DNA of 64,000 bases from Bacteroides fragilis (GTDB lineage: Bacteria; Bacteroidota; Bacteroidia; Bacteroidales; DTGW01): the NCBI GenBank assembly GCA_945889005.1, contig CAMDBI010000019.1, positions 1 through 64,000 of the forward strand. The letters run 5' to 3'. Both the position numbers and the translations under genes were made by a program. Positions 1-64,000 of this stretch are shown in pieces. How positions within the stretch are numbered: the first letter of the stretch is position 1; every line of letters begins with the position of its first letter. The notes beneath the pieces were generated by a model that saw only the letters and a list, made by a program, of their open reading frames with translations, was not told the origin of the DNA and made no database searches.

Positions 1-486
1 AATCTGTCGCAAGACAAATTGATGATGATAGCTGATTGTACATTTATCGACCGAGCCGAAAATCTTATAATAACCGGAGCTACCGGTTGTGGCAAAAGCT
101 ATCTTGCGTGTGCTATTGGGCGTCAAGCCTGCACAATGGGTTATCGAACACTCTATTTGGGCATTACCCGATTTCTCGAAAAAATATCAACCGCAAAAAT
201 CGATGGCACGTATATCAAACTGCTCAACCAGATAGAAAAAACACATCTCATTATTATTGACGACTTTGGACTACATCCACTAGATGATGTAACTCGCTTA
301 GCCTTACTTCAAATACTTGAAGATCGATATGGAAAAAAATCTGTTATAATTGCATCGCAATTACCCGTTGCCAAATGGCATGAGTATATCGGAGAAAAAA
401 CAATTGCAGATGCAATAATGGACAGAATGGCAGTTAATGCACATCGATTTGATTTAAAAGGAGACTCTCTTAGAAAGAGAAAATAA
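1..486 (+). CDS. istB: IstB-like ATP-binding protein of an IS21-family element (5' end outside window)
   Basis: This is the ATPase helper that assists the IstA transposase in IS21-type transposition. The frame is open from base 1, so the N-terminus lies outside the window. A Walker A motif GATGCGKS is at about 76-99, a Walker B stretch LIIIDDFG follows about 55 residues later, and a conserved C-terminal DRM segment (IMDRM) precedes a basic tail, as in IstB/DnaC-like AAA+ proteins. The partner istA would lie to the left. Terminal repeats 30 bases downstream mark the end of the element. The visible part (about 160 residues) is shorter than the usual 240-260 because of the window edge. Identification is secure; activity of the element is unknown. 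Confidence 0.9.
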   Translation, partial: NLSQDKLMMIADCTFIDRAENLIITGATGCGKSYLACAIGRQACTMGYRTLYLGITRFLEKISTAKIDGTYIKLLNQIEKTHLIIIDDFGLHPLDDVTRLALLQILEDRYGKKSVIIASQLPVAKWHEYIGEKTIADAIMDRMAVNAHRFDLKGDSLRKRK

Positions 487-516
487 GTATATTTACAACC
501 ACAAATCAATACCTTT

Positions 517-565
517 TGAGTTGTACACTTTGCTCCGAAATGAGTTGTACACTTTGACCGAAATA
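517..565 (+). mobile_element. Right end of the IS21-type element, with two direct terminal repeats
   Basis: The 16-mer TGAGTTGTACACTTTG occurs at 517-532 and again at 541-556, a 24-base period. IS21-family ends carry multiple short terminal repeats that bind transposase, and these copies sit just after istB, as expected for the right end. The exact boundary is not visible because the left end and any target duplication lie outside the window; around 556-570 is an estimate. Confidence 0.7.
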
Positions 566-567
566 AT

Positions 568-1113
568 CAGCTTAAGGAGTCAAATTCGTTTGCAGAGAAG
601 ATATATACTTCAAAAGATGAGATAGTTGAACCAGCTGCTTGCTCAGAATATAGTGCTGAATTACAGTTGGAAATTTTGCAATTAAATATTGATCAAATTG
701 TGGAACCAGTTTTAGATATTGGGTGTGGAAAACAAGGCAATTTAGTAATGTTTTTACGACAAAAGGGTATTGATGCTTTCGGATTTGACAGGTTTGCAGA
801 CAAACACTCTGTTCTGATTAATTCGGATTGGTTCGAGTATAAATTTGAAAATGAGAAATGGGGAACCATAATTAGCAATCTCGGCTTTTCAAATCATTTT
901 CATCATCATCATTTTCGAAACGATGGAAATTTTATTGATTATGCAAAGAAATATATGGAGATTATAAGTTCGTTGAAAATTGGTGGAAGTTTTCATTATG
1001 CACCAGATTTACCATTTATTGAAAATTATTTGGATACAGATAAATACCAATTAATAAAGCACAAAATTGGTAAATATGAATTTCAATCAACCCGGATTCA
1101 TCGAACAAAATAA
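568..1113 (+). pseudogene. 5'-truncated class I SAM-dependent methyltransferase
   Basis: The frame stays open and protein-like from the end of the insertion element (after the stop at 541) through 1113, but no ATG start exists near the beginning; the first usable codon is a TTG at 667. Motif I of class I methyltransferases (VLDIGCGKQGN) starts about 45 residues into the open frame and is followed by an acidic strand end (FGFDRF) and a 'LKIGGSFHYAPDLPF' region like the post-IV motif. An N-terminal segment seems to be missing. Insertion of the neighbouring IS21 element into the gene is the simplest reading. The substrate is unknown. Confidence 0.65.
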
Positions 1114-1295
1114 TGAACTATGTCCAATTTTGGATATACTTCACTAAGACCAAAAATTCAGCAATATAAATGCTGTAATTGCTTAAAATATTTTAATTTT
1201 GATATTTCTAAAACTTTTGGATGTTTACTTTAATTTCGGATTTGGTGATGTAAATAACCCTTGGCATTCACAGCCTTTGGTTATCCCTTTAAAAA

Positions 1296-1328
1296 ATACC
1301 GGCAATGTCTTGTCGGGTATATTTTTAT
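1296..1328 (+). terminator. Possible rho-independent terminator
   Basis: An imperfect hairpin (ATACCGGCA against TGTCGGGTAT, one bulge and one wobble) is followed by ATATTTTTAT. It lies between the truncated methyltransferase and the next gene. The rest of 1114-1371 shows no gene. Confidence 0.4.
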
Positions 1329-1404
1329 GTAAATTTTTTATTTATCATTATATACTTCTTTTCAGCTTATAATGCTGACAACAAGTATTTTAAAATTAAA
1401 CATC

Positions 1405-2178
1405 ATGAGTAACGAAAATTCATCTATACACGAATTCGATTTTAATCTAATCTGCGAATATTTTTCATTATTAGAACGGCAGGGACCAGGAAGTCCTGAA
1501 GTTACAATAAAGGCACTTAGCTTTATCGATGGTTTAAGCAAGCAGTCAAACATTGCCGATATTGGTTGTGGTTCGGGCGGTCAAACAATGGTACTTGCAC
1601 AGCATACCCCGGGGCAAATTACAGGTATCGATTTGTTTCCGGCGTTTATCGACTTGTTCAATGCCAATGCTTCCAAACATCAACTTCACGAAAGGGTAAA
1701 AGGCATTGTCGGTTCGATGGACAACCTGCCCTTTGGCAACGAAGAACTCGACCTTATATGGTCCGAAGGAGCCATTTACAACATTGGATATCAATGCGGG
1801 TTAAAAGAATGGCACAAGTTTCTGAAAAAAGGTGGATACATTGCCGTTTCAGAAGCATCGTGGTTTACTGACCAACGACCCGAAGAGATTGATACTTTTT
1901 GGCGTACAGCTTATCCCGAAATAGATACCATCCCCAATAAAGTAGCACAAATGCAACAAGCAGGATATATACCTGTTGCAAGCTTCATTTTGCCAGATAA
2001 TTGCTGGACCGAACAATTCTATGCACCTCAGAAAGAGGCTCAGGAAATTTTTCTAAATAAATATCCAGGGAATAAAACTGTTGCGGAACTTATTGCAAAC
2101 GAAAGGCACGAAGCTCAGTTGTATGCTAAGTATAAGGAATTTTATGGTTACGTGTTTTATATAGGTAAAAAGATATAA
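1405..2178 (+). CDS. Class I SAM-dependent methyltransferase
   Basis: The product is a soluble small-molecule-type methyltransferase. The SAM-binding glycine motif [12 protein letters not shown] is near residue 50 and the acidic end of strand 2 (GIDLFP) follows; '[14 protein letters not shown]' and '[11 protein letters not shown]' correspond to motifs IV and post-IV of the UbiE-like fold. The ATG at 1405 is preferred over the upstream ATG at 1372 because [13 protein letters not shown] matches the start of closely similar Bacteroides proteins known to me from structural genomics. It stands alone, flanked by hairpins on both sides. The methyl acceptor cannot be told from sequence. Confidence 0.85.
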
Positions 2179-2196
2179 AATTGATGATTAATAAGT

Positions 2197-2234
2197 AAGG
2201 ATTGTTCCTGTCGAAAAGGGACAATCCTTCTTTT
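2197..2234 (+). terminator. Strong rho-independent terminator
   Basis: A 12-base-pair stem (AAGGATTGTTCC with GGGACAATCCTT, one T-G wobble) and a 9-base loop are followed by CTTTTTATC. It lies 18 bases after the methyltransferase stop codon. Confidence 0.8.
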
Positions 2235-2319
2235 TATCTTTTCAAATTGGGCTCATTGATTAAGTAAATGCGTAGCTACCTTCACATTGAGCTTAATATG
2301 GTGTAATCGGTTCAATATA

Positions 2320-2724
2320 TTACACAGTTATCTCAACCAAAATACCATCGGGGTCTACGACCACACTTTCGAAATAGCCATCGCCGGTAATCCTTGGTGC
2401 ACTTGCAATTTGATAACCGTCAAATTCGAGAACAGCTGTAATCTTTTGAACCTTCTCGCGACTCCCAACCGATATTGCTACATGAGCCAATCCAAGAAAT
2501 TCATTAGGTTTTTGTAAAATAATTCCGGTTTTTTGCATTAATTCTAATTGACAACCAGAAAAATCAAACCTGATAAAATACGATTGAAATCCAGTAAATG
2601 AATTTACATATTTTTTACCTGCAGTTCCTCCGAAGTAATAACAATAAAAATCACGGGAACGCTCCAAATCACTTACAAACATTGCCACATGGGCAACTTT
2701 ATTAGTTCGCAAAATATTTTTCAT
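2320..2724 (-). CDS. VOC-family (glyoxalase/bleomycin-resistance fold) protein
   Basis: The product has two beta-alpha-beta-beta-beta modules typical of the vicinal oxygen chelate fold: 'VAHVAMFVSDLERSRDFY' begins the first and 'LAHVAISVGSREKVQKI' the second. Potential metal ligands are His in both AHVA segments, Glu in 'QLELM' and Glu in the terminal 'VEITV', as in lyase/dioxygenase-type members. The start at 2724 is preferred over 2742 because this ATG overlaps the stop of the upstream gene as ATGA, implying translational coupling. The length of 134 residues is normal for the family. The substrate is unknown; a lactoylglutathione-lyase-like or antibiotic-binding role are both possible. Confidence 0.8.
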   Translation of the reverse strand: MKNILRTNKVAHVAMFVSDLERSRDFYCYYFGGTAGKKYVNSFTGFQSYFIRFDFSGCQLELMQKTGIILQKPNEFLGLAHVAISVGSREKVQKITAVLEFDGYQIASAPRITGDGYFESVVVDPDGILVEITV

Positions 2725-2930
2725 CTTCTTAAATATGCACATCCTAAAATTGTTACAAATAAAAACGTTCCTACAGCTGTAAACAAAGGTGATACTCCTT
2801 CTTCTTCCGAAATAAAAAATATAAGAACCGATAAAAGAATCGAAAATACTAAGAGTACTACCGTATAAAAAATTGCTTTTAAAAGATGTTTCACTTTTTC
2901 GTTGCTTATATGAGAAATTAACAAAATCAT
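2721..2930 (-). CDS. Small membrane protein, unrecognised
   Basis: The product is a 69-residue protein with two predicted membrane helices (about residues 17-40 and 47-66) joined by an acidic turn SEEEG. I do not recognise a family. It is the first gene of a two-gene unit: its stop overlaps the start of the VOC gene by four bases (ATGA). The coupling and the hydrophobic pattern argue that it is real rather than a shadow. No function is assigned. Confidence 0.5.
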   Translation of the reverse strand: MILLISHISNEKVKHLLKAIFYTVVLLVFSILLSVLIFFISEEEGVSPLFTAVGTFLFVTILGCAYLRR

Positions 2931-3376
2931 ATTGTTTTTAAATACAAAAGAATAAATTTCATGTTTATCTTAAAAAAAATAGAAATTGAAATCGGCTTTT
3001 AATATGATGAATAGTTAAAAACCATTAATGAGTAGAGACTTCTCCAACTTAAGAAATATCAAATCAAAAAACACTCTGGTTTAAAATCTACTTTTGACAA
3101 CTATATAAGTACTTTATATTTATATCAGAACTTATAATATTTTAAGTATTCTGTATTTTTATAAATCAAAATAGTATTTTATTTTGAATAGATAGTATTG
3201 GTATTAAAGCTTTTCATATTTAATATAATTTTAATTTTTGTCTTTTTGTTTTAAGACTCAGCAATGGCTTCCATTGATAATATTCTATATTTAAAGCCTT
3301 AAAACTGTCATTCAGCAAGTAAAATTATTTTTGAGTATATGTGTAACTTATTTTTGAATTATTAAAAATAAATACC
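2931..3376. other. AT-rich intergenic region between divergent genes
   Basis: These 446 bases separate the divergent small membrane gene and the TonB receptor. The sequence is very AT-rich with no convincing ORF. Two copies of TATTTTTG (3326-3333 and 3349-3356) near the right end resemble the Bacteroidetes -7 element. Nothing else was recognised. Confidence 0.5.
3349..3356 (+). promoter_or_regulatory. Possible Bacteroidetes -7 promoter element for the TonB receptor gene
   Basis: TATTTTTG matches the Bacteroidetes consensus TAnnTTTG and lies 20 bases before the start codon at 3377. A second identical octamer lies 23 bases upstream (3326-3333) and supplies a TTTG near the -33 position, although the spacing is shorter than ideal. 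Confidence 0.35.
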
Positions 3377-5731
3377 ATGAAAAAAATAAGTTTATTAATA
3401 ATTGTATTTACAACTATTATGTTGTCATCTTCTTTATTTGCGCAGAAAGTAACACAGGCAATAAGAGGCAATTTGTACGACCAGGAAAGTCAAGCTCCAA
3501 TTGAGGGAGCTTATATCGTAGTTCAAAACGGTAAACCATTAGGAGGTTCCTTATCCGAACAAGACGGAAGCTATAAAATCACTGATATTCCTTTAGGTCG
3601 ATATAGTGTTTATGTCACATTAGTAGGATATGAGCCGGTAACAATACCCGAAGTGCTTGTAACATCGGGGAAAGAGGTGGTGCTTGATATACCCATGAAA
3701 CAATCCGTAATAGAAATGAATGAAGTTGTAGTGAAATCATTTTCACGCAAAGACCGTTCTATCAACTCAATGGCAAGTGTAAGTGCCAAAACGTTTACTG
3801 TAGAAGAAACTCGCCGCTATGCTGGAGGTATCGATGACCCAGCTCGTTTGGTATCGGCATTTGCAGGAGTAACTGTTGGTAGTGTTTCTAATAATGCCAT
3901 TATCATACGGGGCAACTCACCTAAGGGTGTTGGTTGGCGTTTAGAAGGTGTCGATATTCCAAACCCGAACCACTTTGCGGGTGGAAATGTTGCCGGAGGG
4001 GGTGCTGTTACTGTGTTCAGCAGCCAAATGCTCGACAATTCTGACTTTTATACGGGTGCTTTTCCTTCTGAATACGGCAATGCAATGGCGGGAGTCTTTG
4101 ACATGAGACTACGCAATGGAAACAACGAAAAGTTTGAGCATACTTTCCAAATAGGTACTATGGGTATTGACTTTGCTTCTGAAGGCCCTATAGGTAAGCC
4201 AGGTGGTGCTTCCTATTTGTTCAACTACCGATACTCAACATTAGGTCTATTGACAAAATCAAAAATTATTGAAACTGCCGAAGAGATTGCTTATCAGGAT
4301 TTATCGTTCAAAATAAATATGCCAACTCAAAATGCCGGTACATTCTCGCTATGGGCTATTGGAGCTTACGACGAAGATGCGAAACCCGAAGATAAAGACT
4401 CGGCAGAATGGGAATTTGAACAGAACCGTCAAAATACCAAATGGATACAAGGAATGGCTGCAACCGGGCTTTCTCACAAAATAAGCCTTAACAAAAACTT
4501 TTATTTAAAATCGACACTTTCAGCAAGCGGAATTTCAGCCAATTTTAATATTGACAGGCTCGATGATGAATTAACTCTTCAAAGATTTATTGATATAAAA
4601 GATAATTCTTCAAAAACTTCTTTAAGTTCAACATTAAACGGCAAATTATCGCCAAAATGGGCAATTCGTTCAGGAATTATAATAAACCAGCTCAACTATA
4701 ATTTAGAAATGCATAGTGAAATAGATGAAGTACCGGGAACCTATCAACTTTTATCAGATGAGAAAGACAATAGTGGCTATTACCAATACTTTATTGCAAG
4801 TAAATACGATATAACTCCTTATTTTTCAGTCAATGCAGGGCTGCACAGCTTGTACTTTGACCTTACCGACAAATATTCAATTGAACCTCGTTTAGGAATT
4901 CGCTTAGCAGCAGCAGAAAACCACGAGTTTAGCTTGGGTTATGGCAAGCACAGCCAATTGGAAGAATTGCGAATATATACTTTGAAACAAGAATTGAATG
5001 GCTCTATCATTCAGCCTAATAAAGACTTAGATTTTGGCAAGGCACATCACTTTGTGTTTTCTTATGATTGGCGACTCAATTCAAATATGCGATTAAAGAT
5101 TGAACCATACTTCCAATATTTGTACAATATGCCTGGGGTAAAAGACAGCTCCTACTCTATGATTAACTTCAGTCAGGATTTTGGATTTCACTATGCTTTA
5201 GAAAATAATTCATTAGGTAAAAACTATGGATTAGACATAACATTGGAACGTTTTCTGAAAAACAACTTCTACTATTTGATAACAGCCTCCGTTTTTGATT
5301 CAAAATTCCAGGGTGATGATAAAAAATGGCACGACACACGCTTCAACAAACGCTATTCAATCAATTTTCTTGCAGGTAAAGAGTTTTATACACAAAAGGA
5401 TAATATCTTGGGTTTTAACCTACGAGCTAATTTTCTCGGAGGCGAACGTCACGATGGAGTCAATGAAACAGCTTCCATTCAGGCTCAACGCGTAATAACC
5501 GATTTCACTAAGGTATATACTGAACGATATCCCGATAATTTTTTCCTCGACTTATCTATAACTTACCGCATCAATAAAGCCAAACGTTCAAGTACAATTG
5601 CATTTCAGGTAAAAAATGTTTTAAACAAACCATCTGTATTCGGGAAAAAATACAATTACATGAAAGATATTGTAGAAAACGAAGAACTGCAAATAATGGT
5701 GCCTGTATTGAGTTATAAAGTTGATTTTTAG
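3377..5731 (+). CDS. TonB-dependent outer-membrane receptor with N-terminal carboxypeptidase-like domain
   Basis: This is an energised outer-membrane importer. Residues 1-22 are a signal peptide ending SSSLFAQ. Residues about 27-115 form a carboxypeptidase-regulatory-like beta sandwich (IRGNLYDQESQAPIEGAYIVV..., GRYSVYVTLVGYEP) common in Bacteroidetes receptors. A plug region follows (ARLVSAFAGVTVG, IIIRGNSPKGVGWRLEGVDIPNPNHF), then a beta barrel to the terminal residue Phe784. No SusD-like lipoprotein follows, so it is not a classic Sus pair; the ligand may be a metal chelate or small molecule. Downstream genes (MBL, OsmC, YbjQ) are co-directional and could be co-transcribed. Confidence 0.85.
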   Translation: MKKISLLIIVFTTIMLSSSLFAQKVTQAIRGNLYDQESQAPIEGAYIVVQNGKPLGGSLSEQDGSYKITDIPLGRYSVYVTLVGYEPVTIPEVLVTSGKEVVLDIPMKQSVIEMNEVVVKSFSRKDRSINSMASVSAKTFTVEETRRYAGGIDDPARLVSAFAGVTVGSVSNNAIIIRGNSPKGVGWRLEGVDIPNPNHFAGGNVAGGGAVTVFSSQMLDNSDFYTGAFPSEYGNAMAGVFDMRLRNGNNEKFEHTFQIGTMGIDFASEGPIGKPGGASYLFNYRYSTLGLLTKSKIIETAEEIAYQDLSFKINMPTQNAGTFSLWAIGAYDEDAKPEDKDSAEWEFEQNRQNTKWIQGMAATGLSHKISLNKNFYLKSTLSASGISANFNIDRLDDELTLQRFIDIKDNSSKTSLSSTLNGKLSPKWAIRSGIIINQLNYNLEMHSEIDEVPGTYQLLSDEKDNSGYYQYFIASKYDITPYFSVNAGLHSLYFDLTDKYSIEPRLGIRLAAAENHEFSLGYGKHSQLEELRIYTLKQELNGSIIQPNKDLDFGKAHHFVFSYDWRLNSNMRLKIEPYFQYLYNMPGVKDSSYSMINFSQDFGFHYALENNSLGKNYGLDITLERFLKNNFYYLITASVFDSKFQGDDKKWHDTRFNKRYSINFLAGKEFYTQKDNILGFNLRANFLGGERHDGVNETASIQAQRVITDFTKVYTERYPDNFFLDLSITYRINKAKRSSTIAFQVKNVLNKPSVFGKKYNYMKDIVENEELQIMVPVLSYKVDF

Positions 5732-5761
5732 CTACATTAATAACCTTCTAAATCAAAAAAT

Positions 5762-6616
5762 ATGAAACTCACAGATAACATACATTTATTAAGAATCGAC
5801 TTTGAAATTGCAATAAGTCCCGACAAAAAATTACCACGATTTGTAAATGTAATTTTAATCATTGGTGAAAAAATAACGCTTATTGATACTGGTGTTAAAG
5901 GTAGCGAACAGTTAATATTCGATTACATTAAAAGTATCAACAGAAATCCTGCAGAGATTGAAACCATCATTTTGTCGCACTCGCACCCCGACCATATCGG
6001 AAGTGCTGCAAAGATTAAGGAAATAACAGGCTGCAAAGTGATTGCGCATGTTTTTGAGTCAGCTTGGATTGAGAATATTGATATCCAATTCAAAAAAAGA
6101 CCCGTTCCGGGATTTTACAATCTTGTTGACCAATCTGTTGTAATTGATAAACTAATATTTTACAATCAAGATTTAACGATTGATAAAAATATTCATGTTA
6201 ATATCATTCATGCTCCTGGTCATTCGAAAGGGTCTATCAATTTATTGTTTGTGGAGGATAAATTGTTTTTTACCGCCGATTCAATTCCTCTCAAAAACGA
6301 CATTCCAAATTACGACAATTTCCCCGATTTAATGTGGACTTTGAATTCAATTAAATATCAAAACGATTATAATGTTATGCTTTCGTCGTGGACACCTCCT
6401 ATTTCAGAAAAAACTGAAATTGAACGTCTGATTCATGAAGGAGAAGAATACATGAAAATGCTTAATCATGTGGTACAATTATGCTACAAAGACAAGGAAG
6501 AGATTCCTCTCAGCTTCTGCAAATCGGCTCTCAACCAATTAGGACTTCCACCCTTTCTGGCAGTTCCTGTGGTTGATAATGCATTTAGAAGTCATTTAAT
6601 CGAAAATAATTATTAA
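5762..6616 (+). CDS. Metallo-beta-lactamase-fold hydrolase
   Basis: The metal-binding signature HSHPDH is at residues 73-78, preceded by 'ITLIDTGVKGS' and followed by 'IHAPGHSKGSINLL' near residue 155 and 'FTADSIP' near 172, the ordered metal-ligand motifs of the MBL superfamily. The length of 284 residues is in the glyoxalase-II/quorum-lactonase range. It starts 30 bases after the TonB receptor stop and ends 1 base before the OsmC gene, so it is likely in the same operon. The substrate is not deducible; thioester, lactone or a thiol-conjugate are typical for the fold. Confidence 0.85.
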   Translation: MKLTDNIHLLRIDFEIAISPDKKLPRFVNVILIIGEKITLIDTGVKGSEQLIFDYIKSINRNPAEIETIILSHSHPDHIGSAAKIKEITGCKVIAHVFESAWIENIDIQFKKRPVPGFYNLVDQSVVIDKLIFYNQDLTIDKNIHVNIIHAPGHSKGSINLLFVEDKLFFTADSIPLKNDIPNYDNFPDLMWTLNSIKYQNDYNVMLSSWTPPISEKTEIERLIHEGEEYMKMLNHVVQLCYKDKEEIPLSFCKSALNQLGLPPFLAVPVVDNAFRSHLIENNY

Positions 6617-6617
6617 A

Positions 6618-7049
6618 ATGGAAAAGACTAAAGAATTAACTGCATCGGTAAAACTTGTCAATGACCGTTTGCATTTTGAAGGTACAGTCGAAGGAAATCA
6701 GACAATATCAATCGATTATATACCACCACTAGGCGACAATTTAGGTTATACTTCACTCGAACTTTTACTTTTAAGTTTCTCATCGTGTTTGGGAAGTGCA
6801 GTTTTAACATTCCTTAGAAAAATGCAAAAGTCAATAACATACTTTGAAATATCTGCTAAAGGAATTAGAAATGAAGAACATCCAACAGGATTTAAAAGTA
6901 TTTTGGTCGATATTCAAATTCATTCGTCCGATGTAAATGAAGCAGATTTGGACAAAGTAATAGGTTTGGCTGATGACAAGTATTGTCCGGTTTGGGCAAT
7001 GCTGAAAGGAAATGTTGTAATAGAAATCGCTTACACTATTTACAAATAA
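6618..7049 (+). CDS. OsmC-family protein
   Basis: The OsmC/Ohr fold is supported by two conserved cysteines in their usual contexts, Cys57 in 'SFSSCLGS' and Cys123 in 'KYCPVWAML', which in characterised members form the peroxide-reducing thiol pair. 'LGYTSLELLLLSFSSCLG' is the helix carrying the first cysteine. The length of 143 residues is normal. The gene follows the MBL hydrolase by one base and is probably translated with it. A role in hydroperoxide or reactive sulfur/thiol detoxification is known for the family; here it is inferred. Confidence 0.88.
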   Translation: MEKTKELTASVKLVNDRLHFEGTVEGNQTISIDYIPPLGDNLGYTSLELLLLSFSSCLGSAVLTFLRKMQKSITYFEISAKGIRNEEHPTGFKSILVDIQIHSSDVNEADLDKVIGLADDKYCPVWAMLKGNVVIEIAYTIYK

Positions 7050-7076
7050 TCATACCTTTATAAAAAAAACTATAAA

Positions 7077-7409
7077 ATGGAAATCTCAAAAACAAGTACA
7101 GCATTTGAAATTCAAGGCTATAAAATAGTTAAGAATTTGGGAGTAGTAAAAGGAATTATTGTTCGTTCTCGTTCAATTTTTGGCAGTATTGGTGCAGCTT
7201 TTCAAACGCTTAGAGGAGGAAATATTACACTTATGTCCGAATTATGTGAACGAACTCGTGAAGATGCATTCAATCTAATGATTGAACATGCTCAAAATCT
7301 AAAGGCAAATGCTGTAGTCGGAGTTCGATATGAATCGACCGAAATTATGCAAGGTGTAACCGAAGTTCTATGCTATGGAACGGCTGTTTTTGTTGAAGAA
7401 AACAATTAA
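7077..7409 (+). CDS. YbjQ/UPF0145-family protein
   Basis: The product is a 110-residue member of the YbjQ (heavy-metal-binding domain) family. The characteristic strings '[34 protein letters not shown]', here interrupted only by normal substitutions, and '[14 protein letters not shown]' are present. The biochemical role of the family is not firmly known; pentameric structures have been described. It lies 27 bases after the OsmC gene in the same direction. Confidence 0.85.
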
Positions 7410-7476
7410 AACATAAGCTTCTTTAATTGATTCAGGTTATTAATTCGATTATTGAAAAATTAAATGATGTTTTAAA

Positions 7477-7764
7477 ATGGAAACCAAATCACAAAATATC
7501 ATCATTCAAAATGCCCATACCAACAATCTGAAAAACATTTCGTTGGAAATACCCAAGCACAAAGTAATTGCATTTACAGGTGTTTCGGGCTCGGGTAAAT
7601 CATCGTTGCTTTTCGATACTATTTATACAGAGGCACAACGACAGCTTATCGAAACATTTTCAACCTTTGCACGAAAGCGTCTTCCCAAACTATCGCGTCC
7701 CGATGTAGACGATATATTAAACCTTTCTACTTCAATGGTGATTGACCAAAAGAAAATGGGCAAA
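7477..7764 (+). pseudogene. UvrA-like excinuclease ABC subunit, N-terminal fragment only
   Basis: The first 96 residues are a clear UvrA paralog: '[22 protein letters not shown]', the Walker A stretch [15 protein letters not shown] and 'FARKRLPKLSRPDVDDI', then 'SMVIDQKKMG'. From about 7765 the frame runs into the antisense of a different gene and ends at 7917 with non-homologous sequence. A full member would be 750 residues or longer. The homology type resembles the short UvrA-like proteins linked to drug resistance rather than the housekeeping copy. The gene is truncated by a rearrangement and is not functional. Confidence 0.8.
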
Positions 7765-7768
7765 ATCG

Positions 7769-7984
7769 AGAGGGAACTATTTGCCACGATACACCATACT
7801 GATCTTTACACCAACTACATTGACCTTCACTTCCTCCATTTGCTGAAAGTCGATTCCACAATCTATCTACTTCTTCCTGATTGTCACATAAAACAAAGAG
7901 CGAAATTGCTTCATTGAATTTAAATTGAGGACCTCCGTTCAATGCCATAAAGTATACGCCATCTAATTCAAATTCTAGTATAGA
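7769..7984 (-). pseudogene. PhnB / 3-demethylubiquinone-methyltransferase-like VOC protein fragment
   Basis: The minus strand encodes 'EFELDGVYFMALNGGPQFKFNEAISL', then 'EEVDRLWNRLSANGG' and 'WCKDQYGVSWQIVPS', the core of the PhnB-like VOC family. The usual N-terminal 'FWFDGQAEEAANFY'-type segment is absent: the upstream in-frame residues do not resemble it. The C-terminal 40-50 residues are also missing because the sequence joins the UvrA remnant at about 7765. This is a remnant trimmed at both ends. Confidence 0.75.
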
Positions 7985-8286
7985 TGGTTTAAAATTCGAT
8001 TTTTTCTGGAAAATTTTCGATTTAGCGTCAATAATCTTAAAACCCTCTGCCATATTACCGAGCGATTCGCTCGAACCTAGGAACAAATATCCGAACAAAG
8101 GATAAACGAACTTGTGAATAATTTCATTCCCACATTCGTCATTTCCACATTATTCTTCCCCTTCGTCAAAATTATTTAAAATCATTTCAAATAACGAAAA
8201 CTTTTTTAAATCTGAAGCGTATTATATGGCATGTTATTTGATATTTTGTTCATTGTCTGATATGAATCATGAAAAAATATGTAATT

Positions 8287-8373
8287 TTGCAGTTTGTTTG
8301 TTGTATTGTAACTTATCCAATTTTTAAACTTTGGATAAGTTTTGAAATGCCGACAATACAACAAACAAAGCAA
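8287..8373. repeat. Large nested inverted repeat (hairpin)
   Basis: A perfect 17-base inverted repeat (8293-8309 with 8353-8369) encloses a second perfect 11-base inverted repeat, AACTTATCCAA (8310-8320) with TTGGATAAGTT (8331-8341), leaving a 10-base loop and an 11-base one-sided bulge. A further 4-base match (TTGC/GCAA) extends the base. It is too elaborate and lacks the T-run of a plain terminator. It could be a mobile-element remnant or a structured RNA. Confidence 0.7.
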
Positions 8374-8453
8374 TTGTTTTGAAAATTAAGGCAAGATGCC
8401 TTGAATGATACTACGTAGCGAGACGCTACACCGAACAAAGGAAAAGAAATAAG

Positions 8454-8603
8454 ATGAAAAAATTATATCTTGAACAAGCAAAACTAAATTATTGGCATAA
8501 ACCTGATTATACCTTGATAAAATTTAAATCAACATTACAAAATGGATCTGGTGTTGAAGGAGATTTATATGAAGAAGGTTTTCCATTAGATTTTGGGTCA
8601 TAG
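8454..8603 (+). CDS. Possible small protein (49 residues), unrecognised
   Basis: An ATG at 8454, preceded by the purine-rich GGAAAAGAAATAAG, opens a 49-codon frame beginning MKKLYLEQAKLNYWHKPDY and ending LDFGS. The composition is protein-like (mixed charged, aromatic and aliphatic residues), but I recognise no family. It lies between a hairpin and the AT-rich leader of the giant gene. It may be a remnant of a larger gene. Confidence 0.3.
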   Translation: MKKLYLEQAKLNYWHKPDYTLIKFKSTLQNGSGVEGDLYEEGFPLDFGS

Positions 8604-8803
8604 TTTAAAAAAATACATTAAAAACAGGACGTTTATATTATTTAATAATATTTTTCAAAATAAAACATAGATAAAAATAAGATAAATGATTCATTTGCAA
8701 TATTTTTATTAATATATTAGACATTATTAAAGTATTGTTCATATATTTATTTTTAATTTGTATAAATTTGTATAAATTTTTTTACGAATTTATGCAAATT
8801 TAA

Positions 8804-11800
8804 ATGAGAAAATTATTTGAAAAATACAAATTAAAAAAGATAATTTTATTACTTATAGGTTTGTTAATATTTACAAACAATTATCTATATTGTGTAAATT
8901 ATTTATGGTCAAATAGAATTTATTCTACAGGTTCTGATATAACAAATTTCTCTTTACATAGAACAATAATTGATAAAGATGATAACATTTATGCTTGTGG
9001 AATTTTTCAAGGTTCAATATCAATAGATGGAGTTAATTATAAAACAACTACTGGATCAACTGGTGTTGATGTTTTTGTTGTTAAATTAGACAAGAATGGT
9101 CAGTTTATTTGGTTAAAAACATTTGGATCAAGTACTGGTACTGAAACGGCTTCTGGTATGACTATTTCATCTGATGGTAAATGTCTGTATATATCACTTT
9201 TATATAATGTTGCAATTACAAACTTGTCTGGTTTTCCTGCTGGATTATCTGCAGGAACTGGAATTGATGTAGCTTTATTAAAAATTAATACATCAACAGG
9301 GGATGTTTATAACGCTTTTAAGGTAATATCTGGCATAGGTAACCAATTTGTTACAGATTTCAAATATGATAACAATAAATTTATTTTATCAGGATATTAT
9401 AATAATCAATTAACTTTTAATACTTCTTCTTCAACTTTTTCTACAGGTGCTACTAGTCCAACAACATATTCAGCAATGTATGTTGCTATATTAGATACAA
9501 ATGGTGTTTGGGAAAATTCAAAATCATATTATGCAAGTTCTGCAACTTCAAATCAAGTTAGGGGTATTGATGTTTCGTCTTCAAATATATTTATCTCTGG
9601 GACTTATAAAGGTTCTTTAACTTTAGGTTCTTTAACTCCTACATTATCAAATAGTAATTCTTTTAACGCATCATTTTTATTGTGTTTAGATAAAAACCTT
9701 AATGAACAATGGTATAGGAAATCATCTGGTAGTACATTTGGTGATGAGATAATGTATTCAGTAGGAAGTGATTATGCTACAAACAATGTAATAATTGGAG
9801 GTTTTTTTTCTAGTGATACATTAAAAATTCAAACTGATGCAAACAATATTAAAAAAATAGTAAATGTAAATAAGAGTACTCGAGATTTGTTTTTTGCAAA
9901 ATATTCCGAATTAGGAACTATGTCATGGTCTTATAATACAGGAAGTAACTATAATGATTATATGTTGCGTGGTTCTTATAAAGACAATACATTTATTTCT
10001 TGCGGTACATTTAATAAAAATATAGTTATTAATGAGGATACCTTAACTTCAAAAAAATGGTCTGATAATTCAAAATATTCTTCAGATGTTTTTGGTTTAG
10101 TAATTCAATCAAACCAAAACCTAGTCTATTTTTTCAATTTAGGAGGAGACTCTTTAGATAATGGTTATTCTGCCACAATTGACAATAAAGGTAAGTATAT
10201 ATTTTCTGGTTTATATACTAATTCTTACGGGGGTAAACCAATTGTAATAGGATCTAATTCATTTCCTGTATCTACACCAGGTTATATAGATTTGATAATT
10301 ACAAAAGTTGACAACAAATCCATAAAAAGCACAAAATCTCATCCAAAATGTCCCGGAGCTTATAATGGTTCGCTATCGATTCAGAAAGAAGGTACTGCAA
10401 ATATAGTAAGTTACAAGGTTACCAAAACCGATACCATACCCAATAAAGTATGGAATTTTTCGCAGGATAGTACTTTAAACAACTTGGGTGCAGGTATCTA
10501 TAAAATTAGAATAACAGACGATGTAAGTGAGTATACCGAAAAAATTGATACCCTTACCGATCAACCCGCTCTGTCATTAACTTACGCTACTCCTACAGCA
10601 CCTACTTGCCTTGCTGCTAGCGATGGTGCCATTGCATATACCAGCCATACCCCTTCCGATAGGGCTATAGCCAGTTACGAATGGTCAACCAGCAATGGCT
10701 CGGGTATTGTGCCGGGTGTTCAAAGCCAAATTGCATTGGCTGCTGGTATCTATAGCCTCACGGCTACCGATGTCAATGGTTGTTCGGCTTCGTTGAGCAA
10801 TTTGGTGGTGCCTGCCGGAGCGTCTATAGTTATTAACAAAGATGCTTCGACCAACGAAACCGATTTAGGTACCAACGATGGAACTTTAGATGTGTCCGTT
10901 ACTGGCATAGCAGCTCCAACTTATACTTGGACTAAAGCTGCCGATGGCTCGGCAGTTGTTGGAACAACTAATTTAACCGGCTTGTCTAGTGGACAGTACA
11001 ACCTTTCGGTATCGAAAAGTGCTTGTAGCAAAGATACTTCGTTTACCGTGAATAACAGCAATACCACAGTGCTTGTTGTCAGCGAAAAGCATTATAAAAT
11101 AAGCTGTATCGACGGTGCCGACGGTGCAATTAAAGTTAAACCAAGCGGAGCCGGAGGCTCTTATACTTATAGTTGGACAAAAGATGGCAACCCAATTGCT
11201 TCTACAAGCGATTCGATTGGCAATTTGTCTGTTGGTACTTATGTATGTACAGTAAATGGTTCAGCCTCTATCAGAGTTGTTTTGAGCAACCCCGCAGATA
11301 TAGTTTTAACACCCCAAACATCAAACTCTACTTGTTTCGATTCCGACAATGGTTCGGCTGCGGTGAGCATAGCCAATGCCACAGCCCCATATACTTATAA
11401 CTGGAGCAATGGCAGTACTACGCCTGTAATTTCGTCGCTCGCGCCAGGTAGCTACAATGTTACTGTGACCGATGCCAAGGGATGTACAAAACCATATACC
11501 GGTATAAGCATTACCGAGCCACCTCAAATTACGGCTACAGTTACTCCAACACCTATTACTTGCAATGGCATGAAAAACGGAATGGTCGAAGTAACCGGTG
11601 TTACAAACAACCAGGGAGCGTTTACCTATAGCTGGAACAGCGGACAAACAACTGCCAAAATACAATATCTGCCAAAAGGCGATTATACCGTAACTATAAC
11701 CGATTCGAAGGGTTGTAACACTCAGTATACACGTACTGTTGTTGAGCCAGCCAAGTCGATTAGTATTTCGAGTACCGATCCCGACAATAAAATATGTACT

Positions 11801-14101
11801 GGAGAATCGGTAACCCTTACCGCCTCGGGAACCAACAATTTTTATTGGAATACCGGCGAAACTTCCACAGACAAAACAACTGGTACCGCCGGTATTTATA
11901 CCGTAACCGGAACCGATGCCAATGGATGTGTGAGCTCCGAAACCGATACCGTTGTTGTAAACAGTTTGCCAATTGTTACGGCTTCTATTGCCGAAATATC
12001 GGGTTCGACAGCCAACGATGGAAATATGTGTGTTGGCGACAGCTTAATATTATCAGGAGTTGGTGCATCAACTTATACCTGGGATCATGGTGTAACTAAT
12101 GGTGTCAAATTCAAATCAAATACTACACAAACTTATATTGTAACAGGTACCGATGCCAATGGTTGCCAAAATACAGCCAGCAAACTGGTAACGGTATATA
12201 CCCTGCCAACACTAGGAATAGGTATTTCTGAATCGTCGGTTACACCCGACGATGGTACTGTATGTAAAGGCAGTTCGGTAACATTAACAGGAAGTGGTGC
12301 ATCTATTTATAGTTGGTCGGGAGGTATTGGCAATGGAGTTTCATTTGCACCTATAGCTACAAGTACATATACCCTTACCGCAACCGATGGCAATGGTTGT
12401 ATCAATACCAAAGACCAGCCAATTACCGTCAATGCATTGCCAACAATAAACATTGTTAGCAGCGATGCCGATAAAAAAATATGCGCCAATCAATCAGTAA
12501 CACTTACTGCTTCTGGAGCGAACACTTATTCGTGGAACAGTGGCGAAACCAATGCTGAAATTACTAAAAATACTACAGCTCGTTATATTGTAACAGGTAC
12601 CGACGCCAATGGATGTGTTGGGACTGCCAACGATAGCATTACCGTAAACCCGTTGCCAATTGTTGTAATTAGTACAAACGATGCCGATAATGCCATATGT
12701 TTGGGACAATCGGTAACTCTTACTGCATCGGGAGCTTCAACATTTGCTTGGATCAGTGGCGAAACAGAAGCTTTGATCAGTAAAAATGCTTCGGGAACTT
12801 ATACTGTAACTGGTACCGATGTTAATGGTTGTCAGAATACAGCCAGTAAAATAATTACATTGCTTTATTCCGATGTAATTTCTTCTGCAGAAGTCATAAA
12901 TTCTAATTGTAATGGCAAGTCGGCAGGTTCGATAAATATTACAACATCGGGAGGTACAGCTCCATACAGATACGAATGGAGCGATGGTTTGGTTTCTGAA
13001 GACAGAACCTCATTACAAGCCGGTCAATACGAGCTTTCGGTATTCGATGTCAATAATTGTAAGTATACAGATACTTTTAAAATAACAGAACCTGCTGCTA
13101 TTGTAATTGATGAAGATCAAGCACAACACCAGAATATAACTTGTTACAACAACACCGATGGACGTTTTGCTTTAAAAGTTGTTGGAGGTTCGGGCAAATA
13201 TAAGTTTACACTCGATAGTGCCAAAACCTGGGGGTCAGATTCGATATATAGCATGCTCAAAGACGGATACTATAAACCTTGGGTAAGCGATTTTAATAAT
13301 CAAAATTGTGTTGTTAAATACTCGGGTTATATTTCAATAACTGCGCCTGAACCACTAACAGTTCAAGTTGCCGACAAGCAAAATGCCTTGTGTTTTGGAG
13401 TGGCAAATGCTTATATTAAACTTAAGGCCCAAGGAGGTAATGGTATTTACCAGTATTCGATAAACAATGGAACTAGTTTTCAGTCGGCATCTTCATTCTT
13501 CAATTTGTCGAAAGGTACGTTAAGTATTTTGGCAAAAGATTTGAATAATTGTATGTCTGAATCAATTGCCGATTCGATTACAGAACCTAGTAAACTAGTC
13601 AAAACCTTGGTATCGGCAACTAACCCGACAAAGAAATTGGTTAGCGACGGAGCCATAAGTGTTAAAGCTGAAGGAGGAACACCTCCTTATACTTACGTAC
13701 TCAATTCGGTAGCTACAAATTCGACAGGTCAATTTGTAATGTTGGGTGCCGGAATTCAAAAAATTACGCTTTTAGATGCCAATCAATGCCAGGATACAAT
13801 ATCAAAATTATTGCAAGAACCGATAGATACCCTTACTCTAATTGCAAATGCAGAACGTATTGTAACTCGTTTGTATCCAAACCCAAGCGAAGGAAAGTTT
13901 TATGTCGATTTGTCAATTCCTCAAAAGCAAAATATTAGTATTGAGATATTTAATATTTTAGGGAAAAAAGAATTCTCATTAGAACTGAATCAAATGCAAT
14001 CGATAGAGAAATACTTAATCGATCTAAGAGGAAAGCCAACAGGTGTCTATATTTTGAAGGTAAATGGTATGGTTTATAAAAAACGATTAGTTATACAATA
14101 A
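8804..14101 (+). CDS. Giant SprB-repeat surface protein with type IX secretion C-terminal sorting domain
   Basis: The product is a 1765-residue cell-surface protein. An N-terminal hydrophobic segment (about residues 12-30) is the export signal. Residues about 40-500 resemble a beta-propeller of SBBP-like repeats ('DDNIYACGIFQGSISIDG', 'FVVKLDKNGQFIWLKTFG'). The middle contains SprB-type repeats ('TCFDSDNGSAAVSIANATAPYTYNWSNG', 'CNGMKNGMVEV') and four or five Ig/PKD-like repeats of about 63 residues with 'ICxxxSVTLTASG' and 'YTVTGTDANGC'. The last 80 residues ('LYPNPSEGKFYVDL ... GVYILKVNG ... KRLVIQ') are a type A T9SS sorting domain, removed after outer-membrane passage. An adhesin or gliding-type role is inferred. 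Bases before about 10330 are far more AT-rich than those after. Confidence 0.88.
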   Translation: MRKLFEKYKLKKIILLLIGLLIFTNNYLYCVNYLWSNRIYSTGSDITNFSLHRTIIDKDDNIYACGIFQGSISIDGVNYKTTTGSTGVDVFVVKLDKNGQFIWLKTFGSSTGTETASGMTISSDGKCLYISLLYNVAITNLSGFPAGLSAGTGIDVALLKINTSTGDVYNAFKVISGIGNQFVTDFKYDNNKFILSGYYNNQLTFNTSSSTFSTGATSPTTYSAMYVAILDTNGVWENSKSYYASSATSNQVRGIDVSSSNIFISGTYKGSLTLGSLTPTLSNSNSFNASFLLCLDKNLNEQWYRKSSGSTFGDEIMYSVGSDYATNNVIIGGFFSSDTLKIQTDANNIKKIVNVNKSTRDLFFAKYSELGTMSWSYNTGSNYNDYMLRGSYKDNTFISCGTFNKNIVINEDTLTSKKWSDNSKYSSDVFGLVIQSNQNLVYFFNLGGDSLDNGYSATIDNKGKYIFSGLYTNSYGGKPIVIGSNSFPVSTPGYIDLIITKVDNKSIKSTKSHPKCPGAYNGSLSIQKEGTANIVSYKVTKTDTIPNKVWNFSQDSTLNNLGAGIYKIRITDDVSEYTEKIDTLTDQPALSLTYATPTAPTCLAASDGAIAYTSHTPSDRAIASYEWSTSNGSGIVPGVQSQIALAAGIYSLTATDVNGCSASLSNLVVPAGASIVINKDASTNETDLGTNDGTLDVSVTGIAAPTYTWTKAADGSAVVGTTNLTGLSSGQYNLSVSKSACSKDTSFTVNNSNTTVLVVSEKHYKISCIDGADGAIKVKPSGAGGSYTYSWTKDGNPIASTSDSIGNLSVGTYVCTVNGSASIRVVLSNPADIVLTPQTSNSTCFDSDNGSAAVSIANATAPYTYNWSNGSTTPVISSLAPGSYNVTVTDAKGCTKPYTGISITEPPQITATVTPTPITCNGMKNGMVEVTGVTNNQGAFTYSWNSGQTTAKIQYLPKGDYTVTITDSKGCNTQYTRTVVEPAKSISISSTDPDNKICTGESVTLTASGTNNFYWNTGETSTDKTTGTAGIYTVTGTDANGCVSSETDTVVVNSLPIVTASIAEISGSTANDGNMCVGDSLILSGVGASTYTWDHGVTNGVKFKSNTTQTYIVTGTDANGCQNTASKLVTVYTLPTLGIGISESSVTPDDGTVCKGSSVTLTGSGASIYSWSGGIGNGVSFAPIATSTYTLTATDGNGCINTKDQPITVNALPTINIVSSDADKKICANQSVTLTASGANTYSWNSGETNAEITKNTTARYIVTGTDANGCVGTANDSITVNPLPIVVISTNDADNAICLGQSVTLTASGASTFAWISGETEALISKNASGTYTVTGTDVNGCQNTASKIITLLYSDVISSAEVINSNCNGKSAGSINITTSGGTAPYRYEWSDGLVSEDRTSLQAGQYELSVFDVNNCKYTDTFKITEPAAIVIDEDQAQHQNITCYNNTDGRFALKVVGGSGKYKFTLDSAKTWGSDSIYSMLKDGYYKPWVSDFNNQNCVVKYSGYISITAPEPLTVQVADKQNALCFGVANAYIKLKAQGGNGIYQYSINNGTSFQSASSFFNLSKGTLSILAKDLNNCMSESIADSITEPSKLVKTLVSATNPTKKLVSDGAISVKAEGGTPPYTYVLNSVATNSTGQFVMLGAGIQKITLLDANQCQDTISKLLQEPIDTLTLIANAERIVTRLYPNPSEGKFYVDLSIPQKQNISIEIFNILGKKEFSLELNQMQSIEKYLIDLRGKPTGVYILKVNGMVYKKRLVIQ

Positions 14102-14108
14102 GTAGCGC

Positions 14109-14615
14109 TTGAATACTCAGATTCAAATTCGGGAAGCTAATTTAAGTCAAATCCGCATAATAAAGGATATTGCTTATAGAACCTGGCCTGATACGTTTAA
14201 GGCGATTCTTACACTAGAACAAATATCATATATGCTCGATCGGATGTATAGTGCCGAAAGTTTGTCGAAGCAAATATGCGAAAATGGGCATAAATTTATC
14301 TTGGCAGTTTTAGACAACACGTATTTGGGATACGCATCTTATGAAATTTCGAACAAACCGCAATCAACTAAACTTCATAAAATTTATGTACTACCCGAAA
14401 GTCAGGGTTTGAAGCTAGGCAAACGATTGCTTAGCTTTGTTGAACAAAGAGCTTCTGAGGCAGGTAATTTATATTTAAGTCTGAATGTAAACCGCGACAA
14501 TAAAGCAATTGGTTTTTACCAAAAAAAAGGTTTCGAAATAGTAGGCCAAGAAGATATTGACATTGGGAATGGATATTACATGAACGATTATGTAATGAAT
14601 AAGAACCTTATCTAA
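14109..14615 (+). CDS. GNAT-family N-acetyltransferase
   Basis: The 168-residue protein has the acetyl-CoA-binding core 'LHKIYVLPESQGLKLGKRLLSFVEQRA' (motif A, Q/R-x-x-G-x-G/K variant) and 'LYLSLNVNRDNKAIGFYQKKGFEIVGQ' (motif B), diagnostic of GNAT enzymes. The start is a TTG seven bases after the giant gene's stop; no upstream ATG exists and the N-terminal 'IQIREANLSQIRIIKDIAYRTWP' fits the family beginning. The acceptor substrate is unknown. A hairpin at 14638-14667 follows. Confidence 0.85.
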   Translation: MNTQIQIREANLSQIRIIKDIAYRTWPDTFKAILTLEQISYMLDRMYSAESLSKQICENGHKFILAVLDNTYLGYASYEISNKPQSTKLHKIYVLPESQGLKLGKRLLSFVEQRASEAGNLYLSLNVNRDNKAIGFYQKKGFEIVGQEDIDIGNGYYMNDYVMNKNLI

Positions 14616-14637
14616 TTTTGAATTTTTTAAAATATCA

Positions 14638-14667
14638 GATTTCTCATTTCGAACGAAGAGAGAAATC
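14638..14667. terminator. Hairpin between convergent genes, possible bidirectional terminator
   Basis: GATTTCTC (14638-14645) pairs with GAGAAATC (14660-14667), and the loop contains TTCG/CGAA that can extend the stem. It lies between the ends of the acetyltransferase and histidine kinase genes. Similar short 'gatttctc...gagaaatc' sequences are common in Bacteroidetes intergenic DNA. Confidence 0.5.
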
Positions 14668-14716
14668 GCGGATCATTTTAAATATATATTAAAACATAGA
14701 TTTAAAAAAACCTTAG

Positions 14717-15781
14717 CTATTTCGCTTTGCTAATAGTAAACGAAAATGTACTACCAACCCCAGGTAAACTCCTTACATTGATGGTTTGTTGGTGCGATTC
14801 GAGTATGTGTTTTACAATAGAAAGTCCCAGTCCCGAACCTCCAATGTTGCGCGAACGGCTTTTGTCGACTCGGTAGAATCGTTCGAACAAACGGGGAATA
14901 TGATCGTTTTCAATTCCAATTCCGTTGTCGGATACTTCGACCAATATATTTTCGTCCATATCGTAAAAGCTTACTTTTGTACGACCGGCATCGGTACCAT
15001 ATTTTAGCGAATTTTCGATTAAATTGACCAGTACTTGTCTTATTTTTTCTTTATCGGCATTTACGTACAATGCTTTATCAAGCTCTAAAAGAGGATTCAA
15101 GACTAATTTAATATTTCTTTGATGGGCTTTGGTTTCCAAATGTTCGAAAACCTCCTTGGTAAGTCCAACAATATCGAATTTTGTAATATCAAGTTTCATT
15201 TCGCCCGATTCCAATTGGCTAATTATGCCCAAATCTTCGACAATGGCTATGAGCCTTTCGACATTTTTTTCGGTTTTTTGTAGGTAATTGATATTCACCT
15301 CTTTGTCGTCGATTGCACCATCGAGTAAGGTTAAAATATAGCCTTGAATATTGAATATTGGTGTTTTTAGTTCGTGCGAAATATTCCCAATAAATTCGCG
15401 GCGGTACGATTCTAATCGTTTGAGGTTGTCGATTTCTTCGCGTTTGTTTTTAACCCAAATTTCAACCTCTTTGTTGACCGACGACACTATATCGTTGCTC
15501 AAATGCACTTCAAAAGCTTTTTCGCCTTTTTGATAGCGAATGCTCGATATTGTCTTGTATATGAGTTTTATACGGTCATATATAAAACGATTGAGAATGA
15601 TGTAAAAAGTTAAAAATGAAAAAATGAAAACTGCGATTATGGTAACTATTAATAATAGCCAATAAATAGTACCGTATATAATCAAGTTTATAGGAATGTA
15701 TATTATCGTATATAATAAGCAAATAATAGAAATTGCTATTAAAATAAGGTAAATTGGGCTGTGCGTGCGTTTCTGAAACAT
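14717..15781 (-). CDS. PhoR-like membrane sensor histidine kinase
   Basis: The 354-residue protein has two membrane helices (about 9-30 and 38-64) with almost no periplasmic loop, so it probably senses within or near the membrane. The H-box 'FIGNISHELKTPIFNIQGY' carries the phospho-accepting His136; the N-box 'NLIENSLKYG', G1 'DNGIGIE' and G2 'GGSGLGLSIV' complete the ATPase domain. Its ATG shares one base with the stop of the upstream response regulator, so the two form a translationally coupled two-component pair. The arrangement resembles PhoB-PhoR, but the stimulus is not evident. Confidence 0.9.
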   Translation of the reverse strand: MFQKRTHSPIYLILIAISIICLLYTIIYIPINLIIYGTIYWLLLIVTIIAVFIFSFLTFYIILNRFIYDRIKLIYKTISSIRYQKGEKAFEVHLSNDIVSSVNKEVEIWVKNKREEIDNLKRLESYRREFIGNISHELKTPIFNIQGYILTLLDGAIDDKEVNINYLQKTEKNVERLIAIVEDLGIISQLESGEMKLDITKFDIVGLTKEVFEHLETKAHQRNIKLVLNPLLELDKALYVNADKEKIRQVLVNLIENSLKYGTDAGRTKVSFYDMDENILVEVSDNGIGIENDHIPRLFERFYRVDKSRSRNIGGSGLGLSIVKHILESHQQTINVRSLPGVGSTFSFTISKAK

Positions 15782-16464
15782 TAGAATTCGTATTTATAGC
15801 CCACTCCTTTAATGGTTTTAATATTTTCGAGATTCAATTTTTCGCGCAATTTTCGAATGTGAACATCTATAGTTCGTTCGCCAACAATAACATCGCCGCT
15901 CCAGATACGCGAATAAATTTCGTCGCGGGTAAATACTTTGTTGGGTTTCGAGGTGAGTAACGAAAGCAATTCAAATTCTTTTTTAGGTAAAAATATTTCC
16001 TTTTCGTCGACCAAAATTCTGAATTTCTCGTTGTCGATAATTAAATTACCAATTGTAATCACTCCACTTGATTCGTTGTTGGAAATATGGCGTCGCATTA
16101 AGGCATTTACTTTGCTTACAAGCAAACGAGGTTTAATGGGTTTGGTAATATAGTCGTCGGCGCCGGCTTCGAAACCCGATATTTGAGAATAGTCTTCGTT
16201 TCGGGCAGTAAAAAAAGCAACTATGGTTTCTTTCAAAGCTGGAATTTTGCGTAGTTCACGACAGGTTTCCATGCCATCCATTTCGGGCATCATTACATCG
16301 AGAACAACCAAATGTGGCACTTCTTCTTTAGCAACCTTAAGTGCTTCGCGACCATTGTTACTTGTAAATACCTTGTAACCTTCTTTACGAAGATTGTAGC
16401 TTACAAATTCAAGTATATCGTCTTCGTCGTCGACTATCAATACTTTAAAAGCAAAGTTGCTCAT
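15781..16464 (-). CDS. OmpR/PhoB-family response regulator
   Basis: The N-terminal receiver domain has the acidic pair at residues 12-13, the phosphorylation site Asp56 in 'VVLDVMMPEMDG', Thr in 'FFTARN' and Lys in 'YITKPIKP'. A winged-helix trans_reg_C domain follows ('EFELLSLLTSKPNKVFTRDEIYSRIWSG ... RTIDVHIRKLREKL ... IKGVGYKYEF'). It controls transcription after phosphorylation by the kinase encoded immediately downstream. The length of 227 residues is typical. Confidence 0.93.
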   Translation of the reverse strand: MSNFAFKVLIVDDEDDILEFVSYNLRKEGYKVFTSNNGREALKVAKEEVPHLVVLDVMMPEMDGMETCRELRKIPALKETIVAFFTARNEDYSQISGFEAGADDYITKPIKPRLLVSKVNALMRRHISNNESSGVITIGNLIIDNEKFRILVDEKEIFLPKKEFELLSLLTSKPNKVFTRDEIYSRIWSGDVIVGERTIDVHIRKLREKLNLENIKTIKGVGYKYEF

Positions 16465-16592
16465 AATTGTTTATATTATTTCAAATTTCGATATGGTAAA
16501 ATAACAACTGTAATGTTAAATGTATATTAATTCTAAGTAAATTTATTAGGCTAAGTAGTTGAAAATATAATATTTTTTAAGGTTAATAATTT

Positions 16593-17369
16593 TTAATTAG
16601 AAACTTTAACTGCAATATTTAATGCCTTTACTTTACTTGAAATTTTGTCGAGAACCGATTTTTCAATTTTTTCGAGAGTCTCTGAAGGTGTATCGCGTGC
16701 AATGGTGTAAATCATAACCTGAATAGGTTTAATTTTTTCGATTATTGCTAACCATGCATCAATTTCAAGACTAGTTGTATTGTCGAAGTTTTTACCATTG
16801 ACAGTTCCTTTGAGAAAAAGTGTTTGAATGCTTAAGTTTCTGAACCCCATTAAATTTTCGATTAGTTTATCGAAATCAAAAGTTGGTGGAGGTTGATTTA
16901 TAATTCGAATGGTTTCTATTATACCTGAATCGAGTTTTAAAATATTCTGATCGACCTTGCTAAGAGCCAATTTTATAGCAGGTTTTTGTATAAGTGTTGC
17001 GTTCGATAGTACGGCTATCTTGACATTTGGAGCAATTTGATCGCGAATATTTATAACAGCATCGATTATCTCTGGAAAATCGGGATGCATAGTTGGTTCA
17101 CCATTGCCTGCAAATGTTATCACATCTGGGAGATTATTATCTAACTTCATTTTGAGTAGCACTTCAGTTAAACGGCTAACAACTTCGTGCAATTTAGGTA
17201 ATACTGTTTTGATATGAGCATTGGCACTATTCCAACCACACTCGCAGTAAACACAATCGAAATTACAATATTTTTTGTCGAGTGGCAATAAATTAACACC
17301 CAACGAAGTGCCCAATCGTCGACTTTTTATAGGCCCAAAAATGATATCGTTAAACAAAAAGGTTGACAT
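16593..17369 (-). CDS. Radical SAM protein
   Basis: Cys35, Cys39 and Cys42 form the CX3CX2C motif that binds the radical SAM [4Fe-4S] cluster ('KKYCNFDCVYCECGW'). 'TFAGNGEPTMHPDFPEI' is the SAM-contacting GGE-like motif. The leading 'FGPIKSRRLGTSLGVNLLP' is found in a widespread family of uncharacterised radical SAM proteins. The length of 258 residues gives a partial TIM barrel with little C-terminal extension and no obvious auxiliary cluster. The gene is monocistronic between a regulator and a divergent stress gene; the substrate is unknown. Confidence 0.88.
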   Translation of the reverse strand: MSTFLFNDIIFGPIKSRRLGTSLGVNLLPLDKKYCNFDCVYCECGWNSANAHIKTVLPKLHEVVSRLTEVLLKMKLDNNLPDVITFAGNGEPTMHPDFPEIIDAVINIRDQIAPNVKIAVLSNATLIQKPAIKLALSKVDQNILKLDSGIIETIRIINQPPPTFDFDKLIENLMGFRNLSIQTLFLKGTVNGKNFDNTTSLEIDAWLAIIEKIKPIQVMIYTIARDTPSETLEKIEKSVLDKISSKVKALNIAVKVSN

Positions 17370-17501
17370 AATAAAAATGTATTAGAAGATAAATTTACAA
17401 TCTTAAAACAAATATTTGTTGTGAATTTGATGATTATTTAAAAGATTTGTATATTTAACAAAATAAATATTGCAAACTTGAAAAACGTAACAGCTCAATT
17501 A

Positions 17502-18356
17502 ATGAAGAATGTTGTGGTTCCGATCGATTTCTCGGAAGATTCGCTCAAGGGTCTCGAATTAGCTTGTTTGTTGACAACGAGAGCAACATTAAATTTGCAA
17601 ATGGTATATGTTTTGACCAAAAGTCGCGACAATGTACCCAGCGATGCCGAAGACGAATACCGCGAAGCAGAGAGAAAATTCAAAAAGATCCAAAAAGATT
17701 TTAAGCATTTGGTTCACAATAAGTCGAAGCTTGAATATATTATTAAAAAAGGAAAGATTTATCAAGAGGTTGTCGGACAGGCTCATGCCATAAACGATTG
17801 TATTATTGTTGCATCGACCCATGGCGCATCGGGGTTCGAAGAATTGTTTATTGGTAGCAATGCTTATAAAATTATAACATCGACCGTACGACCTGTACTT
17901 ACCATAAGAAAAGGAAGTGCCCCAAAACACATTAAAAAAATAGTTGTTCCGGTCGATATTGTTAGTGAATCGCGTCAAACCGTTTCATTTGCATCATTTA
18001 TTGCCGAATTGTTCGAAGCAGAAATTTATGTATTGTCGGTTTCGTCGTCAAAAAATAAAAAGCTCAGCGCTCGATTGGCTGCTTACAACGAACAAATATG
18101 CAATTTTTTAAAAAATAAGGATATTGCTTGTCATAGCGAAACTTTGGTTGGCGATAGTATTCCTGTTACTATTGTCGATTATTGCGACAAAATAGAGGCA
18201 GATTTGGTTGCAATTATCAACGAAAGCGATAGCAGTTTTTCGGAATTGGTATTGGGTAGCTATGCCCAACAAATGATAAGCCGTTCGTCGGTTCCGGTAC
18301 TAACCATAAGAGCAAAATCGCATACAATAAAAGGTTCGTTTAGTACATTGGGTTAA
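17502..18356 (+). CDS. Double-domain universal stress protein (UspA family)
   Basis: Two tandem Usp domains of about 140 residues are present. The first begins MKNVVVPIDFSEDSLKG and ends with the ATP-binding pattern 'GASGFEELFIGSNAYKI ... VRPVLTIRKG' (G-2X-G-9X-G-S). The second begins 'IKKIVVPVDI' and ends 'SSFSELVLGSYAQQMISRSSVPVLTIR'. The ATG at 17502 is chosen because Usp proteins normally begin directly with the first beta strand; a TTG at 17478 would add eight residues. A cytoplasmic stress/nucleotide-sensing role is inferred from family. The next gene is a paralog. Confidence 0.88.
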   Translation: MKNVVVPIDFSEDSLKGLELACLLTTRATLNLQMVYVLTKSRDNVPSDAEDEYREAERKFKKIQKDFKHLVHNKSKLEYIIKKGKIYQEVVGQAHAINDCIIVASTHGASGFEELFIGSNAYKIITSTVRPVLTIRKGSAPKHIKKIVVPVDIVSESRQTVSFASFIAELFEAEIYVLSVSSSKNKKLSARLAAYNEQICNFLKNKDIACHSETLVGDSIPVTIVDYCDKIEADLVAIINESDSSFSELVLGSYAQQMISRSSVPVLTIRAKSHTIKGSFSTLG

Positions 18357-18505
18357 AGATTGGTATTCGTGAAAGGTTTTTATTCCATTCGTTTCAATCA
18401 TCTTATAGGTTTTTGTTTTTTAATACTTGCTGTTTATTTTATTTTTAAGAAATAAAAATTTCACATTTTTTTGTGTAATTTTATTCATATTAAAATTGAG
18501 GTATT

Positions 18506-19378
18506 ATGAATAAAATATTGGTTCCTACAGACTTTTCGGAAATATCGCAAGAAACACTTCTATATGCTTTTCGTTTTGCAGAAAAGCATGAAAAGTCATT
18601 ACATATAGTTCATGTATTAGAACTCTATCAATATGCAGCCGGAACAACCGAGTCAGATTTGCTTTCGTCGATTTTGCCTCCCGAGAACATTACAGAAATG
18701 GAAAAAAATGCGCTTGAAATTCTCAAAAAACAAATAAACACTGTAGTTTCGACCCATAATTTAAAAGTTCACCACGATTTTAAAGTATTGCCAGGGCATT
18801 TGGTCAACGACATTATTGCAGAATCGATTGCAGCCGACTGTGAACTTTTAATACTGCCTATAACAGAAAAAGGATCTCAGGTTACACGCTTTTCGCATAG
18901 GGCAGTAACATCTATCATAAACGACTCCATAGTGCCTGTATTGGCTGTTAAACACCCGAAATTTGAACCATTCAAATGCTTGGTGTATGCTACAGATTTT
19001 AAACGCACCGATATTTATGCTCTTAAGCATCTTAGCAAATTGTTTGAAAACTCCGACAATCAAATTATTGTAACACATATCAATACCAAAAAAGACGATT
19101 TTAAAACCGAATTGCTTTTCGAAGGTTTTAAAAACCGAGTTAATGCCGAAATTCCCGATAAGAATATAGTATTTGAATCGCTTTACGACAAAAGCATTAT
19201 TAATGGCATTATATCGACAGTTTGCCAAAATAATGCCGATGGAGTTGTAATGCTCAAGGACAATGAAAGTATTTTCAGCTCATTGTTCGAAACCAGCAAT
19301 ACCGAAAAGTTGGTACACAGTATTGAAATTCCTATGATTATTTATCACAACCAACACCCTCAGGAAATATACAAATAA
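18506..19378 (+). CDS. Double-domain universal stress protein (UspA family), paralog
   Basis: The 290-residue protein again contains two Usp domains: residues 1-148 start MNKILVPTDFSEISQETL and residues 155-290 start 'FKCLVYATDFKRTDIYAL'. The glycine-rich ATP motif is degenerate: 'KGSQVTRFSHRAVTSII' lacks the GxxG-9x-G pattern seen in the neighbour, so nucleotide binding may be lost. One base separates its stop from the cardiolipin synthase start, which implies co-transcription and a link with envelope stress. Confidence 0.85.
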   Translation: MNKILVPTDFSEISQETLLYAFRFAEKHEKSLHIVHVLELYQYAAGTTESDLLSSILPPENITEMEKNALEILKKQINTVVSTHNLKVHHDFKVLPGHLVNDIIAESIAADCELLILPITEKGSQVTRFSHRAVTSIINDSIVPVLAVKHPKFEPFKCLVYATDFKRTDIYALKHLSKLFENSDNQIIVTHINTKKDDFKTELLFEGFKNRVNAEIPDKNIVFESLYDKSIINGIISTVCQNNADGVVMLKDNESIFSSLFETSNTEKLVHSIEIPMIIYHNQHPQEIYK

Positions 19379-19379
19379 C

Positions 19380-20822
19380 ATGAACCTGATCAATTTTTTC
19401 AACGGAATTACTGTATTTGAATTAATATACATAATAACTGTTGCGTTTGCAATTATTTTAGTTGTTCAGCAAAAAGGCGATCCGTTAAAAACAATTTCCT
19501 GGATTTTAGTTATTATTCTAATTCCAATTGCAGGTATTGGTCTGTATTTCTTTTTTGGTCAAAATTATCGTCGTCAGAAAATATTTTCGCGAAAAGAAGT
19601 CAGCGATATAGAGCATTTGAGAGGCTTGAATACCTACATCTCTAAAAAACTACTGCGCAAATCGACTATAAAAAGTAAACAACGAATGATGACTTTGTTG
19701 GAAAACAACAGCAAGTCGTTACTGACACAAAACAACAATGTTGAAATTTATTTCAGTGGGAAAGAGGCTTTTGATCAAATATTGAGCGATTTTGAAAAAG
19801 CACGTCATCATATTCATGTTGAATACTACATTATTGAAGACGATAAAATTGGAAAAAGGGTGCAAGAAATGCTTATAAAAAAAGCATTGCAAGGAGTAAT
19901 AGTTAGGGTAATATACGACGATGTAGGAAGTTGGAGTTTGCCTAAAAAATATACAAATTCTTTACATCACGCAGGAGTTGAAATACATCCTTTTTTACCT
20001 GTAAAATTTCCACTACTGACCAATAAAATAAACTATCGAAATCACAGGAAAATAATTGTAATAGACGGTACTATAGGCTATGTAGGAGGCATGAATATAG
20101 CAGATCGTTATCTGGAAGGCAATGCAGAAGTTGGTCAATGGCGCGATGCTCAACTGCGTATAGAAGGAGATTCGGCACATTCGCTTCAAGCCATATTTTT
20201 AACAGACTGGTATTTTGCAAGTAAAAAAATTATTAATAGTGAAATATATTTCCCGCCTCACAACATACACCAAGAGCATGTGATTCAAATAACCGCCAGT
20301 GGACCCGATAGCGATTGGGCTAGTATAATGCAATCGTATTTTGTGGCAATTACTACTGCCGAAAAGTATATTTATATAGCTTCGCCATATTTTATACCCA
20401 ACGAAAGTATACTTACCGCACTCAAAACAGCAGCACTTAGTGGTGTTGAAGTTCGTATTATGTTACCATATAAATCCGATTCGCACATTGTGTTTAGAAG
20501 CACTTTGTCGTTTGTAAGCGAGTTGCTCGAAGCTGGCATTCATGTGCATTTTTATAACAATGGCTTTAATCATTCGAAATTGATTATAGTAGATGGGGTT
20601 ATAGCATCGGTAGGTACTGCTAATATGGACATCAGGAGTTTCGATCAGAATTTTGAAGTAAACGCGCTCATATACGACGAAGAAATTACCAAAGTGCTTG
20701 AAGATAATTTCAAAGAAGACATGAAGAGTTCCGTTGAGTTTACCCTCAGCGAATGGGAAAACCGCCCATGGATTGATAACCAAAAAGAAATATTGGCTAG
20801 GTTGCTAAGTCCGTTGTTTTAA
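19380..20822 (+). CDS. cls: Cardiolipin synthase (phospholipase D superfamily)
   Basis: The enzyme condenses two phosphatidylglycerols to cardiolipin at the inner membrane. Two N-terminal membrane helices (about 9-29 and 38-59) precede two HKD motifs, 'NHRKIIVIDGTIGYVGGMN' near residue 221 and 'NHSKLIIVDGVIASVGTANMD' near 399, each with the HxK(x)4D signature. The length of 480 residues is standard for ClsA-type enzymes. It is probably co-transcribed with the preceding stress protein (one-base gap). Its stop overlaps that of the convergent ispG by three to four bases. Confidence 0.92.
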   Translation: MNLINFFNGITVFELIYIITVAFAIILVVQQKGDPLKTISWILVIILIPIAGIGLYFFFGQNYRRQKIFSRKEVSDIEHLRGLNTYISKKLLRKSTIKSKQRMMTLLENNSKSLLTQNNNVEIYFSGKEAFDQILSDFEKARHHIHVEYYIIEDDKIGKRVQEMLIKKALQGVIVRVIYDDVGSWSLPKKYTNSLHHAGVEIHPFLPVKFPLLTNKINYRNHRKIIVIDGTIGYVGGMNIADRYLEGNAEVGQWRDAQLRIEGDSAHSLQAIFLTDWYFASKKIINSEIYFPPHNIHQEHVIQITASGPDSDWASIMQSYFVAITTAEKYIYIASPYFIPNESILTALKTAALSGVEVRIMLPYKSDSHIVFRSTLSFVSELLEAGIHVHFYNNGFNHSKLIIVDGVIASVGTANMDIRSFDQNFEVNALIYDEEITKVLEDNFKEDMKSSVEFTLSEWENRPWIDNQKEILARLLSPLF

Positions 20823-22777
20823 ATAGGCTCAATCCAATCGCCATTAGATTTGATAAGAGCAATCAACTCATCTACAGCATTATTGGCATCAACACCACGT
20901 TTTATTACCTCTTTTCCTTTATAAAGAGTTATTTTACCGGGTCCGGCACCTACGTAGCCATAGTCGGCATCGGCCATTTCGCCAGGACCATTAACGATGC
21001 AGCCCATTATCCCTATTTTAAGATGTTTGAGGTGCATGGTTCGCTCTTTAATGCGGGCTGTTGTAGTTTGCAAATCGAACAATGTTCGACCACACGATGG
21101 ACACGATATATATTCGGTTTTAGTACTGCGAATACGACTGGCCTGAAGTATGCCATACGAAGCAGATACTATATTTTGAGAAGTTACAGTGCCGGCATTG
21201 CGAATCCACAAGCCATCACCAAATCCATCGATAAATAAAGGTCCAATATCAGCAGCACTTTTTATTTGAAAAGTGGCAGGATCATCTTCGGTATAATTGC
21301 GGTTAATTACCACAGGAGTTGTTATGCCATTTTCTATAAATTTTAAAAATACAGATCGTTGCTCGGCAAAGCCATTGCTGTTGAAAGTTTCGAGTATCAA
21401 AACTACTTTAAAGCTCGTTTTCAATGCTTCTAAAAACAAAGGCTGAATTTCTTCGGCCGAAGCAATTACAAAGTTGAGAGTGTCGCTTTTTTCACCATAA
21501 AACAAATACTCAGCAACCGTATAAAGAGGATAAACATTGGCTTTTTCTTTGTTAAATTTGAACCAGTCCTTTAGATTTTGTATAAATTTTTTGTCCGAAA
21601 GAAGTTCGTCGAAGTAACCAAGTTCGCTAACAAAATAATATTCGGGTTCAATGGCATATTTGTTAAAATCTTTTTCGTCGTTAAAATCGGTAATTACAAT
21701 AGGCAGATTTTTACCGCCAATATTTTTTACCGAATTTGATTCCCTTTTTTGATATTCAAATGGGTTTTTTAAATTGTTTCGAATGGGTTCAATAGGAGAC
21801 GATTCTTTTCGAGAAGAAAAGTAATGTACAATTTCCTTAGCAACAGGTATTTCTAATTCTGGCTCTTCGGTAAGTGACACACGTACAGTGTCTCCAATAC
21901 CATCGGCCAAAAGTGCGCCGATACCTGCTGATGATTTTATGCGACCATCTTCGCCATCGCCTGCTTCGGTAACACCCAAATGCAATGGGTAGTTCATGTT
22001 TTCCGATAGCATTTTTGCAGCTAAAATGCGGTACGCCTGCACCATAACCCTTGTATTGCTCGATTTTAGAGAAATTACCAATTGGTTAAACTGCTCAGCC
22101 TCGCAAATACGGATAAATTCCATAGCAGCTTCTGCCATTCCCTCTGGAGTATCGCCATAGCGGCTCATAGTACGGTCGCTTAGTGAGCCATGATTGACCC
22201 CAATGCGTATGGCAGTATTGTATTGTTTACAAATAGCGAGAAGTGGATTAATGCGATCGCTAATTCGTTCTATTTCAGCACTATATTGCTCATTGGTGTA
22301 CTCAATTGTTTCAAACTTTTTGGTATCGATATAGTTGCCGGGGTTGATACGTACTTTTTCTACTATTTGAGCAGCAATTTCGGCTGCTTTGGGGTTGTAG
22401 TGAATATCGGCTATAAGCGGCACAAAATACCCTTGACGGTTTAAACTTGATTTAATATTTTCTAAATTTTCGGCTTCGCGAACACCCGGAGCTGTAATAC
22501 GTACATAGTCGGCGCCGGCCTCAATACATCGAATAGTCTGCTCTACAGTAGCTCGGGTATCCATGGTGTTGGTGCTGGTCATGGTTTGAATACGAATGGG
22601 ATTGTCGCCTCCCATGGGTACATGTCCAATATGAACTTCCCGCGTTTTGAATCGAGAAAATTCAGTAAGGCTATTGCAATAGGTGAACTGTGAGCCGAGA
22701 ACCGTGGACCGTGAATCGTGAACTGCACTTTCAATTTCTGGTTTTCGAATTTCATTTGTCATTTTCTCATTCGACAT
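20819..22777 (-). CDS. ispG: 4-hydroxy-3-methylbut-2-en-1-yl diphosphate synthase, three-domain type
   Basis: This [4Fe-4S] enzyme of the MEP isoprenoid pathway reduces MEcPP to HMBPP. 'HVPMGGDNPIRIQTMTSTNTMDT' opens the TIM barrel; about 260 residues of inserted domain, typical of Bacteroidetes, Chlamydiae and plants, precede the iron-sulfur domain with 'SCPSCGRTLFDLQT' and 'GIMGCIVNGPGEM'. I chose the ATG at 22777; a GTG at 22783 is also possible. The first 35 residues are odd: residues about 19-32 are translated from a six-unit 7-bp repeat array, and no start codon exists between the array and the conserved region. The cysS stop lies 8 bases before this start. Confidence 0.93.
   Translation of the reverse strand: MSNEKMTNEIRKPEIESAVHDSRSTVLGSQFTYCNSLTEFSRFKTREVHIGHVPMGGDNPIRIQTMTSTNTMDTRATVEQTIRCIEAGADYVRITAPGVREAENLENIKSSLNRQGYFVPLIADIHYNPKAAEIAAQIVEKVRINPGNYIDTKKFETIEYTNEQYSAEIERISDRINPLLAICKQYNTAIRIGVNHGSLSDRTMSRYGDTPEGMAEAAMEFIRICEAEQFNQLVISLKSSNTRVMVQAYRILAAKMLSENMNYPLHLGVTEAGDGEDGRIKSSAGIGALLADGIGDTVRVSLTEEPELEIPVAKEIVHYFSSRKESSPIEPIRNNLKNPFEYQKRESNSVKNIGGKNLPIVITDFNDEKDFNKYAIEPEYYFVSELGYFDELLSDKKFIQNLKDWFKFNKEKANVYPLYTVAEYLFYGEKSDTLNFVIASAEEIQPLFLEALKTSFKVVLILETFNSNGFAEQRSVFLKFIENGITTPVVINRNYTEDDPATFQIKSAADIGPLFIDGFGDGLWIRNAGTVTSQNIVSASYGILQASRIRSTKTEYISCPSCGRTLFDLQTTTARIKERTMHLKHLKIGIMGCIVNGPGEMADADYGYVGAGPGKITLYKGKEVIKRGVDANNAVDELIALIKSNGDWIEPI
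22683..22724. repeat. GTGRRYY heptamer array A, within the 5' end of ispG
   Basis: Six consecutive 7-base units read on the plus strand: GTGAACT, GTGAGCC, GAGAACC, GTGGACC, GTGAATC, GTGAACT. The total of 42 bases keeps the ispG reading frame. Confidence 0.85.
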
Positions 22778-22784
22778 TTGCACA

Positions 22785-24257
22785 TTATTTTGTTAATTTC
22801 CAATCGAATCCGTCTTTCTTATCTTTAATTTCGATGCCAATTTTTAGAAGTTCGTTTCGAATATTGTCCGATGTTGAATAGTCCTTATTTGCTTTAGCTT
22901 GAACTCTCATTTGTTGTATCATTCCAACAAGTCCATCAATTACTTCGTTGTTTGTTGATGAAACAGATTCAAGTTTAAGACCAAGTATGTCAATAACAAA
23001 TGTGTCGAAGATTTGTTTGAGTATGGTTAAATCGGTAGCATTTATAGCGTTTTTGCCATCGCTAATAGAATTAATAATACGAGCTCCTTCAAACAGATGA
23101 GAAATAAGAATTGGACTGTTGAGGTCGTCGTTCATGGCATCGGTACAATTTTGCTGAAGTTGAGCAATATCTACTGTCGACTTGCTTGATGCACTAAGCA
23201 TATTTAATGTTTTGTAAGCATCCATGAGACGTTGCAGACCTTTTTCGGTTGCTTGAAGCGCTTCGTTCGAAAAGTCGAGTGTACTTCTATAGTGAGCTTG
23301 TAAAATGAAGAACCTAATGGTCATCGGAGAATAAGCTTGTTGCAATAGTTTATGCTTACCTTCGAAGAATTCTTCGAGGTTTATGAAATTTCCCAAGGAT
23401 TTTCCCATCTTTTGTCCATTGATGGTAATCATGTTGTTGTGAATCCAAAAACGAACAGCATCAAAACCTTGCGAAGCAACCGACTGGGCTATTTCACATT
23501 CGTGATGTGGAAAAAGCAAATCCATACCTCCGCCATGAATATCGAACACTTCTCCCAAATATTTTTTGCCCATAGCCGAACATTCAAGGTGCCAACCCGG
23601 AAATCCATCGCTCCAAGGCGAAGGCCAACGCATTATGTGCTCGTCTCCTGCTTTTTTCCATAATGCAAAGTCTAAACTGCTTCGTTTTTCAGATTGTCCG
23701 TCGAGTTCGCGCGTGTTTGCTTGTAAATCTTCAATTACACGACCCGAAAGTTTGCCATAATTGTTCAATTTGTTATAATTTTCGACATCGAAATAGATTG
23801 AACCATTGCTTTCGTATGCAAAACCATTTTTCAGAATAGTTTCGACCATAGCAATTTGTTCGATAATATGACCCGAAGCTAATGGTTCAATACTGGGAGA
23901 AAGCACATTGAGTCGTTGCATATCGGCCCGGTATCGATTGGTGTAGAACTGAACCACTTCCATAGGTTCAATTTGTTCGAGGCGGGCTTTTTTGCCAATT
24001 TTATCTTCGCCGCTATCGGCATCGTTTTCGAGGTGACCAACATCGGTTATATTACGTACATATCGAACTTTATAACCCAGATGTTTCAACCAACGAAAAA
24101 GTAAGTCGAAAGTAATTGCAGGACGCGCATGACCCAAATGAGCATTGCCATATACCGTTGGACCACAAACATACATGCCTACATGAGGGCTGTTGAGCGG
24201 TTCAAACAATTCTTTCTTACGGGTAAGTGTATTGTATAGGGTCAAAGAATGCTGCAT
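22785..24257 (-). CDS. cysS: Cysteinyl-tRNA synthetase
   Basis: This class I synthetase charges tRNA-Cys. The HIGH-type motif is 'GNAHLGHA' (residues 37-44), the zinc ligands include Cys31 in 'YVCGPTVYG' with a later Cys and His pair ('LECSAMG', '[10 protein letters not shown]'), and the KMSKS motif is 'KMGKSLGNF'. The ATG at 24257 ([16 protein letters not shown]) matches family N-termini; the longer frame from 24305 adds 16 residues encoded by AT-rich leader. The total of 490 residues is normal. It is followed by ispG in the same direction. Confidence 0.95.
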
Positions 24258-24337
24258 ATTGACATATTTTTTTAAAACCCAAAAATAAGGAATTTTAATG
24301 AACATGAATATTTTTTGTAACTTGCATCACTTAAAAT

Positions 24338-24781
24338 ATGACTATGACAAGTCCCGACGAACGTATCGTAAAATTTATTAAGAAACACCATGTATTAACA
24401 TTGGCTACATCGCAAGGTGTGCAATCGTGGTGTTGCAATTGTTTCTATGCAATAGATAGTTCTAAAATGGAGTTGTATTTTCTATCGGACGAAAGTACTC
24501 GCCATGGATCGGAAATGTTGAAAAACGAAATGGTTTCGGGTTCCATAGTTCTGGAATCGAAAATTGTAGGAACGCTGCAAGGCATACAGTTTATGGGAAC
24601 TGCTTATTTACCGTCGGGCGATGCACTTCATTCGGCTAAAAATTCCTATCTAAAGCGTTTCCCGTATGCAATAGCCTCAAATAGCCCAGTATGGACTGTA
24701 AAAATCGATTTCATAAAATTTACAGATAATACGTTGGGTTTCGGGAAAAAACTCTTGTGGGAACGAGAAATGAATTACTAA
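24338..24781 (+). CDS. Pyridoxamine-5'-phosphate-oxidase-fold (YhbP-like) protein
   Basis: The 147-residue protein resembles small split-barrel flavin-binding proteins: 'RIVKFIKKHHVLTLATSQGVQSWCCNCFYAID', then 'YFLSDESTRHGSEMLKNEMVSGSI' and 'QGIQFMGTAYLP'. The family includes UPF0306/YhbP members of unknown function. It is not a true PdxH (much shorter and lacking the C-terminal signature). It is divergent from cysS and 13 bases before the epimerase gene, so these two are probably co-transcribed. Confidence 0.75.
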   Translation: MTMTSPDERIVKFIKKHHVLTLATSQGVQSWCCNCFYAIDSSKMELYFLSDESTRHGSEMLKNEMVSGSIVLESKIVGTLQGIQFMGTAYLPSGDALHSAKNSYLKRFPYAIASNSPVWTVKIDFIKFTDNTLGFGKKLLWEREMNY

Positions 24782-24794
24782 TTACTAATGACAT

Positions 24795-25820
24795 ATGACT
24801 AATTCAAAAAAATCAATAATATTAGTTACAGGTGGAACGGGTTTAGTGGGTTCGCATTTACTATATGAGCTCACAAGTAAGGGCTTATTTGTAAGGGCTT
24901 TGTGCCGAAAAACAAGTAATATTGAACAAGTTAGAAAAGTATTTTCATTCTATACCCAAAAGGTAGAGGAGTTTTTTTCGCATATTGAATGGTTCGAAGG
25001 AGATATACTTGATATAGTTTCGTTGAACGAGGCTATGCAAGATATTGAATATGTATATCATGTAGCAGCTTTTGTGTCGTTCAATCCAAGAGAAAAAAAG
25101 AATATTCTTTACAATAATATTAAAGGAACAGAAAATGTTGTAAATGCGTGCTTGGAAAATAATATTAAAAAACTTTGTCATGTAAGTTCAATTGCCTCAT
25201 TGGGCAAAACCGACGATGGATCGATGGTCTCAGAAGAAAATTATTGGGTGCCTACAAAATTACATTCAACGTATTCGCAGAGCAAATATTATAGCGAGAA
25301 CGAAGTATGGAGAGGCATAGCCGAAGGTTTGAATGCTGTAATAGTAAATCCATCTGTAATATTAGGCCCCGGCGATTGGAACCGCAGTAGTGGAGCTCTG
25401 TTTTCGACCATTAAAAAAGGATTGTCATTTTACACATCTGGTGCAACTGGCTATGTCGACGTAGTGGATGTTGTTCGAATTATGTTACAACTCATGAACA
25501 GCAATATATCGGGCGAAAGGTTTATATTAAATGGCGATAATTGCAGTTTTAAAGATATATTTTATAAAATTGCTTTGTCGGTCAAAGCTACACCTCCCAA
25601 AAGAGAGGCTCCCCGCTGGTTGGCCGAAATGGGTTGGCGTGTTGTGCTTGCCAATTATTATTTGACCGGAAAAACGCCTTCTATTACACGCGAAACGGTA
25701 CAATCGGGGTATGGAAAGACAAGCTACTCGAGCGAAAAGATAAAAAAAGCATTGGGCGTTACATTCAATCCAATAGATGAGACTATTGCTCGTGTGGGTC
25801 GTATCTACTCCTTAGAATAA
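24795..25820 (+). CDS. NAD(P)-dependent epimerase/dehydratase (extended SDR)
   Basis: The Rossmann nucleotide motif VTGGTGLVGSHL is at residues 12-23, and the catalytic tyrosine/lysine pair is in 'YSQSKYYSE' with an upstream Ser in 'HVSSIASLG'. 'AVIVNPSVILGPGDW' matches the dihydroflavonol-reductase-like branch. The length of 341 residues is typical. The substrate is unknown; sugar nucleotides or hydroxy-ketones are the usual range. Its last 16 bases overlap the convergent gene's 3' end. Confidence 0.85.
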   Translation: MTNSKKSIILVTGGTGLVGSHLLYELTSKGLFVRALCRKTSNIEQVRKVFSFYTQKVEEFFSHIEWFEGDILDIVSLNEAMQDIEYVYHVAAFVSFNPREKKNILYNNIKGTENVVNACLENNIKKLCHVSSIASLGKTDDGSMVSEENYWVPTKLHSTYSQSKYYSENEVWRGIAEGLNAVIVNPSVILGPGDWNRSSGALFSTIKKGLSFYTSGATGYVDVVDVVRIMLQLMNSNISGERFILNGDNCSFKDIFYKIALSVKATPPKREAPRWLAEMGWRVVLANYYLTGKTPSITRETVQSGYGKTSYSSEKIKKALGVTFNPIDETIARVGRIYSLE

Positions 25821-26536
25821 GCAATTGCCTTAATATAAATGCTTGGAAGTTCGCCATAGTCGCGCGACAAGTGTTTCTCGATTATCAATATAGCTGTTGC
25901 ATTCATTCGAAGAGCCTTGCGCTTAACAACAATTAGCCCGCTTTTCTCGATAATGCTGTTGGTTACATTGAATTTTCTGCCAACATATTCACCAACAACA
26001 GTTCCCAATTCCTTCATTCCGGCAACCTGATCGGCCTCATAAAAAACTTCAACCTTATCGTAATCCTTTTCTGCTTCCTTTATCACCCAATCTTTAGGCT
26101 TCTGTTCTATTTTTTGGGAAATAGTTTCTACTTTACCATCTTTATAACGAATTTCCTTAATATTGGCTGTATTGAGTTTCGATACTTCTTTATTCAAGGG
26201 ATAATAAAACGATACTTCAAATACTGTTTTTTCGACAATGATAACATTAAAAACTTCTCCGGTTGTTTTTATTATTTGGTCAAATTCAGCAATTTGTGGT
26301 TCTGTTGTAAGAGGTTTAACTACTGAATCATTTTTTTGAACAATAGTTTTCGTAGTAGTATCGGCTACAATTTTAAAAGTATCGGGTTCAATATTCGTGC
26401 TATCAAACTTAATGTCAATTATATTGACTTTAGTTGTGTCGATGGCATTATTCGCTGTATCGACAGTTACGTTTTGTGCAAAAATTATTAAACCATTAAA
26501 TAGTGCAACAATTAGTGGTAAAAATCTTTTTTTCAT
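25805..26536 (-). CDS. Secreted protein of unknown function
   Basis: The 243-residue protein has a signal peptide (MKKRFLPLIVALFNGLIIFAQ). A threonine/valine-rich linker runs to about residue 85, then a small domain begins 'FDQIIKTTGEVFNVIIVEKTVFEVSFYYP' with 'NIKEIRYKDGK', a pattern seen in Bacteroidetes envelope proteins that handle stress or biofilm-like signals, but I do not recognise a named family. The C-terminal domain 'YVGRKFNVTNSIIEKSGLIVVKRKALRMNATAILIIEKHL' is basic and may be a dodecin-like or YdgH/ heavy-metal-like fold. It is convergent with the epimerase gene. Confidence 0.6.
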   Translation of the reverse strand: MKKRFLPLIVALFNGLIIFAQNVTVDTANNAIDTTKVNIIDIKFDSTNIEPDTFKIVADTTTKTIVQKNDSVVKPLTTEPQIAEFDQIIKTTGEVFNVIIVEKTVFEVSFYYPLNKEVSKLNTANIKEIRYKDGKVETISQKIEQKPKDWVIKEAEKDYDKVEVFYEADQVAGMKELGTVVGEYVGRKFNVTNSIIEKSGLIVVKRKALRMNATAILIIEKHLSRDYGELPSIYIKAIAYSKE

Positions 26537-26679
26537 TTCTGTCTACATTTTAATTACGCGTTAATACAAATTTAAGAACAATAAATTTTTATTGAGCATT
26601 TTTTATTAGATTAGCATAAATTTTTTTATTTAAAAAATGATAATTTTACATATTAAACTATAAATCTAAATTTAACAAA

Positions 26680-27579
26680 ATGGAACAAGGAAACATGCCA
26701 AAATCTAAGAGTAAAGTTAGTATATTACTCTTTGTAATTATTGTATTTATGTCGGCAGCATTGGTGTATATGCTCATGGAGTATAATAAAATGAAAACCG
26801 ACAATGAAGTAGTACAAGAAGCACTCGAAGAACAGAAGAACTCTCTTACCAACGAGTTACAAGATTTAATGGGCGAATATGAAGACCTTAAGACCGATAA
26901 CGACAGTATGAATATTCGTATTGAGGGTCAGCAGAAAAAAATTAAGCAATTGTTGTCGGCTCAGAGATCAAATATGGAAACAATCAAGTTGTATAAGAAA
27001 GAGTTGAATACATTGCGCGAAGTGATGAAGAGCTATATTGTACAGATCGATTCGCTGAACCAGCGCAATCAAATGTTAATAACCGAAAATACTGAAGTTA
27101 AAGGTAAACTCGATGAGGCACGTAAAAATAACGAAAGCCTTGAAAGCGAAAAACAAGAGTTAAACTCTAAGGTTCAAATGGCAGCTGTAATGGTAGCAAA
27201 AGGCATTGCAGGTTCTGGTTTGACAAAACGCGATAAACTTACCGATAAAGCCGCTTCGACAGCTAAAGTTAAAGTTTGTTTTACCATTAGAGAGAATCCT
27301 TTACTTAAATCGGGCGAAAAAACAGTTTATTTGCGTATTAGCCGCCCCGACAATTTAGTATTAGCCAATTCGAACGACGATTTGTTTGATTATGAAGGAT
27401 CACAACTTGCATTTTCGGCAAAAAGAAATGTTGATTACGACAACAAAGACCTAGATGTATGTATTTATTTCGAAAATGCCGGCAAATTAATACCTGGAAT
27501 TTATACGCTCGATATATTCTGCGAAGGCAAAATGATTGGTTCATCTACAATGACTTTGAAAAAAGGATTGTTTGAATAA
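26680..27579 (+). CDS. Membrane-anchored coiled-coil protein, Bacteroidetes-type
   Basis: The 299-residue protein has a short cytoplasmic lead, one membrane helix (about residues 11-31), a long heptad coiled coil (about 35-170, rich in E, K, L, N and Q) and a C-terminal beta-rich domain of about 100 residues ('KVKVCFTIRENPLLKSGEKTVYLRISRPDNLVL ... CIYFENAGKLIPGIYTLDIFCEGKMIGS'). This architecture is conserved in Bacteroidales but has no assigned role known to me. A scaffolding or envelope-spanning function is plausible. A MITE-like repeat follows 18 bases downstream. Confidence 0.65.
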   Translation: MEQGNMPKSKSKVSILLFVIIVFMSAALVYMLMEYNKMKTDNEVVQEALEEQKNSLTNELQDLMGEYEDLKTDNDSMNIRIEGQQKKIKQLLSAQRSNMETIKLYKKELNTLREVMKSYIVQIDSLNQRNQMLITENTEVKGKLDEARKNNESLESEKQELNSKVQMAAVMVAKGIAGSGLTKRDKLTDKAASTAKVKVCFTIRENPLLKSGEKTVYLRISRPDNLVLANSNDDLFDYEGSQLAFSAKRNVDYDNKDLDVCIYFENAGKLIPGIYTLDIFCEGKMIGSSTMTLKKGLFE

Positions 27580-27597
27580 TAAAAAATCTTTAGGGAG

Positions 27598-27760
27598 TCT
27601 CTAAAAACTCGATTTTTTGAGGCGGACGAATTTTTTAAACCCGGAGTTTACTACTGTAAATGTGTTACACTGAGCGAAAACCGAAGTGAGGAGTTTAAAA
27701 ATGATGTCCAACAAAGAACCCCCGAAGGGCTCAGCGTAACTAAAAAACAGTTTTTAGAGA
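27598..27760. mobile_element. MITE-like repeat, copy 1
   Basis: The 163-base element is bounded by the 12-base terminal inverted repeats TCTCTAAAAACT and AGTTTTTAGAGA. The interior contains a sub-terminal inverted pair (TTTTTAAAC / GTTTAAAA) and no coding sequence. It is about 90% identical by eye to the copies at 46530 and 50584, in the same orientation. Confidence 0.8.
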
Positions 27761-27787
27761 TGACCTTTACTTAAATGTTATAAAACG

Positions 27788-27859
27788 AACACAGAGTCAC
27801 AAAAACTTTGAAATAAGTTTATTTATTACTATTACTCTCTGACTTTGTGTCTCTGTGTT
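27788..27859. repeat. Inverted repeat, possible terminator
   Basis: AACACAGAGTCACAAA (27788-27803) and TTTGTGTCTCTGTGTT (27844-27859) pair at 15 of 16 positions with a 40-base AT-rich loop. This type of 'cacagagacacaaa' palindrome is frequent between Bacteroidetes genes. Confidence 0.55.
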
Positions 27860-27904
27860 TAGAATTATAAACTTTTAAGACAATCATTAGCCTCATAAAT
27901 ATTG

Positions 27905-28621
27905 ATGAATAAATCTGAACTTATATCTTCGATTCGTTTTTTCTGTTCTTCAAATGCAAGTGAAGAACTAGCCAAAAAATATAACTACTATTTTAAAGAA
28001 AAGCAAGATTTCTATGGACTGTCGTCGCCAACGATGACAGCTTTTACAAAAACTTTTCACAAAAAACATATTCTTTCATTGCCAACTTTACTTGAGGCTG
28101 CTCCCGAATTGCTAACCAGCAATAAGTATGAAGAAACAAGCCTTTTAATTCTTATATTAAAAGGACTTGCCAAACAGTATACCCCCGATTTATTGACAGA
28201 ACTAGATCAATGGTATAAAATTGGTATTCGTAATTGGGCACATGCCGATGCTATGGCAATGTTTATACTACACGAATTTCATGCCCGAAAAATAATAGAC
28301 TTTACAAGTCTTGAAACTTGGTTAAGTTCACCTTTTTCTTTTCAAAGGCGTTCGGTTCCTGTATCAATGGTTAAATGGGGGAAAAAGCAAAAAAACATCT
28401 CTGAATTATTAGATTTTAACGAACCTTTAATGTCTGATAATGTTCGAGAAGTCCATCAGGGAATTGGTTGGTTCCTTCGCGATTGTTGGAAAGTTCAACC
28501 CCAAGTAACCGAAGATTTTTTACTTAAATACAAAGACTCTTCTGCAAGACTTATTTTTCAATATGCTTGCGAAAAAATGACTGCTGAAAATAAAGAAAAA
28601 TTTAAACGACACAAAAACTAA
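27905..28621 (+). CDS. AlkD-like DNA alkylation repair protein
   Basis: The protein is an all-helical HEAT-like fold of 238 residues. Family motifs are 'DFYGLSSPTMTAF', 'YEETSLLILILKGLAKQY', 'IRNWAHADAMAMFILHEF' (the NWA-D-D-like DNA-contact loop; the second Asp here aligns to Asp in HADA), 'FQRRSVPVSMVKW' and 'VREVHQGIGWFLRDCWK'. AlkD enzymes excise bulky or positively charged N-alkylpurines without flipping the base. The ATG at 27905 is preferred to the TTG at 27902. It stands alone; its stop overlaps the end of a small convergent gene by four bases. Confidence 0.88.
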   Translation: MNKSELISSIRFFCSSNASEELAKKYNYYFKEKQDFYGLSSPTMTAFTKTFHKKHILSLPTLLEAAPELLTSNKYEETSLLILILKGLAKQYTPDLLTELDQWYKIGIRNWAHADAMAMFILHEFHARKIIDFTSLETWLSSPFSFQRRSVPVSMVKWGKKQKNISELLDFNEPLMSDNVREVHQGIGWFLRDCWKVQPQVTEDFLLKYKDSSARLIFQYACEKMTAENKEKFKRHKN

Positions 28622-28818
28622 GAAGCAACAAATTTAACTGCTTTGCTCTCAATCATATCTTGAAGTTCTTCTAAAAGAGCTTGTTCTTGAGAGTCAATTT
28701 GACCATCCTCGGTTGCCATGTGAATAATGTTATCGTACTCGTCGCGGGTAATTTTATGGTCTTCAATTGCTTTTTCAATTAATTTACGAAGACGGTCTGC
28801 ACTGCTACTTAATGCCAT
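28618..28818 (-). CDS. Small helical acidic protein, conserved type but unnamed
   Basis: The 66-residue protein is predicted entirely helical ('ADRLRKLIEKAIEDHKITRDEYDNIIHMATEDGQIDSQEQALLEELQDMIES'), with an acidic EF-hand-like or TerB-like turn 'DGQIDSQE'. The regular amphipathic pattern and an ATG start at 28818 support a real gene. I do not know a defined function. It overlaps the AlkD gene's stop by four bases in convergent orientation. Confidence 0.55.
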   Translation of the reverse strand: MALSSSADRLRKLIEKAIEDHKITRDEYDNIIHMATEDGQIDSQEQALLEELQDMIESKAVKFVAS

Positions 28819-28913
28819 ATTTTTGAGTTTTTAATTAAATACTAAATTAAGAATTTCTAAAGAATTATATGCTATTTAAACAGAAATAAAACTATTCGGT
28901 TCGAGGTTTTAAC

Positions 28914-28921
28914 TATTTTTG
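28914..28921 (+). promoter_or_regulatory. Possible -7 promoter element for the MFS gene
   Basis: TATTTTTG matches TAnnTTTG and lies 21 bases before the ATG at 28943. The -33 region (TTCG around 28896) is weak. Confidence 0.35.
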
Positions 28922-28942
28922 ACAAAAATGATTTAATACAAA

Positions 28943-30085
28943 ATGAAGATGAAGCATTTGAAAAATAATCCTATGTACATGTACCTTTTGGTATTGGTTA
29001 TTTGTGCTAGTGCAGGTTTACAAGGATGGATGGCGCTTTTTACTAACTATGCCAAAGAGGTTGTCGGGGTTGATGGTTTCGAGATTGGTTTGTCGCAATC
29101 GGTGCGCGAAATACCAGGTTTTCTCACTTTTTTGGTAATTTATATTTTACTTATTTTTCGTGAACATCGCTTGTCGGCATGGTCTGTTGTTCTTATGGGC
29201 ATTGGAGTTGCCATGACCGGATTTTTTACCAGCCTGGGCGGACTATTATTTACCACTTTTATCATGTCGGTTGGATTTCATTATTTCGAAACAACCAATA
29301 AATCGCTTACTGTTCAATATTTCAACACTCAAGAAGCACCGGTAGTATTTGCTCGATTGCGTGGATATGGCGCTTTGGCTAATATCATTATTGGAATAAC
29401 TATATGGGGTTTGTCGTTTGTTTTACCTTATAAAATCAATTTTTTGTTGTTGGGTGTATTTATTTCGTTAGTTGGTGTTTATATGCTTTTTGTAAACCCT
29501 CTGAAACAAATAGTTCCGCACCAAAGTAAAAAACTGGTGTTGAAGAAAAAATATTGGTTGTATTATGTTCTGAACTTTCTGAGTGGTGCTCGTCGACAGA
29601 TATTTGTTGTATTTGCTATTTTTTTGCTTGTCGAACGATACCATTTGGCAGTTACTACAGTAGCTGGAATTTTTGTATTGAACTATGCACTCACTTATTT
29701 GCTCAATCCTTATATTTCAAAAGCAATTAACAAATATGGCGAGAGGGTTGTGCTTTCGCTCGAAAGTGCCAGTTTATTTGTTCTTTTCTTTGGTTATGCT
29801 TTTATCGACAATGTATGGATCGTAGTAGGTCTGTATGTGTTAGATAGTATTTTCTTCAATTTCGCTATTGGTTTAAATACTTACCTTCAAAAGACTGCCG
29901 AACCTCAGGACTTGGGGTCGTCGACAGCTGTGGGGTTTACTATTAATCATATATCGGCAGTGGTTATTCCTCTTTTTGGAGGAGCCATGTGGATGATCGA
30001 TTGGCGATTACCTTTCTTTATTGGTGCCGGTTTTACCTTATTATCGTTGTATTTTACTCAGAAAATTAGGACTTCGTATCATTAA
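28943..30085 (+). CDS. Major facilitator superfamily transporter
   Basis: The 380-residue inner-membrane protein has about 11-12 hydrophobic helices evenly spaced over its length, a basic loop in the middle ('PHQSKKLVLKKKYW') separating two six-helix halves, and 'SGARRQIFVVFAIFLLVE' after it. 'EVVGVDGFEIGLSQSVREIPGFL' corresponds to the family loop between helices 1 and 2. The substrate is unknown. It is slightly shorter than a typical 400-residue carrier but shows no break. Confidence 0.85.
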   Translation: MKMKHLKNNPMYMYLLVLVICASAGLQGWMALFTNYAKEVVGVDGFEIGLSQSVREIPGFLTFLVIYILLIFREHRLSAWSVVLMGIGVAMTGFFTSLGGLLFTTFIMSVGFHYFETTNKSLTVQYFNTQEAPVVFARLRGYGALANIIIGITIWGLSFVLPYKINFLLLGVFISLVGVYMLFVNPLKQIVPHQSKKLVLKKKYWLYYVLNFLSGARRQIFVVFAIFLLVERYHLAVTTVAGIFVLNYALTYLLNPYISKAINKYGERVVLSLESASLFVLFFGYAFIDNVWIVVGLYVLDSIFFNFAIGLNTYLQKTAEPQDLGSSTAVGFTINHISAVVIPLFGGAMWMIDWRLPFFIGAGFTLLSLYFTQKIRTSYH

Positions 30086-30099
30086 TTATTAGAAAATAA

Positions 30100-30375
30100 C
30101 TATTTTAAATTTTTTATCAAACCCTTTTCGATAAGATCGTTTATAAACTCTTCGCTATCGGTTTGGCATTGTTCGAAACTAACATCAAACTCTTCGGTAA
30201 GTTTATTTATTAGGTTTTCGAGGGTCGTGGCTTCGGCAAGCAACTCCCATATACGGCTGCCAATTGGGTTGAGACCATAGTATTCGCCTCGTTCGAGGTT
30301 CATCATTACTACCTCATTGTCGAGTAGGTTAAATGTAAGTTCGTTGTTTCTTTGTAAAATAGTATGCAAATTCAT
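30100..30375 (-). CDS. PqqD-family peptide-binding chaperone-like protein
   Basis: The 91-residue protein matches the PqqD winged-helix fold: 'DNEVVMMNLERGEYYGLNPIGSRIWELLAEATTLENLINKLTEEFDVSFEQCQTDSEEFINDLIEKGLI'. In known RiPP systems PqqD-like RREs bind a leader peptide and deliver it to modifying enzymes. No precursor gene or radical SAM partner is visible beside it. It is the last gene of a three-gene minus-strand unit with an HprK-like kinase and a TlpA-like protein (12-base gap). Confidence 0.85.
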   Translation of the reverse strand: MNLHTILQRNNELTFNLLDNEVVMMNLERGEYYGLNPIGSRIWELLAEATTLENLINKLTEEFDVSFEQCQTDSEEFINDLIEKGLIKNLK

Positions 30376-30387
30376 AACAATACAATA

Positions 30388-31272
30388 TTATAAAAATTCA
30401 TTTACTTTTTTTTGAAATATTTCGACCGAAAATGTATTTAAAGGCCTGTTAACCAAAAATATTTCTGCGTTTTTTGCAATAATTGTCAATTTATCAAAAA
30501 TCAAAGCTTGATTGTTGATCCCTCTTGTAAAATACGATCGATATATAATATCGTTGAGAAATTTTATTTTTTCGAAGCCTTTTATGGCATTAATCTCTAT
30601 GTGGTCTATCGAAGCCTTTTTTATTATAATAATTTTGGAGAGGTCTGCTTTTTTTTCACAAAACAATGAACTTATTTCCCATGCTTTTTTTTCGCATTTA
30701 GAGGCAATTTCGGACATATCTTGTTTGACTAGGTCTAATTGTTCGGCACTGTCGCTCCAAAGCTTTAAAAAGGGCATAGATGGCAAAATAAATGTTTTTT
30801 GGCCTTTTTCATTTAATGTGAGTGCAATATCGTCGGCTAGCAAGTTAAAACCTTTTTTGACATATGAAGCAGCAAGTGTCGATTTTCCGGAACCCGAATC
30901 GCCCGCAAATAAAACAGCATTCTGATTCACAATAACGGCACTGGCGTGTAATGGAATTTCGCCTTTGAGATGAATAAGTGCCGAAAAAACCGGACCAATA
31001 AGAAATTGCGTAAATTCAAGCTTGTCGATTTCTCCGTGAATTGAATATTTGATAAAATGATCTGATACCATGAAACGAGCTCGATCGCGATATCGAATTA
31101 GAATTTCTTTGCCTGTCGACTCAAAAAATGTTGATTTATAAACAGGATTCTCTATATGATCGGGAACATCTGCTTCTTTAATAAATACTTTTGCTTTCTG
31201 AGTAGTAATTGGAACATGAAACAATGTTAAATCTGTTGCTACATCAAATCCATATATTTTATAAACAGGCAT
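30388..31272 (-). CDS. HprK-like serine kinase-fold ATPase
   Basis: The 294-residue protein has a P-loop GDSGSGKST at 124-132 within 'PLHASAVIVNQNAVLFAGDSGSGKSTLAASYVKKGFNLLADDIALTL', the arrangement of HPr kinase/phosphorylase C-terminal domains, with His109 and the Asp147-Asp148 pair in the expected order. Stand-alone HprK-like kinases occur beside PqqD and asparagine-synthase-like proteins in lasso and other RiPP clusters. No HPr substrate is evident. The start ATG is directly followed upstream by the TlpA stop (adjacent bases). Confidence 0.8.
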   Translation of the reverse strand: MPVYKIYGFDVATDLTLFHVPITTQKAKVFIKEADVPDHIENPVYKSTFFESTGKEILIRYRDRARFMVSDHFIKYSIHGEIDKLEFTQFLIGPVFSALIHLKGEIPLHASAVIVNQNAVLFAGDSGSGKSTLAASYVKKGFNLLADDIALTLNEKGQKTFILPSMPFLKLWSDSAEQLDLVKQDMSEIASKCEKKAWEISSLFCEKKADLSKIIIIKKASIDHIEINAIKGFEKIKFLNDIIYRSYFTRGINNQALIFDKLTIIAKNAEIFLVNRPLNTFSVEIFQKKVNEFL

Positions 31273-32688
31273 TTACAGATCTTTAATATTTTTAAGGTGT
31301 TCGTACCATTTGACCTCAAAGCCTTCCGAAGGCGATGGCGCCGGAGAATTAATCAATTTGCCATCGCGACCAATAAAATAGTAGGTTGGATAGGCTCTTA
31401 TATCGTATTTTTTAACAATTTCGGGTTGTTGGATGCTCGAAAGAAACAAAAAATTATACTTCGACTTTGTAATAAAATTTTTGATATCCAAAATTTCGTC
31501 GCCTACAAAAATTGTAACAACATTCAGCTTTTCTTTGTGTGTATTGGCAACAGCCTGTAGCGCATCAAATTCTTTTAGACACGAGTAGCTGTTGCACGAG
31601 CAAAAACATAAATACAGATACTTGCCCTTGAAATCGTGTAATGAATATTTTTTCCCATTTATATCTGTTAGTTCAAATGCGGGAGGCTCAAATCCTGCAA
31701 TAAGTTTGGTTACTTTTTCGCGTATTTCAAGTCCAATCGATTTATACTTGGCCGATAGGCTTGTAACAATAAGTGTATCGAGAATTACAAGCATAGCAGC
31801 CCTTGAATAGTTGGCTTTATAAAATTCGTCGTGCAAATTTTTGAGTATTACAAGCTCTTTTAAGCTGTCATTGTATAAAATACTATCGGTATTCAAAATT
31901 GTTTTTAGAGCATGTAAGCTTTTTTGTTTATTAATTATATCGGCTAGGGCTTTGCCTTTTGGGTCAAGCGAAAAATAAAAAAAGTACTTGTCAAAAACCT
32001 GATTAAATAATTCGGCATAGCCGGGGTTGTCGATCAAAACAGGTTTATTGTAAAAAAATTCCTTCCATACAGCTTTCGATTTTTGTTGATAAGCCAAATG
32101 TCGTAACAATCCGTTTTTATAATCTTTATAAGTATTGAAAAAAGCATTGTTGTTGCCGATATATGGCTTGTTGAGCGATGCCAAAGTCGTATCGATCATA
32201 TTACGAGAAGTTCGCGAATAAATATTTTGAGCAAAACGGTTGAAATATGGAACCCAGGCATCGTCGAACGATCGGATCGAAAAATTGAGATCGGTATCGT
32301 TCATGTTGTAAAAAACAAGGTGGACCGGTGCATACTCAAAAAAAGGATTTTGACGGTCTGCATCGCTTAGGATGGTTTTGGGTGGAAGAATTAAATTGTA
32401 AATATGCAAAGGTTCGGCATATAAAAAATATTTGTAAATGCCTTGGTAACAATATATATAAGTAGTTTGCGAAAGTTCAATCGAAAGCGTAAACTGACCT
32501 GCAGAGTCAGCTATGGTTTTGGCTATCAACACATCGCTTTTTACAATAGGATCAGATGTTTTGTAAAAGGCTATTTCGGTATTTGCATAGTTTCGGTCGC
32601 TACCCGAAAGTGTAATTGTTGTTGAAAATGCCTCTATACTTATATTTAAAAGTAAAACTGAAACGAATATTAACTTTTTATAAAACAT
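31273..32688 (-). CDS. Secreted TlpA/thioredoxin-like protein with unusual cysteine motif
   Basis: The protein has about 471 residues. A signal peptide (MFYKKLIFVSVLLLNISIEAFS) leads into an N-terminal region of extracellular beta type and a helical middle, then a thioredoxin-like domain ('PAFELTDINGKKYSLHDFKGKYLYLCFC ... YDIRAYPTYYFIGRDGKLI', cis-Pro present). The usual WCxxC is replaced by 'SCNSYSCLKE', so only a CX4C is possible. The start at 32688 is chosen for the signal peptide; the frame extends to 32745. It heads the unit with HprK-like and PqqD-like genes. Confidence 0.78.
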   Translation of the reverse strand: MFYKKLIFVSVLLLNISIEAFSTTITLSGSDRNYANTEIAFYKTSDPIVKSDVLIAKTIADSAGQFTLSIELSQTTYIYCYQGIYKYFLYAEPLHIYNLILPPKTILSDADRQNPFFEYAPVHLVFYNMNDTDLNFSIRSFDDAWVPYFNRFAQNIYSRTSRNMIDTTLASLNKPYIGNNNAFFNTYKDYKNGLLRHLAYQQKSKAVWKEFFYNKPVLIDNPGYAELFNQVFDKYFFYFSLDPKGKALADIINKQKSLHALKTILNTDSILYNDSLKELVILKNLHDEFYKANYSRAAMLVILDTLIVTSLSAKYKSIGLEIREKVTKLIAGFEPPAFELTDINGKKYSLHDFKGKYLYLCFCSCNSYSCLKEFDALQAVANTHKEKLNVVTIFVGDEILDIKNFITKSKYNFLFLSSIQQPEIVKKYDIRAYPTYYFIGRDGKLINSPAPSPSEGFEVKWYEHLKNIKDL

Positions 32689-32773
32689 ATCGAAAAGAAT
32701 ATGTGCTAAAATACGTATTTTTTTAGAAATACAACATTCGGTCATAATGGCGTGGGAATATTAGCATTTCGGT

Positions 32774-32794
32774 CAAAATGTCATCGTCATTTTG
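32774..32794. promoter_or_regulatory. Inverted repeat upstream of hsp20, possible operator
   Basis: CAAAATG-7-CATTTTG is a perfect 7-base inverted repeat between the divergent TlpA-like and Hsp20 genes. It is 118 bases before the Hsp20 start. It does not match CIRCE. A role in heat-shock control is only a guess. Confidence 0.3.
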
Positions 32795-32911
32795 TATATC
32801 TATGACAATAAGTCTGTTGAAATATGAAAATATATAATGGCACAAATGTTGAAATATTGCTTATAGAAATAAAAATAATTTTAAACTAAAAATTAATAGG
32901 AGGAACATGCC

Positions 32912-33343
32912 ATGTTAGCAAGAGTTTCAAATTTCAGAGCAATGCCAAATTTAATAGACGAATTTTTTGGCAACGATTGGTTAACTACTTACCATCCAAA
33001 CAAGTGGTACAATGCTACAAGCCCGGCTGTCAATGTAGTTGAAGCAAAAGAAAGTTTTCGTATCGAAGTAGCTGCACCTGGTTTAAACAAGGACGATTTT
33101 AAAATTAGTGTCGACAACGATGTGCTCACTATTTCTTCGCAAAAAGAAGAAAACAATGAGGAAAATGAAGAAAAGTATACCCGCAAGGAGTTTAAATATG
33201 CTTCGTTTAGTCGTTCGTTTACACTAAGCGATACAATTGATGCCGAAAAGATTTCTGCTTCTTACAAGGATGGAGTATTATTTGTAACAGTTCCCAAAAA
33301 GGAATTGAAAGTTATACCTGTTCGCGAAATAGCTATAGCATAA
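32912..33343 (+). CDS. Small heat-shock protein (Hsp20/alpha-crystallin)
   Basis: The 143-residue chaperone has the alpha-crystallin domain at about 42-135 ('AVNVVEAKESFRIEVAAPGLNKDDFKISVDNDVLTISSQKE', 'FSRSFTLSDTIDAEKISASYKDGVLFVTVPK') and a C-terminal I-x-I motif (EIAIA) used in oligomer contacts. An AGGAGG at 32898-32903, 8 bases before the ATG, is a canonical Shine-Dalgarno sequence, rare in this phylum and in this window. A clear terminator follows. It is monocistronic. Confidence 0.93.
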   Translation: MLARVSNFRAMPNLIDEFFGNDWLTTYHPNKWYNATSPAVNVVEAKESFRIEVAAPGLNKDDFKISVDNDVLTISSQKEENNEENEEKYTRKEFKYASFSRSFTLSDTIDAEKISASYKDGVLFVTVPKKELKVIPVREIAIA

Positions 33344-33365
33344 GTTTCAGGTTGAGTTAGTTTGG

Positions 33366-33399
33366 AAATGCTCGGGGCAGATGCTTCGAGCATTTTTAT
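33366..33399 (+). terminator. Rho-independent terminator after hsp20
   Basis: A 9-base perfect stem, AAATGCTCG (33366-33374) with CGAGCATTT (33387-33395), has a 12-base loop and a T-rich tail (TTTTTATT). It begins 22 bases past the hsp20 stop. Confidence 0.8.
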
Positions 33400-33484
33400 T
33401 CTTAACTTATGATAATTTATGCAATTGCATGTTTTAAAAAATGCTAATTTGCACATTTTAAGTCTGATTACTTTTTAGAGAAAA

Positions 33485-34339
33485 ATGGCGAATAAAACAA
33501 TTATAAAAACAGCATCATCAGTATTTGAAACTTTGCAAGTGCTTTACCCGCAATCGCCTCGCACACGTATCAAGAAGCTTTTGCAACATGGTCAGGTCGT
33601 ATGTAATGGCAAAGTTGTTACACTACATTCATTCAAGCTGGTTCCGGGCGATACTTTAGAAATAAAAACAAATACTGTTTCACAAAAGAAAGAGGTAATA
33701 CCTTTCCCGGTTTTATACAACGACGAGCATGTAATTGTAATCGACAAACCAGCCGGAATTGCTAGTTCAGATACCGACATTGAGCCCAATGTGTATTCAA
33801 TTTTGTCGAATTATATAAAGAAACAAAGTAATGGTAGTAAAAAAGCATTTTTAGTACACCGTATCGATCGCGATGTGTCTGGGGTACTGTTATTTGCCAA
33901 GTCTAATGAAGTTAAAGATATGCTCCAGGCTCAATGGGACAAATCTACCAAGTTATATCAGGCATTGGTCGAGGGGCGACCTAACAAATCTGAAGGAAGT
34001 ATTAAAAGTTGGTTGGTTGAAGATAAAAATTATGTGGTGCACTCGAGCCAAATAAAATCTGAAAAAGCGAAATATTCTATAACACATTATAGAACCATAG
34101 AGCAATTCGACAAGCATACACTCCTTGAAATTGATCTTGAAACAGGTCGCAAAAATCAAATACGCGTTCACATGGCAGATTTAGCTTGTTCTATTGTTGG
34201 CGATATAAAATATGGTGCTGCAAAGGGCTTTGGCAATCGGGTAAGATTACATGCGGTAAGTATTAAGTTTCCACATCCTATTACAAAAGAAATAATTACT
34301 ATTTGTTCACCATTGCCCAAGGGCTTTTTAGTAATTTAA
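33485..34339 (+). CDS. RluA-family 23S rRNA/tRNA pseudouridine synthase
   Basis: The 284-residue protein has an S4 RNA-binding domain at residues about 20-65 ('SPRTRIKKLLQHGQVVCNGKVV') and the synthase domain ('VIVIDKPAGI', 'FLVHRIDRDVSGVLLFAK'). The catalytic Asp128 lies in the HRID motif; 'ETGRKNQIRVHMADL' and 'VGDIKYG' are further family motifs. The exact uridine target cannot be told. It is a single gene between two terminator-like structures. Confidence 0.92.
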   Translation: MANKTIIKTASSVFETLQVLYPQSPRTRIKKLLQHGQVVCNGKVVTLHSFKLVPGDTLEIKTNTVSQKKEVIPFPVLYNDEHVIVIDKPAGIASSDTDIEPNVYSILSNYIKKQSNGSKKAFLVHRIDRDVSGVLLFAKSNEVKDMLQAQWDKSTKLYQALVEGRPNKSEGSIKSWLVEDKNYVVHSSQIKSEKAKYSITHYRTIEQFDKHTLLEIDLETGRKNQIRVHMADLACSIVGDIKYGAAKGFGNRVRLHAVSIKFPHPITKEIITICSPLPKGFLVI

Positions 34340-34653
34340 CACAATATCGCTTAATGGCGCAAACTATTAACATAGAACATAGCCCTGAGTTAATAATATA
34401 AAGCCTTCAGCCTTAAAAAACGACATTGGTTTGGTTAGTTAAATTTGTCAATTATTTATAGTATTCCAGAAAAATATGTTTACTTTTAATATATTTTTTT
34501 TTGAAAAGGGATAGATTTATTATCATTATTGTCCGGTAAAACAAATAGATTTCTTGCTGCGCTCGAAATGAATGTTATTTCGGTCGAATTGAAAAATCTC
34601 AATTCAAAAAGATTTACTGGACATCAATAAATTATTATGTATATAAAAGTTTT
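34340..34653. other. Intergenic region with inverted repeat
   Basis: No gene is seen. A dispersed-type sequence 'TTTCTTGCTGCGCTCGAAATGA' (34550 region) resembles the palindromic repeats common in Bacteroidetes intergenic DNA. TGTCCGGTAAA (about 34530-34540) and TTTACTGGACA (about 34613-34623) can pair over 11 bases with one G-T wobble, forming a long hairpin 30 bases before the next start. Confidence 0.5.
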
Positions 34654-37341
34654 ATGGAAGCTAAAAAAGACCTCACATTATCAAATTTTGAAGCCGACCT
34701 AAAATTTAGTGACCTGTTTGACCTCAACGAAATACAGCATTTACAAGATATGTTTTCCGATGCCAATGGTGTAGCGTCTATCATTACCTTACCCGACGGC
34801 ACGCCTATTACTAAGCCCAGTAATTTTACCCGCTTATGTGGAAATTTAATTCGTAATACCGATAAGGGCAGAAGCAATTGTAGTAAATCAGATGCTTATT
34901 TAGGTCGTTACAATGCTTCGGAACCTAATATACATCCATGTTTAAGTTGTGGTTTATGGGATTCGGGAGCATGTATTACTGTAGCGGGTAAACATATAGC
35001 CAACTGGCTTATTGGGCAGGTTCGAAACAATGAGCTTGACGAGGGTCGAATAATTGCTTATGCCAACGAATTGCAGCTCGAAAAGCAAGAATTTATTAAA
35101 GCATATCATGAAGTACCTATAATGTCGACTGAGCAGTTCAGAAAGATCTCTACCATGCTTTTTGCATTTGCAAAAGAATTGTCGGAAAAAGCATATCATA
35201 TATTACTTCTTAAAAATGAAATTGAAGAACGCAAACATGCTGAAGAAGCACTACAAAAAACCAATCAAGTAATAATATCGGCCATTTCAGCTCATAAACT
35301 TAATGAGCAAAAGCTTGTTAATTCTCAAAATCTTTTGAAAGAGAAAAACGATGAATACCAAACTCTCAATGAAGAATATCTAACTCTAAACGAAGATCTT
35401 CTCGAAAGTAATAAAAAACTCCATTTTACGATTAAAGAGCTAGAAATTGCAAGAGATAATGTTTTAAAAAGCGAACAATCGTTTAAACAAATTATTGATT
35501 TAGCTCCCGATGCTTATTTTCATGGAAATGCCAATGGTACTTATATTGCTGTCAATCAAAAAGCAATGGATCTTACTGGTTATAACCGAGAGGAACTAAA
35601 AAACATGAAATTTAACGATCTTTTTTTACCTTCCGTATTAAATACTAAGCCTTTGCGCTACGATTTGCTCGAAAAAGGTGAAATAATTACTATGGAACGA
35701 GAAATAATTACTAAGAGTGGCAAAACCATTATTGTTGAAATGAACTCGCGAAAAATGCCCGATGGTACCTATCAATCGGCTTTTCGAGATATAAGTGACC
35801 GCAAACAGGCTCAGGAAACACTTAGAATTAGCGAAGAAAGATTTCGTAAAGCTTTTTATATTAATCCCGATGCCATTAATATAAACCGATTGGAAGATGG
35901 AATGTATATTTCTATTAATAGGGGGTTTTCCCAAACAATGGGTTTCTCAGAATCCGATGCAATTGGAAAAACATCGTTAGAACTCAATATATGGGTCGAT
36001 TACAACGACCGAAAAAATCTTATTGAAGGATTAAAAAAAGATGGTTTTGTCGAAAATCTCGAAGCAAAATTTCGATCAAAAAATGGAAAAATTATTGACG
36101 GACTTATGTCTGCTTCAATTATTGAACTTGAAGGTATACCGCACATAATAAGCATTACCCGCGATATTACCGAACGAAAATTGGCAGAACAAGAGTTGCT
36201 CAATGCCAAGGAAAAAGCCGAAGAAAGCGATCGACTCAAGACTGCTTTTTTGCAAAACATGAGTCACGAAATTCGTACCCCGATGAATGCAATTATGGGG
36301 TTTTCTCAACTATTGGAAAGCAATTTCGACAATAAACCTAAAATCGAAACTTTTTCGAAAATTATTAATCAACGATGCAACGATTTGCTCGATATTATAA
36401 ATGATATTCTTGATATTGCCAAAATTGAATCGGGTCAATTGACCGTTAATGAAGAAGAATGTAATTTAATCGAACTGTTCTCTGAATTAACAGATTTTTT
36501 TAGAGAGCATCAAAAACGAATGGGAAAACAACATATTAAGTTTTCGTTGGAAGCCAATTGTGGTTCGCCCGATACAAAAATTATTATCGATAAGGTTAAG
36601 CTTAAGCAAATTTTTATCAATCTCATTGGCAATTCATTTAAGTTTACCCAACAAGGTTGTATCGAAAGTGGTTGCAAAATTGACGATAGCGGTATGCTGT
36701 TGTTCTATGTTTCCGATACAGGTATTGGTATTGCCGCAGACAAATACAAAGCTATTTTTGAGCGCTTTACTCAATTGGAGCATGAAATTGGCGGAACAGG
36801 TTTAGGACTTCCAATTGTAAATGGTTTGGTAGAGCTCATGGGTGGAAGTATTTGGGTTGAATCGGAACTTGGTAAAGGTACTAGCTTCTTTTTTAGTCTC
36901 CCTTATATTGTTTATAACAAACCAGATAATCCAAAAAATATTGAAAATATTAATTCCGCTTTTACTTTTCCTGAAAAAACAATTTTACTGGTCGAAGACG
37001 ATATTTATAACGCAGAATATATAAAAGAGCTACTTTCAAACTCAAAAATAAATATTATCCATTCAAATACAGGATCAAATGCTGTTCAAATAGTTAAAGA
37101 AAAAGAAATTGATTTAGTCCTTATGGATATACGCTTGCCCGATATGCAAGGGTACGATGTTTGTCGATTAATAAAAGAAATAAAACCAACTCTTCCTATA
37201 ATTGCACAAACAGCCTATGCAGCCTTAGACGATAAGCTTAAGGCAATTTCTTCGGGTTGTATCGATTATGTTAGCAAACCCATTAAAAAGGAGCACTTGT
37301 TGTTACTCATCAAAAAATGCTTGTCGGGAGAGCTTGCTTAA
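34654..37341 (+). CDS. PocR-PAS-PAS hybrid histidine kinase
   Basis: The 895-residue soluble hybrid kinase starts with a PocR sensory domain (about 15-190, Cys-rich: 'CGNLIRNTDKGRSNCSKSD', 'CLSCGLWDSGACI'). A coiled linker, two PAS domains (about 275-385 and 395-510), a HisKA domain with His538 ('QNMSHEIRTPMNAI'), an ATPase domain ('DTGIGI', 'GGTGLGLPI') and a receiver with Asp825 ('LMDIRLPD') follow. PocR domains bind small metabolites in known cases. No membrane segment is present, so it acts in the cytoplasm. Its output partner is unknown. Confidence 0.92.
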   Translation: MEAKKDLTLSNFEADLKFSDLFDLNEIQHLQDMFSDANGVASIITLPDGTPITKPSNFTRLCGNLIRNTDKGRSNCSKSDAYLGRYNASEPNIHPCLSCGLWDSGACITVAGKHIANWLIGQVRNNELDEGRIIAYANELQLEKQEFIKAYHEVPIMSTEQFRKISTMLFAFAKELSEKAYHILLLKNEIEERKHAEEALQKTNQVIISAISAHKLNEQKLVNSQNLLKEKNDEYQTLNEEYLTLNEDLLESNKKLHFTIKELEIARDNVLKSEQSFKQIIDLAPDAYFHGNANGTYIAVNQKAMDLTGYNREELKNMKFNDLFLPSVLNTKPLRYDLLEKGEIITMEREIITKSGKTIIVEMNSRKMPDGTYQSAFRDISDRKQAQETLRISEERFRKAFYINPDAININRLEDGMYISINRGFSQTMGFSESDAIGKTSLELNIWVDYNDRKNLIEGLKKDGFVENLEAKFRSKNGKIIDGLMSASIIELEGIPHIISITRDITERKLAEQELLNAKEKAEESDRLKTAFLQNMSHEIRTPMNAIMGFSQLLESNFDNKPKIETFSKIINQRCNDLLDIINDILDIAKIESGQLTVNEEECNLIELFSELTDFFREHQKRMGKQHIKFSLEANCGSPDTKIIIDKVKLKQIFINLIGNSFKFTQQGCIESGCKIDDSGMLLFYVSDTGIGIAADKYKAIFERFTQLEHEIGGTGLGLPIVNGLVELMGGSIWVESELGKGTSFFFSLPYIVYNKPDNPKNIENINSAFTFPEKTILLVEDDIYNAEYIKELLSNSKINIIHSNTGSNAVQIVKEKEIDLVLMDIRLPDMQGYDVCRLIKEIKPTLPIIAQTAYAALDDKLKAISSGCIDYVSKPIKKEHLLLLIKKCLSGELA

Positions 37342-37353
37342 TGTGCAAAAAAA

Positions 37354-39783
37354 TTAAAACACGTTTGCAATCCTTATAACATCGGCAAAAACACCAGCAG
37401 CAGTTACTTCGGCACCGGCACCATAACCTTTTATAACCATTGGAAGTTCTTTGTAACGTTCGGTTGTAAGTATAATAATATTGTTACTTCCTTCGAGTTG
37501 GTATGCAGGATGTTCGCGGTCGAGCTCCATAAGTTGAACCGATGCAATGCTGTTTTCGAACTTTGCAACAAATCTCCATCGTTTACCTAGTTTCTCTAGT
37601 TCTTGGCGTCGAGTTTCAAATTCTGTATCGTGGCGTTCTACTTTGCCCCAAAAATCGTCGACTGAACCTTCGAAGCAATCGGGAGGCAAAAAGGTATTAA
37701 CCTGTATATCGTCCATTTCGAGTTGGTAACCCGATTCGCGTGCAAGTATCAATATTTTACGAACAACATCTTTCCCACTTAAGTCGATACGAGGATCGGG
37801 TTCGCTATAACCTTTTTCTTTTGCCATGCGTATGGTTTTGCTCAAAGGAACATCGGCCGATATAACATTGAAAATGAAATTAAGCGTTCCAGAAAGCACT
37901 GCTTCGATCTTTACAACTTTGTCGCCACTCATTACAAGATCGTTGAGCGTATTTATTACAGGAAGTCCTGCTCCTACATTGGTTTCGTAAAGAAACTTAA
38001 CGCCTCTGGCACGAGCAGTGTCTTTTAGCAAGGTATAATGCTTGTATTCCGACGAACAGGCTATTTTGTTGGGTGTAACCACCGATACATAGTTGTTGAG
38101 CAATTCGAAGTAATTCGAAGCAGGAGCAGGATGCGCAGTGCAATCGACAAATACAGAATTGGGAAGATTTAATTCTTTAATACGTGCTACAAATGCCGAT
38201 AAATCGATATTTTCGCCTTCATTATTTACTACATTGGTCCAATCGTCGAGAAGAATTCCTTCGGTTCTGAACAACATTTTATCGACATTGGCAATTCCCA
38301 TTACATTTACTTTTAGTTGTCGGGTATGCAAAAGAATTTTTTGTTGTTGAGCAATTTGATTGAGAAATGCACCACCAACAACACCAGTACCTACCAAAAA
38401 TACATTGAGTTCCTTATAGCCACTAAGGAAAAAGCCTTCGTGCAAAGCATTAAGTGCTTTCTTGAGACTGTCCTTTTTAATGGCAATCGATATATTCAAT
38501 TCTGAAGAGCCTTGTGCTGTAGCTATAACATTTACCCCATTGTGGTAAAGCGATTTAAAAAGAGTTGCCGAAATACCCGGAAGGTTCTTCATACTTTCGC
38601 CTACAATGGCTACTATCGAAAGATCGGTTTGTAATTGAATGAGCAACTCCTTGCTTATATTTATTTCCGAATTAAATTCTTCTTCAATGGCTTTTAGGGC
38701 TTTTGCACTATCGTCGGGCTTTATAGCAAAAGTAATAGTATATTCCGACGAAGCTTGAGTTATAAGGATTACATTAACATTGGCACCTGCAAGAGAGCCA
38801 AAAAGTCGTTTAGAAGTTCCGGGAACACCCACCATACCTGTGCCTTGAATGGTTATAAGGTTAATGTCCGAAATAGACGAAATCCCTTTAATAAGACCAT
38901 CAACTTTAGGCTGTTTGCATATATGCGTTCCTTTCGAATCTAGGTTAAATGAATTGCGAATAAAAATTGGAATATTTTTTCTATATGCTTTGTGAATAGT
39001 TGGAGAAGATATAATTTTTGCACCAAAGTGCGACAACTCTATAGCTTCTGAATAGGTCATTTGTTCAATGGTGTGAGCTTTTTCGACCATTTTGGGGTCG
39101 GCCGACATAAAACCATCAACATCGACCCAAATCTCAATCGATTCGGCATCTAGTGCCGAAGCAACTATTGCCGAGGTATAATCGGAACCTCCACGACCAA
39201 TTGTTGTAGTATCGCCATTGTCGTTACTTGCAATAAAACCGGGTAAAACAAAATACTTAGATTTTTTATTACCTATTTTTTCAATTATAAGTTTTTGAGT
39301 TAGTTCAAAATTAACTTGAGCATTACCAAAATCAGAATTTGTCTTTATTATCTCGCGACTATCTATATAAATTGAGTCCTTTAGTACTTTCGAAACAATA
39401 TACGACGAAATACGTTCTCCAAAGCTCAAAATATAATCTAAAGTTTTTGTGGTAAGATCATTTATAAGGTAAACGCCTTTAAGAACTTCGCTCAATTCTG
39501 TTAAAAGTTTATTGACCTGAAGTTTTATTTCATCGAGCTTTGTTGATTCAAAAAGAGCGGTCAACACCGAAGTATGGCGAACAGCTAGTTCAGACAATTC
39601 TGTTAAATATGCTTCGTTGTGCGATGCTGCCATCTTACTCAATCGTATAAGCTTGTCGGTAATGTCGTTCATTGCCGAAACTACAATTACACACGATTCG
39701 TCTTGTTTTTCGACCAATCCCTTCAAAATAGTAATCTGCTGAGCTGAACCAACCGACGATCCTCCAAATTTTAATACTTTCAT
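37354..39783 (-). CDS. thrA: Bifunctional aspartate kinase / homoserine dehydrogenase
   Basis: The 809-residue enzyme catalyses the first and third steps from aspartate to threonine and methionine. The N-terminal kinase begins MKVLKFGGSSVG and has 'TIGRGGSDYTSAIVA'; two ACT-type regulatory modules lie at about 310-460 ('TIQGTGMVGVPGTSKRLF', 'AIVGESMKNLPGISATLF'); the C-terminal dehydrogenase has 'LVGTGVVGGAFLNQI', 'VDCTAHPAPASNYFELL', 'NVGAGLPVINTLNDL' and 'YSEPDPRIDLSGKDVVRK'. Feedback inhibition by threonine is typical of the family. It is single, convergent with the upstream kinase gene. Confidence 0.95.
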   Translation of the reverse strand: MKVLKFGGSSVGSAQQITILKGLVEKQDESCVIVVSAMNDITDKLIRLSKMAASHNEAYLTELSELAVRHTSVLTALFESTKLDEIKLQVNKLLTELSEVLKGVYLINDLTTKTLDYILSFGERISSYIVSKVLKDSIYIDSREIIKTNSDFGNAQVNFELTQKLIIEKIGNKKSKYFVLPGFIASNDNGDTTTIGRGGSDYTSAIVASALDAESIEIWVDVDGFMSADPKMVEKAHTIEQMTYSEAIELSHFGAKIISSPTIHKAYRKNIPIFIRNSFNLDSKGTHICKQPKVDGLIKGISSISDINLITIQGTGMVGVPGTSKRLFGSLAGANVNVILITQASSEYTITFAIKPDDSAKALKAIEEEFNSEINISKELLIQLQTDLSIVAIVGESMKNLPGISATLFKSLYHNGVNVIATAQGSSELNISIAIKKDSLKKALNALHEGFFLSGYKELNVFLVGTGVVGGAFLNQIAQQQKILLHTRQLKVNVMGIANVDKMLFRTEGILLDDWTNVVNNEGENIDLSAFVARIKELNLPNSVFVDCTAHPAPASNYFELLNNYVSVVTPNKIACSSEYKHYTLLKDTARARGVKFLYETNVGAGLPVINTLNDLVMSGDKVVKIEAVLSGTLNFIFNVISADVPLSKTIRMAKEKGYSEPDPRIDLSGKDVVRKILILARESGYQLEMDDIQVNTFLPPDCFEGSVDDFWGKVERHDTEFETRRQELEKLGKRWRFVAKFENSIASVQLMELDREHPAYQLEGSNNIIILTTERYKELPMVIKGYGAGAEVTAAGVFADVIRIANVF

Positions 39784-39997
39784 TTTAAATTAGATAAAAG
39801 AATAAAGATAAAAGACTTAAAGAAATTTAACTATTTAAACATGAATTTTGTTTCACTGCCTCAAATTAAAAATTTCAATTTTTACAAAAATAAAATTATT
39901 TAAGCATTTGCTATTGTTTTCTTTTTTTATTAATGATTGTTTAAACTAAAAAAAATTATTGAAAAGATTATTTTTTTTAGTAATTTAGATAAACAGT

Positions 39998-41440
39998 ATG
40001 AGCAGAATAAAAGATACCATATTATATGTCGACGATGAAGTACTCAACCTACAGTTATTTACTGAGTATTTCAACGACGATTTTCATATTATTACTTGCG
40101 AAAGCCCTCTAGAATGCGATCAATATCTTAAAAGTGAAAATATTAAGGTAATTATTTCCGATCAAAGTATGCCTGAAGAGAGTGGCTTAGACTTTATTCA
40201 ACGCATCAATGTAGTTTACCCCGATATAATAAAAATATTATTTACAGCATATTCAGATCATGAACTAGCTATCGAAGCCATTAATAGGGTTGGAATTTAT
40301 CGCTATCTGCTAAAGCCATGGAATTTCAATGAAATGAAAAATTCCATAGAAAGTGCCATTAGAGAATACGACCTAAAACTCGAAAACAAAAGGTTGCTTA
40401 ATGAATTAAAAACTAAGAATAATGAATTAATAGATGCTTTTGATAAACTGAAGGAAAGTGAAAAAATGTTTTACGACATATTTTCTCATAGTAACGATGG
40501 TATTTACTTGATTAATTTTAAAAAAGAGTTGTTGGATGCAAATAAAGCCTTTTATTCTATTCTGAACATTTCAATCAATCAAACACCCGAAGCAACCGAT
40601 GAATTACTAAAAAAATATTACCCTGAGCTTATCGAAAAACCATTTACCCTGGTTTTTGAAAATAATTCAAGTTTGATTGAAATTGAAATAAATACCGAAA
40701 AAGAAGAAAAGAAATACCTTGAAATTAGTAGCAATCCCCTTACAATACTAGGCAATAAAGTAATAATGACAACACTACGTGATATTACCGACCGTCGTAT
40801 GTTCGAAAAAAAAATTTTAGATGCCATTATTCAAACCCAAGAAGAGATACAAGGAAAGTATGCACGTGAGCTTCACGATGGGCTTGGGCCCATTTTGTCA
40901 ACCCTAAAAATGCATATTGAATGGATTGCCGATCCAAACAACACCATTAACAAAGATAAAATTATTAGTCACTCGATAAGTGCTATAAACGATGCCATAC
41001 GCAATGTGCGAGAAATTGCAAACAACCTCAGTCCGCATATTTTACAACGTTTTGGTCTTGTAAATGCCGTACTTACCTACATCGAACGAATAAAAGAAGC
41101 TTCAGGTATCGATTTTGTTGTATCTTCAAACATTAAGGAAAAAATTCCCGAGAATATGGAGATCATTCTATACCGTGTGGTCCTTGAATGTATCAATAAT
41201 GCTATGAAACATTCAAAAGCAAAAAAAGTTATAATAAAATTCAATAAACAGAAAAATAATTTGTATATTGGTTACTCCGATAATGGGGTCGGTTTCGATA
41301 TAGCCACAATGCAATCAGAAGGCAGAGGAATGGGGATTTTCAACATACAAAACAGGATCAAAAATATTGGCGGCGAATTTCGAATTATTTCAAATCCCGA
41401 CATTGGGACAGATATTGGTATTCACATTGATGTAAAATAA
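39998..41440 (+). CDS. REC-PAS-HisKA_3 sensor kinase (NarX/DesK type)
   Basis: A 480-residue cytoplasmic kinase with an unusual order: an N-terminal receiver (Asp in 'VIISDQSMPEESGLDF', Lys in 'YLLKPWNF'), a coiled linker, a PAS domain (about 150-265), then HisKA_3 with the phospho-His in 'YARELHDGLGPILSTLK' and a C-terminal ATPase ('YSDNGVGFD', 'GRGMGIFNI'). The receiver resembles RpfG-type single-domain inputs. It is followed one base later by a NarL-type regulator, almost certainly its target. No membrane segment is present. Confidence 0.9.
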   Translation: MSRIKDTILYVDDEVLNLQLFTEYFNDDFHIITCESPLECDQYLKSENIKVIISDQSMPEESGLDFIQRINVVYPDIIKILFTAYSDHELAIEAINRVGIYRYLLKPWNFNEMKNSIESAIREYDLKLENKRLLNELKTKNNELIDAFDKLKESEKMFYDIFSHSNDGIYLINFKKELLDANKAFYSILNISINQTPEATDELLKKYYPELIEKPFTLVFENNSSLIEIEINTEKEEKKYLEISSNPLTILGNKVIMTTLRDITDRRMFEKKILDAIIQTQEEIQGKYARELHDGLGPILSTLKMHIEWIADPNNTINKDKIISHSISAINDAIRNVREIANNLSPHILQRFGLVNAVLTYIERIKEASGIDFVVSSNIKEKIPENMEIILYRVVLECINNAMKHSKAKKVIIKFNKQKNNLYIGYSDNGVGFDIATMQSEGRGMGIFNIQNRIKNIGGEFRIISNPDIGTDIGIHIDVK

Positions 41441-41441
41441 A

Positions 41442-42095
41442 ATGGAAAAGAAAATTAAGATCTTTATAGTTGACGACCACGATATGTTTCGCGATGGCGT
41501 TAAGCTATTATTATCTAGCGGACTTACGGCAGAAGTAATAGCAGAAGCTATTAATGGTAAAGATTTTCTTTCCAAAATTGATGCAAATATGCCCGATGTA
41601 GTACTTATGGACATAGCCATGCCAATAATGGACGGAGTTGAGACAACCAAAAAGGTAAAAGAAAAATATCCCGATCTCAAGATCCTTGCTCTTACTATGT
41701 TTGGCGACGAAAAATATTATTATTCGATGATACAGGCCGGAGTAAAAGGTTTTATTCTCAAATCGGCCGGTATAAGTGAACTTATCAAGGCAATTGGAGA
41801 GGTGCACCAGGGAGGTGCATATTTCTCGAGTGAGCTGTTAGTAAAATTGGTCGATAGTATTACAAAGCAAAAAGATGAAGTATTGTCTGAAAACGATAGT
41901 ATTTCGAAACGTGAAATTGAAGTCTTAAAACTGATTACAGCCGGACAAACTAATGAAGAAATTGCTGAAAATCTTCATATAAGCCTTACTACTGTTCGGA
42001 CTCACCGAGCCAACCTGCTTAGTAAAACAGGTTGCAACAACACTGCAAGCCTTGTTATGTATGCTATAAAGAAAAAATTGGTAGAGGTCGATTAA
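41442..42095 (+). CDS. NarL/FixJ-family response regulator
   Basis: The receiver domain has the acidic pair in 'FIVDDHDMF', the phosphorylation Asp in 'VVLMDIAMPIMDG', Thr in 'ALTMFGDE' and Lys in 'FILKSAG'. The C-terminal LuxR helix-turn-helix reads 'SISKREIEVLKLITAGQTNEEIAENLHISLTTVRTHRANLLSKTG'. It has 217 residues, normal length. Its gene starts one base after the kinase stop, giving a co-translated pair. Its stop overlaps the convergent holA stop. Confidence 0.93.
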   Translation: MEKKIKIFIVDDHDMFRDGVKLLLSSGLTAEVIAEAINGKDFLSKIDANMPDVVLMDIAMPIMDGVETTKKVKEKYPDLKILALTMFGDEKYYYSMIQAGVKGFILKSAGISELIKAIGEVHQGGAYFSSELLVKLVDSITKQKDEVLSENDSISKREIEVLKLITAGQTNEEIAENLHISLTTVRTHRANLLSKTGCNNTASLVMYAIKKKLVEVD

Positions 42096-43099
42096 TGTAA
42101 TATCTTATAAACCAATTCTTTCATCAATTCCCCATCGGAAGCCGAACTATTGCCTACACCTTTCGATTTGAGATCGTATTCCCTAAGGCATGAAATAATA
42201 TATGCTAATTTGTTGGGAGGATAATTTTTTGCAGCATCGATATATTCCTGAGCAAAAAATGGATTGACTCCCAAACCGGAAGCAACGCCCGAACGAGATT
42301 TGTCAGGCAGGTAATGAAACATCATGAGTTTTGAGAAATAGCCAAATAATGTTGTTACAGTAACAATTAATGGGCTCGATTTGGGATTTTTGTCGAAATA
42401 ATCTACAATGCGGTAAACCTGCAAAATTTGCTTTTTCCCAAGAGCTTTGGTGAGTTCAAAATTGTTGAATTCCTTACTTATGCCTATGTTTTTCTCAATT
42501 AGTTGAGAAGTTATTTTTTTTGATCCACTGGGAATAACTAACATAAGCTTTTCGAGCTCGTTCACAATTTTGCTTAAATCGACTCCCAAAAACTCGGTGA
42601 GCAACGACGATGCGTTTGGTTCAATTTCAAAACCTTTCTTTTTCAGATAATTGGTAATCCAATCGGGTACCTGATTGTCGTATAGCCGAGGCGACTCAAA
42701 AACCAATGCTTTTCCCTTAGTATTTAACGCTTTGTATAATTTTTTGCGTTTGTCGGGACTGCCATATTTGTAGTTAATAACTAAAATAGTCGATTTAAGA
42801 GGATTTTCAATATACAATGCAAGCTCGTCAATGTTCTTGAGATTTTGAGCCTCTTTAACTATAATAACCTGGTGATTTGCCATCATTGGGTAACGTCGGG
42901 CTGCATTGATAATGCTTACTGCGTCCGAATCTTTGCCATACATAACCAATTGGTTAAATGTTTTCTCGCTTTCGGTCAGTACATTATGAGCAATAATATC
43001 CGATATTTGATCGATATAGTAAGACTCTTCGCCCATTAAAAAGTAAATAGGGTGGTATATTTTATTTTTGAGGTCCGAAATAATTTCTTCAAATTTCAT
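42092..43099 (-). CDS. holA: DNA polymerase III subunit delta
   Basis: This is the clamp-loader delta subunit, which opens the sliding clamp. Residues 'HPIYFLMGEESYYIDQISDII' begin the AAA+-like domain without a functional P-loop, as in HolA; 'MMANHQVIIVKEAQNL' and 'STILVINYKYGSPDKRKKLYKAL' are typical. The ATG at 43099 (MKFEEIISDLKNK) fits homologs; 43120 adds seven residues. Its divergent neighbour is the HsdR-N-domain gene, an arrangement common in Bacteroidetes. The length of 335 residues is normal. Confidence 0.9.
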   Translation of the reverse strand: MKFEEIISDLKNKIYHPIYFLMGEESYYIDQISDIIAHNVLTESEKTFNQLVMYGKDSDAVSIINAARRYPMMANHQVIIVKEAQNLKNIDELALYIENPLKSTILVINYKYGSPDKRKKLYKALNTKGKALVFESPRLYDNQVPDWITNYLKKKGFEIEPNASSLLTEFLGVDLSKIVNELEKLMLVIPSGSKKITSQLIEKNIGISKEFNNFELTKALGKKQILQVYRIVDYFDKNPKSSPLIVTVTTLFGYFSKLMMFHYLPDKSRSGVASGLGVNPFFAQEYIDAAKNYPPNKLAYIISCLREYDLKSKGVGNSSASDGELMKELVYKILH

Positions 43100-43104
43100 T
43101 GTTG

Positions 43105-43112
43105 TACTTTTG
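43105..43112 (+). promoter_or_regulatory. Possible -7 promoter element for the HsdR-N-domain gene
   Basis: TACTTTTG matches TAnnTTTG in the gap between the divergent holA (start 43099) and the gene starting at 43158. The leader would be about 40 bases. Confidence 0.35.
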
Positions 43113-43157
43113 TTTTTCAAAGGTAAATTTTTCTATCGTAAAAATACATTTTCTATT

Positions 43158-43595
43158 ATGCTCTCTGGTTCGAAATATATTTTTAAGTTTAAAGTATCGG
43201 AAGGTAAAAAATATATTTTCGATGAGTTTCGAAAAAAATATGTTGTTTTAACACCCGAAGAATGGGTTCGACAAAATATGCTTAAAGTATTGGTTTGTGA
43301 GTTAAATTACCCGGCATCGTTAATTGCAGTAGAATACGCTTTTGTAAAAAACAATGTAAAACACAGAAGCGATGCATTGGTTTTTGATAAAACCGGGAAA
43401 CCATGGATGTTGCTCGAGTTCAAAGCTTCTGATATTGGTCTTACGCAAATTGTTCTCGATCAGGCATCGGTTTATCTAAAACATGCTGAAACTCCTTATT
43501 TGGTTTTGTCTAACGGGATAGAAACAATGTGTTATAAAGTAAGTCCCGATGGTATTATATTTCAAAATGAACTTCCGAAATATGGAACTTTATAG
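43158..43595 (+). CDS. Type I restriction enzyme HsdR N-terminal-domain protein
   Basis: The 145-residue protein corresponds to the HSDR_N_2 nuclease-like domain: 'TPEEWVRQNMLKVLVCELNYPASLIAVEYAF', 'RSDALVFDKTGKPWMLLEFKASDIGLTQIVLDQASVYLKHAETPYLVLSNG'. The D...ExK-like pattern (Asp in RSDALVF, Glu-Phe-Lys in LLEFKAS) fits a PD-(D/E)XK nuclease fold. No methylase, specificity or motor gene is nearby, so it is not a type I system. The ATG at 43158 is chosen because the frame upstream overlaps holA's start. Its function is unknown, but it is conserved next to holA. Confidence 0.85.
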   Translation: MLSGSKYIFKFKVSEGKKYIFDEFRKKYVVLTPEEWVRQNMLKVLVCELNYPASLIAVEYAFVKNNVKHRSDALVFDKTGKPWMLLEFKASDIGLTQIVLDQASVYLKHAETPYLVLSNGIETMCYKVSPDGIIFQNELPKYGTL

Positions 43596-44141
43596 ATATT
43601 TATTTATGGTTTGAATAATGATTTCTTGTTCTATGGGTTTTTCGAGATAGTCGGTAAAGCCCATCGATAAGGCTTTCATTTTATCTTCGTTAAGAGCAAA
43701 AGCTGTTTGAGCAATTATAGGAATATTTTTGTTGTTAGACCTAATTTCTTTCATAGCACCATATCCATCGACTAAAGGCATACGAATATCGAGAAGAACT
43801 AATTTTATGTTTGGATTTTGATTATATCTTTCTATTGCTTCTTTGCCATTAACGGCCAATATGAGTTTTACTCCGGTATCGGATAAAACTTCTTCTATAA
43901 ATTCGAGATTCAATTCTTCATCGTCGGCTACTAAAAAAGTATAATTACTCCAATCAATTGGTGTTATTACATCATTTTGTTCTTTATTTTTATTATCCCC
44001 TACTATCATCGTATCGTCTATTTCACAATTATTTTCAGAGTATTTTCTAACACAAAATATACCTCTTGAAATTTCTCCGCTAATATAAGCATTTTGCAAC
44101 ATGAGGAAAAGTATTGGTGATATATTTTTTACTTCTAACAA
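43590..44141 (-). CDS. Stand-alone receiver-domain protein
   Basis: The C-terminal about 120 residues form a receiver: 'TFLVADDEELNLEFIEEVL', phosphorylation Asp in 'LVLLDIRMPLVDG', 'PIIAQTAFALNEDKMKALSMGFTDYLEKPI'. This resembles the receiver at the end of hybrid kinases, as in the two others in this window. The N-terminal about 60 residues (MLEVKNISPILFLMLQ...) match nothing and no kinase domain precedes them, so it is either a single-domain relay protein or a remnant of a hybrid kinase. The start may be the ATG at 44009. Confidence 0.75.
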   Translation of the reverse strand: MLEVKNISPILFLMLQNAYISGEISRGIFCVRKYSENNCEIDDTMIVGDNKNKEQNDVITPIDWSNYTFLVADDEELNLEFIEEVLSDTGVKLILAVNGKEAIERYNQNPNIKLVLLDIRMPLVDGYGAMKEIRSNNKNIPIIAQTAFALNEDKMKALSMGFTDYLEKPIEQEIIIQTINKYL

Positions 44142-44178
44142 TAATTGGAACGAAACTTGTAAGAAAAAGTTACAAATG

Positions 44179-44706
44179 TTAGATGTTAATTATTTGTAGA
44201 AAATAATCGTCGAGCCACTTGTTTCCCCTACGAGTCCAAGCTTTTTTTGTGCCAACTATTTCGAAACCGCACGATTGAAACAATTTTAAACTGGAAGAAT
44301 TTTCAACATCAATATTGCAATAGAGTTGTTTAAGTCCTAAAATAGTAAAAGAATAATTAATAACAAGTTTAAGAGCTAAAGTTGCATAACCTTTATTTCG
44401 GTCAGAAATATTTGCAATTAGAATACCAACTCCGGCTCTGTTGTTAAATTGATCGTACTCGAACAAATCTATTGTGCCAATAGTACGGTTTTCGGTTTTA
44501 TGATCGATCATTAATCGGAGTTGCTGTGCCTCAAAAAGATCGAGGTGAGCTGTTTGGATGTATTTTTCTAATATATGTTTTGAAAATGGCGTAATGGTCG
44601 CACTTTTATCCCAAAGAGAAGTATCGTTTTCCCAAATATAAAGAAGGTCGAGATCAGATGGTTCTGGAGCTCGAAGTTTTAGTTGGTCATCTTCGAGAAT
44701 ATTCAT
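44179..44706 (-). CDS. RimJ/RimL-type GNAT N-acetyltransferase
   Basis: The 175-residue protein has GNAT motif A 'GVGILIANISDRNKGYATLALKLVINYSF' and motif B 'LKQLYCNIDVENSSSLKLFQSCGFEIVGTKKAWTRRGNKWLDDYFLQ', typical of the SpeG/RimJ-like subgroup. The substrate is unknown (polyamine, sugar or protein N-terminus). Its ATG overlaps the stop of the upstream PD40 gene by four bases (ATGA), so the two are co-translated. Confidence 0.85.
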   Translation of the reverse strand: MNILEDDQLKLRAPEPSDLDLLYIWENDTSLWDKSATITPFSKHILEKYIQTAHLDLFEAQQLRLMIDHKTENRTIGTIDLFEYDQFNNRAGVGILIANISDRNKGYATLALKLVINYSFTILGLKQLYCNIDVENSSSLKLFQSCGFEIVGTKKAWTRRGNKWLDDYFLQIINI

Positions 44707-46427
44707 TTGTTTATTAATGGATTATAATTTTGAATACTTGATGTTTCTCGAATAAATGCATCTGTAAATCCTTGCGCTTGTATTTCGTTCAATAATTTTT
44801 TGGCTTCGCTAAAAAAATCGAATTCGCTAATGGTACATCTGCTAAAGCCATCTTCTCCTCGCGAAACTCTAATCATCTCACGTTTGGGTAATTTTTTAAA
44901 GTCGATATCCCTTAAATTGGCTGTTACTTGAATTGTATATCGTTTGATGTTGAGTTTATCTAATGCTTTTGAAATTTGAGAATTTGCCATTTGCTTATTG
45001 TTGGGCTCAATACTTGAGTCTGACAGAACTTCTGTAATATAAATATCTTCTCCTTCAACAATATATGGGACTATTATTGGACGTTCGTTGCTTACTACTC
45101 CATTGTTAAGAATTACCAACGAAAAAACTCCTTCTTTGGTCAGAGGCATTACAAATTTACCTTCGTTGTTGAGTGTAACATTAATTGTATCCTGAGTTAT
45201 TTTATCTATTACAAAAGCCTGAATTTGATTGTTTAAAATGTTAAGTGAGTCGGCTCTTTCAATAGAAATATTTAGGTTTGAAATTTTTTGTATTGTTAAA
45301 TCGTTTGATGTATTCATTATTGCGTCGTTTTCAGCAAAGTAAAACATCGTTTCACGCGATAGAGGAGTATAAAACATATCATCGTCTTCGGTGTTGATAG
45401 GGTATTTAACATTTTCGGGTTTAGACCAGTTAAAGGTGTCTATTTTTGATGTATAAAAAATATCGTAGTTTCCTTTAGAACCATGCCCTTGAGAAGAAAA
45501 AAACAAGGTCCTTCCTTTATTCAGCATACTTGGAGCATCGTCGTTTAATTTGGTATTGATAGTGCTTCCAAGGTTTATAGGTTCGCTCCATTTGTTATTT
45601 TCTAACAACTCAGAGTAGTATATATCCATTCCTCCATAACCTCCAGGCCTATTGCTTGCAAAATATAATGTTTTGCCATCGGGGGTTTCCGAAGCATGCG
45701 ATTCCCAATACGATGTACTTATCTCATTCACTTTTTTGGCTGTTTCCCATTCAATGCCATTGTAATTGCTACAATATACTTCGCTTTCGAAATTGTCGTA
45801 ACTGGTTAAATAAAGTCTTTTACCATCGTTACTTAACGAAGAGCAAAATAAATTTCCTCTGCGACTCAGTTCTTGAGTTATTTCTTTGGGTTGACTCCAA
45901 ATACTATTGGTTTTTTGTACAAAAGAAATTGAAGTGCTCGTGCCATTGTTGAGCATATATATAAATGTATTGCCATCGCCAGATATAATCAGGTTACTTT
46001 CAGAGTTAATGTTTTGTAAATCGATGCCGTATTGTTTTTTGTTGGTACTTATTGTATCGAAAACATTATTTCTTGCTAGTGCTTTGTTTTGCATACTACC
46101 AATAATCCAACGAGCCTTTTCATTAATATTTGTCGTGATTGTTGTGTCGATTACTGTTAGATTGCCAATTAATGCTCGTTTCAAATAAAATGAAGCTTTA
46201 TTAGTCTGATTGGGAATATTGAGACAACAAATTCCTGCCAAATAATTAAGGTTTTTGTTTAAACTATCTTTTTCAAGTAGTTTTTCATATAATGGCAAAG
46301 CAAGTTGGTAGTTGTAATATAAAACATGAATTTCAGCCTCAAGAAATACTTTTCGTGAATTGAAATTATCCTGAGCAATAAGATTTAATAGAAAATATAA
46401 AAAAATAAATGAAAATGTGTACTTCAT
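44703..46427 (-). CDS. Secreted TPR / PD40-propeller protein with SPOR-like tail
   Basis: The 574-residue periplasmic or surface protein has a signal peptide (about 1-18, ...LLNLIAQ), TPR-like helices at 25-85 ('YYNYQLALPLYEKLLEKDSLNKNLNYLAGICCLN'), and four to five PD40 blades ('SWESHASETPDGKTLYFASNRPGGYGGMDIYY', 'DDAPSMLNKGRTLFFSSQGHGSKGNYDIFY'). The last about 80 residues ('YTIQVTAN...MIRVSRGEDGFSRCTISEFDFFSEAKKLLNEIQAQGF') resemble a SPOR peptidoglycan-binding fold. The layout is like OmpA-linked TPR-PD40 proteins of Bacteroidetes but lacks the OmpA domain. A paralog lies upstream at 46753. Confidence 0.75.
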   Translation of the reverse strand: MKYTFSFIFLYFLLNLIAQDNFNSRKVFLEAEIHVLYYNYQLALPLYEKLLEKDSLNKNLNYLAGICCLNIPNQTNKASFYLKRALIGNLTVIDTTITTNINEKARWIIGSMQNKALARNNVFDTISTNKKQYGIDLQNINSESNLIISGDGNTFIYMLNNGTSTSISFVQKTNSIWSQPKEITQELSRRGNLFCSSLSNDGKRLYLTSYDNFESEVYCSNYNGIEWETAKKVNEISTSYWESHASETPDGKTLYFASNRPGGYGGMDIYYSELLENNKWSEPINLGSTINTKLNDDAPSMLNKGRTLFFSSQGHGSKGNYDIFYTSKIDTFNWSKPENVKYPINTEDDDMFYTPLSRETMFYFAENDAIMNTSNDLTIQKISNLNISIERADSLNILNNQIQAFVIDKITQDTINVTLNNEGKFVMPLTKEGVFSLVILNNGVVSNERPIIVPYIVEGEDIYITEVLSDSSIEPNNKQMANSQISKALDKLNIKRYTIQVTANLRDIDFKKLPKREMIRVSRGEDGFSRCTISEFDFFSEAKKLLNEIQAQGFTDAFIRETSSIQNYNPLINK

Positions 46428-46529
46428 TTTATTTTGATAATAAGAATTATCAATAAAATGTATGATAAAATATTATTATCCAACATGCAATACTGTTTTT
46501 AAATAGTAATAATTATAGATATAAAAGCG

Positions 46530-46690
46530 TCTCTAAAAACTCGATTTTTTGAGGCGGACAAATTTTTAAACCCGGAGTTTACTTCTGTAAATGCGTTACA
46601 CTGAGCGAAAGCCGAAGTGAGGAGTTTAAAAATGAAGTCCAACAAAAAACCCCGAAGGGCTCTGCGTAGTTAAAAAGCAGTTTTTAGAGA
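46530..46690. mobile_element. MITE-like repeat, copy 2
   Basis: The 161-base element has perfect terminal inverted repeats TCTCTAAAAACT / AGTTTTTAGAGA and the same interior as copy 1, including 'GTTACACTGAGCGAAAGC'. It lies between the two PD40 genes and occupies half of the 325-base gap; nothing else is seen in the gap. Confidence 0.8.
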
Positions 46691-46752
46691 TACCCACAAT
46701 ATTAATTGTTTATTAAATATTATTAAAACTAAAATTTAATTCGAAATTGCAC

Positions 46753-48060
46753 TTACTTTACTAATGTAGAATCGCTTAAAAAGGTTTTGTTTTCAACCAA
46801 GTAAATATCTTTAGATCCATAACCAGTTGTTTTTGTTAAAGATGTAATTCCAATAGTGCCATTTTTAATAAGATATAGGTTTAAATCGTCGGAAGTAGTA
46901 TTTATAGGGAAACCCATGTTTATTGGAGATTCCCAATTGTTAGGGTCTAATTTACGAGAGTAGAAAAAATCGTATCCACCCATATTTAAATGTCCTTCTG
47001 AGCAAAAAAACAATATTTCTCCATTTTCAGATATGCTTGGCATATTCTCATTAAATGGAGTATTGATTTTTTTGCCAAGATTTATTGCCTCACCCCAGTC
47101 TCCATCACTACCTTTTACAGATTTATATAAATCTAAACCTCCTTCACCTCCTTTGCGATTGCTGCTAAAGTAAAGTGTTTGACCATCTGCACTAATACTA
47201 ACGTGTGTTTCGTTTTTAGTTGTATTTATTTTTTTATTAAGTGCAACCATATTTGACCATCGATTTCCTAGCCAGTTACTAACATAAATATCTGATTGAT
47301 TTCGACTTTTTCTTACAATATACAATTGTTGCCCATCGAACGAAATACAAGAAGGTTCTGCATCGCCATCTGATCCTAATTGAGGGCTAATATTTTCGGG
47401 CTCTCCCCACTTTTCGTTAATTTTACGCGACATATAAATTGCATTGTAAAATTTTAATGAATTCATGAAAATTATTAAATTTTCATCGTTTGAAATTACA
47501 GGCTTGTAATTTGCAGAAGAATTATTGATTGATGAGTCTAGCAGTGTGTATTTTACATCAATTGGTTTGTCGCGAATTACTTTTGCTCTTTCACAGGCTT
47601 TAATTTCTTGTTCAATTAAGTTTAAATTTCGGTTTTTTTGAACAAAAGGAATTTTTATATACTTATTGTACATAAGTAAGGCTTCATCTAATTGGTTGTT
47701 ATATCTATAAGCGCTTCCTAAAAAAAATATTGCTTCTAATGGGGCTTTAGTTTCATTGATATCGTCGGTAGCATTCTGACTTACTTTTTTTGAAGCTCTC
47801 ACTAAATGTGGTATGGCTAAATATTCTTTTTCAGGTATATTTAAATAACATATTCCAGTAAAAAATTCAATACTAGCATTGTTGGGTCTAAGTTCGCCAA
47901 GTTTAAGAAAATTATATAGCGCTTCTTCCCAGTCTTCAATTCCGTAAAAGTAAAAAGCATTAATAAAATATTCGTCTTTAAGTTTATCGTCTTTTGGAGC
48001 TGCTCCAACAAATAACATTGAAATTAACAAGAACAGAAGAAAATATTTAATACTTTTCAT
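46753..48060 (-). CDS. Secreted TPR / PD40-propeller protein, paralog
   Basis: The 435-residue protein has a signal peptide (MKSIKYFLLFLLISMLFVGAAP), TPR-like region ('FINAFYFYGIEDWEEALYNFLKLGELRPNNASIEFFTGICYLNIP'), and PD40 blades at about 170-420 ('THVSISADGQTLYFSSNRKGGEGGLDLYKS', 'ENMPSISENGEILFFCSEGHLNMGGYDFFYS'). It lacks the SPOR-like tail of its neighbour and ends directly after the propeller. The pair look like a tandem duplication later separated by the MITE copy. Role unknown; such proteins are often envelope-associated. Confidence 0.75.
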   Translation of the reverse strand: MKSIKYFLLFLLISMLFVGAAPKDDKLKDEYFINAFYFYGIEDWEEALYNFLKLGELRPNNASIEFFTGICYLNIPEKEYLAIPHLVRASKKVSQNATDDINETKAPLEAIFFLGSAYRYNNQLDEALLMYNKYIKIPFVQKNRNLNLIEQEIKACERAKVIRDKPIDVKYTLLDSSINNSSANYKPVISNDENLIIFMNSLKFYNAIYMSRKINEKWGEPENISPQLGSDGDAEPSCISFDGQQLYIVRKSRNQSDIYVSNWLGNRWSNMVALNKKINTTKNETHVSISADGQTLYFSSNRKGGEGGLDLYKSVKGSDGDWGEAINLGKKINTPFNENMPSISENGEILFFCSEGHLNMGGYDFFYSRKLDPNNWESPINMGFPINTTSDDLNLYLIKNGTIGITSLTKTTGYGSKDIYLVENKTFLSDSTLVK

Positions 48061-48185
48061 TTTGAGGTGATTAGGATTTATTTATATTTATTTTTTGAGC
48101 ATCAGTGTAAATGATTTTTGTTTATATAAAATTCGTAAAAATTTTTATAAATATAAATAAAAAAAACAAGTCGATAAAATTTTTT

Positions 48186-49460
48186 TTATTTAATCATTTG
48201 AAATCCACAATAAGGTACAAGAACTTCTGGAACAACAATACCATTATCGGTTTGGTAGTTTTCGAGTATTGCTGCCAGTATTCTTGGCAAAGCTAATGCA
48301 CTACCATTGAGCGTATGTGCCAATCGAGGTTTTTTATCGATTGTGTCTTTGAAGCGTAGCTTTAATCTGTTTGCTTGGAACGATTCGAAATTAGAAACCG
48401 AGCTAACCTCAAGCCATTTTTTTTGGGCTGCCGAAAATACTTCGAAATCGTATGTAAGAGCCGAAGTAAAGCTCATATCGCCGCCGCATAAGCGAAGTAT
48501 ACGGTAAGGTAAGCCCAATTTATTGACAAGCATTTCGACGTGTGCCACCATTTCGTCGAGTGTTTCGTACGATTTGTCGGGGTGTTGAATTTGTACAATT
48601 TCAACTTTGTCGAACTGGTGAAGGCGGTTGAGTCCGCGTACATCTTTGCCATACGAACCTGCTTCGCGTCGGAAGCAAGGTGTATAAGCAGTGCATTTTA
48701 TTGGAAACTGCGATGCATCGACTATTACATCGCGAAAAATATTGGTAACTGGTACTTCGGCTGTAGGAACAAGATAAAAATTATCTAATGTAGCATGATA
48801 CATTTGTCCTTCTTTATCTGGCAATTGACCGGTTCCGAAACCCGAATCTTCGTTGACCATGAGTGGCGGCATAAATTCGGTATACCCAGCTTTGTGTGCT
48901 TCGTCTAAAAAGAAGTTGATAAGTGCACGTTGAATTTTCGACCCTTTTCCTTTGTATACGGGAAAACCGGCACCTGTAAGCTTTACTCCAAGTTCAAAGT
49001 CGATAATGTCGTATTTCTTGGCTAAGTCCCAGTGGGGAACAGCATTGGCCGATAGGTTTGGAATTACTCCTCCCGATTTCACTTCGATATTCTCTTCAGG
49101 TGTTTTCCCTTTTGGAACCAAGGTACTTGGGAGGTTGGGCAATTGAATGAGTATTGTATTTAATTCTTTCTCAGCAATAGCAAGCTGTTCGCTATGTTGT
49201 TGAATTTCATCTTTCAATACTACGGTACGTTGTTTTGCTTGATCCGCTTCGTCTTTCTTACCTTCTTTCATCAAAATGCCGATTGATTTCGAAATGTTGT
49301 TCATCTCGGCCAATAAAGCATCGTTTTTTTGTTGAATCTGACGGCGTTGGTTGTCAAGCTCTATTATGCTATCGACTAATTCGGGTTGTTTAAAATTCTT
49401 TATCGCGAGGCGTTCCAAAACAAATTCGCGGTTTTCTCTTAAAACATTGAGCGTTAACAT
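48186..49460 (-). CDS. serS: Seryl-tRNA synthetase
   Basis: This class II synthetase charges tRNA-Ser and tRNA-Sec. It has an N-terminal antiparallel coiled-coil arm (residues 1-110, 'QRRQIQQKNDALLAEMNNISKSI'), motif 1, motif 2 ('TPCFRREAGSYGKDVRGLNRLHQFDKVE') and motif 3 ('NGSALALPRILAAILENYQ'). The length of 424 residues is standard. It is followed downstream only by intergenic DNA; rpmA and rplU lie upstream on the same strand. Confidence 0.96.
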   Translation of the reverse strand: MLTLNVLRENREFVLERLAIKNFKQPELVDSIIELDNQRRQIQQKNDALLAEMNNISKSIGILMKEGKKDEADQAKQRTVVLKDEIQQHSEQLAIAEKELNTILIQLPNLPSTLVPKGKTPEENIEVKSGGVIPNLSANAVPHWDLAKKYDIIDFELGVKLTGAGFPVYKGKGSKIQRALINFFLDEAHKAGYTEFMPPLMVNEDSGFGTGQLPDKEGQMYHATLDNFYLVPTAEVPVTNIFRDVIVDASQFPIKCTAYTPCFRREAGSYGKDVRGLNRLHQFDKVEIVQIQHPDKSYETLDEMVAHVEMLVNKLGLPYRILRLCGGDMSFTSALTYDFEVFSAAQKKWLEVSSVSNFESFQANRLKLRFKDTIDKKPRLAHTLNGSALALPRILAAILENYQTDNGIVVPEVLVPYCGFQMIK

Positions 49461-49570
49461 AACTATGACTAATTACAAATGACTAATAACGGAAAACAAA
49501 AAAACTCCTGTAACTATTACATGTTTGGTGCAACAATTACAAGAGTTATACTTTTTCTACAAATCTGTAA

Positions 49571-49840
49571 TTACACTGCAGCTACTTCGGCAGGTAAAAC
49601 AGAAACGTACGATTTGTTATCTCTGGTTTTCTTGAAAGAAACTTTGCCATTGGCAAGTGCAAATAAAGTATGGTCGCGACCAATGCCAACGTTTTCGCCA
49701 GGATTGTGTACAGTACCTCTTTGACGCACAATGATATTGCCTGCTTTAGCAACTTCACCACCAAACAATTTTACTCCAAGTCGTTTACTTTCTGAGTCGC
49801 GTCCGTTCTTCGAACTACCGGCTCCTTTTTTATGTGCCAT
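49571..49840 (-). CDS. rpmA: 50S ribosomal protein L27
   Basis: The 89-residue product starts [22 protein letters not shown], the invariant L27 N-terminus that reaches the peptidyl-transferase centre, and continues '[39 protein letters not shown]'. No cleavable N-terminal extension is present. It is 48 bases downstream of rplU, the standard L21-L27 operon. Confidence 0.97.
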
Positions 49841-49888
49841 GGTATTTTAAATTGATTATTGTCTATTTATTATTACTTATTAAACGAT

Positions 49889-50275
49889 TTATTCGGCTAC
49901 TGCAGTTTCGTCTGCTGCTTTTTTCGATGGTTTTTTTGCTTTTGCTTTAGACGCTGAAGCTCCACCAGTGCCAATTTCTTCAATCAAAATCTGAGTAAAT
50001 TGCTGGCGGTGACCATTTAATTTTTGATAACCTTTTCTGCGGTTTTTCTTGAAAACAAGAACTTTGTCGCCTTTTACATGAGCTATAATTTTTGCGGTAA
50101 TTTTTGCTCCATCCACTACCGGAGTTCCTACACTAACATCGCCTTCGTTTTCGATGAGAAGGACTTTGTCGAACTCGACTACGGCGCCTTCCTGGCCTTC
50201 AAGCCTATGAACATATAGTTTTCGACCTGCTTCGGCTTTAAACTGCTGTCCGGCTATATCAACAATTGCGTACAT
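49889..50275 (-). CDS. rplU: 50S ribosomal protein L21
   Basis: The 128-residue protein begins [22 protein letters not shown] and has the family core '[30 protein letters not shown]' near residue 75. The last about 28 residues are an Ala/Lys-rich extension ([17 protein letters not shown]...), longer than the usual 103-residue protein but common in Bacteroidetes. It is the first gene of the L21-L27 operon. Confidence 0.96.
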
Positions 50276-50383
50276 ATTTAAAATAATTAAATGTAAACTA
50301 TAAAATTTTGGGACTGCAAATTTAGAAAACTTATTTTAATTATCAACATTTTTTTAATAATAGTAAAATTGATTTATTGTTAT

Positions 50384-50536
50384 GTGAAAAATAAACTTTC
50401 GGTTTTAAAATCAGCTGCCGATAAAGACATGCAAGATTTGGCTACTGCCATTGCCGGTAACGACAATTTGGTTATACAGGCTACAAAACTCAGAAATTTG
50501 GGAATTAAGGCGAAAAAAAATTTCCAAAAAATCTGA
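50384..50536 (+). pseudogene. C-terminal remnant of an RmuC-like DNA recombination protein
   Basis: A GTG-started frame of 50 codons ends 'KSAADKDMQDLATAIAGNDN', then 'LVIQATKLRNLGIKAKKNF', similar by eye to the C-terminal end of RmuC proteins (…GKGN-LIRQ-KLR-LG-K-KK-LP). Upstream the frame is closed and the sequence is AT-rich, so only the tail survives. A MITE-like copy begins 48 bases downstream. Confidence 0.4.
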
Positions 50537-50583
50537 TTAGTAATTCGGAGTTAACGATTTTCGATTCGAACCAATAATGGGAG

Positions 50584-50732
50584 TCTCTAAAAACTCGATT
50601 TTTTGAGGCGGACAAATTTTTAAACCCGGAGTTTACTACTGTAAATGCGAAAGCCGAAGTGAGGAGTTTAAAAATGAAGTCCAACAAAGAACCCCGAAGG
50701 GCTCAGCATAGCTAAAAAGCAGTTTTTAGAGA
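50584..50732. mobile_element. MITE-like repeat, copy 3 (internally deleted)
   Basis: The 149-base copy has the same terminal inverted repeats TCTCTAAAAACT / AGTTTTTAGAGA. It lacks about 12 bases (the GTTACACTGAGC segment) found in the other two. Its right end lies 30 bases from the promoter motif of the following HAD gene. Confidence 0.8.
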
Positions 50733-50762
50733 TGTCCTAATAACAATGTTTAATAAATTCAA

Positions 50763-50770
50763 TACTTTTG
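50763..50770 (+). promoter_or_regulatory. Possible -7 promoter element for the HAD hydrolase gene
   Basis: TACTTTTG matches TAnnTTTG and ends 7 bases before the ATG at 50778, so the transcript would have a very short leader. The -33 region is close to the MITE right end. Confidence 0.4.
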
Positions 50771-50777
50771 TGCAAAA

Positions 50778-51428
50778 ATGAAAAATATGCAGTTCGATTT
50801 TAAAAATATTGATAAAATAAATGCCATTGTATTTGATTTGGGAGGTGTAATTGCCAATATCGATTATTATTTGACCGTCGAAGCATTTAAAAAATTGGGG
50901 GTTACTGATTTCGACAAGCAATATGGTCAATTTGCTCAGTCCGATGTTTTCGATAAAATGGAAAAAGGCTTGATATCTCCCTCGGAGTTTCGCAATACCG
51001 TGAGAACTCTAACCGGAGTCGATATGGACGATGCAACATTCGACAAGGCATGGTTTGCGATGCTTCTCGATACACCAAAGGAACGTGTCGATCTTATTGC
51101 AAAACTAAAGAAAAAGTTTAAAGTTTATTTATTGAGCAATACTAACGAAATACATATAGAACTTTATAAAAAGAAAGTTTGTGCCGAAACATCGATCGAC
51201 GATTTCGATAAACTATTTGATGTGGCATATTACTCGCATACAACACACATGAAGAAACCTGACAATGAAATATTTTTGAAGGTGCTAAATGACAATAATC
51301 TCAAAGCAGATGAAACTTTATTTATCGACGATACTTACCTCAATACCGTGGCAGCTTCTAAGTTGGGTATTCAAGTTTATCTTTTGAACGATGGAAAAAC
51401 GATAGTCGATTTATTTCGAAATATATGA
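50778..51428 (+). CDS. HAD-superfamily (subfamily IA) phosphatase
   Basis: The 216-residue protein has the nucleophile motif I 'VFDLGGVIANID' (Asp nucleophile; the second Asp two residues on is replaced by Gly, as in YihX-like sugar phosphatases), motif II 'LLSNTNEIH', Lys in 'KKPDNEIF' (motif III) and motif IV 'LFIDDTYLNTVAA'. The four-helix cap region (about 20-85) is present. It is a small-molecule phosphatase, substrate unknown. Its 3' end overlaps the convergent gene by 18 bases. Confidence 0.88.
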   Translation: MKNMQFDFKNIDKINAIVFDLGGVIANIDYYLTVEAFKKLGVTDFDKQYGQFAQSDVFDKMEKGLISPSEFRNTVRTLTGVDMDDATFDKAWFAMLLDTPKERVDLIAKLKKKFKVYLLSNTNEIHIELYKKKVCAETSIDDFDKLFDVAYYSHTTHMKKPDNEIFLKVLNDNNLKADETLFIDDTYLNTVAASKLGIQVYLLNDGKTIVDLFRNI

Positions 51429-52058
51429 AAATTTTGAAAAATCGCCGTTCGATTCGCTACCAGTCCATATACCTGTAAAGCCTCTGTTTATTTTATTGAG
51501 TTGATTTACTACAAGACAAGGTTCGGCAGAGTTGTTGACAAACACCTTTACTACCTTGGTTTTTACCTCTATTCGTACATGAACCCAATCGTTGGTTATT
51601 GGAGCCGGATTAATGGCATTTTCGTATATTCCGGGCGATTTTGAACGAAGAACTTTCGTTGAGTTTTGCGGCATTGAAATGTAACTTACTGCTTGTTTGT
51701 GCAAGATTGTATCGTCGGTATTAAAATTGTTGGGATTGAAATAAATAGCATCGTATGTAGAATCGTTTACGCCATGAAACATAACACCTGCTGCTGTTCT
51801 TTCGTAAGAATCTTTAACTCGTAAATCGAATTCGATAGATCCTTCCGAAAAATTTACATATTTCAGAATTACCAATCCATTACCAATGCCTTCGCTCACA
51901 TGAAGATAATCGCGTTTTTCTTCGTTCATCAAAGTAACTTCCCGATTTATGACTTTGTATTCTCCTTTTTTTAGATCGATCGTAGATTTTACTTGTGCGT
52001 AAAAATTAAACGAAAAAAAACATAAAATTGGAATTGCAAGTTTGTTATATAAATTCAT
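51411..52058 (-). CDS. Secreted concanavalin-like (DUF1080-type) domain protein
   Basis: The 215-residue protein has a signal peptide (MNLYNKLAIPILCFFSFNFYAQ). The mature part looks like a beta-sandwich of the LamG/DUF1080 type ('VILKYVNFSEGSIEFDLRVK', 'AGVMFHGVNDSTYDAIYFNP', 'WVHVRIEVKTKVVKVFVNNS', 'GFTGIWTGSESNGDFSKFSY'), a fold used by glycoside hydrolases and carbohydrate-binding proteins. No clear catalytic residues were identified. The ATG at 52058 is preferred to 52064. Confidence 0.7.
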   Translation of the reverse strand: MNLYNKLAIPILCFFSFNFYAQVKSTIDLKKGEYKVINREVTLMNEEKRDYLHVSEGIGNGLVILKYVNFSEGSIEFDLRVKDSYERTAAGVMFHGVNDSTYDAIYFNPNNFNTDDTILHKQAVSYISMPQNSTKVLRSKSPGIYENAINPAPITNDWVHVRIEVKTKVVKVFVNNSAEPCLVVNQLNKINRGFTGIWTGSESNGDFSKFSYISK

Positions 52059-52092
52059 ATACAATGTTTAAAAAGTGAGAACGGTGGCTAAC

Positions 52093-53025
52093 TTACCTTG
52101 CAACCACACCAAAAACTTCTTTAATATATTTCGTAATTTCTGAATTGTGTTTTTTAGTCAGGAATGTTTCCATTTCGCCTTCTTTTGCTGACTTGTCGGT
52201 ACGTTGTCGTTTAAGATTTGGGTCAGCACCACGAGCGAGCAATATTTTAATTACTTCGAGCGAAGTAGCTTCAAAGAGCGGACTTGTAATGCTTGTATTA
52301 GACTCATTAGAATAAGTTTGATTAATATCTGCTCCAAAATTAATTAATCGCACCACTTGCTCGGGATGTCCACATTTAACATTGGCCATAAGCATTGAGT
52401 TCAAATAATCGGTCGTAACGTCCTCAATTATTTGAGTAGTTGGTTGAAGCTTCGAAAGCACCTCTGGTTTTTCAGGAAATTTATTCAAGCCAAGTTTTAA
52501 TTCTTTAAGTTTATAAAGTTTACCAATACCATTTGTAAGAGAAGTAAGTTCGTTACAAGAAATGTCGAGAATCTCAATTTTACTTAGTGATCCAATCTCG
52601 CTAGGTAATTCAATAATTTTGTTGTTAGCCAAATGCAATTCGCGTAAAAGAGTAAGTGTATGTAATGTAGGCGGAACTTTTTTAATAAGATTCGAGTCTA
52701 AATATATAGCTTCGAGATGGCGCAAACGACACAAAACATTTGGAAAATCGGGAATACGATTGTACGATATTTGAATTGATTTAAGTTCCTTAAGTTGTGC
52801 AATACCCCAAGGTAGCTCACTAAGTTCATTACCACTTAAGTTGAGCGATTTAAGATTGGGCATACAATCTATTTCAGTCGGTAGACTTTTTATGCCCCTG
52901 AAACTTAAGTCAAATGTCTCTAAAAATTCTAAATCGTAAAACCTTTCGGGCAATAATGCTTTGTAAGATTTAGCCCAATTATAAAACTTTTTTAGTCTTA
53001 ATCGTTTTGGATGAAAGAAAAACAT
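52093..53025 (-). CDS. Leucine-rich-repeat / ankyrin-repeat protein
   Basis: The 310-residue protein has about six LRRs of 23 residues at about 40-185 ('LKSLNLSGNELSELPWGIAQLKELKSIQISYNRIPDFP', 'LHLANNKIIELPSEIGSLSKIEILDISCNELTSL'), then ankyrin-like repeats at about 210-290 ('NVKCGHPEQVVRLINFGADINQTY', 'TSPLFEATSLEVIKILLARGADPNLKRQ'). No signal peptide is evident. The combination of both repeat types in one bacterial protein suggests a protein-protein interaction adaptor. No known partner is adjacent. Confidence 0.8.
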   Translation of the reverse strand: MFFFHPKRLRLKKFYNWAKSYKALLPERFYDLEFLETFDLSFRGIKSLPTEIDCMPNLKSLNLSGNELSELPWGIAQLKELKSIQISYNRIPDFPNVLCRLRHLEAIYLDSNLIKKVPPTLHTLTLLRELHLANNKIIELPSEIGSLSKIEILDISCNELTSLTNGIGKLYKLKELKLGLNKFPEKPEVLSKLQPTTQIIEDVTTDYLNSMLMANVKCGHPEQVVRLINFGADINQTYSNESNTSITSPLFEATSLEVIKILLARGADPNLKRQRTDKSAKEGEMETFLTKKHNSEITKYIKEVFGVVAR

Positions 53026-53140
53026 AGCCTATCATACTTAATTATGATAGTAAATTTAATAAAATATTTAAGAAAAAAAAGAAAAATCCCAAAAAGAAAA
53101 TTACGTAAAAATTATTTAAGACAATTCAATAATAAATTTT

Positions 53141-53542
53141 TCAAACAATTATATATTGAAAAGGTAACTTTACTAATGATTCAAATATTCGACCTTGATC
53201 GATCATAGGATCGTCGGAGCGATGAACTTGCCAGTTTACTTCAACTTCAAAGCCATTTCTTTTAATTTTTTCGGCTATAATCATTACAGTCATTAGCGAT
53301 CGGTTGGTGTCGCTGTTCATATAATCGAGAAATATATTTATGACCGTTTTTTGCTTTGGGGTAAGCGAATAAAGATAAAAAAATTTCAATAAGGGTTCGT
53401 ATTGTAATTCAATATTATGCGATATGGATCGACCAATAATATTAAGTTCTCCGTTGCGAAAACTAATATTTGGCGTAGTTTTTCCTGCTTCTATTTGCAT
53501 TTCCAAATCCATTGTTTCAAATGTTTCTATTGTTTGAAGCAT
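53141..53542 (-). CDS. SiaC-family (DUF1987) regulatory phosphoprotein
   Basis: The 133-residue protein fits DUF1987: 'TTPNISFRNGELNIIGRSI', 'YEPLLKFFYLY', 'TVINIFLDYMNSDTNRSLMTVMIIAEKIKRNGFEVEVNWQVHRSDDPMIDQGRIFESLVKLPFQYIIV'. The conserved phosphorylatable Ser/Thr sits in 'MNSDTNRS'. SiaC in other bacteria is phosphorylated by SiaB and dephosphorylated by the phosphatase SiaA, controlling c-di-GMP or biofilm. Neither partner is adjacent here. Confidence 0.75.
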   Translation of the reverse strand: MLQTIETFETMDLEMQIEAGKTTPNISFRNGELNIIGRSISHNIELQYEPLLKFFYLYSLTPKQKTVINIFLDYMNSDTNRSLMTVMIIAEKIKRNGFEVEVNWQVHRSDDPMIDQGRIFESLVKLPFQYIIV

Positions 53543-53862
53543 ATCTTAAATTTTAAAGCAAAGTTGTATAAAAAAACGAAAATTCGCCATTTATTCAAAG
53601 TGATTTAAATTCCCTAAAACTAATGATATACATTAAAAATGTAAAAATTCCAATTTCGGTTAGTTTAGCTTTTTTTACTCCCCCTACCCTTCCTTTACTT
53701 CGACTATGCTCAGTTACCGAAAAGAAAACGGCCGCACAGCATTGTTATTGCCCCCGATTGTTGAGCAAATTCGATACATAGGGGTTGAAGTGCTAGTTTT
53801 TTCTAACTAAACGACATTGTAAATATTCTCCAAATATACGAATGATTGGTAGAAAAGAACGA
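53543..53862. other. Intergenic region with a dispersed repeat word
   Basis: No gene is seen in 320 bases. The 18-mer ACTTCGACTATGCTCAGT at 53697-53714 recurs at 57581-57598; it is a common dispersed word in this phylum. The remainder is ordinary AT-rich sequence. Confidence 0.5.
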
Positions 53863-55017
53863 TCAGAAATTAATTTTGAATTTTAAAAAGGAAATATAAA
53901 TATTTTGCCGACTGATTTGGGGCAATGATAGAGAAAACCATTGAAATATAAGAGAAAGAGAACAATTGTCGGAAATTGAGTAGTCGATATTGGGCCCAAC
54001 ATAAGTTCCGTTGATTCCGGGCATATACATTATCGAAAAAGAGGTGTTGATAAGTGGGGAGATCGAATGGCTAATTTGAGCAAAACAATTGTATTTGACA
54101 AAGCTTAGATCTTTTACATTGAGAGGAGCCGATAGGTATTGCGCAAAACTGCCCGAGTTGAGGTTTTCGTAGCTTTTGTAGAGGAATTCGGCTTGAAAAA
54201 ATATACCATTTTGAAAAGTGTAATCGGCTCCAAGGTCTATCATGAATAGGTTTCGGGGCAAATTATTTAATGCATTGTATGAAATTGTTCTGAAATAGCT
54301 TATTTCGCCTCTAAATGCTATGTAGTTAATAGCACCCGACCAGCCCAAGCCTGTTACAAAATCTTTGCTATCCAAAATACCTCCTAATGCTTGTATGTCG
54401 TAGCCGCGAGTGTTAAACCTATAATATAATGCGGCTGTTATCTTGTTGTCTTTGTCAATTTTTATAGCTGCTTCGGTTACCGATGTTTCGGTATTGAAAT
54501 ACTGAAGTCGCATAGCATCGCTTCCTGGCCGTTCGGTATAATCGAAATCGAAAAATGAATAGGCATTAAATATATCGTTGGGGTTCCATACGAATGTTTG
54601 TCCCCAGTTGATACGCTGGCGACCAAGTGTAGTTCGTAGTTTTCCTTGTTCGCCCACTAAGTATGCCCTGTCTATTGAAGAATTGAACACAACGCCTGTA
54701 CGGTCTATAATATTAAACGACAAATCGACAAAGCCGTTGTCGTTACTGTAATTGGAGCGAGATATTACGTTACGAACATTGTCGCCAATCATAAAACGAT
54801 TGCGAAGTTCTATGACTCCAGTAAAGTTTTTGTTTGGAGTATATTGAAAATTTAAACGATTGTGGATCAGGTTGTCCCATTGACTTTCGTTTGCAATGTA
54901 TTGCATCGAGGGCATTTCGGAAATATAGCCGTTTAATTGAAATCGGCTGCTGTCCTGTGCCAATGTTTTTAACGATGACAATACAGAAAGAAGAAGAAAA
55001 AGTTGAAAATATTTCAT
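53863..55017 (-). CDS. Outer-membrane beta-barrel protein, family uncertain
   Basis: The 384-residue protein has a signal peptide (MKYFQLFLLLSVLSSLKTLAQ) and alternating hydrophobic/polar strands across its length ('FNFQYTPNKNFTGVIELRNRFM', 'GLGWSGAINYIAFRGEISYFRT', 'LIFQWFSLSLPQISRQNIYISFLKFKINF'), ending in an aromatic residue as barrels do. 'GRQRINWGQTFVWNPNDIFNAYSFFDFDYTERPGSDAMRLQYF' resembles alginate-porin or DUF1302-like proteins. Start 55017 was chosen for the signal peptide. No transport partner lies beside it. Confidence 0.7.
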   Translation of the reverse strand: MKYFQLFLLLSVLSSLKTLAQDSSRFQLNGYISEMPSMQYIANESQWDNLIHNRLNFQYTPNKNFTGVIELRNRFMIGDNVRNVISRSNYSNDNGFVDLSFNIIDRTGVVFNSSIDRAYLVGEQGKLRTTLGRQRINWGQTFVWNPNDIFNAYSFFDFDYTERPGSDAMRLQYFNTETSVTEAAIKIDKDNKITAALYYRFNTRGYDIQALGGILDSKDFVTGLGWSGAINYIAFRGEISYFRTISYNALNNLPRNLFMIDLGADYTFQNGIFFQAEFLYKSYENLNSGSFAQYLSAPLNVKDLSFVKYNCFAQISHSISPLINTSFSIMYMPGINGTYVGPNIDYSISDNCSLSLIFQWFSLSLPQISRQNIYISFLKFKINF

Positions 55018-55034
55018 TTTTTTACTTTTCAATA

Positions 55035-55382
55035 TTAAACGATATTCCACCACTTAACATCAGCAATTCCTAATACAATTTGGTAAGCATTAACTTTAAC
55101 TTTAAATATAGCACAATCTGCAGATTGAAGAAAGTCATTTTGTTCAGGATGTCTTATTAAATGAGCATTTATTAAGTATGCATTCTCAGCAGAAATAACT
55201 TCATTAGCTTTTCCAAAAGCTGCTAAAATAGTTGTCTGATGTTGAGTTGTGTTTTTGTTATCTCTAAATTCAAAAAGGTTTTTATTAAGGGCATCTCTAA
55301 TACAACAAATAACATGATGACCTCTTTCAATTAGAACAGGTAATAAAAGTTTGGCAATATATCTGGTAAGTAAAATATTCAT
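55035..55382 (-). pseudogene. Mosaic remnant of an SDR-like gene joined to another fragment
   Basis: The N-terminal 30 residues 'MNILLTRYIAKLLLPVLIERGHHVICCIRD' look like an NAD(P)-binding SDR start with the GATGxxG loop deleted. After about residue 45 the sequence changes to 'AFGKANEVISAENAYLINAHLIRHPEQNDFLQSADCAIFKVKVNAYQIVLGIADVKWWNIV', resembling the C-terminal part of a small flavin-binding (pyridoxamine-oxidase-like) protein. The two do not belong together. This is a degraded locus. Confidence 0.55.
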
Positions 55383-55462
55383 TCCATAAATTTACCAAAT
55401 CTTTCTTCAAGTGCAATCATTCAATAATTAAATATTTGTTTAGGTTGTTTTTTGATATTAAA

Positions 55463-55476
55463 GGGCATCTCTAAAA
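55463..55476 (-). repeat. Possible fragment of the MITE-like element end
   Basis: GGGCATCTCTAAAA matches the outer end (reverse strand) of the 27598/46530/50584 repeats, with no further homology. Solitary fragment; could be chance. Confidence 0.3.
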
Positions 55477-55540
55477 GTAATTGAAAAAACATCGATGTAC
55501 TTTTATAAAAGATTTAAAAAATAAAAAGTTTGAAATAGTT

Positions 55541-57494
55541 TTATCTCATCAAAAACTTCATAGCCATATAGCTACGTAGCAAAATAATGGCATCGATATG
55601 TTGAATTTTTCCCCCTTTATTGGCTTTTTCGATTTTCTCAAACACCTGTGGTTTAATCCATTGCGGATAATTCTTTAATACTGTTACTATTTCCAAAAGT
55701 TGATCGCCCGAAAGTCTCGATACTAAATCTGCCGCTTGTAAACCTCTTCGTTTATTGAAAATAACTTCATGAGGCATCAAATCGGCAAAACATTTCTTAA
55801 TAAAAATTCGGTCTGATTTGTGTTTTTCATAAAACGATGTGGGGATGCTCACCATAAACTTAAGCATACGAATATCATTGGTGGGGTCGCGGTACTCAAG
55901 ACCTGCCATGGCTGCCTTTTCGTAAGGTAGACAAAGAAATTTGTCGGAACCGGGACGAATAATGCTGTATTGTATGCGGTGAAGCTCATCGGCAACTCCT
56001 TTGCTAAAAGCTTTATTGGAAAGATCTAATTGTAAAAGTCCCAATTTCTCAATCATGGTCAATGGTACATCAGATTGGCAAATCAATCGTTCGCCTTGCG
56101 AAAGTGGTTTGAACAAACGTCGGTATACTTTATTGGGAGTTAGTTTTATCGATCGTCGAAATATATTAAATAAAAAACTTTGTTGCTTTTTTGTTGGTTT
56201 TTCGAATTGTCCGGGCAATGGCCACGACACAGTAGCATTGCCGTGCTGACCATTGAGCATGGTGCTAATACCCATTTGACGTGCATGCTCGTCTATATCG
56301 TATATCCAAAACTGGTTACCTGCCGCATGCAGAGGCTCGTCGTGTGTGGCAAGGGCACGTTCAACAGCATCGAGCGGAGTAATATGAGCTGTTTGGCAAA
56401 ATAGGGTATCAATATTGCCATTAAAATTGGCAGTTTGCTTTGCAAAATGGGTTTCGTCGCCAAATCGACGATGGTTGTCAAATGCTTCTTGTTTATGTAA
56501 GGGTATATGCGTAAATGTTTGTAATTTATCGCCTTTCTCTTTGAGCATATTGGCAGCCAGTACACATACCGAACCCGAATCGAGTCCACCACTCAGTTTT
56601 GCTCCTACCTTTCCATAGCTGCGAAGGCGACAACGAACGGCTTCTATATAAATCTCCATAAACCTGTCGAAATATTCCTGATCTTTATCTAACAGAAGTT
56701 CAGGCGTATGTTCGAGGTAAAAATAGCGGTGTTTGTGCACAAAATTTTGCCCCAATTCAATCCAGTGCGAAGGGGCTAGCCTAAAAATATCTTTGCGGGC
56801 TGTTCGCTGCCCTTCGGGAGGCCACGAACTCATAATGAGTGCCACGTATTGCTCGTCGATTGTTTTAGGTATTTCGTCCAATGCCAAAAGTCCCTTTACA
56901 CAACTCGAGAAAACAAAAATATCTCGATCGAAATAGTAATATAGCCCTGTAATACCATGATGGTCGCGAACCAAAAACAGCTCTTTTTCGGCTTTGTTCC
57001 ACACTACAAAACTCCAATCGCCAATAAGGTGGTCGACACATGCTTTGCCATATTGTTGGTAGGCTGCAAATGCAAGGTCAGAGTCGGTTAATAGTGAGCC
57101 CTGGACCGTGAACCGTGGATCGTGAACCGTGGATCGTGGACTGTGGGCCGTGGACTGTGGGCCGTGGACTGTGGGCCGTAGACATTGAACCGTAGACTGT
57201 AAGCCGTGAATCGTAAGCCTCTGAATTCTGAATTTTTTCTATTAGTTCGTCGCGGTTGTCGATGCGTCCGGCAAAGAAGAAAATGATGTTGCCACTTTGG
57301 TCAATTAGTGGAAAGCGTTCGTGAACCGATTCGGGGGTGTTGTAACACTGCAAAAGTCCAAAACCAGCTGCGCCTTCATGCCATGTATATTGACCATGCG
57401 GCCCCCAATATGCCATAGGCGATCGCATAGTTTCGAGTTTGGCAGGGTCGAGTGGCTTACCCGATATATTGATATAACCGTAAATTGCAGACAA
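55541..57494 (-). pseudogene. Lasso-cyclase-like asparagine synthase, split between two frames by a 7-bp repeat array
   Basis: Two frames encode one enzyme. The N-terminal half (to about 57221) reads 'SAIYGYINISGKPLDP', 'MAYWGPHGQYTWHEGAAGFGLLQCYNTPESVHERFPL', 'FAGRIDNRDELIEKI'; the C-terminal half (from about 57094) reads 'LLTDSDLAFAAYQQYGKACVDHLIGDWSFVVWNK', 'KLSGGLDSGSVCVLAA' (PP-loop ATP site) and runs to 55541. It resembles lasso-peptide cyclase/asparagine-synthase-related proteins (TPES-H motif; Cys2 nucleophile absent, so no glutaminase). Both frames stay open through the array. The only start candidates are TTG at 57494 (by homology) or 57527. In its present state the frames do not join, unless this is an assembly slip. 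Confidence 0.8.
57095..57220. repeat. GTGRRYY heptamer array B, inside the asparagine-synthase-like gene
   Basis: Eighteen 7-base units run from 57095, the bulk being GTGAACC, GTGGATC, GTGGACT, GTGGGCC and GTGAATC, then degrade (GTAGACA, GTAAGCC, TCTGAAT). The array separates the two halves of the gene. Confidence 0.9.
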
Positions 57495-57556
57495 ATGAGT
57501 AAAAAATTTGTAAAGGTAATAGTTCAATAAAATTTTGGCTAAAGCCTATTCTAATG

Positions 57557-57623
57557 AGCATTTCATTGCCGTCGGTTTATACTTCGACTATGCTCAGTAA
57601 CCAAAACGACGGCAATGAAATGC

Positions 57624-57624
<1 letters not shown>
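57557..57624. repeat. 18-bp inverted repeat next to array C
   Basis: AGCATTTCATTGCCGTCG (57557-57574) pairs perfectly with CGACGGCAATGAAATGCT (57607-57624). The loop contains the ACTTCGACTATGCTCAGT word. The right arm ends where the heptamer array begins. A terminator role for the synthase-like gene's upstream neighbour is unlikely because no T-run follows. Confidence 0.75.
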
Positions 57625-57763
<139 letters not shown>

Positions 57764-57765
57764 TT

Positions 57766-58980
57766 CTACACAGCCCCAGTCATTGCAAAGAGTGGTTGGA
57801 ATTCAAAGCTTTTGTACTGTGGTCGATAGCGCTCGGTGTTGTAATTTTTGGTAATGTCGACAAATTTCTTTTCGGTCGAAATAATGTCGATGGGAGCATT
57901 GTCGTAACATCCATTTTTGAGTATGACCAATCGACCATGTATACCCTTAATTATAAGATCAAGCGCCATATTGCCAAAAGCCATAGGTACAATACTATCA
58001 ATGGCATCGGGATCGCCTCCACGAACCATGTATCCGAGCTTTTGGCTAATTATGTTTATGGTTTTACCGTCGTTGTAATGTGCCGACAAATTTTTTATCT
58101 TATTGGCAACTATTTCGCCCATACCTTGACGACCAGGCAACTCGATATTTTCGTCTAGCTCTTCGGTAGTATGTGGTATAAAATTGCTCATCCCTTCCAT
58201 TATAGCACCTTCAGAAACAAGCAAGATCGAATATTTGCTTGGATTGTTATTTCGATCTTCGACCATTATTTCAGACAACTTCTCGATATTGAACTTATGT
58301 TCTGGTATTACGCAACGGTTTGCAGCACCGGCCAGAGTAGGAAGCATGGCTGTGAAACCACTATAACGACCAAAAACCTCTACAATCAATATTCGTTCGT
58401 GCGAACCAGCCGATATTCGCAGATTATTGATCATTCCTATGGTACGTGTTATACAGGTACTAAATCCGATGCAATAGTCGGTTCCGGGTACATCGTTTTC
58501 CATAGTTTTGGGTATGGCAATCACCTTCACACCTTCCTTGTGCATTCGCACAGCATAACTCAAGGTATCGTCGCCACCGATAGGAATCAGAAAATCGACC
58601 CCAAGATAATCGAGGTTTTTGATAACCTCAACGGTAAGATCGTTTATTTTTTTGCTGTATTTATGTTTCAGGTGACTGGGAACCATATCGACAGGCACAT
58701 GACTGGGACGAGTACGTGAAGTATGCAAAAATGTACCTCCAGTTCGTCCTGCTTTTTTAACAATTTCGGAAGTCAGTACCATATAGTTGTCACTATTGTC
58801 ATAAGTTTTGTCGCGAACCATCTCCATAATACCGGTCCAACCGCGACGTAAACCAATAACCTGAAAGCCTTCCTGAAGTGCACGAAGTGTAATAGCACGT
58901 ATTGCAGGGTTTAAACCGGGCACATCGCCACCTCCGGTAAGTATTGCAATGGTTCCTTTTTTTATTTGTATATTCGCCAT
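57766..58980 (-). CDS. pfkA: 6-phosphofructokinase, probably pyrophosphate-dependent type
   Basis: The enzyme phosphorylates fructose 6-phosphate in glycolysis. 'ILTGGGDVPGLNPAIRAI' binds the phosphoryl donor, and 'LIPIGGDDTLSYA' and 'IPKTMENDVPGTDYCIGFST' form the active site. Two positions point to pyrophosphate as donor: Asp instead of Gly in GGD(D), and Lys in PKT instead of Gly (PGT) of ATP enzymes. 'EVFGRYSGFTAM' follows. The length of 404 residues is somewhat longer than the 320-residue ATP type. The 3' end abuts heptamer array C. Donor use is inferred from signature residues only. Confidence 0.9.
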   Translation of the reverse strand: MANIQIKKGTIAILTGGGDVPGLNPAIRAITLRALQEGFQVIGLRRGWTGIMEMVRDKTYDNSDNYMVLTSEIVKKAGRTGGTFLHTSRTRPSHVPVDMVPSHLKHKYSKKINDLTVEVIKNLDYLGVDFLIPIGGDDTLSYAVRMHKEGVKVIAIPKTMENDVPGTDYCIGFSTCITRTIGMINNLRISAGSHERILIVEVFGRYSGFTAMLPTLAGAANRCVIPEHKFNIEKLSEIMVEDRNNNPSKYSILLVSEGAIMEGMSNFIPHTTEELDENIELPGRQGMGEIVANKIKNLSAHYNDGKTINIISQKLGYMVRGGDPDAIDSIVPMAFGNMALDLIIKGIHGRLVILKNGCYDNAPIDIISTEKKFVDITKNYNTERYRPQYKSFEFQPLFAMTGAV

Positions 58981-59076
58981 AATATTATCTGTTTTCTGTT
59001 TTCTATTTAAAAATATATTTTCAAAAGTAATGGAATTGATGTTTTTATTTTACTTTAGAACATAATTTTTGTAGCA

Positions 59077-59580
59077 ATGAATCTAAGAGAATTACTTTCG
59101 TCGCATCCATCGAGGTTTACTATCGATATAGCTGTTGATAGTATTATAAAAGAACCAGCATTATCTCACGAACTAATCGATTTATTGCTTCATGCTCCCG
59201 ATCGAATTCCAAACATGGCAGCATGGGCACTCACTGTTTGTAACGAACAGAATTCTAAGCTTGTAGTTCCATATATTCCGCAATTAATTGAAAACTTGCC
59301 GCGATTTAATCACTCTGGTATTGTTCGTATGGTTCTTCGAACATTACTTATGAGCGAAATTCCCGAAAGTGAATCGGGCAAACTTTTTGATTTTTGTTTA
59401 AAATGTATCGATCAAAAAATGCCAATTGCTGTTATTGCAAATGCTATGGATATTTTGTTTAAAATTGCCGAAAAAGAACCCGATCTGAAAAATGAACTAA
59501 GGTTTATATTTGAAGAACAACTACTGAGCGAAGAAAAAGGTATTAAATCGAAAGCAAATAATATATTGAAAAAATTATGA
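59077..59580 (+). CDS. Helical repeat (HEAT/ARM-like) protein, unrecognised
   Basis: The 167-residue protein is mainly amphipathic helices ('SRFTIDIAVDSIIKEPALSHELIDLLLHAPDRIPNMAAWALTVC', 'RFNHSGIVRMVLRTLLMSEIPESESGKLFDFCLKCI', 'IAVIANAMDILFKIAEKEPDLKNELRFIFEEQL'), a pattern of short alpha-solenoid repeats. I do not recognise a named family. It overlaps the next gene (glycosyltransferase) by four bases as ATGA, so the two are co-translated. Confidence 0.6.
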   Translation: MNLRELLSSHPSRFTIDIAVDSIIKEPALSHELIDLLLHAPDRIPNMAAWALTVCNEQNSKLVVPYIPQLIENLPRFNHSGIVRMVLRTLLMSEIPESESGKLFDFCLKCIDQKMPIAVIANAMDILFKIAEKEPDLKNELRFIFEEQLLSEEKGIKSKANNILKKL

Positions 59581-60566
59581 ACGTACTAATAGTATTAAAT
59601 GGAAAAATTCCTGTTACGTTATATGGTGGAACCGAAAGAATAGCTTGGTATTTAGGCAAAGAATTGGCTAAAATGGGTCATCAAATAACTTTTTTAGTTA
59701 AAAAAGGGTCGACTTGCAACTTTGCCAAAGTACTTTTTATAGATCAAAATAAAGATATTGAAGATCAGATACCAAATGATGTTGATATTGTACATTTTAA
59801 TATTACCCCAACACGAATCGAAAAAATAAAAAAACCATTTGTTGTTACCATACATGGAAAAACCAACAATCCTAATGCATATTTTGACAAAAACACCATT
59901 TTTGTATCAAAAAGTCAAGCAGCACATTTTGGTTCACAATCGTATGTTTATAATGGCTTAGATTGGGACGATTATAAAAAACCCAATTTTTCGAAAAAAA
60001 ACTATTTTCATTTCTTAGGTAAAGCACAATGGAAATTAAAAAATTTAAAAGGCGCCATAGAAGTAATCGAAAAAACAAAGAATGAAAGATTAAAAGTTTT
60101 AGGAGGATATCGAATCGGATTTAAAATGGGTTTTAGATTTACCTGGAATACCCGAGTATCATTTAAAGGTTATGTAGGAGGAAACAAAAAGTGCGATTTA
60201 CTTAATGCATCAAAGGGACTTATTTTCCCGGTATTGTGGTACGAACCTTTTGGCTTAGCCATAACAGAAAGTCTTTATTATGGATGCCCCGTATTTGGAA
60301 CAACACATGGGTCGCTCAAAGAATTAATAAAACCAGATGTAGGATTTCTTTCTAATAGTGCATCAGAACTAGCCAATGCGATTGAAAACCAAAATTTTTC
60401 ATATAAAACATGCCACGAATATGCATTAGAAGAATTTAATTCTCGAAAAATGGCAGAGTTGTATTATGCAAAATACCTTCAGGTACTCAATAATGTTCCA
60501 TTACATTCCGAAAATCCAAAACTTAGTCATATTCAACCAAAAAGATTTTTGGAGTGGTTAGATTAA
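59577..60566 (+). CDS. Glycosyltransferase family 4-like
   Basis: The 329-residue GT-B enzyme has an N-terminal donor/acceptor domain beginning 'GKIPVTLYGGTERIAWYLGKELAKMGHQITFLV' and the C-terminal GT4 signature 'GLIFPVLWYEPFGLAITESLYYGCPVFGTTHGSLKELI' with the E-x7-E pattern (Glu in 'YEPFG', Glu in 'AITES'). Acceptor unknown; probably envelope polysaccharide or glycolipid. It is shorter than many members (about 350-400) but no domain is missing. It is coupled to the upstream helical-repeat gene. Confidence 0.85.
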   Translation: MNVLIVLNGKIPVTLYGGTERIAWYLGKELAKMGHQITFLVKKGSTCNFAKVLFIDQNKDIEDQIPNDVDIVHFNITPTRIEKIKKPFVVTIHGKTNNPNAYFDKNTIFVSKSQAAHFGSQSYVYNGLDWDDYKKPNFSKKNYFHFLGKAQWKLKNLKGAIEVIEKTKNERLKVLGGYRIGFKMGFRFTWNTRVSFKGYVGGNKKCDLLNASKGLIFPVLWYEPFGLAITESLYYGCPVFGTTHGSLKELIKPDVGFLSNSASELANAIENQNFSYKTCHEYALEEFNSRKMAELYYAKYLQVLNNVPLHSENPKLSHIQPKRFLEWLD

Positions 60567-60737
60567 AATAGTAATTATGAAATGTTAATTTTATATTAAG
60601 TTTTTATTACTTTAATATAAAAAAAATAATGTATGCTTTTGATAATATGAATGTTAAAAAATACCACTATTCAAACAGTAAAAATGCGCTTTTATAATGC
60701 TTAATTAACATTTATATTCGCCAAAAATTAAAAAAAA

Positions 60738-62147
60738 ATGGAAACATCTCTCTGGATCTTGCTAATAATTTCTTTAGTAGCCGCATGTGCATTTGAATTT
60801 ATTAATGGCTTTCACGATACTGCAAATGCTGTAGCAACCGTTATTTATACAAAAGCTATGAAACCAATGGTAGCTGTTGTTTGGTCGGGCATTTTCAATT
60901 TTTTAGGTGTTTTCTTGGGAGGTATTGCAGTAGCTATGGGCATTATTAATCTTTTGCCTATGGAAGCACTTACCGATCAAAATGTATATCATTCCATTGC
61001 TTTAATTTTATCGCTAATCGTAACTGCTATAATTTGGAACCTTGGTACATGGTATATTGGTCTTCCCTGCTCTAGTTCACACACTTTACTAGGTTCTATT
61101 TTCGGGGTAGGTATTGCCTATATGCTTCTGCCCGATGTTGGCAATGTTGATCTCAACTGGGGAAAGATAAAAGATGCCGGATTGTCGTTACTCATATCGC
61201 CTTTAATTGGTTTTGGACTTACAATGGGAGTAATGTATTTGCTCAAAAAAGTTACAAAGAAAAATAAAGTTCTTTTTGAACACAATCCCGACCGAAAAAC
61301 TCCTCCAAAAGGGGTACGTGCTCTGCTAATTTTGACTTGTACCAGTGTTAGTTTCACACATGGATCAAACGATGGACAAAAAGGTGTTGGTTTAATTCTG
61401 ATTATTCTTTTGGCTTTTATGCCTGCAAAGTTTGCTATTGACCAAAACAAATCGGCCGATCAATTGAGGAATCAGGTGGTTAGCGTCGAACAAAAAATAT
61501 TGTCTATCGACACTGCATTACTTACATCTGAATATAAAGAAAAATATACTTTAATTCTCAACAAAACAAACGATGTTAAAAATACACTTCAAGGTGTTGA
61601 AACTATTAATTCGATTGAAGGGAAAAAAAGTATGAATTTAAGAAGCGATATTACAATTATTGCCAAAGAATCGAATAATTTTTTAAGTGCAAAAAATATT
61701 AATAATCAATTAATACTTCAAAACGAAGCATCTGGCAATTTGAAAAAAGATATTTCACATCTTAAATCGTACTATGAATATGCACCTTGGTGGGTTTTGC
61801 TTATGGTTTCGTTGTCGCTAGGCTTTGGTACCATGATCGGTTGGAAACGAATAGTAGTTACGGTTGGAGAAAAAATTGGCAAAACACATTTAACGTATGC
61901 TCAAGGAGCCAGTGCCGAACTTGTGGCCGCATCTACTATTGCTCTTTCGACCGGAATGGGCTTGCCTGTTAGTACAACTCACGTACTTTCATCGGGTATT
62001 GCTGGAAGTATGGTTTCGAGCAATGGTATTAAAAATCTACGAATGAAAACGGTTAAAAATATTTTAATCGCTTGGTTAATTACGCTTCCTGTTACATTTA
62101 TTATTTCGGGAGCTTTGTTCTTACTCTTTCGCTGGTTGATTGGATAA
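60738..62147 (+). CDS. PiT-family inorganic phosphate transporter
   Basis: The 469-residue inner-membrane symporter has the two inverted PiT signatures, 'GFHDTANAVATVIYTKAM' and 'GASAELVAASTIALSTGMGLPVSTTHVLSSGI', plus 'LPCSSSHTLLGSIFGVGI' and 'TSVSFTHGSNDGQKGVGLI', which are the conserved halves around the phosphate site. About ten membrane helices are predicted. An unusual hydrophilic loop of about 120 residues ('FAIDQNKSADQLRNQV ... SHLKSYYEY'), likely coiled coil, sits between the halves. A heptamer array follows its stop. A PhoU-like partner is not adjacent. Confidence 0.92.
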   Translation: METSLWILLIISLVAACAFEFINGFHDTANAVATVIYTKAMKPMVAVVWSGIFNFLGVFLGGIAVAMGIINLLPMEALTDQNVYHSIALILSLIVTAIIWNLGTWYIGLPCSSSHTLLGSIFGVGIAYMLLPDVGNVDLNWGKIKDAGLSLLISPLIGFGLTMGVMYLLKKVTKKNKVLFEHNPDRKTPPKGVRALLILTCTSVSFTHGSNDGQKGVGLILIILLAFMPAKFAIDQNKSADQLRNQVVSVEQKILSIDTALLTSEYKEKYTLILNKTNDVKNTLQGVETINSIEGKKSMNLRSDITIIAKESNNFLSAKNINNQLILQNEASGNLKKDISHLKSYYEYAPWWVLLMVSLSLGFGTMIGWKRIVVTVGEKIGKTHLTYAQGASAELVAASTIALSTGMGLPVSTTHVLSSGIAGSMVSSNGIKNLRMKTVKNILIAWLITLPVTFIISGALFLLFRWLIG

Positions 62148-62152
62148 AAAAC

Positions 62153-62280
62153 GTGAACCGTGAACCGTGAACCGTGAACGGTGAACGGATTACGATTCAC
62201 GGTCAACGGTCCACTAATTACGGTCCACGGTTCACGATTCACAGTTCACGATACACGATACACGGTTCACGGTTCACGAT
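62153..62280. repeat. GTGRRYY heptamer array D, inverted, between pit and kinase genes
   Basis: About 18 units fill the 130-base gap between two convergent genes. The first four read GTGAACC/GTGAACG on the plus strand; from about 62188 the units read as the complement (ATTCACG, GTCAACG, GTCCACG, GTTCACG), so the array is head-to-head and can fold as a long hairpin. It ends at the kinase stop codon. Confidence 0.85.
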
Positions 62281-64000
62281 TTATTTAAGGTATTTATTCA
62301 ATATTGCATACAACTCGTTAGAGTTTATGGGTTTCGAAATATAAGCATTGCTACCTACCGACAGGCATTTTTCGCGCTCGTCCGACATGGCAAAAGCTGT
62401 TTGTGCAATAATGGGCAATTGAGGTTTAATTTTTTTGATTTGTATAGTTGCTTCAAAACCATCCATTTCGGGCATTTTGCAATCCATAAGCACAAGCGAA
62501 ATATCCTTATTGATTCGTACTGCATCAACGGCATCTTTTCCTGTTCTAACCCAAAGTAGCTTTACGCCCGACTTTTTAAACAATTCTTTGAAAAACAGAA
62601 AATTGGTATCCTCATCTTCTGCAATAAGAATGGTTTTTCCGGCTAACTCGACCACTTCATCGACAATATTTTCGAGTTTTTTGTCAGTCTCCTTCAATTC
62701 TATACGATTGTATGGAATGGTAAAAAAGAAAGTACTTCCTTTTTCAATTTCAGATTCGACCCACATAGCGCCTCCCAATAATTTTGTAAGGTTATTGGAA
62801 ATAGCCAAACCCAAACCGGTACCTTTATGATTATAAGTTCCCGATTCTAATACCTGTCCAAAACGTTCGAATATTATTTCTTGCTTTTCTTTAGGAATAC
62901 CAATGCCGGTATCTTTAACAAAAAATTTCAACATACTGCTCTGATTGTCTAATATATATCCAAATTCGATAAAGCCGTCAAATGTAAATTTAAAAGCGTT
63001 TCCAATTAAATTTGAAATAATTTGGCGTAAACGAAAAGGGTCTGTTTGTATGATTGAATTTTTTTCGTCTAATCCTAATGATAAACGTAACTCAAAAGTA
63101 TGTTTACCTTCTTTTTCTTGAATTGCATTAAATGAACTACAAATTTCGTTCAAAATTGCATTGATGTTACACTCAACCAAACGTACTTTTATTTGTCCGG
63201 CTTCTATTTTAGAAATATCGATAATGTCGTCGATCAAATTAAGAAGTGAATTGCCACAAGTGGTGATATGTTCCAAAAATTCTTCGCGCTCAGACTCAGT
63301 CAATTCCGAATTTTTCAAGAGATTTGAAAAACCGATAATACCATTCATCGGCGTACGTATTTCGTGGCTCATATTTGCCAAAAAAGCTGTTTTTAGACGA
63401 TCAGATTCCTCGGCCTTTTCCTTAGCTTCTTTCAATCGGCGTTCTGAAATCATTTTTTCGGTAATATCCATCGATATTCCAACCAATCCCGATATATGAC
63501 CTTCAAAATCACGAATTGGTATTTTTGTTGTCGAAAACCAACGAACTGTTCCATCGGCTTTAATATAACTTTCAACTTTTTCAATTTGAGGCATTCCCGA
63601 CCTAATCACTCGAACATCGTCCTCATACGATAAATGCGCTTCAAGTGTATTTGATATATCTACGTCGGTCTTGCCATAAACTTGATCGGGACTTGTAAGT
63701 CGTAGTAAATTGGCCTGAACTTTATTTATTTTTGTAAACCTACAATTGTGATCCTTCAAATATATTGAATAGGGTATAAAGTCCATAATAACCTGCAAAT
63801 GCTCGCGTTCTTCGGCAAGTATTTGCATTATTTTCTTTCGGTTGGTAATATCGTGCGAAATACCAACTATTCCAATAATTTCGCCTTTGGCATTTCTTAT
63901 AGGACTTTTAGTAGATAAATACCATGCTTCGCTTGCTCCTTTAGTACTAACTCTTTCCTCTTTATTAATTATGGGAATACCTGTCTTTATAATATTTTGT
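62281..64000 (-). CDS. Multi-PAS hybrid histidine kinase (5' end outside window)
   Basis: The frame runs from 64000, beyond the window, to 62281. It contains the end of one PAS/PAC unit ('IGIVGISHDITNRKKI'), a second PAS-PAC (about 'VIMDFIPYSIYLKDHNCRFTKINKVQ ... GLVGISMDITEKMISE'), HisKA with 'FLANMSHEIRTPMNGIIGFSNLL', ATPase ('KDTGIGIPKEK', 'GTGLGLAISN') and a C-terminal receiver with Asp in 'LVLMDCKMPEMDG' and Lys in 'YISKPINS'. It is soluble as far as visible. The end of the gene abuts heptamer array D; a convergent pit gene lies beyond it. Confidence 0.93.
   Translation of the reverse strand, partial: QNIIKTGIPIINKEERVSTKGASEAWYLSTKSPIRNAKGEIIGIVGISHDITNRKKIMQILAEEREHLQVIMDFIPYSIYLKDHNCRFTKINKVQANLLRLTSPDQVYGKTDVDISNTLEAHLSYEDDVRVIRSGMPQIEKVESYIKADGTVRWFSTTKIPIRDFEGHISGLVGISMDITEKMISERRLKEAKEKAEESDRLKTAFLANMSHEIRTPMNGIIGFSNLLKNSELTESEREEFLEHITTCGNSLLNLIDDIIDISKIEAGQIKVRLVECNINAILNEICSSFNAIQEKEGKHTFELRLSLGLDEKNSIIQTDPFRLRQIISNLIGNAFKFTFDGFIEFGYILDNQSSMLKFFVKDTGIGIPKEKQEIIFERFGQVLESGTYNHKGTGLGLAISNNLTKLLGGAMWVESEIEKGSTFFFTIPYNRIELKETDKKLENIVDEVVELAGKTILIAEDEDTNFLFFKELFKKSGVKLLWVRTGKDAVDAVRINKDISLVLMDCKMPEMDGFEATIQIKKIKPQLPIIAQTAFAMSDEREKCLSVGSNAYISKPINSNELYAILNKYLK

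Follow-up and report, generated by a model that had tools for sequence, protein, structure and literature searches.

A gene of the lasso-cyclase type in the window (the whole stretch of 64,000 nucleotides that was analysed) is broken into two reading frames by an array of 7-base repeats. Its orthologs lack this array and lie in surroundings typical of lasso peptide systems, and the valyl-tRNA synthetase gene of the same genome carries an array of the same kind in frame. The reading that we favor, with reasonable but not high confidence, is that this lasso cyclase gene has probably lost its function recently, within a lasso system that is itself decaying. We infer that no product is made and that reversal of the lesion, if it occurs, is too rare to be useful.

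A synthetase gene split at a 7-base array

The gene is on the minus strand. Two frames, the N-terminal one running from 57527 to 57078 and the C-terminal one open to 55541, meet at an array of 18 units of 7 bases, and the two open reading frames were found just as the original prediction had described them, split exactly at the array. The parts of the gene are as follows.

57492..57494, minus strand: conserved cyclase start, TTG (ATG or GTG in the orthologs), placed by alignment with the orthologs
57215..57494, minus strand: N-terminal part, lasso-cyclase-like (asparagine-synthase-like), without Cys2 (NF033535 positions 1-93, E 2e-17; ortholog alignment)
57089..57214, minus strand: array inside the gene, made of 18 degenerate units of 7 bases (ACGRTYC or, more loosely, ACNRYYC type), with the frame break; absent from all orthologs
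57136..57180 (edges approximate), minus strand: the array's single long tract of perfect tandem repeats, with a 14-base unit, ACGGCCCACAGTCC, in about 3.2 copies (45 bp at lag 14)
57078..57080, minus strand: stop codon TGA of the N-terminal frame, just beyond the array, in the context CTC TGA C (ORF reading)
55541..57094, minus strand: C-terminal part in the +1 frame, with the remaining N-terminal domain and the synthetase domain (PF13537, PF00733)

The two frames are offset by one base (codon starts at 2 mod 3 versus 1 mod 3). Removing a net 1 mod 3 bases joins them, and the predicted arithmetic, by which the loss of one 7-mer or the gain of two restores a single frame, is therefore correct. 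The C-terminal frame stays open between about 57240 and 55541. Its earliest ATG, GTG or TTG is the GTG at 57004, downstream of the array, which confirms that this half has no start codon upstream of it. The start of the gene (...CAT TTG TCT GCA ATT TAC GGT, MSAIYG...) matches the ortholog starts MSAIFG, MSVIYG and MGALYG, with no in-frame ATG nearby; the listed N-terminal ORF begins at a TTG further upstream (57527, compared with 57494 for the conserved TTG).

Could the ribosome read past the break? A +1 frameshift at CTC-TGA-C (57083-57077) would enter the C-terminal frame exactly, the UGA of the N-terminal frame being followed by a C, and internal initiation at GTG 57004 would open a 487-codon frame containing the entire synthetase domain. 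We consider such a translational bypass highly improbable. The leucine codon here, CTC, differs from the slippery CTT that is used in prfB-type frameshifting, and no Shine-Dalgarno-like stimulator was seen at the right distance. GTG 57004 sits within a conserved core segment, and the orthologs have neither a frameshift site nor an internal start.

Outside the array, the gene contains no further stop or frameshift, and its SGGLDS motif is intact. Three of 59 otherwise invariant positions are broken, compared with 0-4 in the intact orthologs and 12 in a distant one (L048). Since the protein shows no visible decay outside the array, the break is either recent or reversible.

Identity of the cyclase and its lasso context

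For both halves, the best NCBIfam model was NF033535 (lasso peptide cyclase), with scores of 207.6 bits for the C-terminal part, taken from GTG 57004, and 63 bits for the N-terminal part, both under the curated cut-off of 525 bits. NF033535 was the best model for the orthologs too; seven intact ones scored 270-357 bits, likewise under the cut-off, which marks the entire group as a divergent branch. We aligned nine ortholog loci, eight of them full-length (about 600-645 aa, 31-37% identity) and one with an internal TGA. The latter (L041, on contig C68 of genome G331) is the closest ortholog, with 40% identity, and its internal TGA means that damage to the cyclase gene occurs elsewhere too. A search of genome-contig and viral-contig collections with the C-terminal half yielded no relative. 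The orthologs have a short variable linker of a few residues between RIDNRDELIEKI and a TDSDL motif, and it is this site that the array occupies. Judged by the alignment, the array is an insertion peculiar to this lineage, placed in a variable loop.

With a serine at position 2 and the domains PF13537 and PF00733, the protein is a two-domain asparagine-synthase-like protein that lacks the glutaminase Cys2, and it shares this lack and the SGGLDS ATP motif with lasso peptide C proteins. We rejected its identification as the housekeeping AsnB, because it has no Cys2 and the genome contains other candidates: two large PF00733 proteins begin with MCGI (the glutaminase cysteine) and are of the classical glutamine-hydrolysing type, and a third has the length of AsnB. 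As far as the sequences tell, the genome thus has no lasso-type C gene besides the split one, and no other asparagine-synthase-like protein without the glutaminase cysteine.

The surroundings of the orthologs agree with this assignment. A short ORF whose leader is of the lasso type (W..P.[IVL]..L, then a Thr further on) adjoins seven of the nine ortholog genes, an example being MRNKEVKEMQYICLLKWIRPEIVELIILNTESGTSGGDDGVGGDVLS in genome G390. These precursor-like ORFs lie mostly between the cyclase and an SprB-repeat protein, and several of these proteins bear a Por secretion tail. The loci concerned are L182, L184, L185, L186, L187, L189 and L190, most of which are flanked by an SprB-repeat or T9SS-tailed protein. 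The B2 protease (PF13471) was found in 10 of 10 ortholog genomes but in only 4 of 39 other relatives (Fisher p = 1.2e-7, not corrected for phylogeny), and two of these four contain weaker cyclase homologs. Precursors beside the orthologs and B2 in all ortholog genomes make the identity as a lasso cyclase, for which macrolactam formation is predicted, well supported; the lasso-cyclase-type synthetase that had been proposed from the DNA letters thus held up.

In the genome under study, B2 is encoded on another contig (C28:19466-19732), and two further candidate partners of the cyclase are found in the window.

30115..30315, minus strand: PqqD/B1 (RiPP recognition element) gene, a possible lasso partner (PF05402, E 4e-22)
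30388..31272, minus strand: HPr-kinase-like gene, of the kind known from phosphorylating lasso clusters (PF07475, 32 bits, just below the cut-off of 33.3)

The B2, PqqD and kinase ORFs of this genome are intact. In the relatives, B2 has PqqD beside it and, in several genomes, also HPr-kinase-like and sulfotransferase genes; the same type of HPr-kinase-like gene adjoins PqqD and B2 in G390, G002 and G167. HPr-kinase-like, sulfotransferase and PqqD genes are a known accessory set of lasso clusters (PMC8498205, PMC10368454). They form with B2, in varied combinations, a second locus (L211, L212, L213, L215, L217, L218; 30115-31272 in the window), which most genomes keep apart from the cyclase. G167 (L218) has a whole cluster that includes another cyclase and a precursor candidate. 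The group therefore resembles known lasso C systems in having W..P-type precursors beside the orthologs and B2, PqqD and HPr-kinase-like genes in the genome. It differs from known lasso clusters in that A-C and K-B1-B2 occupy separate loci in most genomes, and from the typical lasso C protein in its lower scores (at most 357 versus 525 bits); the present gene is, in addition, split and without a precursor neighbor. We found no description in the open-access literature of such a split-locus lasso arrangement in this order.

Around the cyclase gene itself, we found neither a W..P-type precursor ORF nor an SprB-repeat neighbor, and precursor scans of the source genome gave only ORFs that look like chance matches. 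A protein with SprB repeats and a Por tail is encoded at 8804-14101, 41 kb from the cyclase, and a truncated UvrA-like ORF (146 aa, 7477-7917) is probably a gene remnant. A profile made of eight precursors gave no match in the source genome at E <= 10. As positive controls, three of the genomes from which the precursors came gave 1e-16 to 1e-17, their own peptides being included in the query. The same search returned two distant candidates in G150 and none in G002, indicating that this test can miss a precursor. The precursor of the source genome may be too divergent for detection.

The repeat family and a second array within a gene

The ACGRTYC-type repeat is dispersed in the genome, with 268 pattern matches when one mismatch is allowed and 183 exact ones. 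No match was found in four other genomes of the bacterial family, and only 2 of 36 other genomes of the order had any (1-3 matches each); by this comparison, the repeat family is lineage-specific. The arrays of the window contain 45 pattern matches, compared with 0.00 expected from shuffled sequences. In 2.03 Mb of sampled stretches, some of them picked because they contain arrays, we counted 43 array clusters, of which 41 were intergenic and two intragenic. Several other arrays that had seemed intragenic (L080, lipA-like/lipB-like; L084, L086, L089, L090, L091 and L130) proved to lie between separate genes. A short array in the window (22685-22726), at the 5' end of an ispG-like gene (20819-22783), either lengthens the listed ORF in frame at its N terminus or immediately precedes the true start of the gene.

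Nine clusters in the sampled stretches are inverted pairs, all with the minus-strand array on the left and the plus-strand array on the right; the opposite order was never seen. They include 62155-62282 in the window, L080 6254-6416, L089 9690-9850, L093 8463-8659 and L112 1436-1601. Such pairs would yield long hairpins. Genome-wide, lineage-specific and mostly intergenic 7-base arrays are also known from Xanthomonas, Nostoc and Beggiatoaceae (PMC4692102, PMC4679880); the present ones differ in their unit (ACGGTYC type, degenerate), in often forming inverted pairs and in being twice intragenic. Our search of the open-access literature found no report of ACGRTYC-type arrays.

The in-gene array also faces an inverted partner, in the region between pfkA and the cyclase.

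57558..57619, no strand assigned: REP-like inverted repeat (GCATTTCATTGCCGTCG ... CGACGGCAATGAAATGC) between pfkA and the cyclase, with its stem visible in the RNA fold
57620..57766, plus strand: intergenic array of the ACGRTYC repeat family, in inverse orientation to the one inside the gene (repeat pattern)

The REP-like element consists of a perfect 17-bp inverted repeat with CTTCGACTATGCTCAGT in the loop, and has few copies in the sampled stretches. When 57080-57770 of the minus strand was folded as RNA, most of each array paired with the other, and the gene start came to lie in the loop (z = -11.6). According to this model, they could pair in the cell if they were within one mRNA.

The second intragenic array was found in the gene for valyl-tRNA synthetase (898 aa; L087 8166-10862, G000:C7:31168-33861 in the same genome). 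It comprises 11 units (77 bp, L087:10162-10238), is in frame, and adds some 20-25 residues to a loop that has 0-5 in relatives. This copy was the sole match to valyl-tRNA synthetase in the genome, and the enzyme is essential. A variable loop can therefore carry a heptamer array that is translated as a linker.

Possible slippage or assembly error, and a probable loss of function

The original prediction presented the gene as an ON/OFF contingency gene whose units change by slippage. Its observation that both frames are open through the array is true, yet it is no evidence for such a switch and was set aside as an argument: any 7-base unit cycles through the same seven codons in every frame, so that a stop-free array is open by construction and two open frames are no sign of selection. 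The 7-base slippage was not borne out. The in-gene array contains no identical adjacent units, its longest perfect period-7 tract, at 13 bp, falls short of two units, and the identity between its units is 0.63, compared with a median of 0.78 for 52 arrays. The lack of a perfect 7-base tract makes a 7-bp slip unlikely, and we rejected single 7-mer slippage as the main route.

A reversible phase variation would then have to proceed by slipped-strand mispairing mainly in 14-base steps, with the 45-bp perfect period-14 tract as a possible substrate and a minority of cells having the cyclase ON; the frame-restoring events would be the gain of one or the loss of two copies of the 14-bp unit. Repeat number does set the reading frame here, and the undecayed remainder of the gene would fit. 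There is also a precedent in neuO of E. coli K1, which encodes a heptanucleotide phase-variable O-acetyltransferase and is ON at multiples of three repeats (PMC13001214). In neuO, too, a 7-base tandem repeat within an enzyme gene sets the frame, but it is a single repeat (AAGACTC) in the 5' region with documented length variants, whereas the present units are degenerate, and the array is in an internal loop and is not known to vary. The array of the valyl-tRNA synthetase, where selection for a stable frame is strong, is just as degenerate (unit identity 0.57), both intragenic arrays being among the most degenerate of all. This degeneracy is suggestive, with two intragenic arrays to compare, of selection for frame stability, the opposite of a contingency design. 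Moreover, arrays of this type are mostly intergenic, and no precursor was found in the genome for the enzyme to act on. We therefore regard phase variation as possible though unlikely, and the more specific proposal of a 14-base (two-unit) slippage switch combined with a giant mRNA stem around the gene start as unlikely. The degenerate units, the in-frame array of the valyl-tRNA synthetase, the TTG start and the missing precursor speak against the contingency gene as originally claimed; the length of the array is known from one genome. A literature search limited to open-access papers found no report of a switched lasso cyclase. If the array varied in length, this would, to our knowledge, be the first switch on a lasso cyclase.

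An error in the sequence is another explanation, in which the true array would be in frame and the gene an ordinary cyclase with a repeat linker. Short-read assemblies err at repeat arrays, the present one is a draft of 62 contigs, and the valyl-tRNA synthetase shows that an in-frame linker is tolerated. However, the same assembly keeps the correct frame across the 77-bp array of that gene. In the cyclase array, the longest exact repeat is 45 bp and the units differ, so that ordinary reads and k-mers can resolve it. We find this explanation rather unlikely.

Inactivation of the cyclase, the reading that we prefer, is suggested by the TTG start, the missing neighbors and the undetected precursor. 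The gene would encode the C protein, an ATP-dependent macrolactam cyclase, of a lasso system scattered over the genome. A dispersed 7-base repeat would have settled in the N-terminal domain, in the loop that separates two conserved segments, and would then have expanded there. In such a permissive loop, an array of frame-keeping length would be a harmless linker, as in the valyl-tRNA synthetase. The present length shifts the frame, and translation would end just past the array, at the TGA (57080-57078), so that no synthetase domain would be made. Arguing against inactivation are the lack of visible decay in the protein outside the array, the intact B2, PqqD and kinase ORFs, and the chance that a precursor exists but has diverged too far to be recognized.

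The findings point to a divergent split-locus lasso system in this order, in which the precursors lie between the cyclase and SprB-repeat proteins, often type IX-tailed. They also illustrate how the dispersed 7-base repeat of one lineage, on entering coding genes, may have two outcomes, an in-frame linker in the valyl-tRNA synthetase and a frame-broken accessory enzyme in the case of the cyclase.
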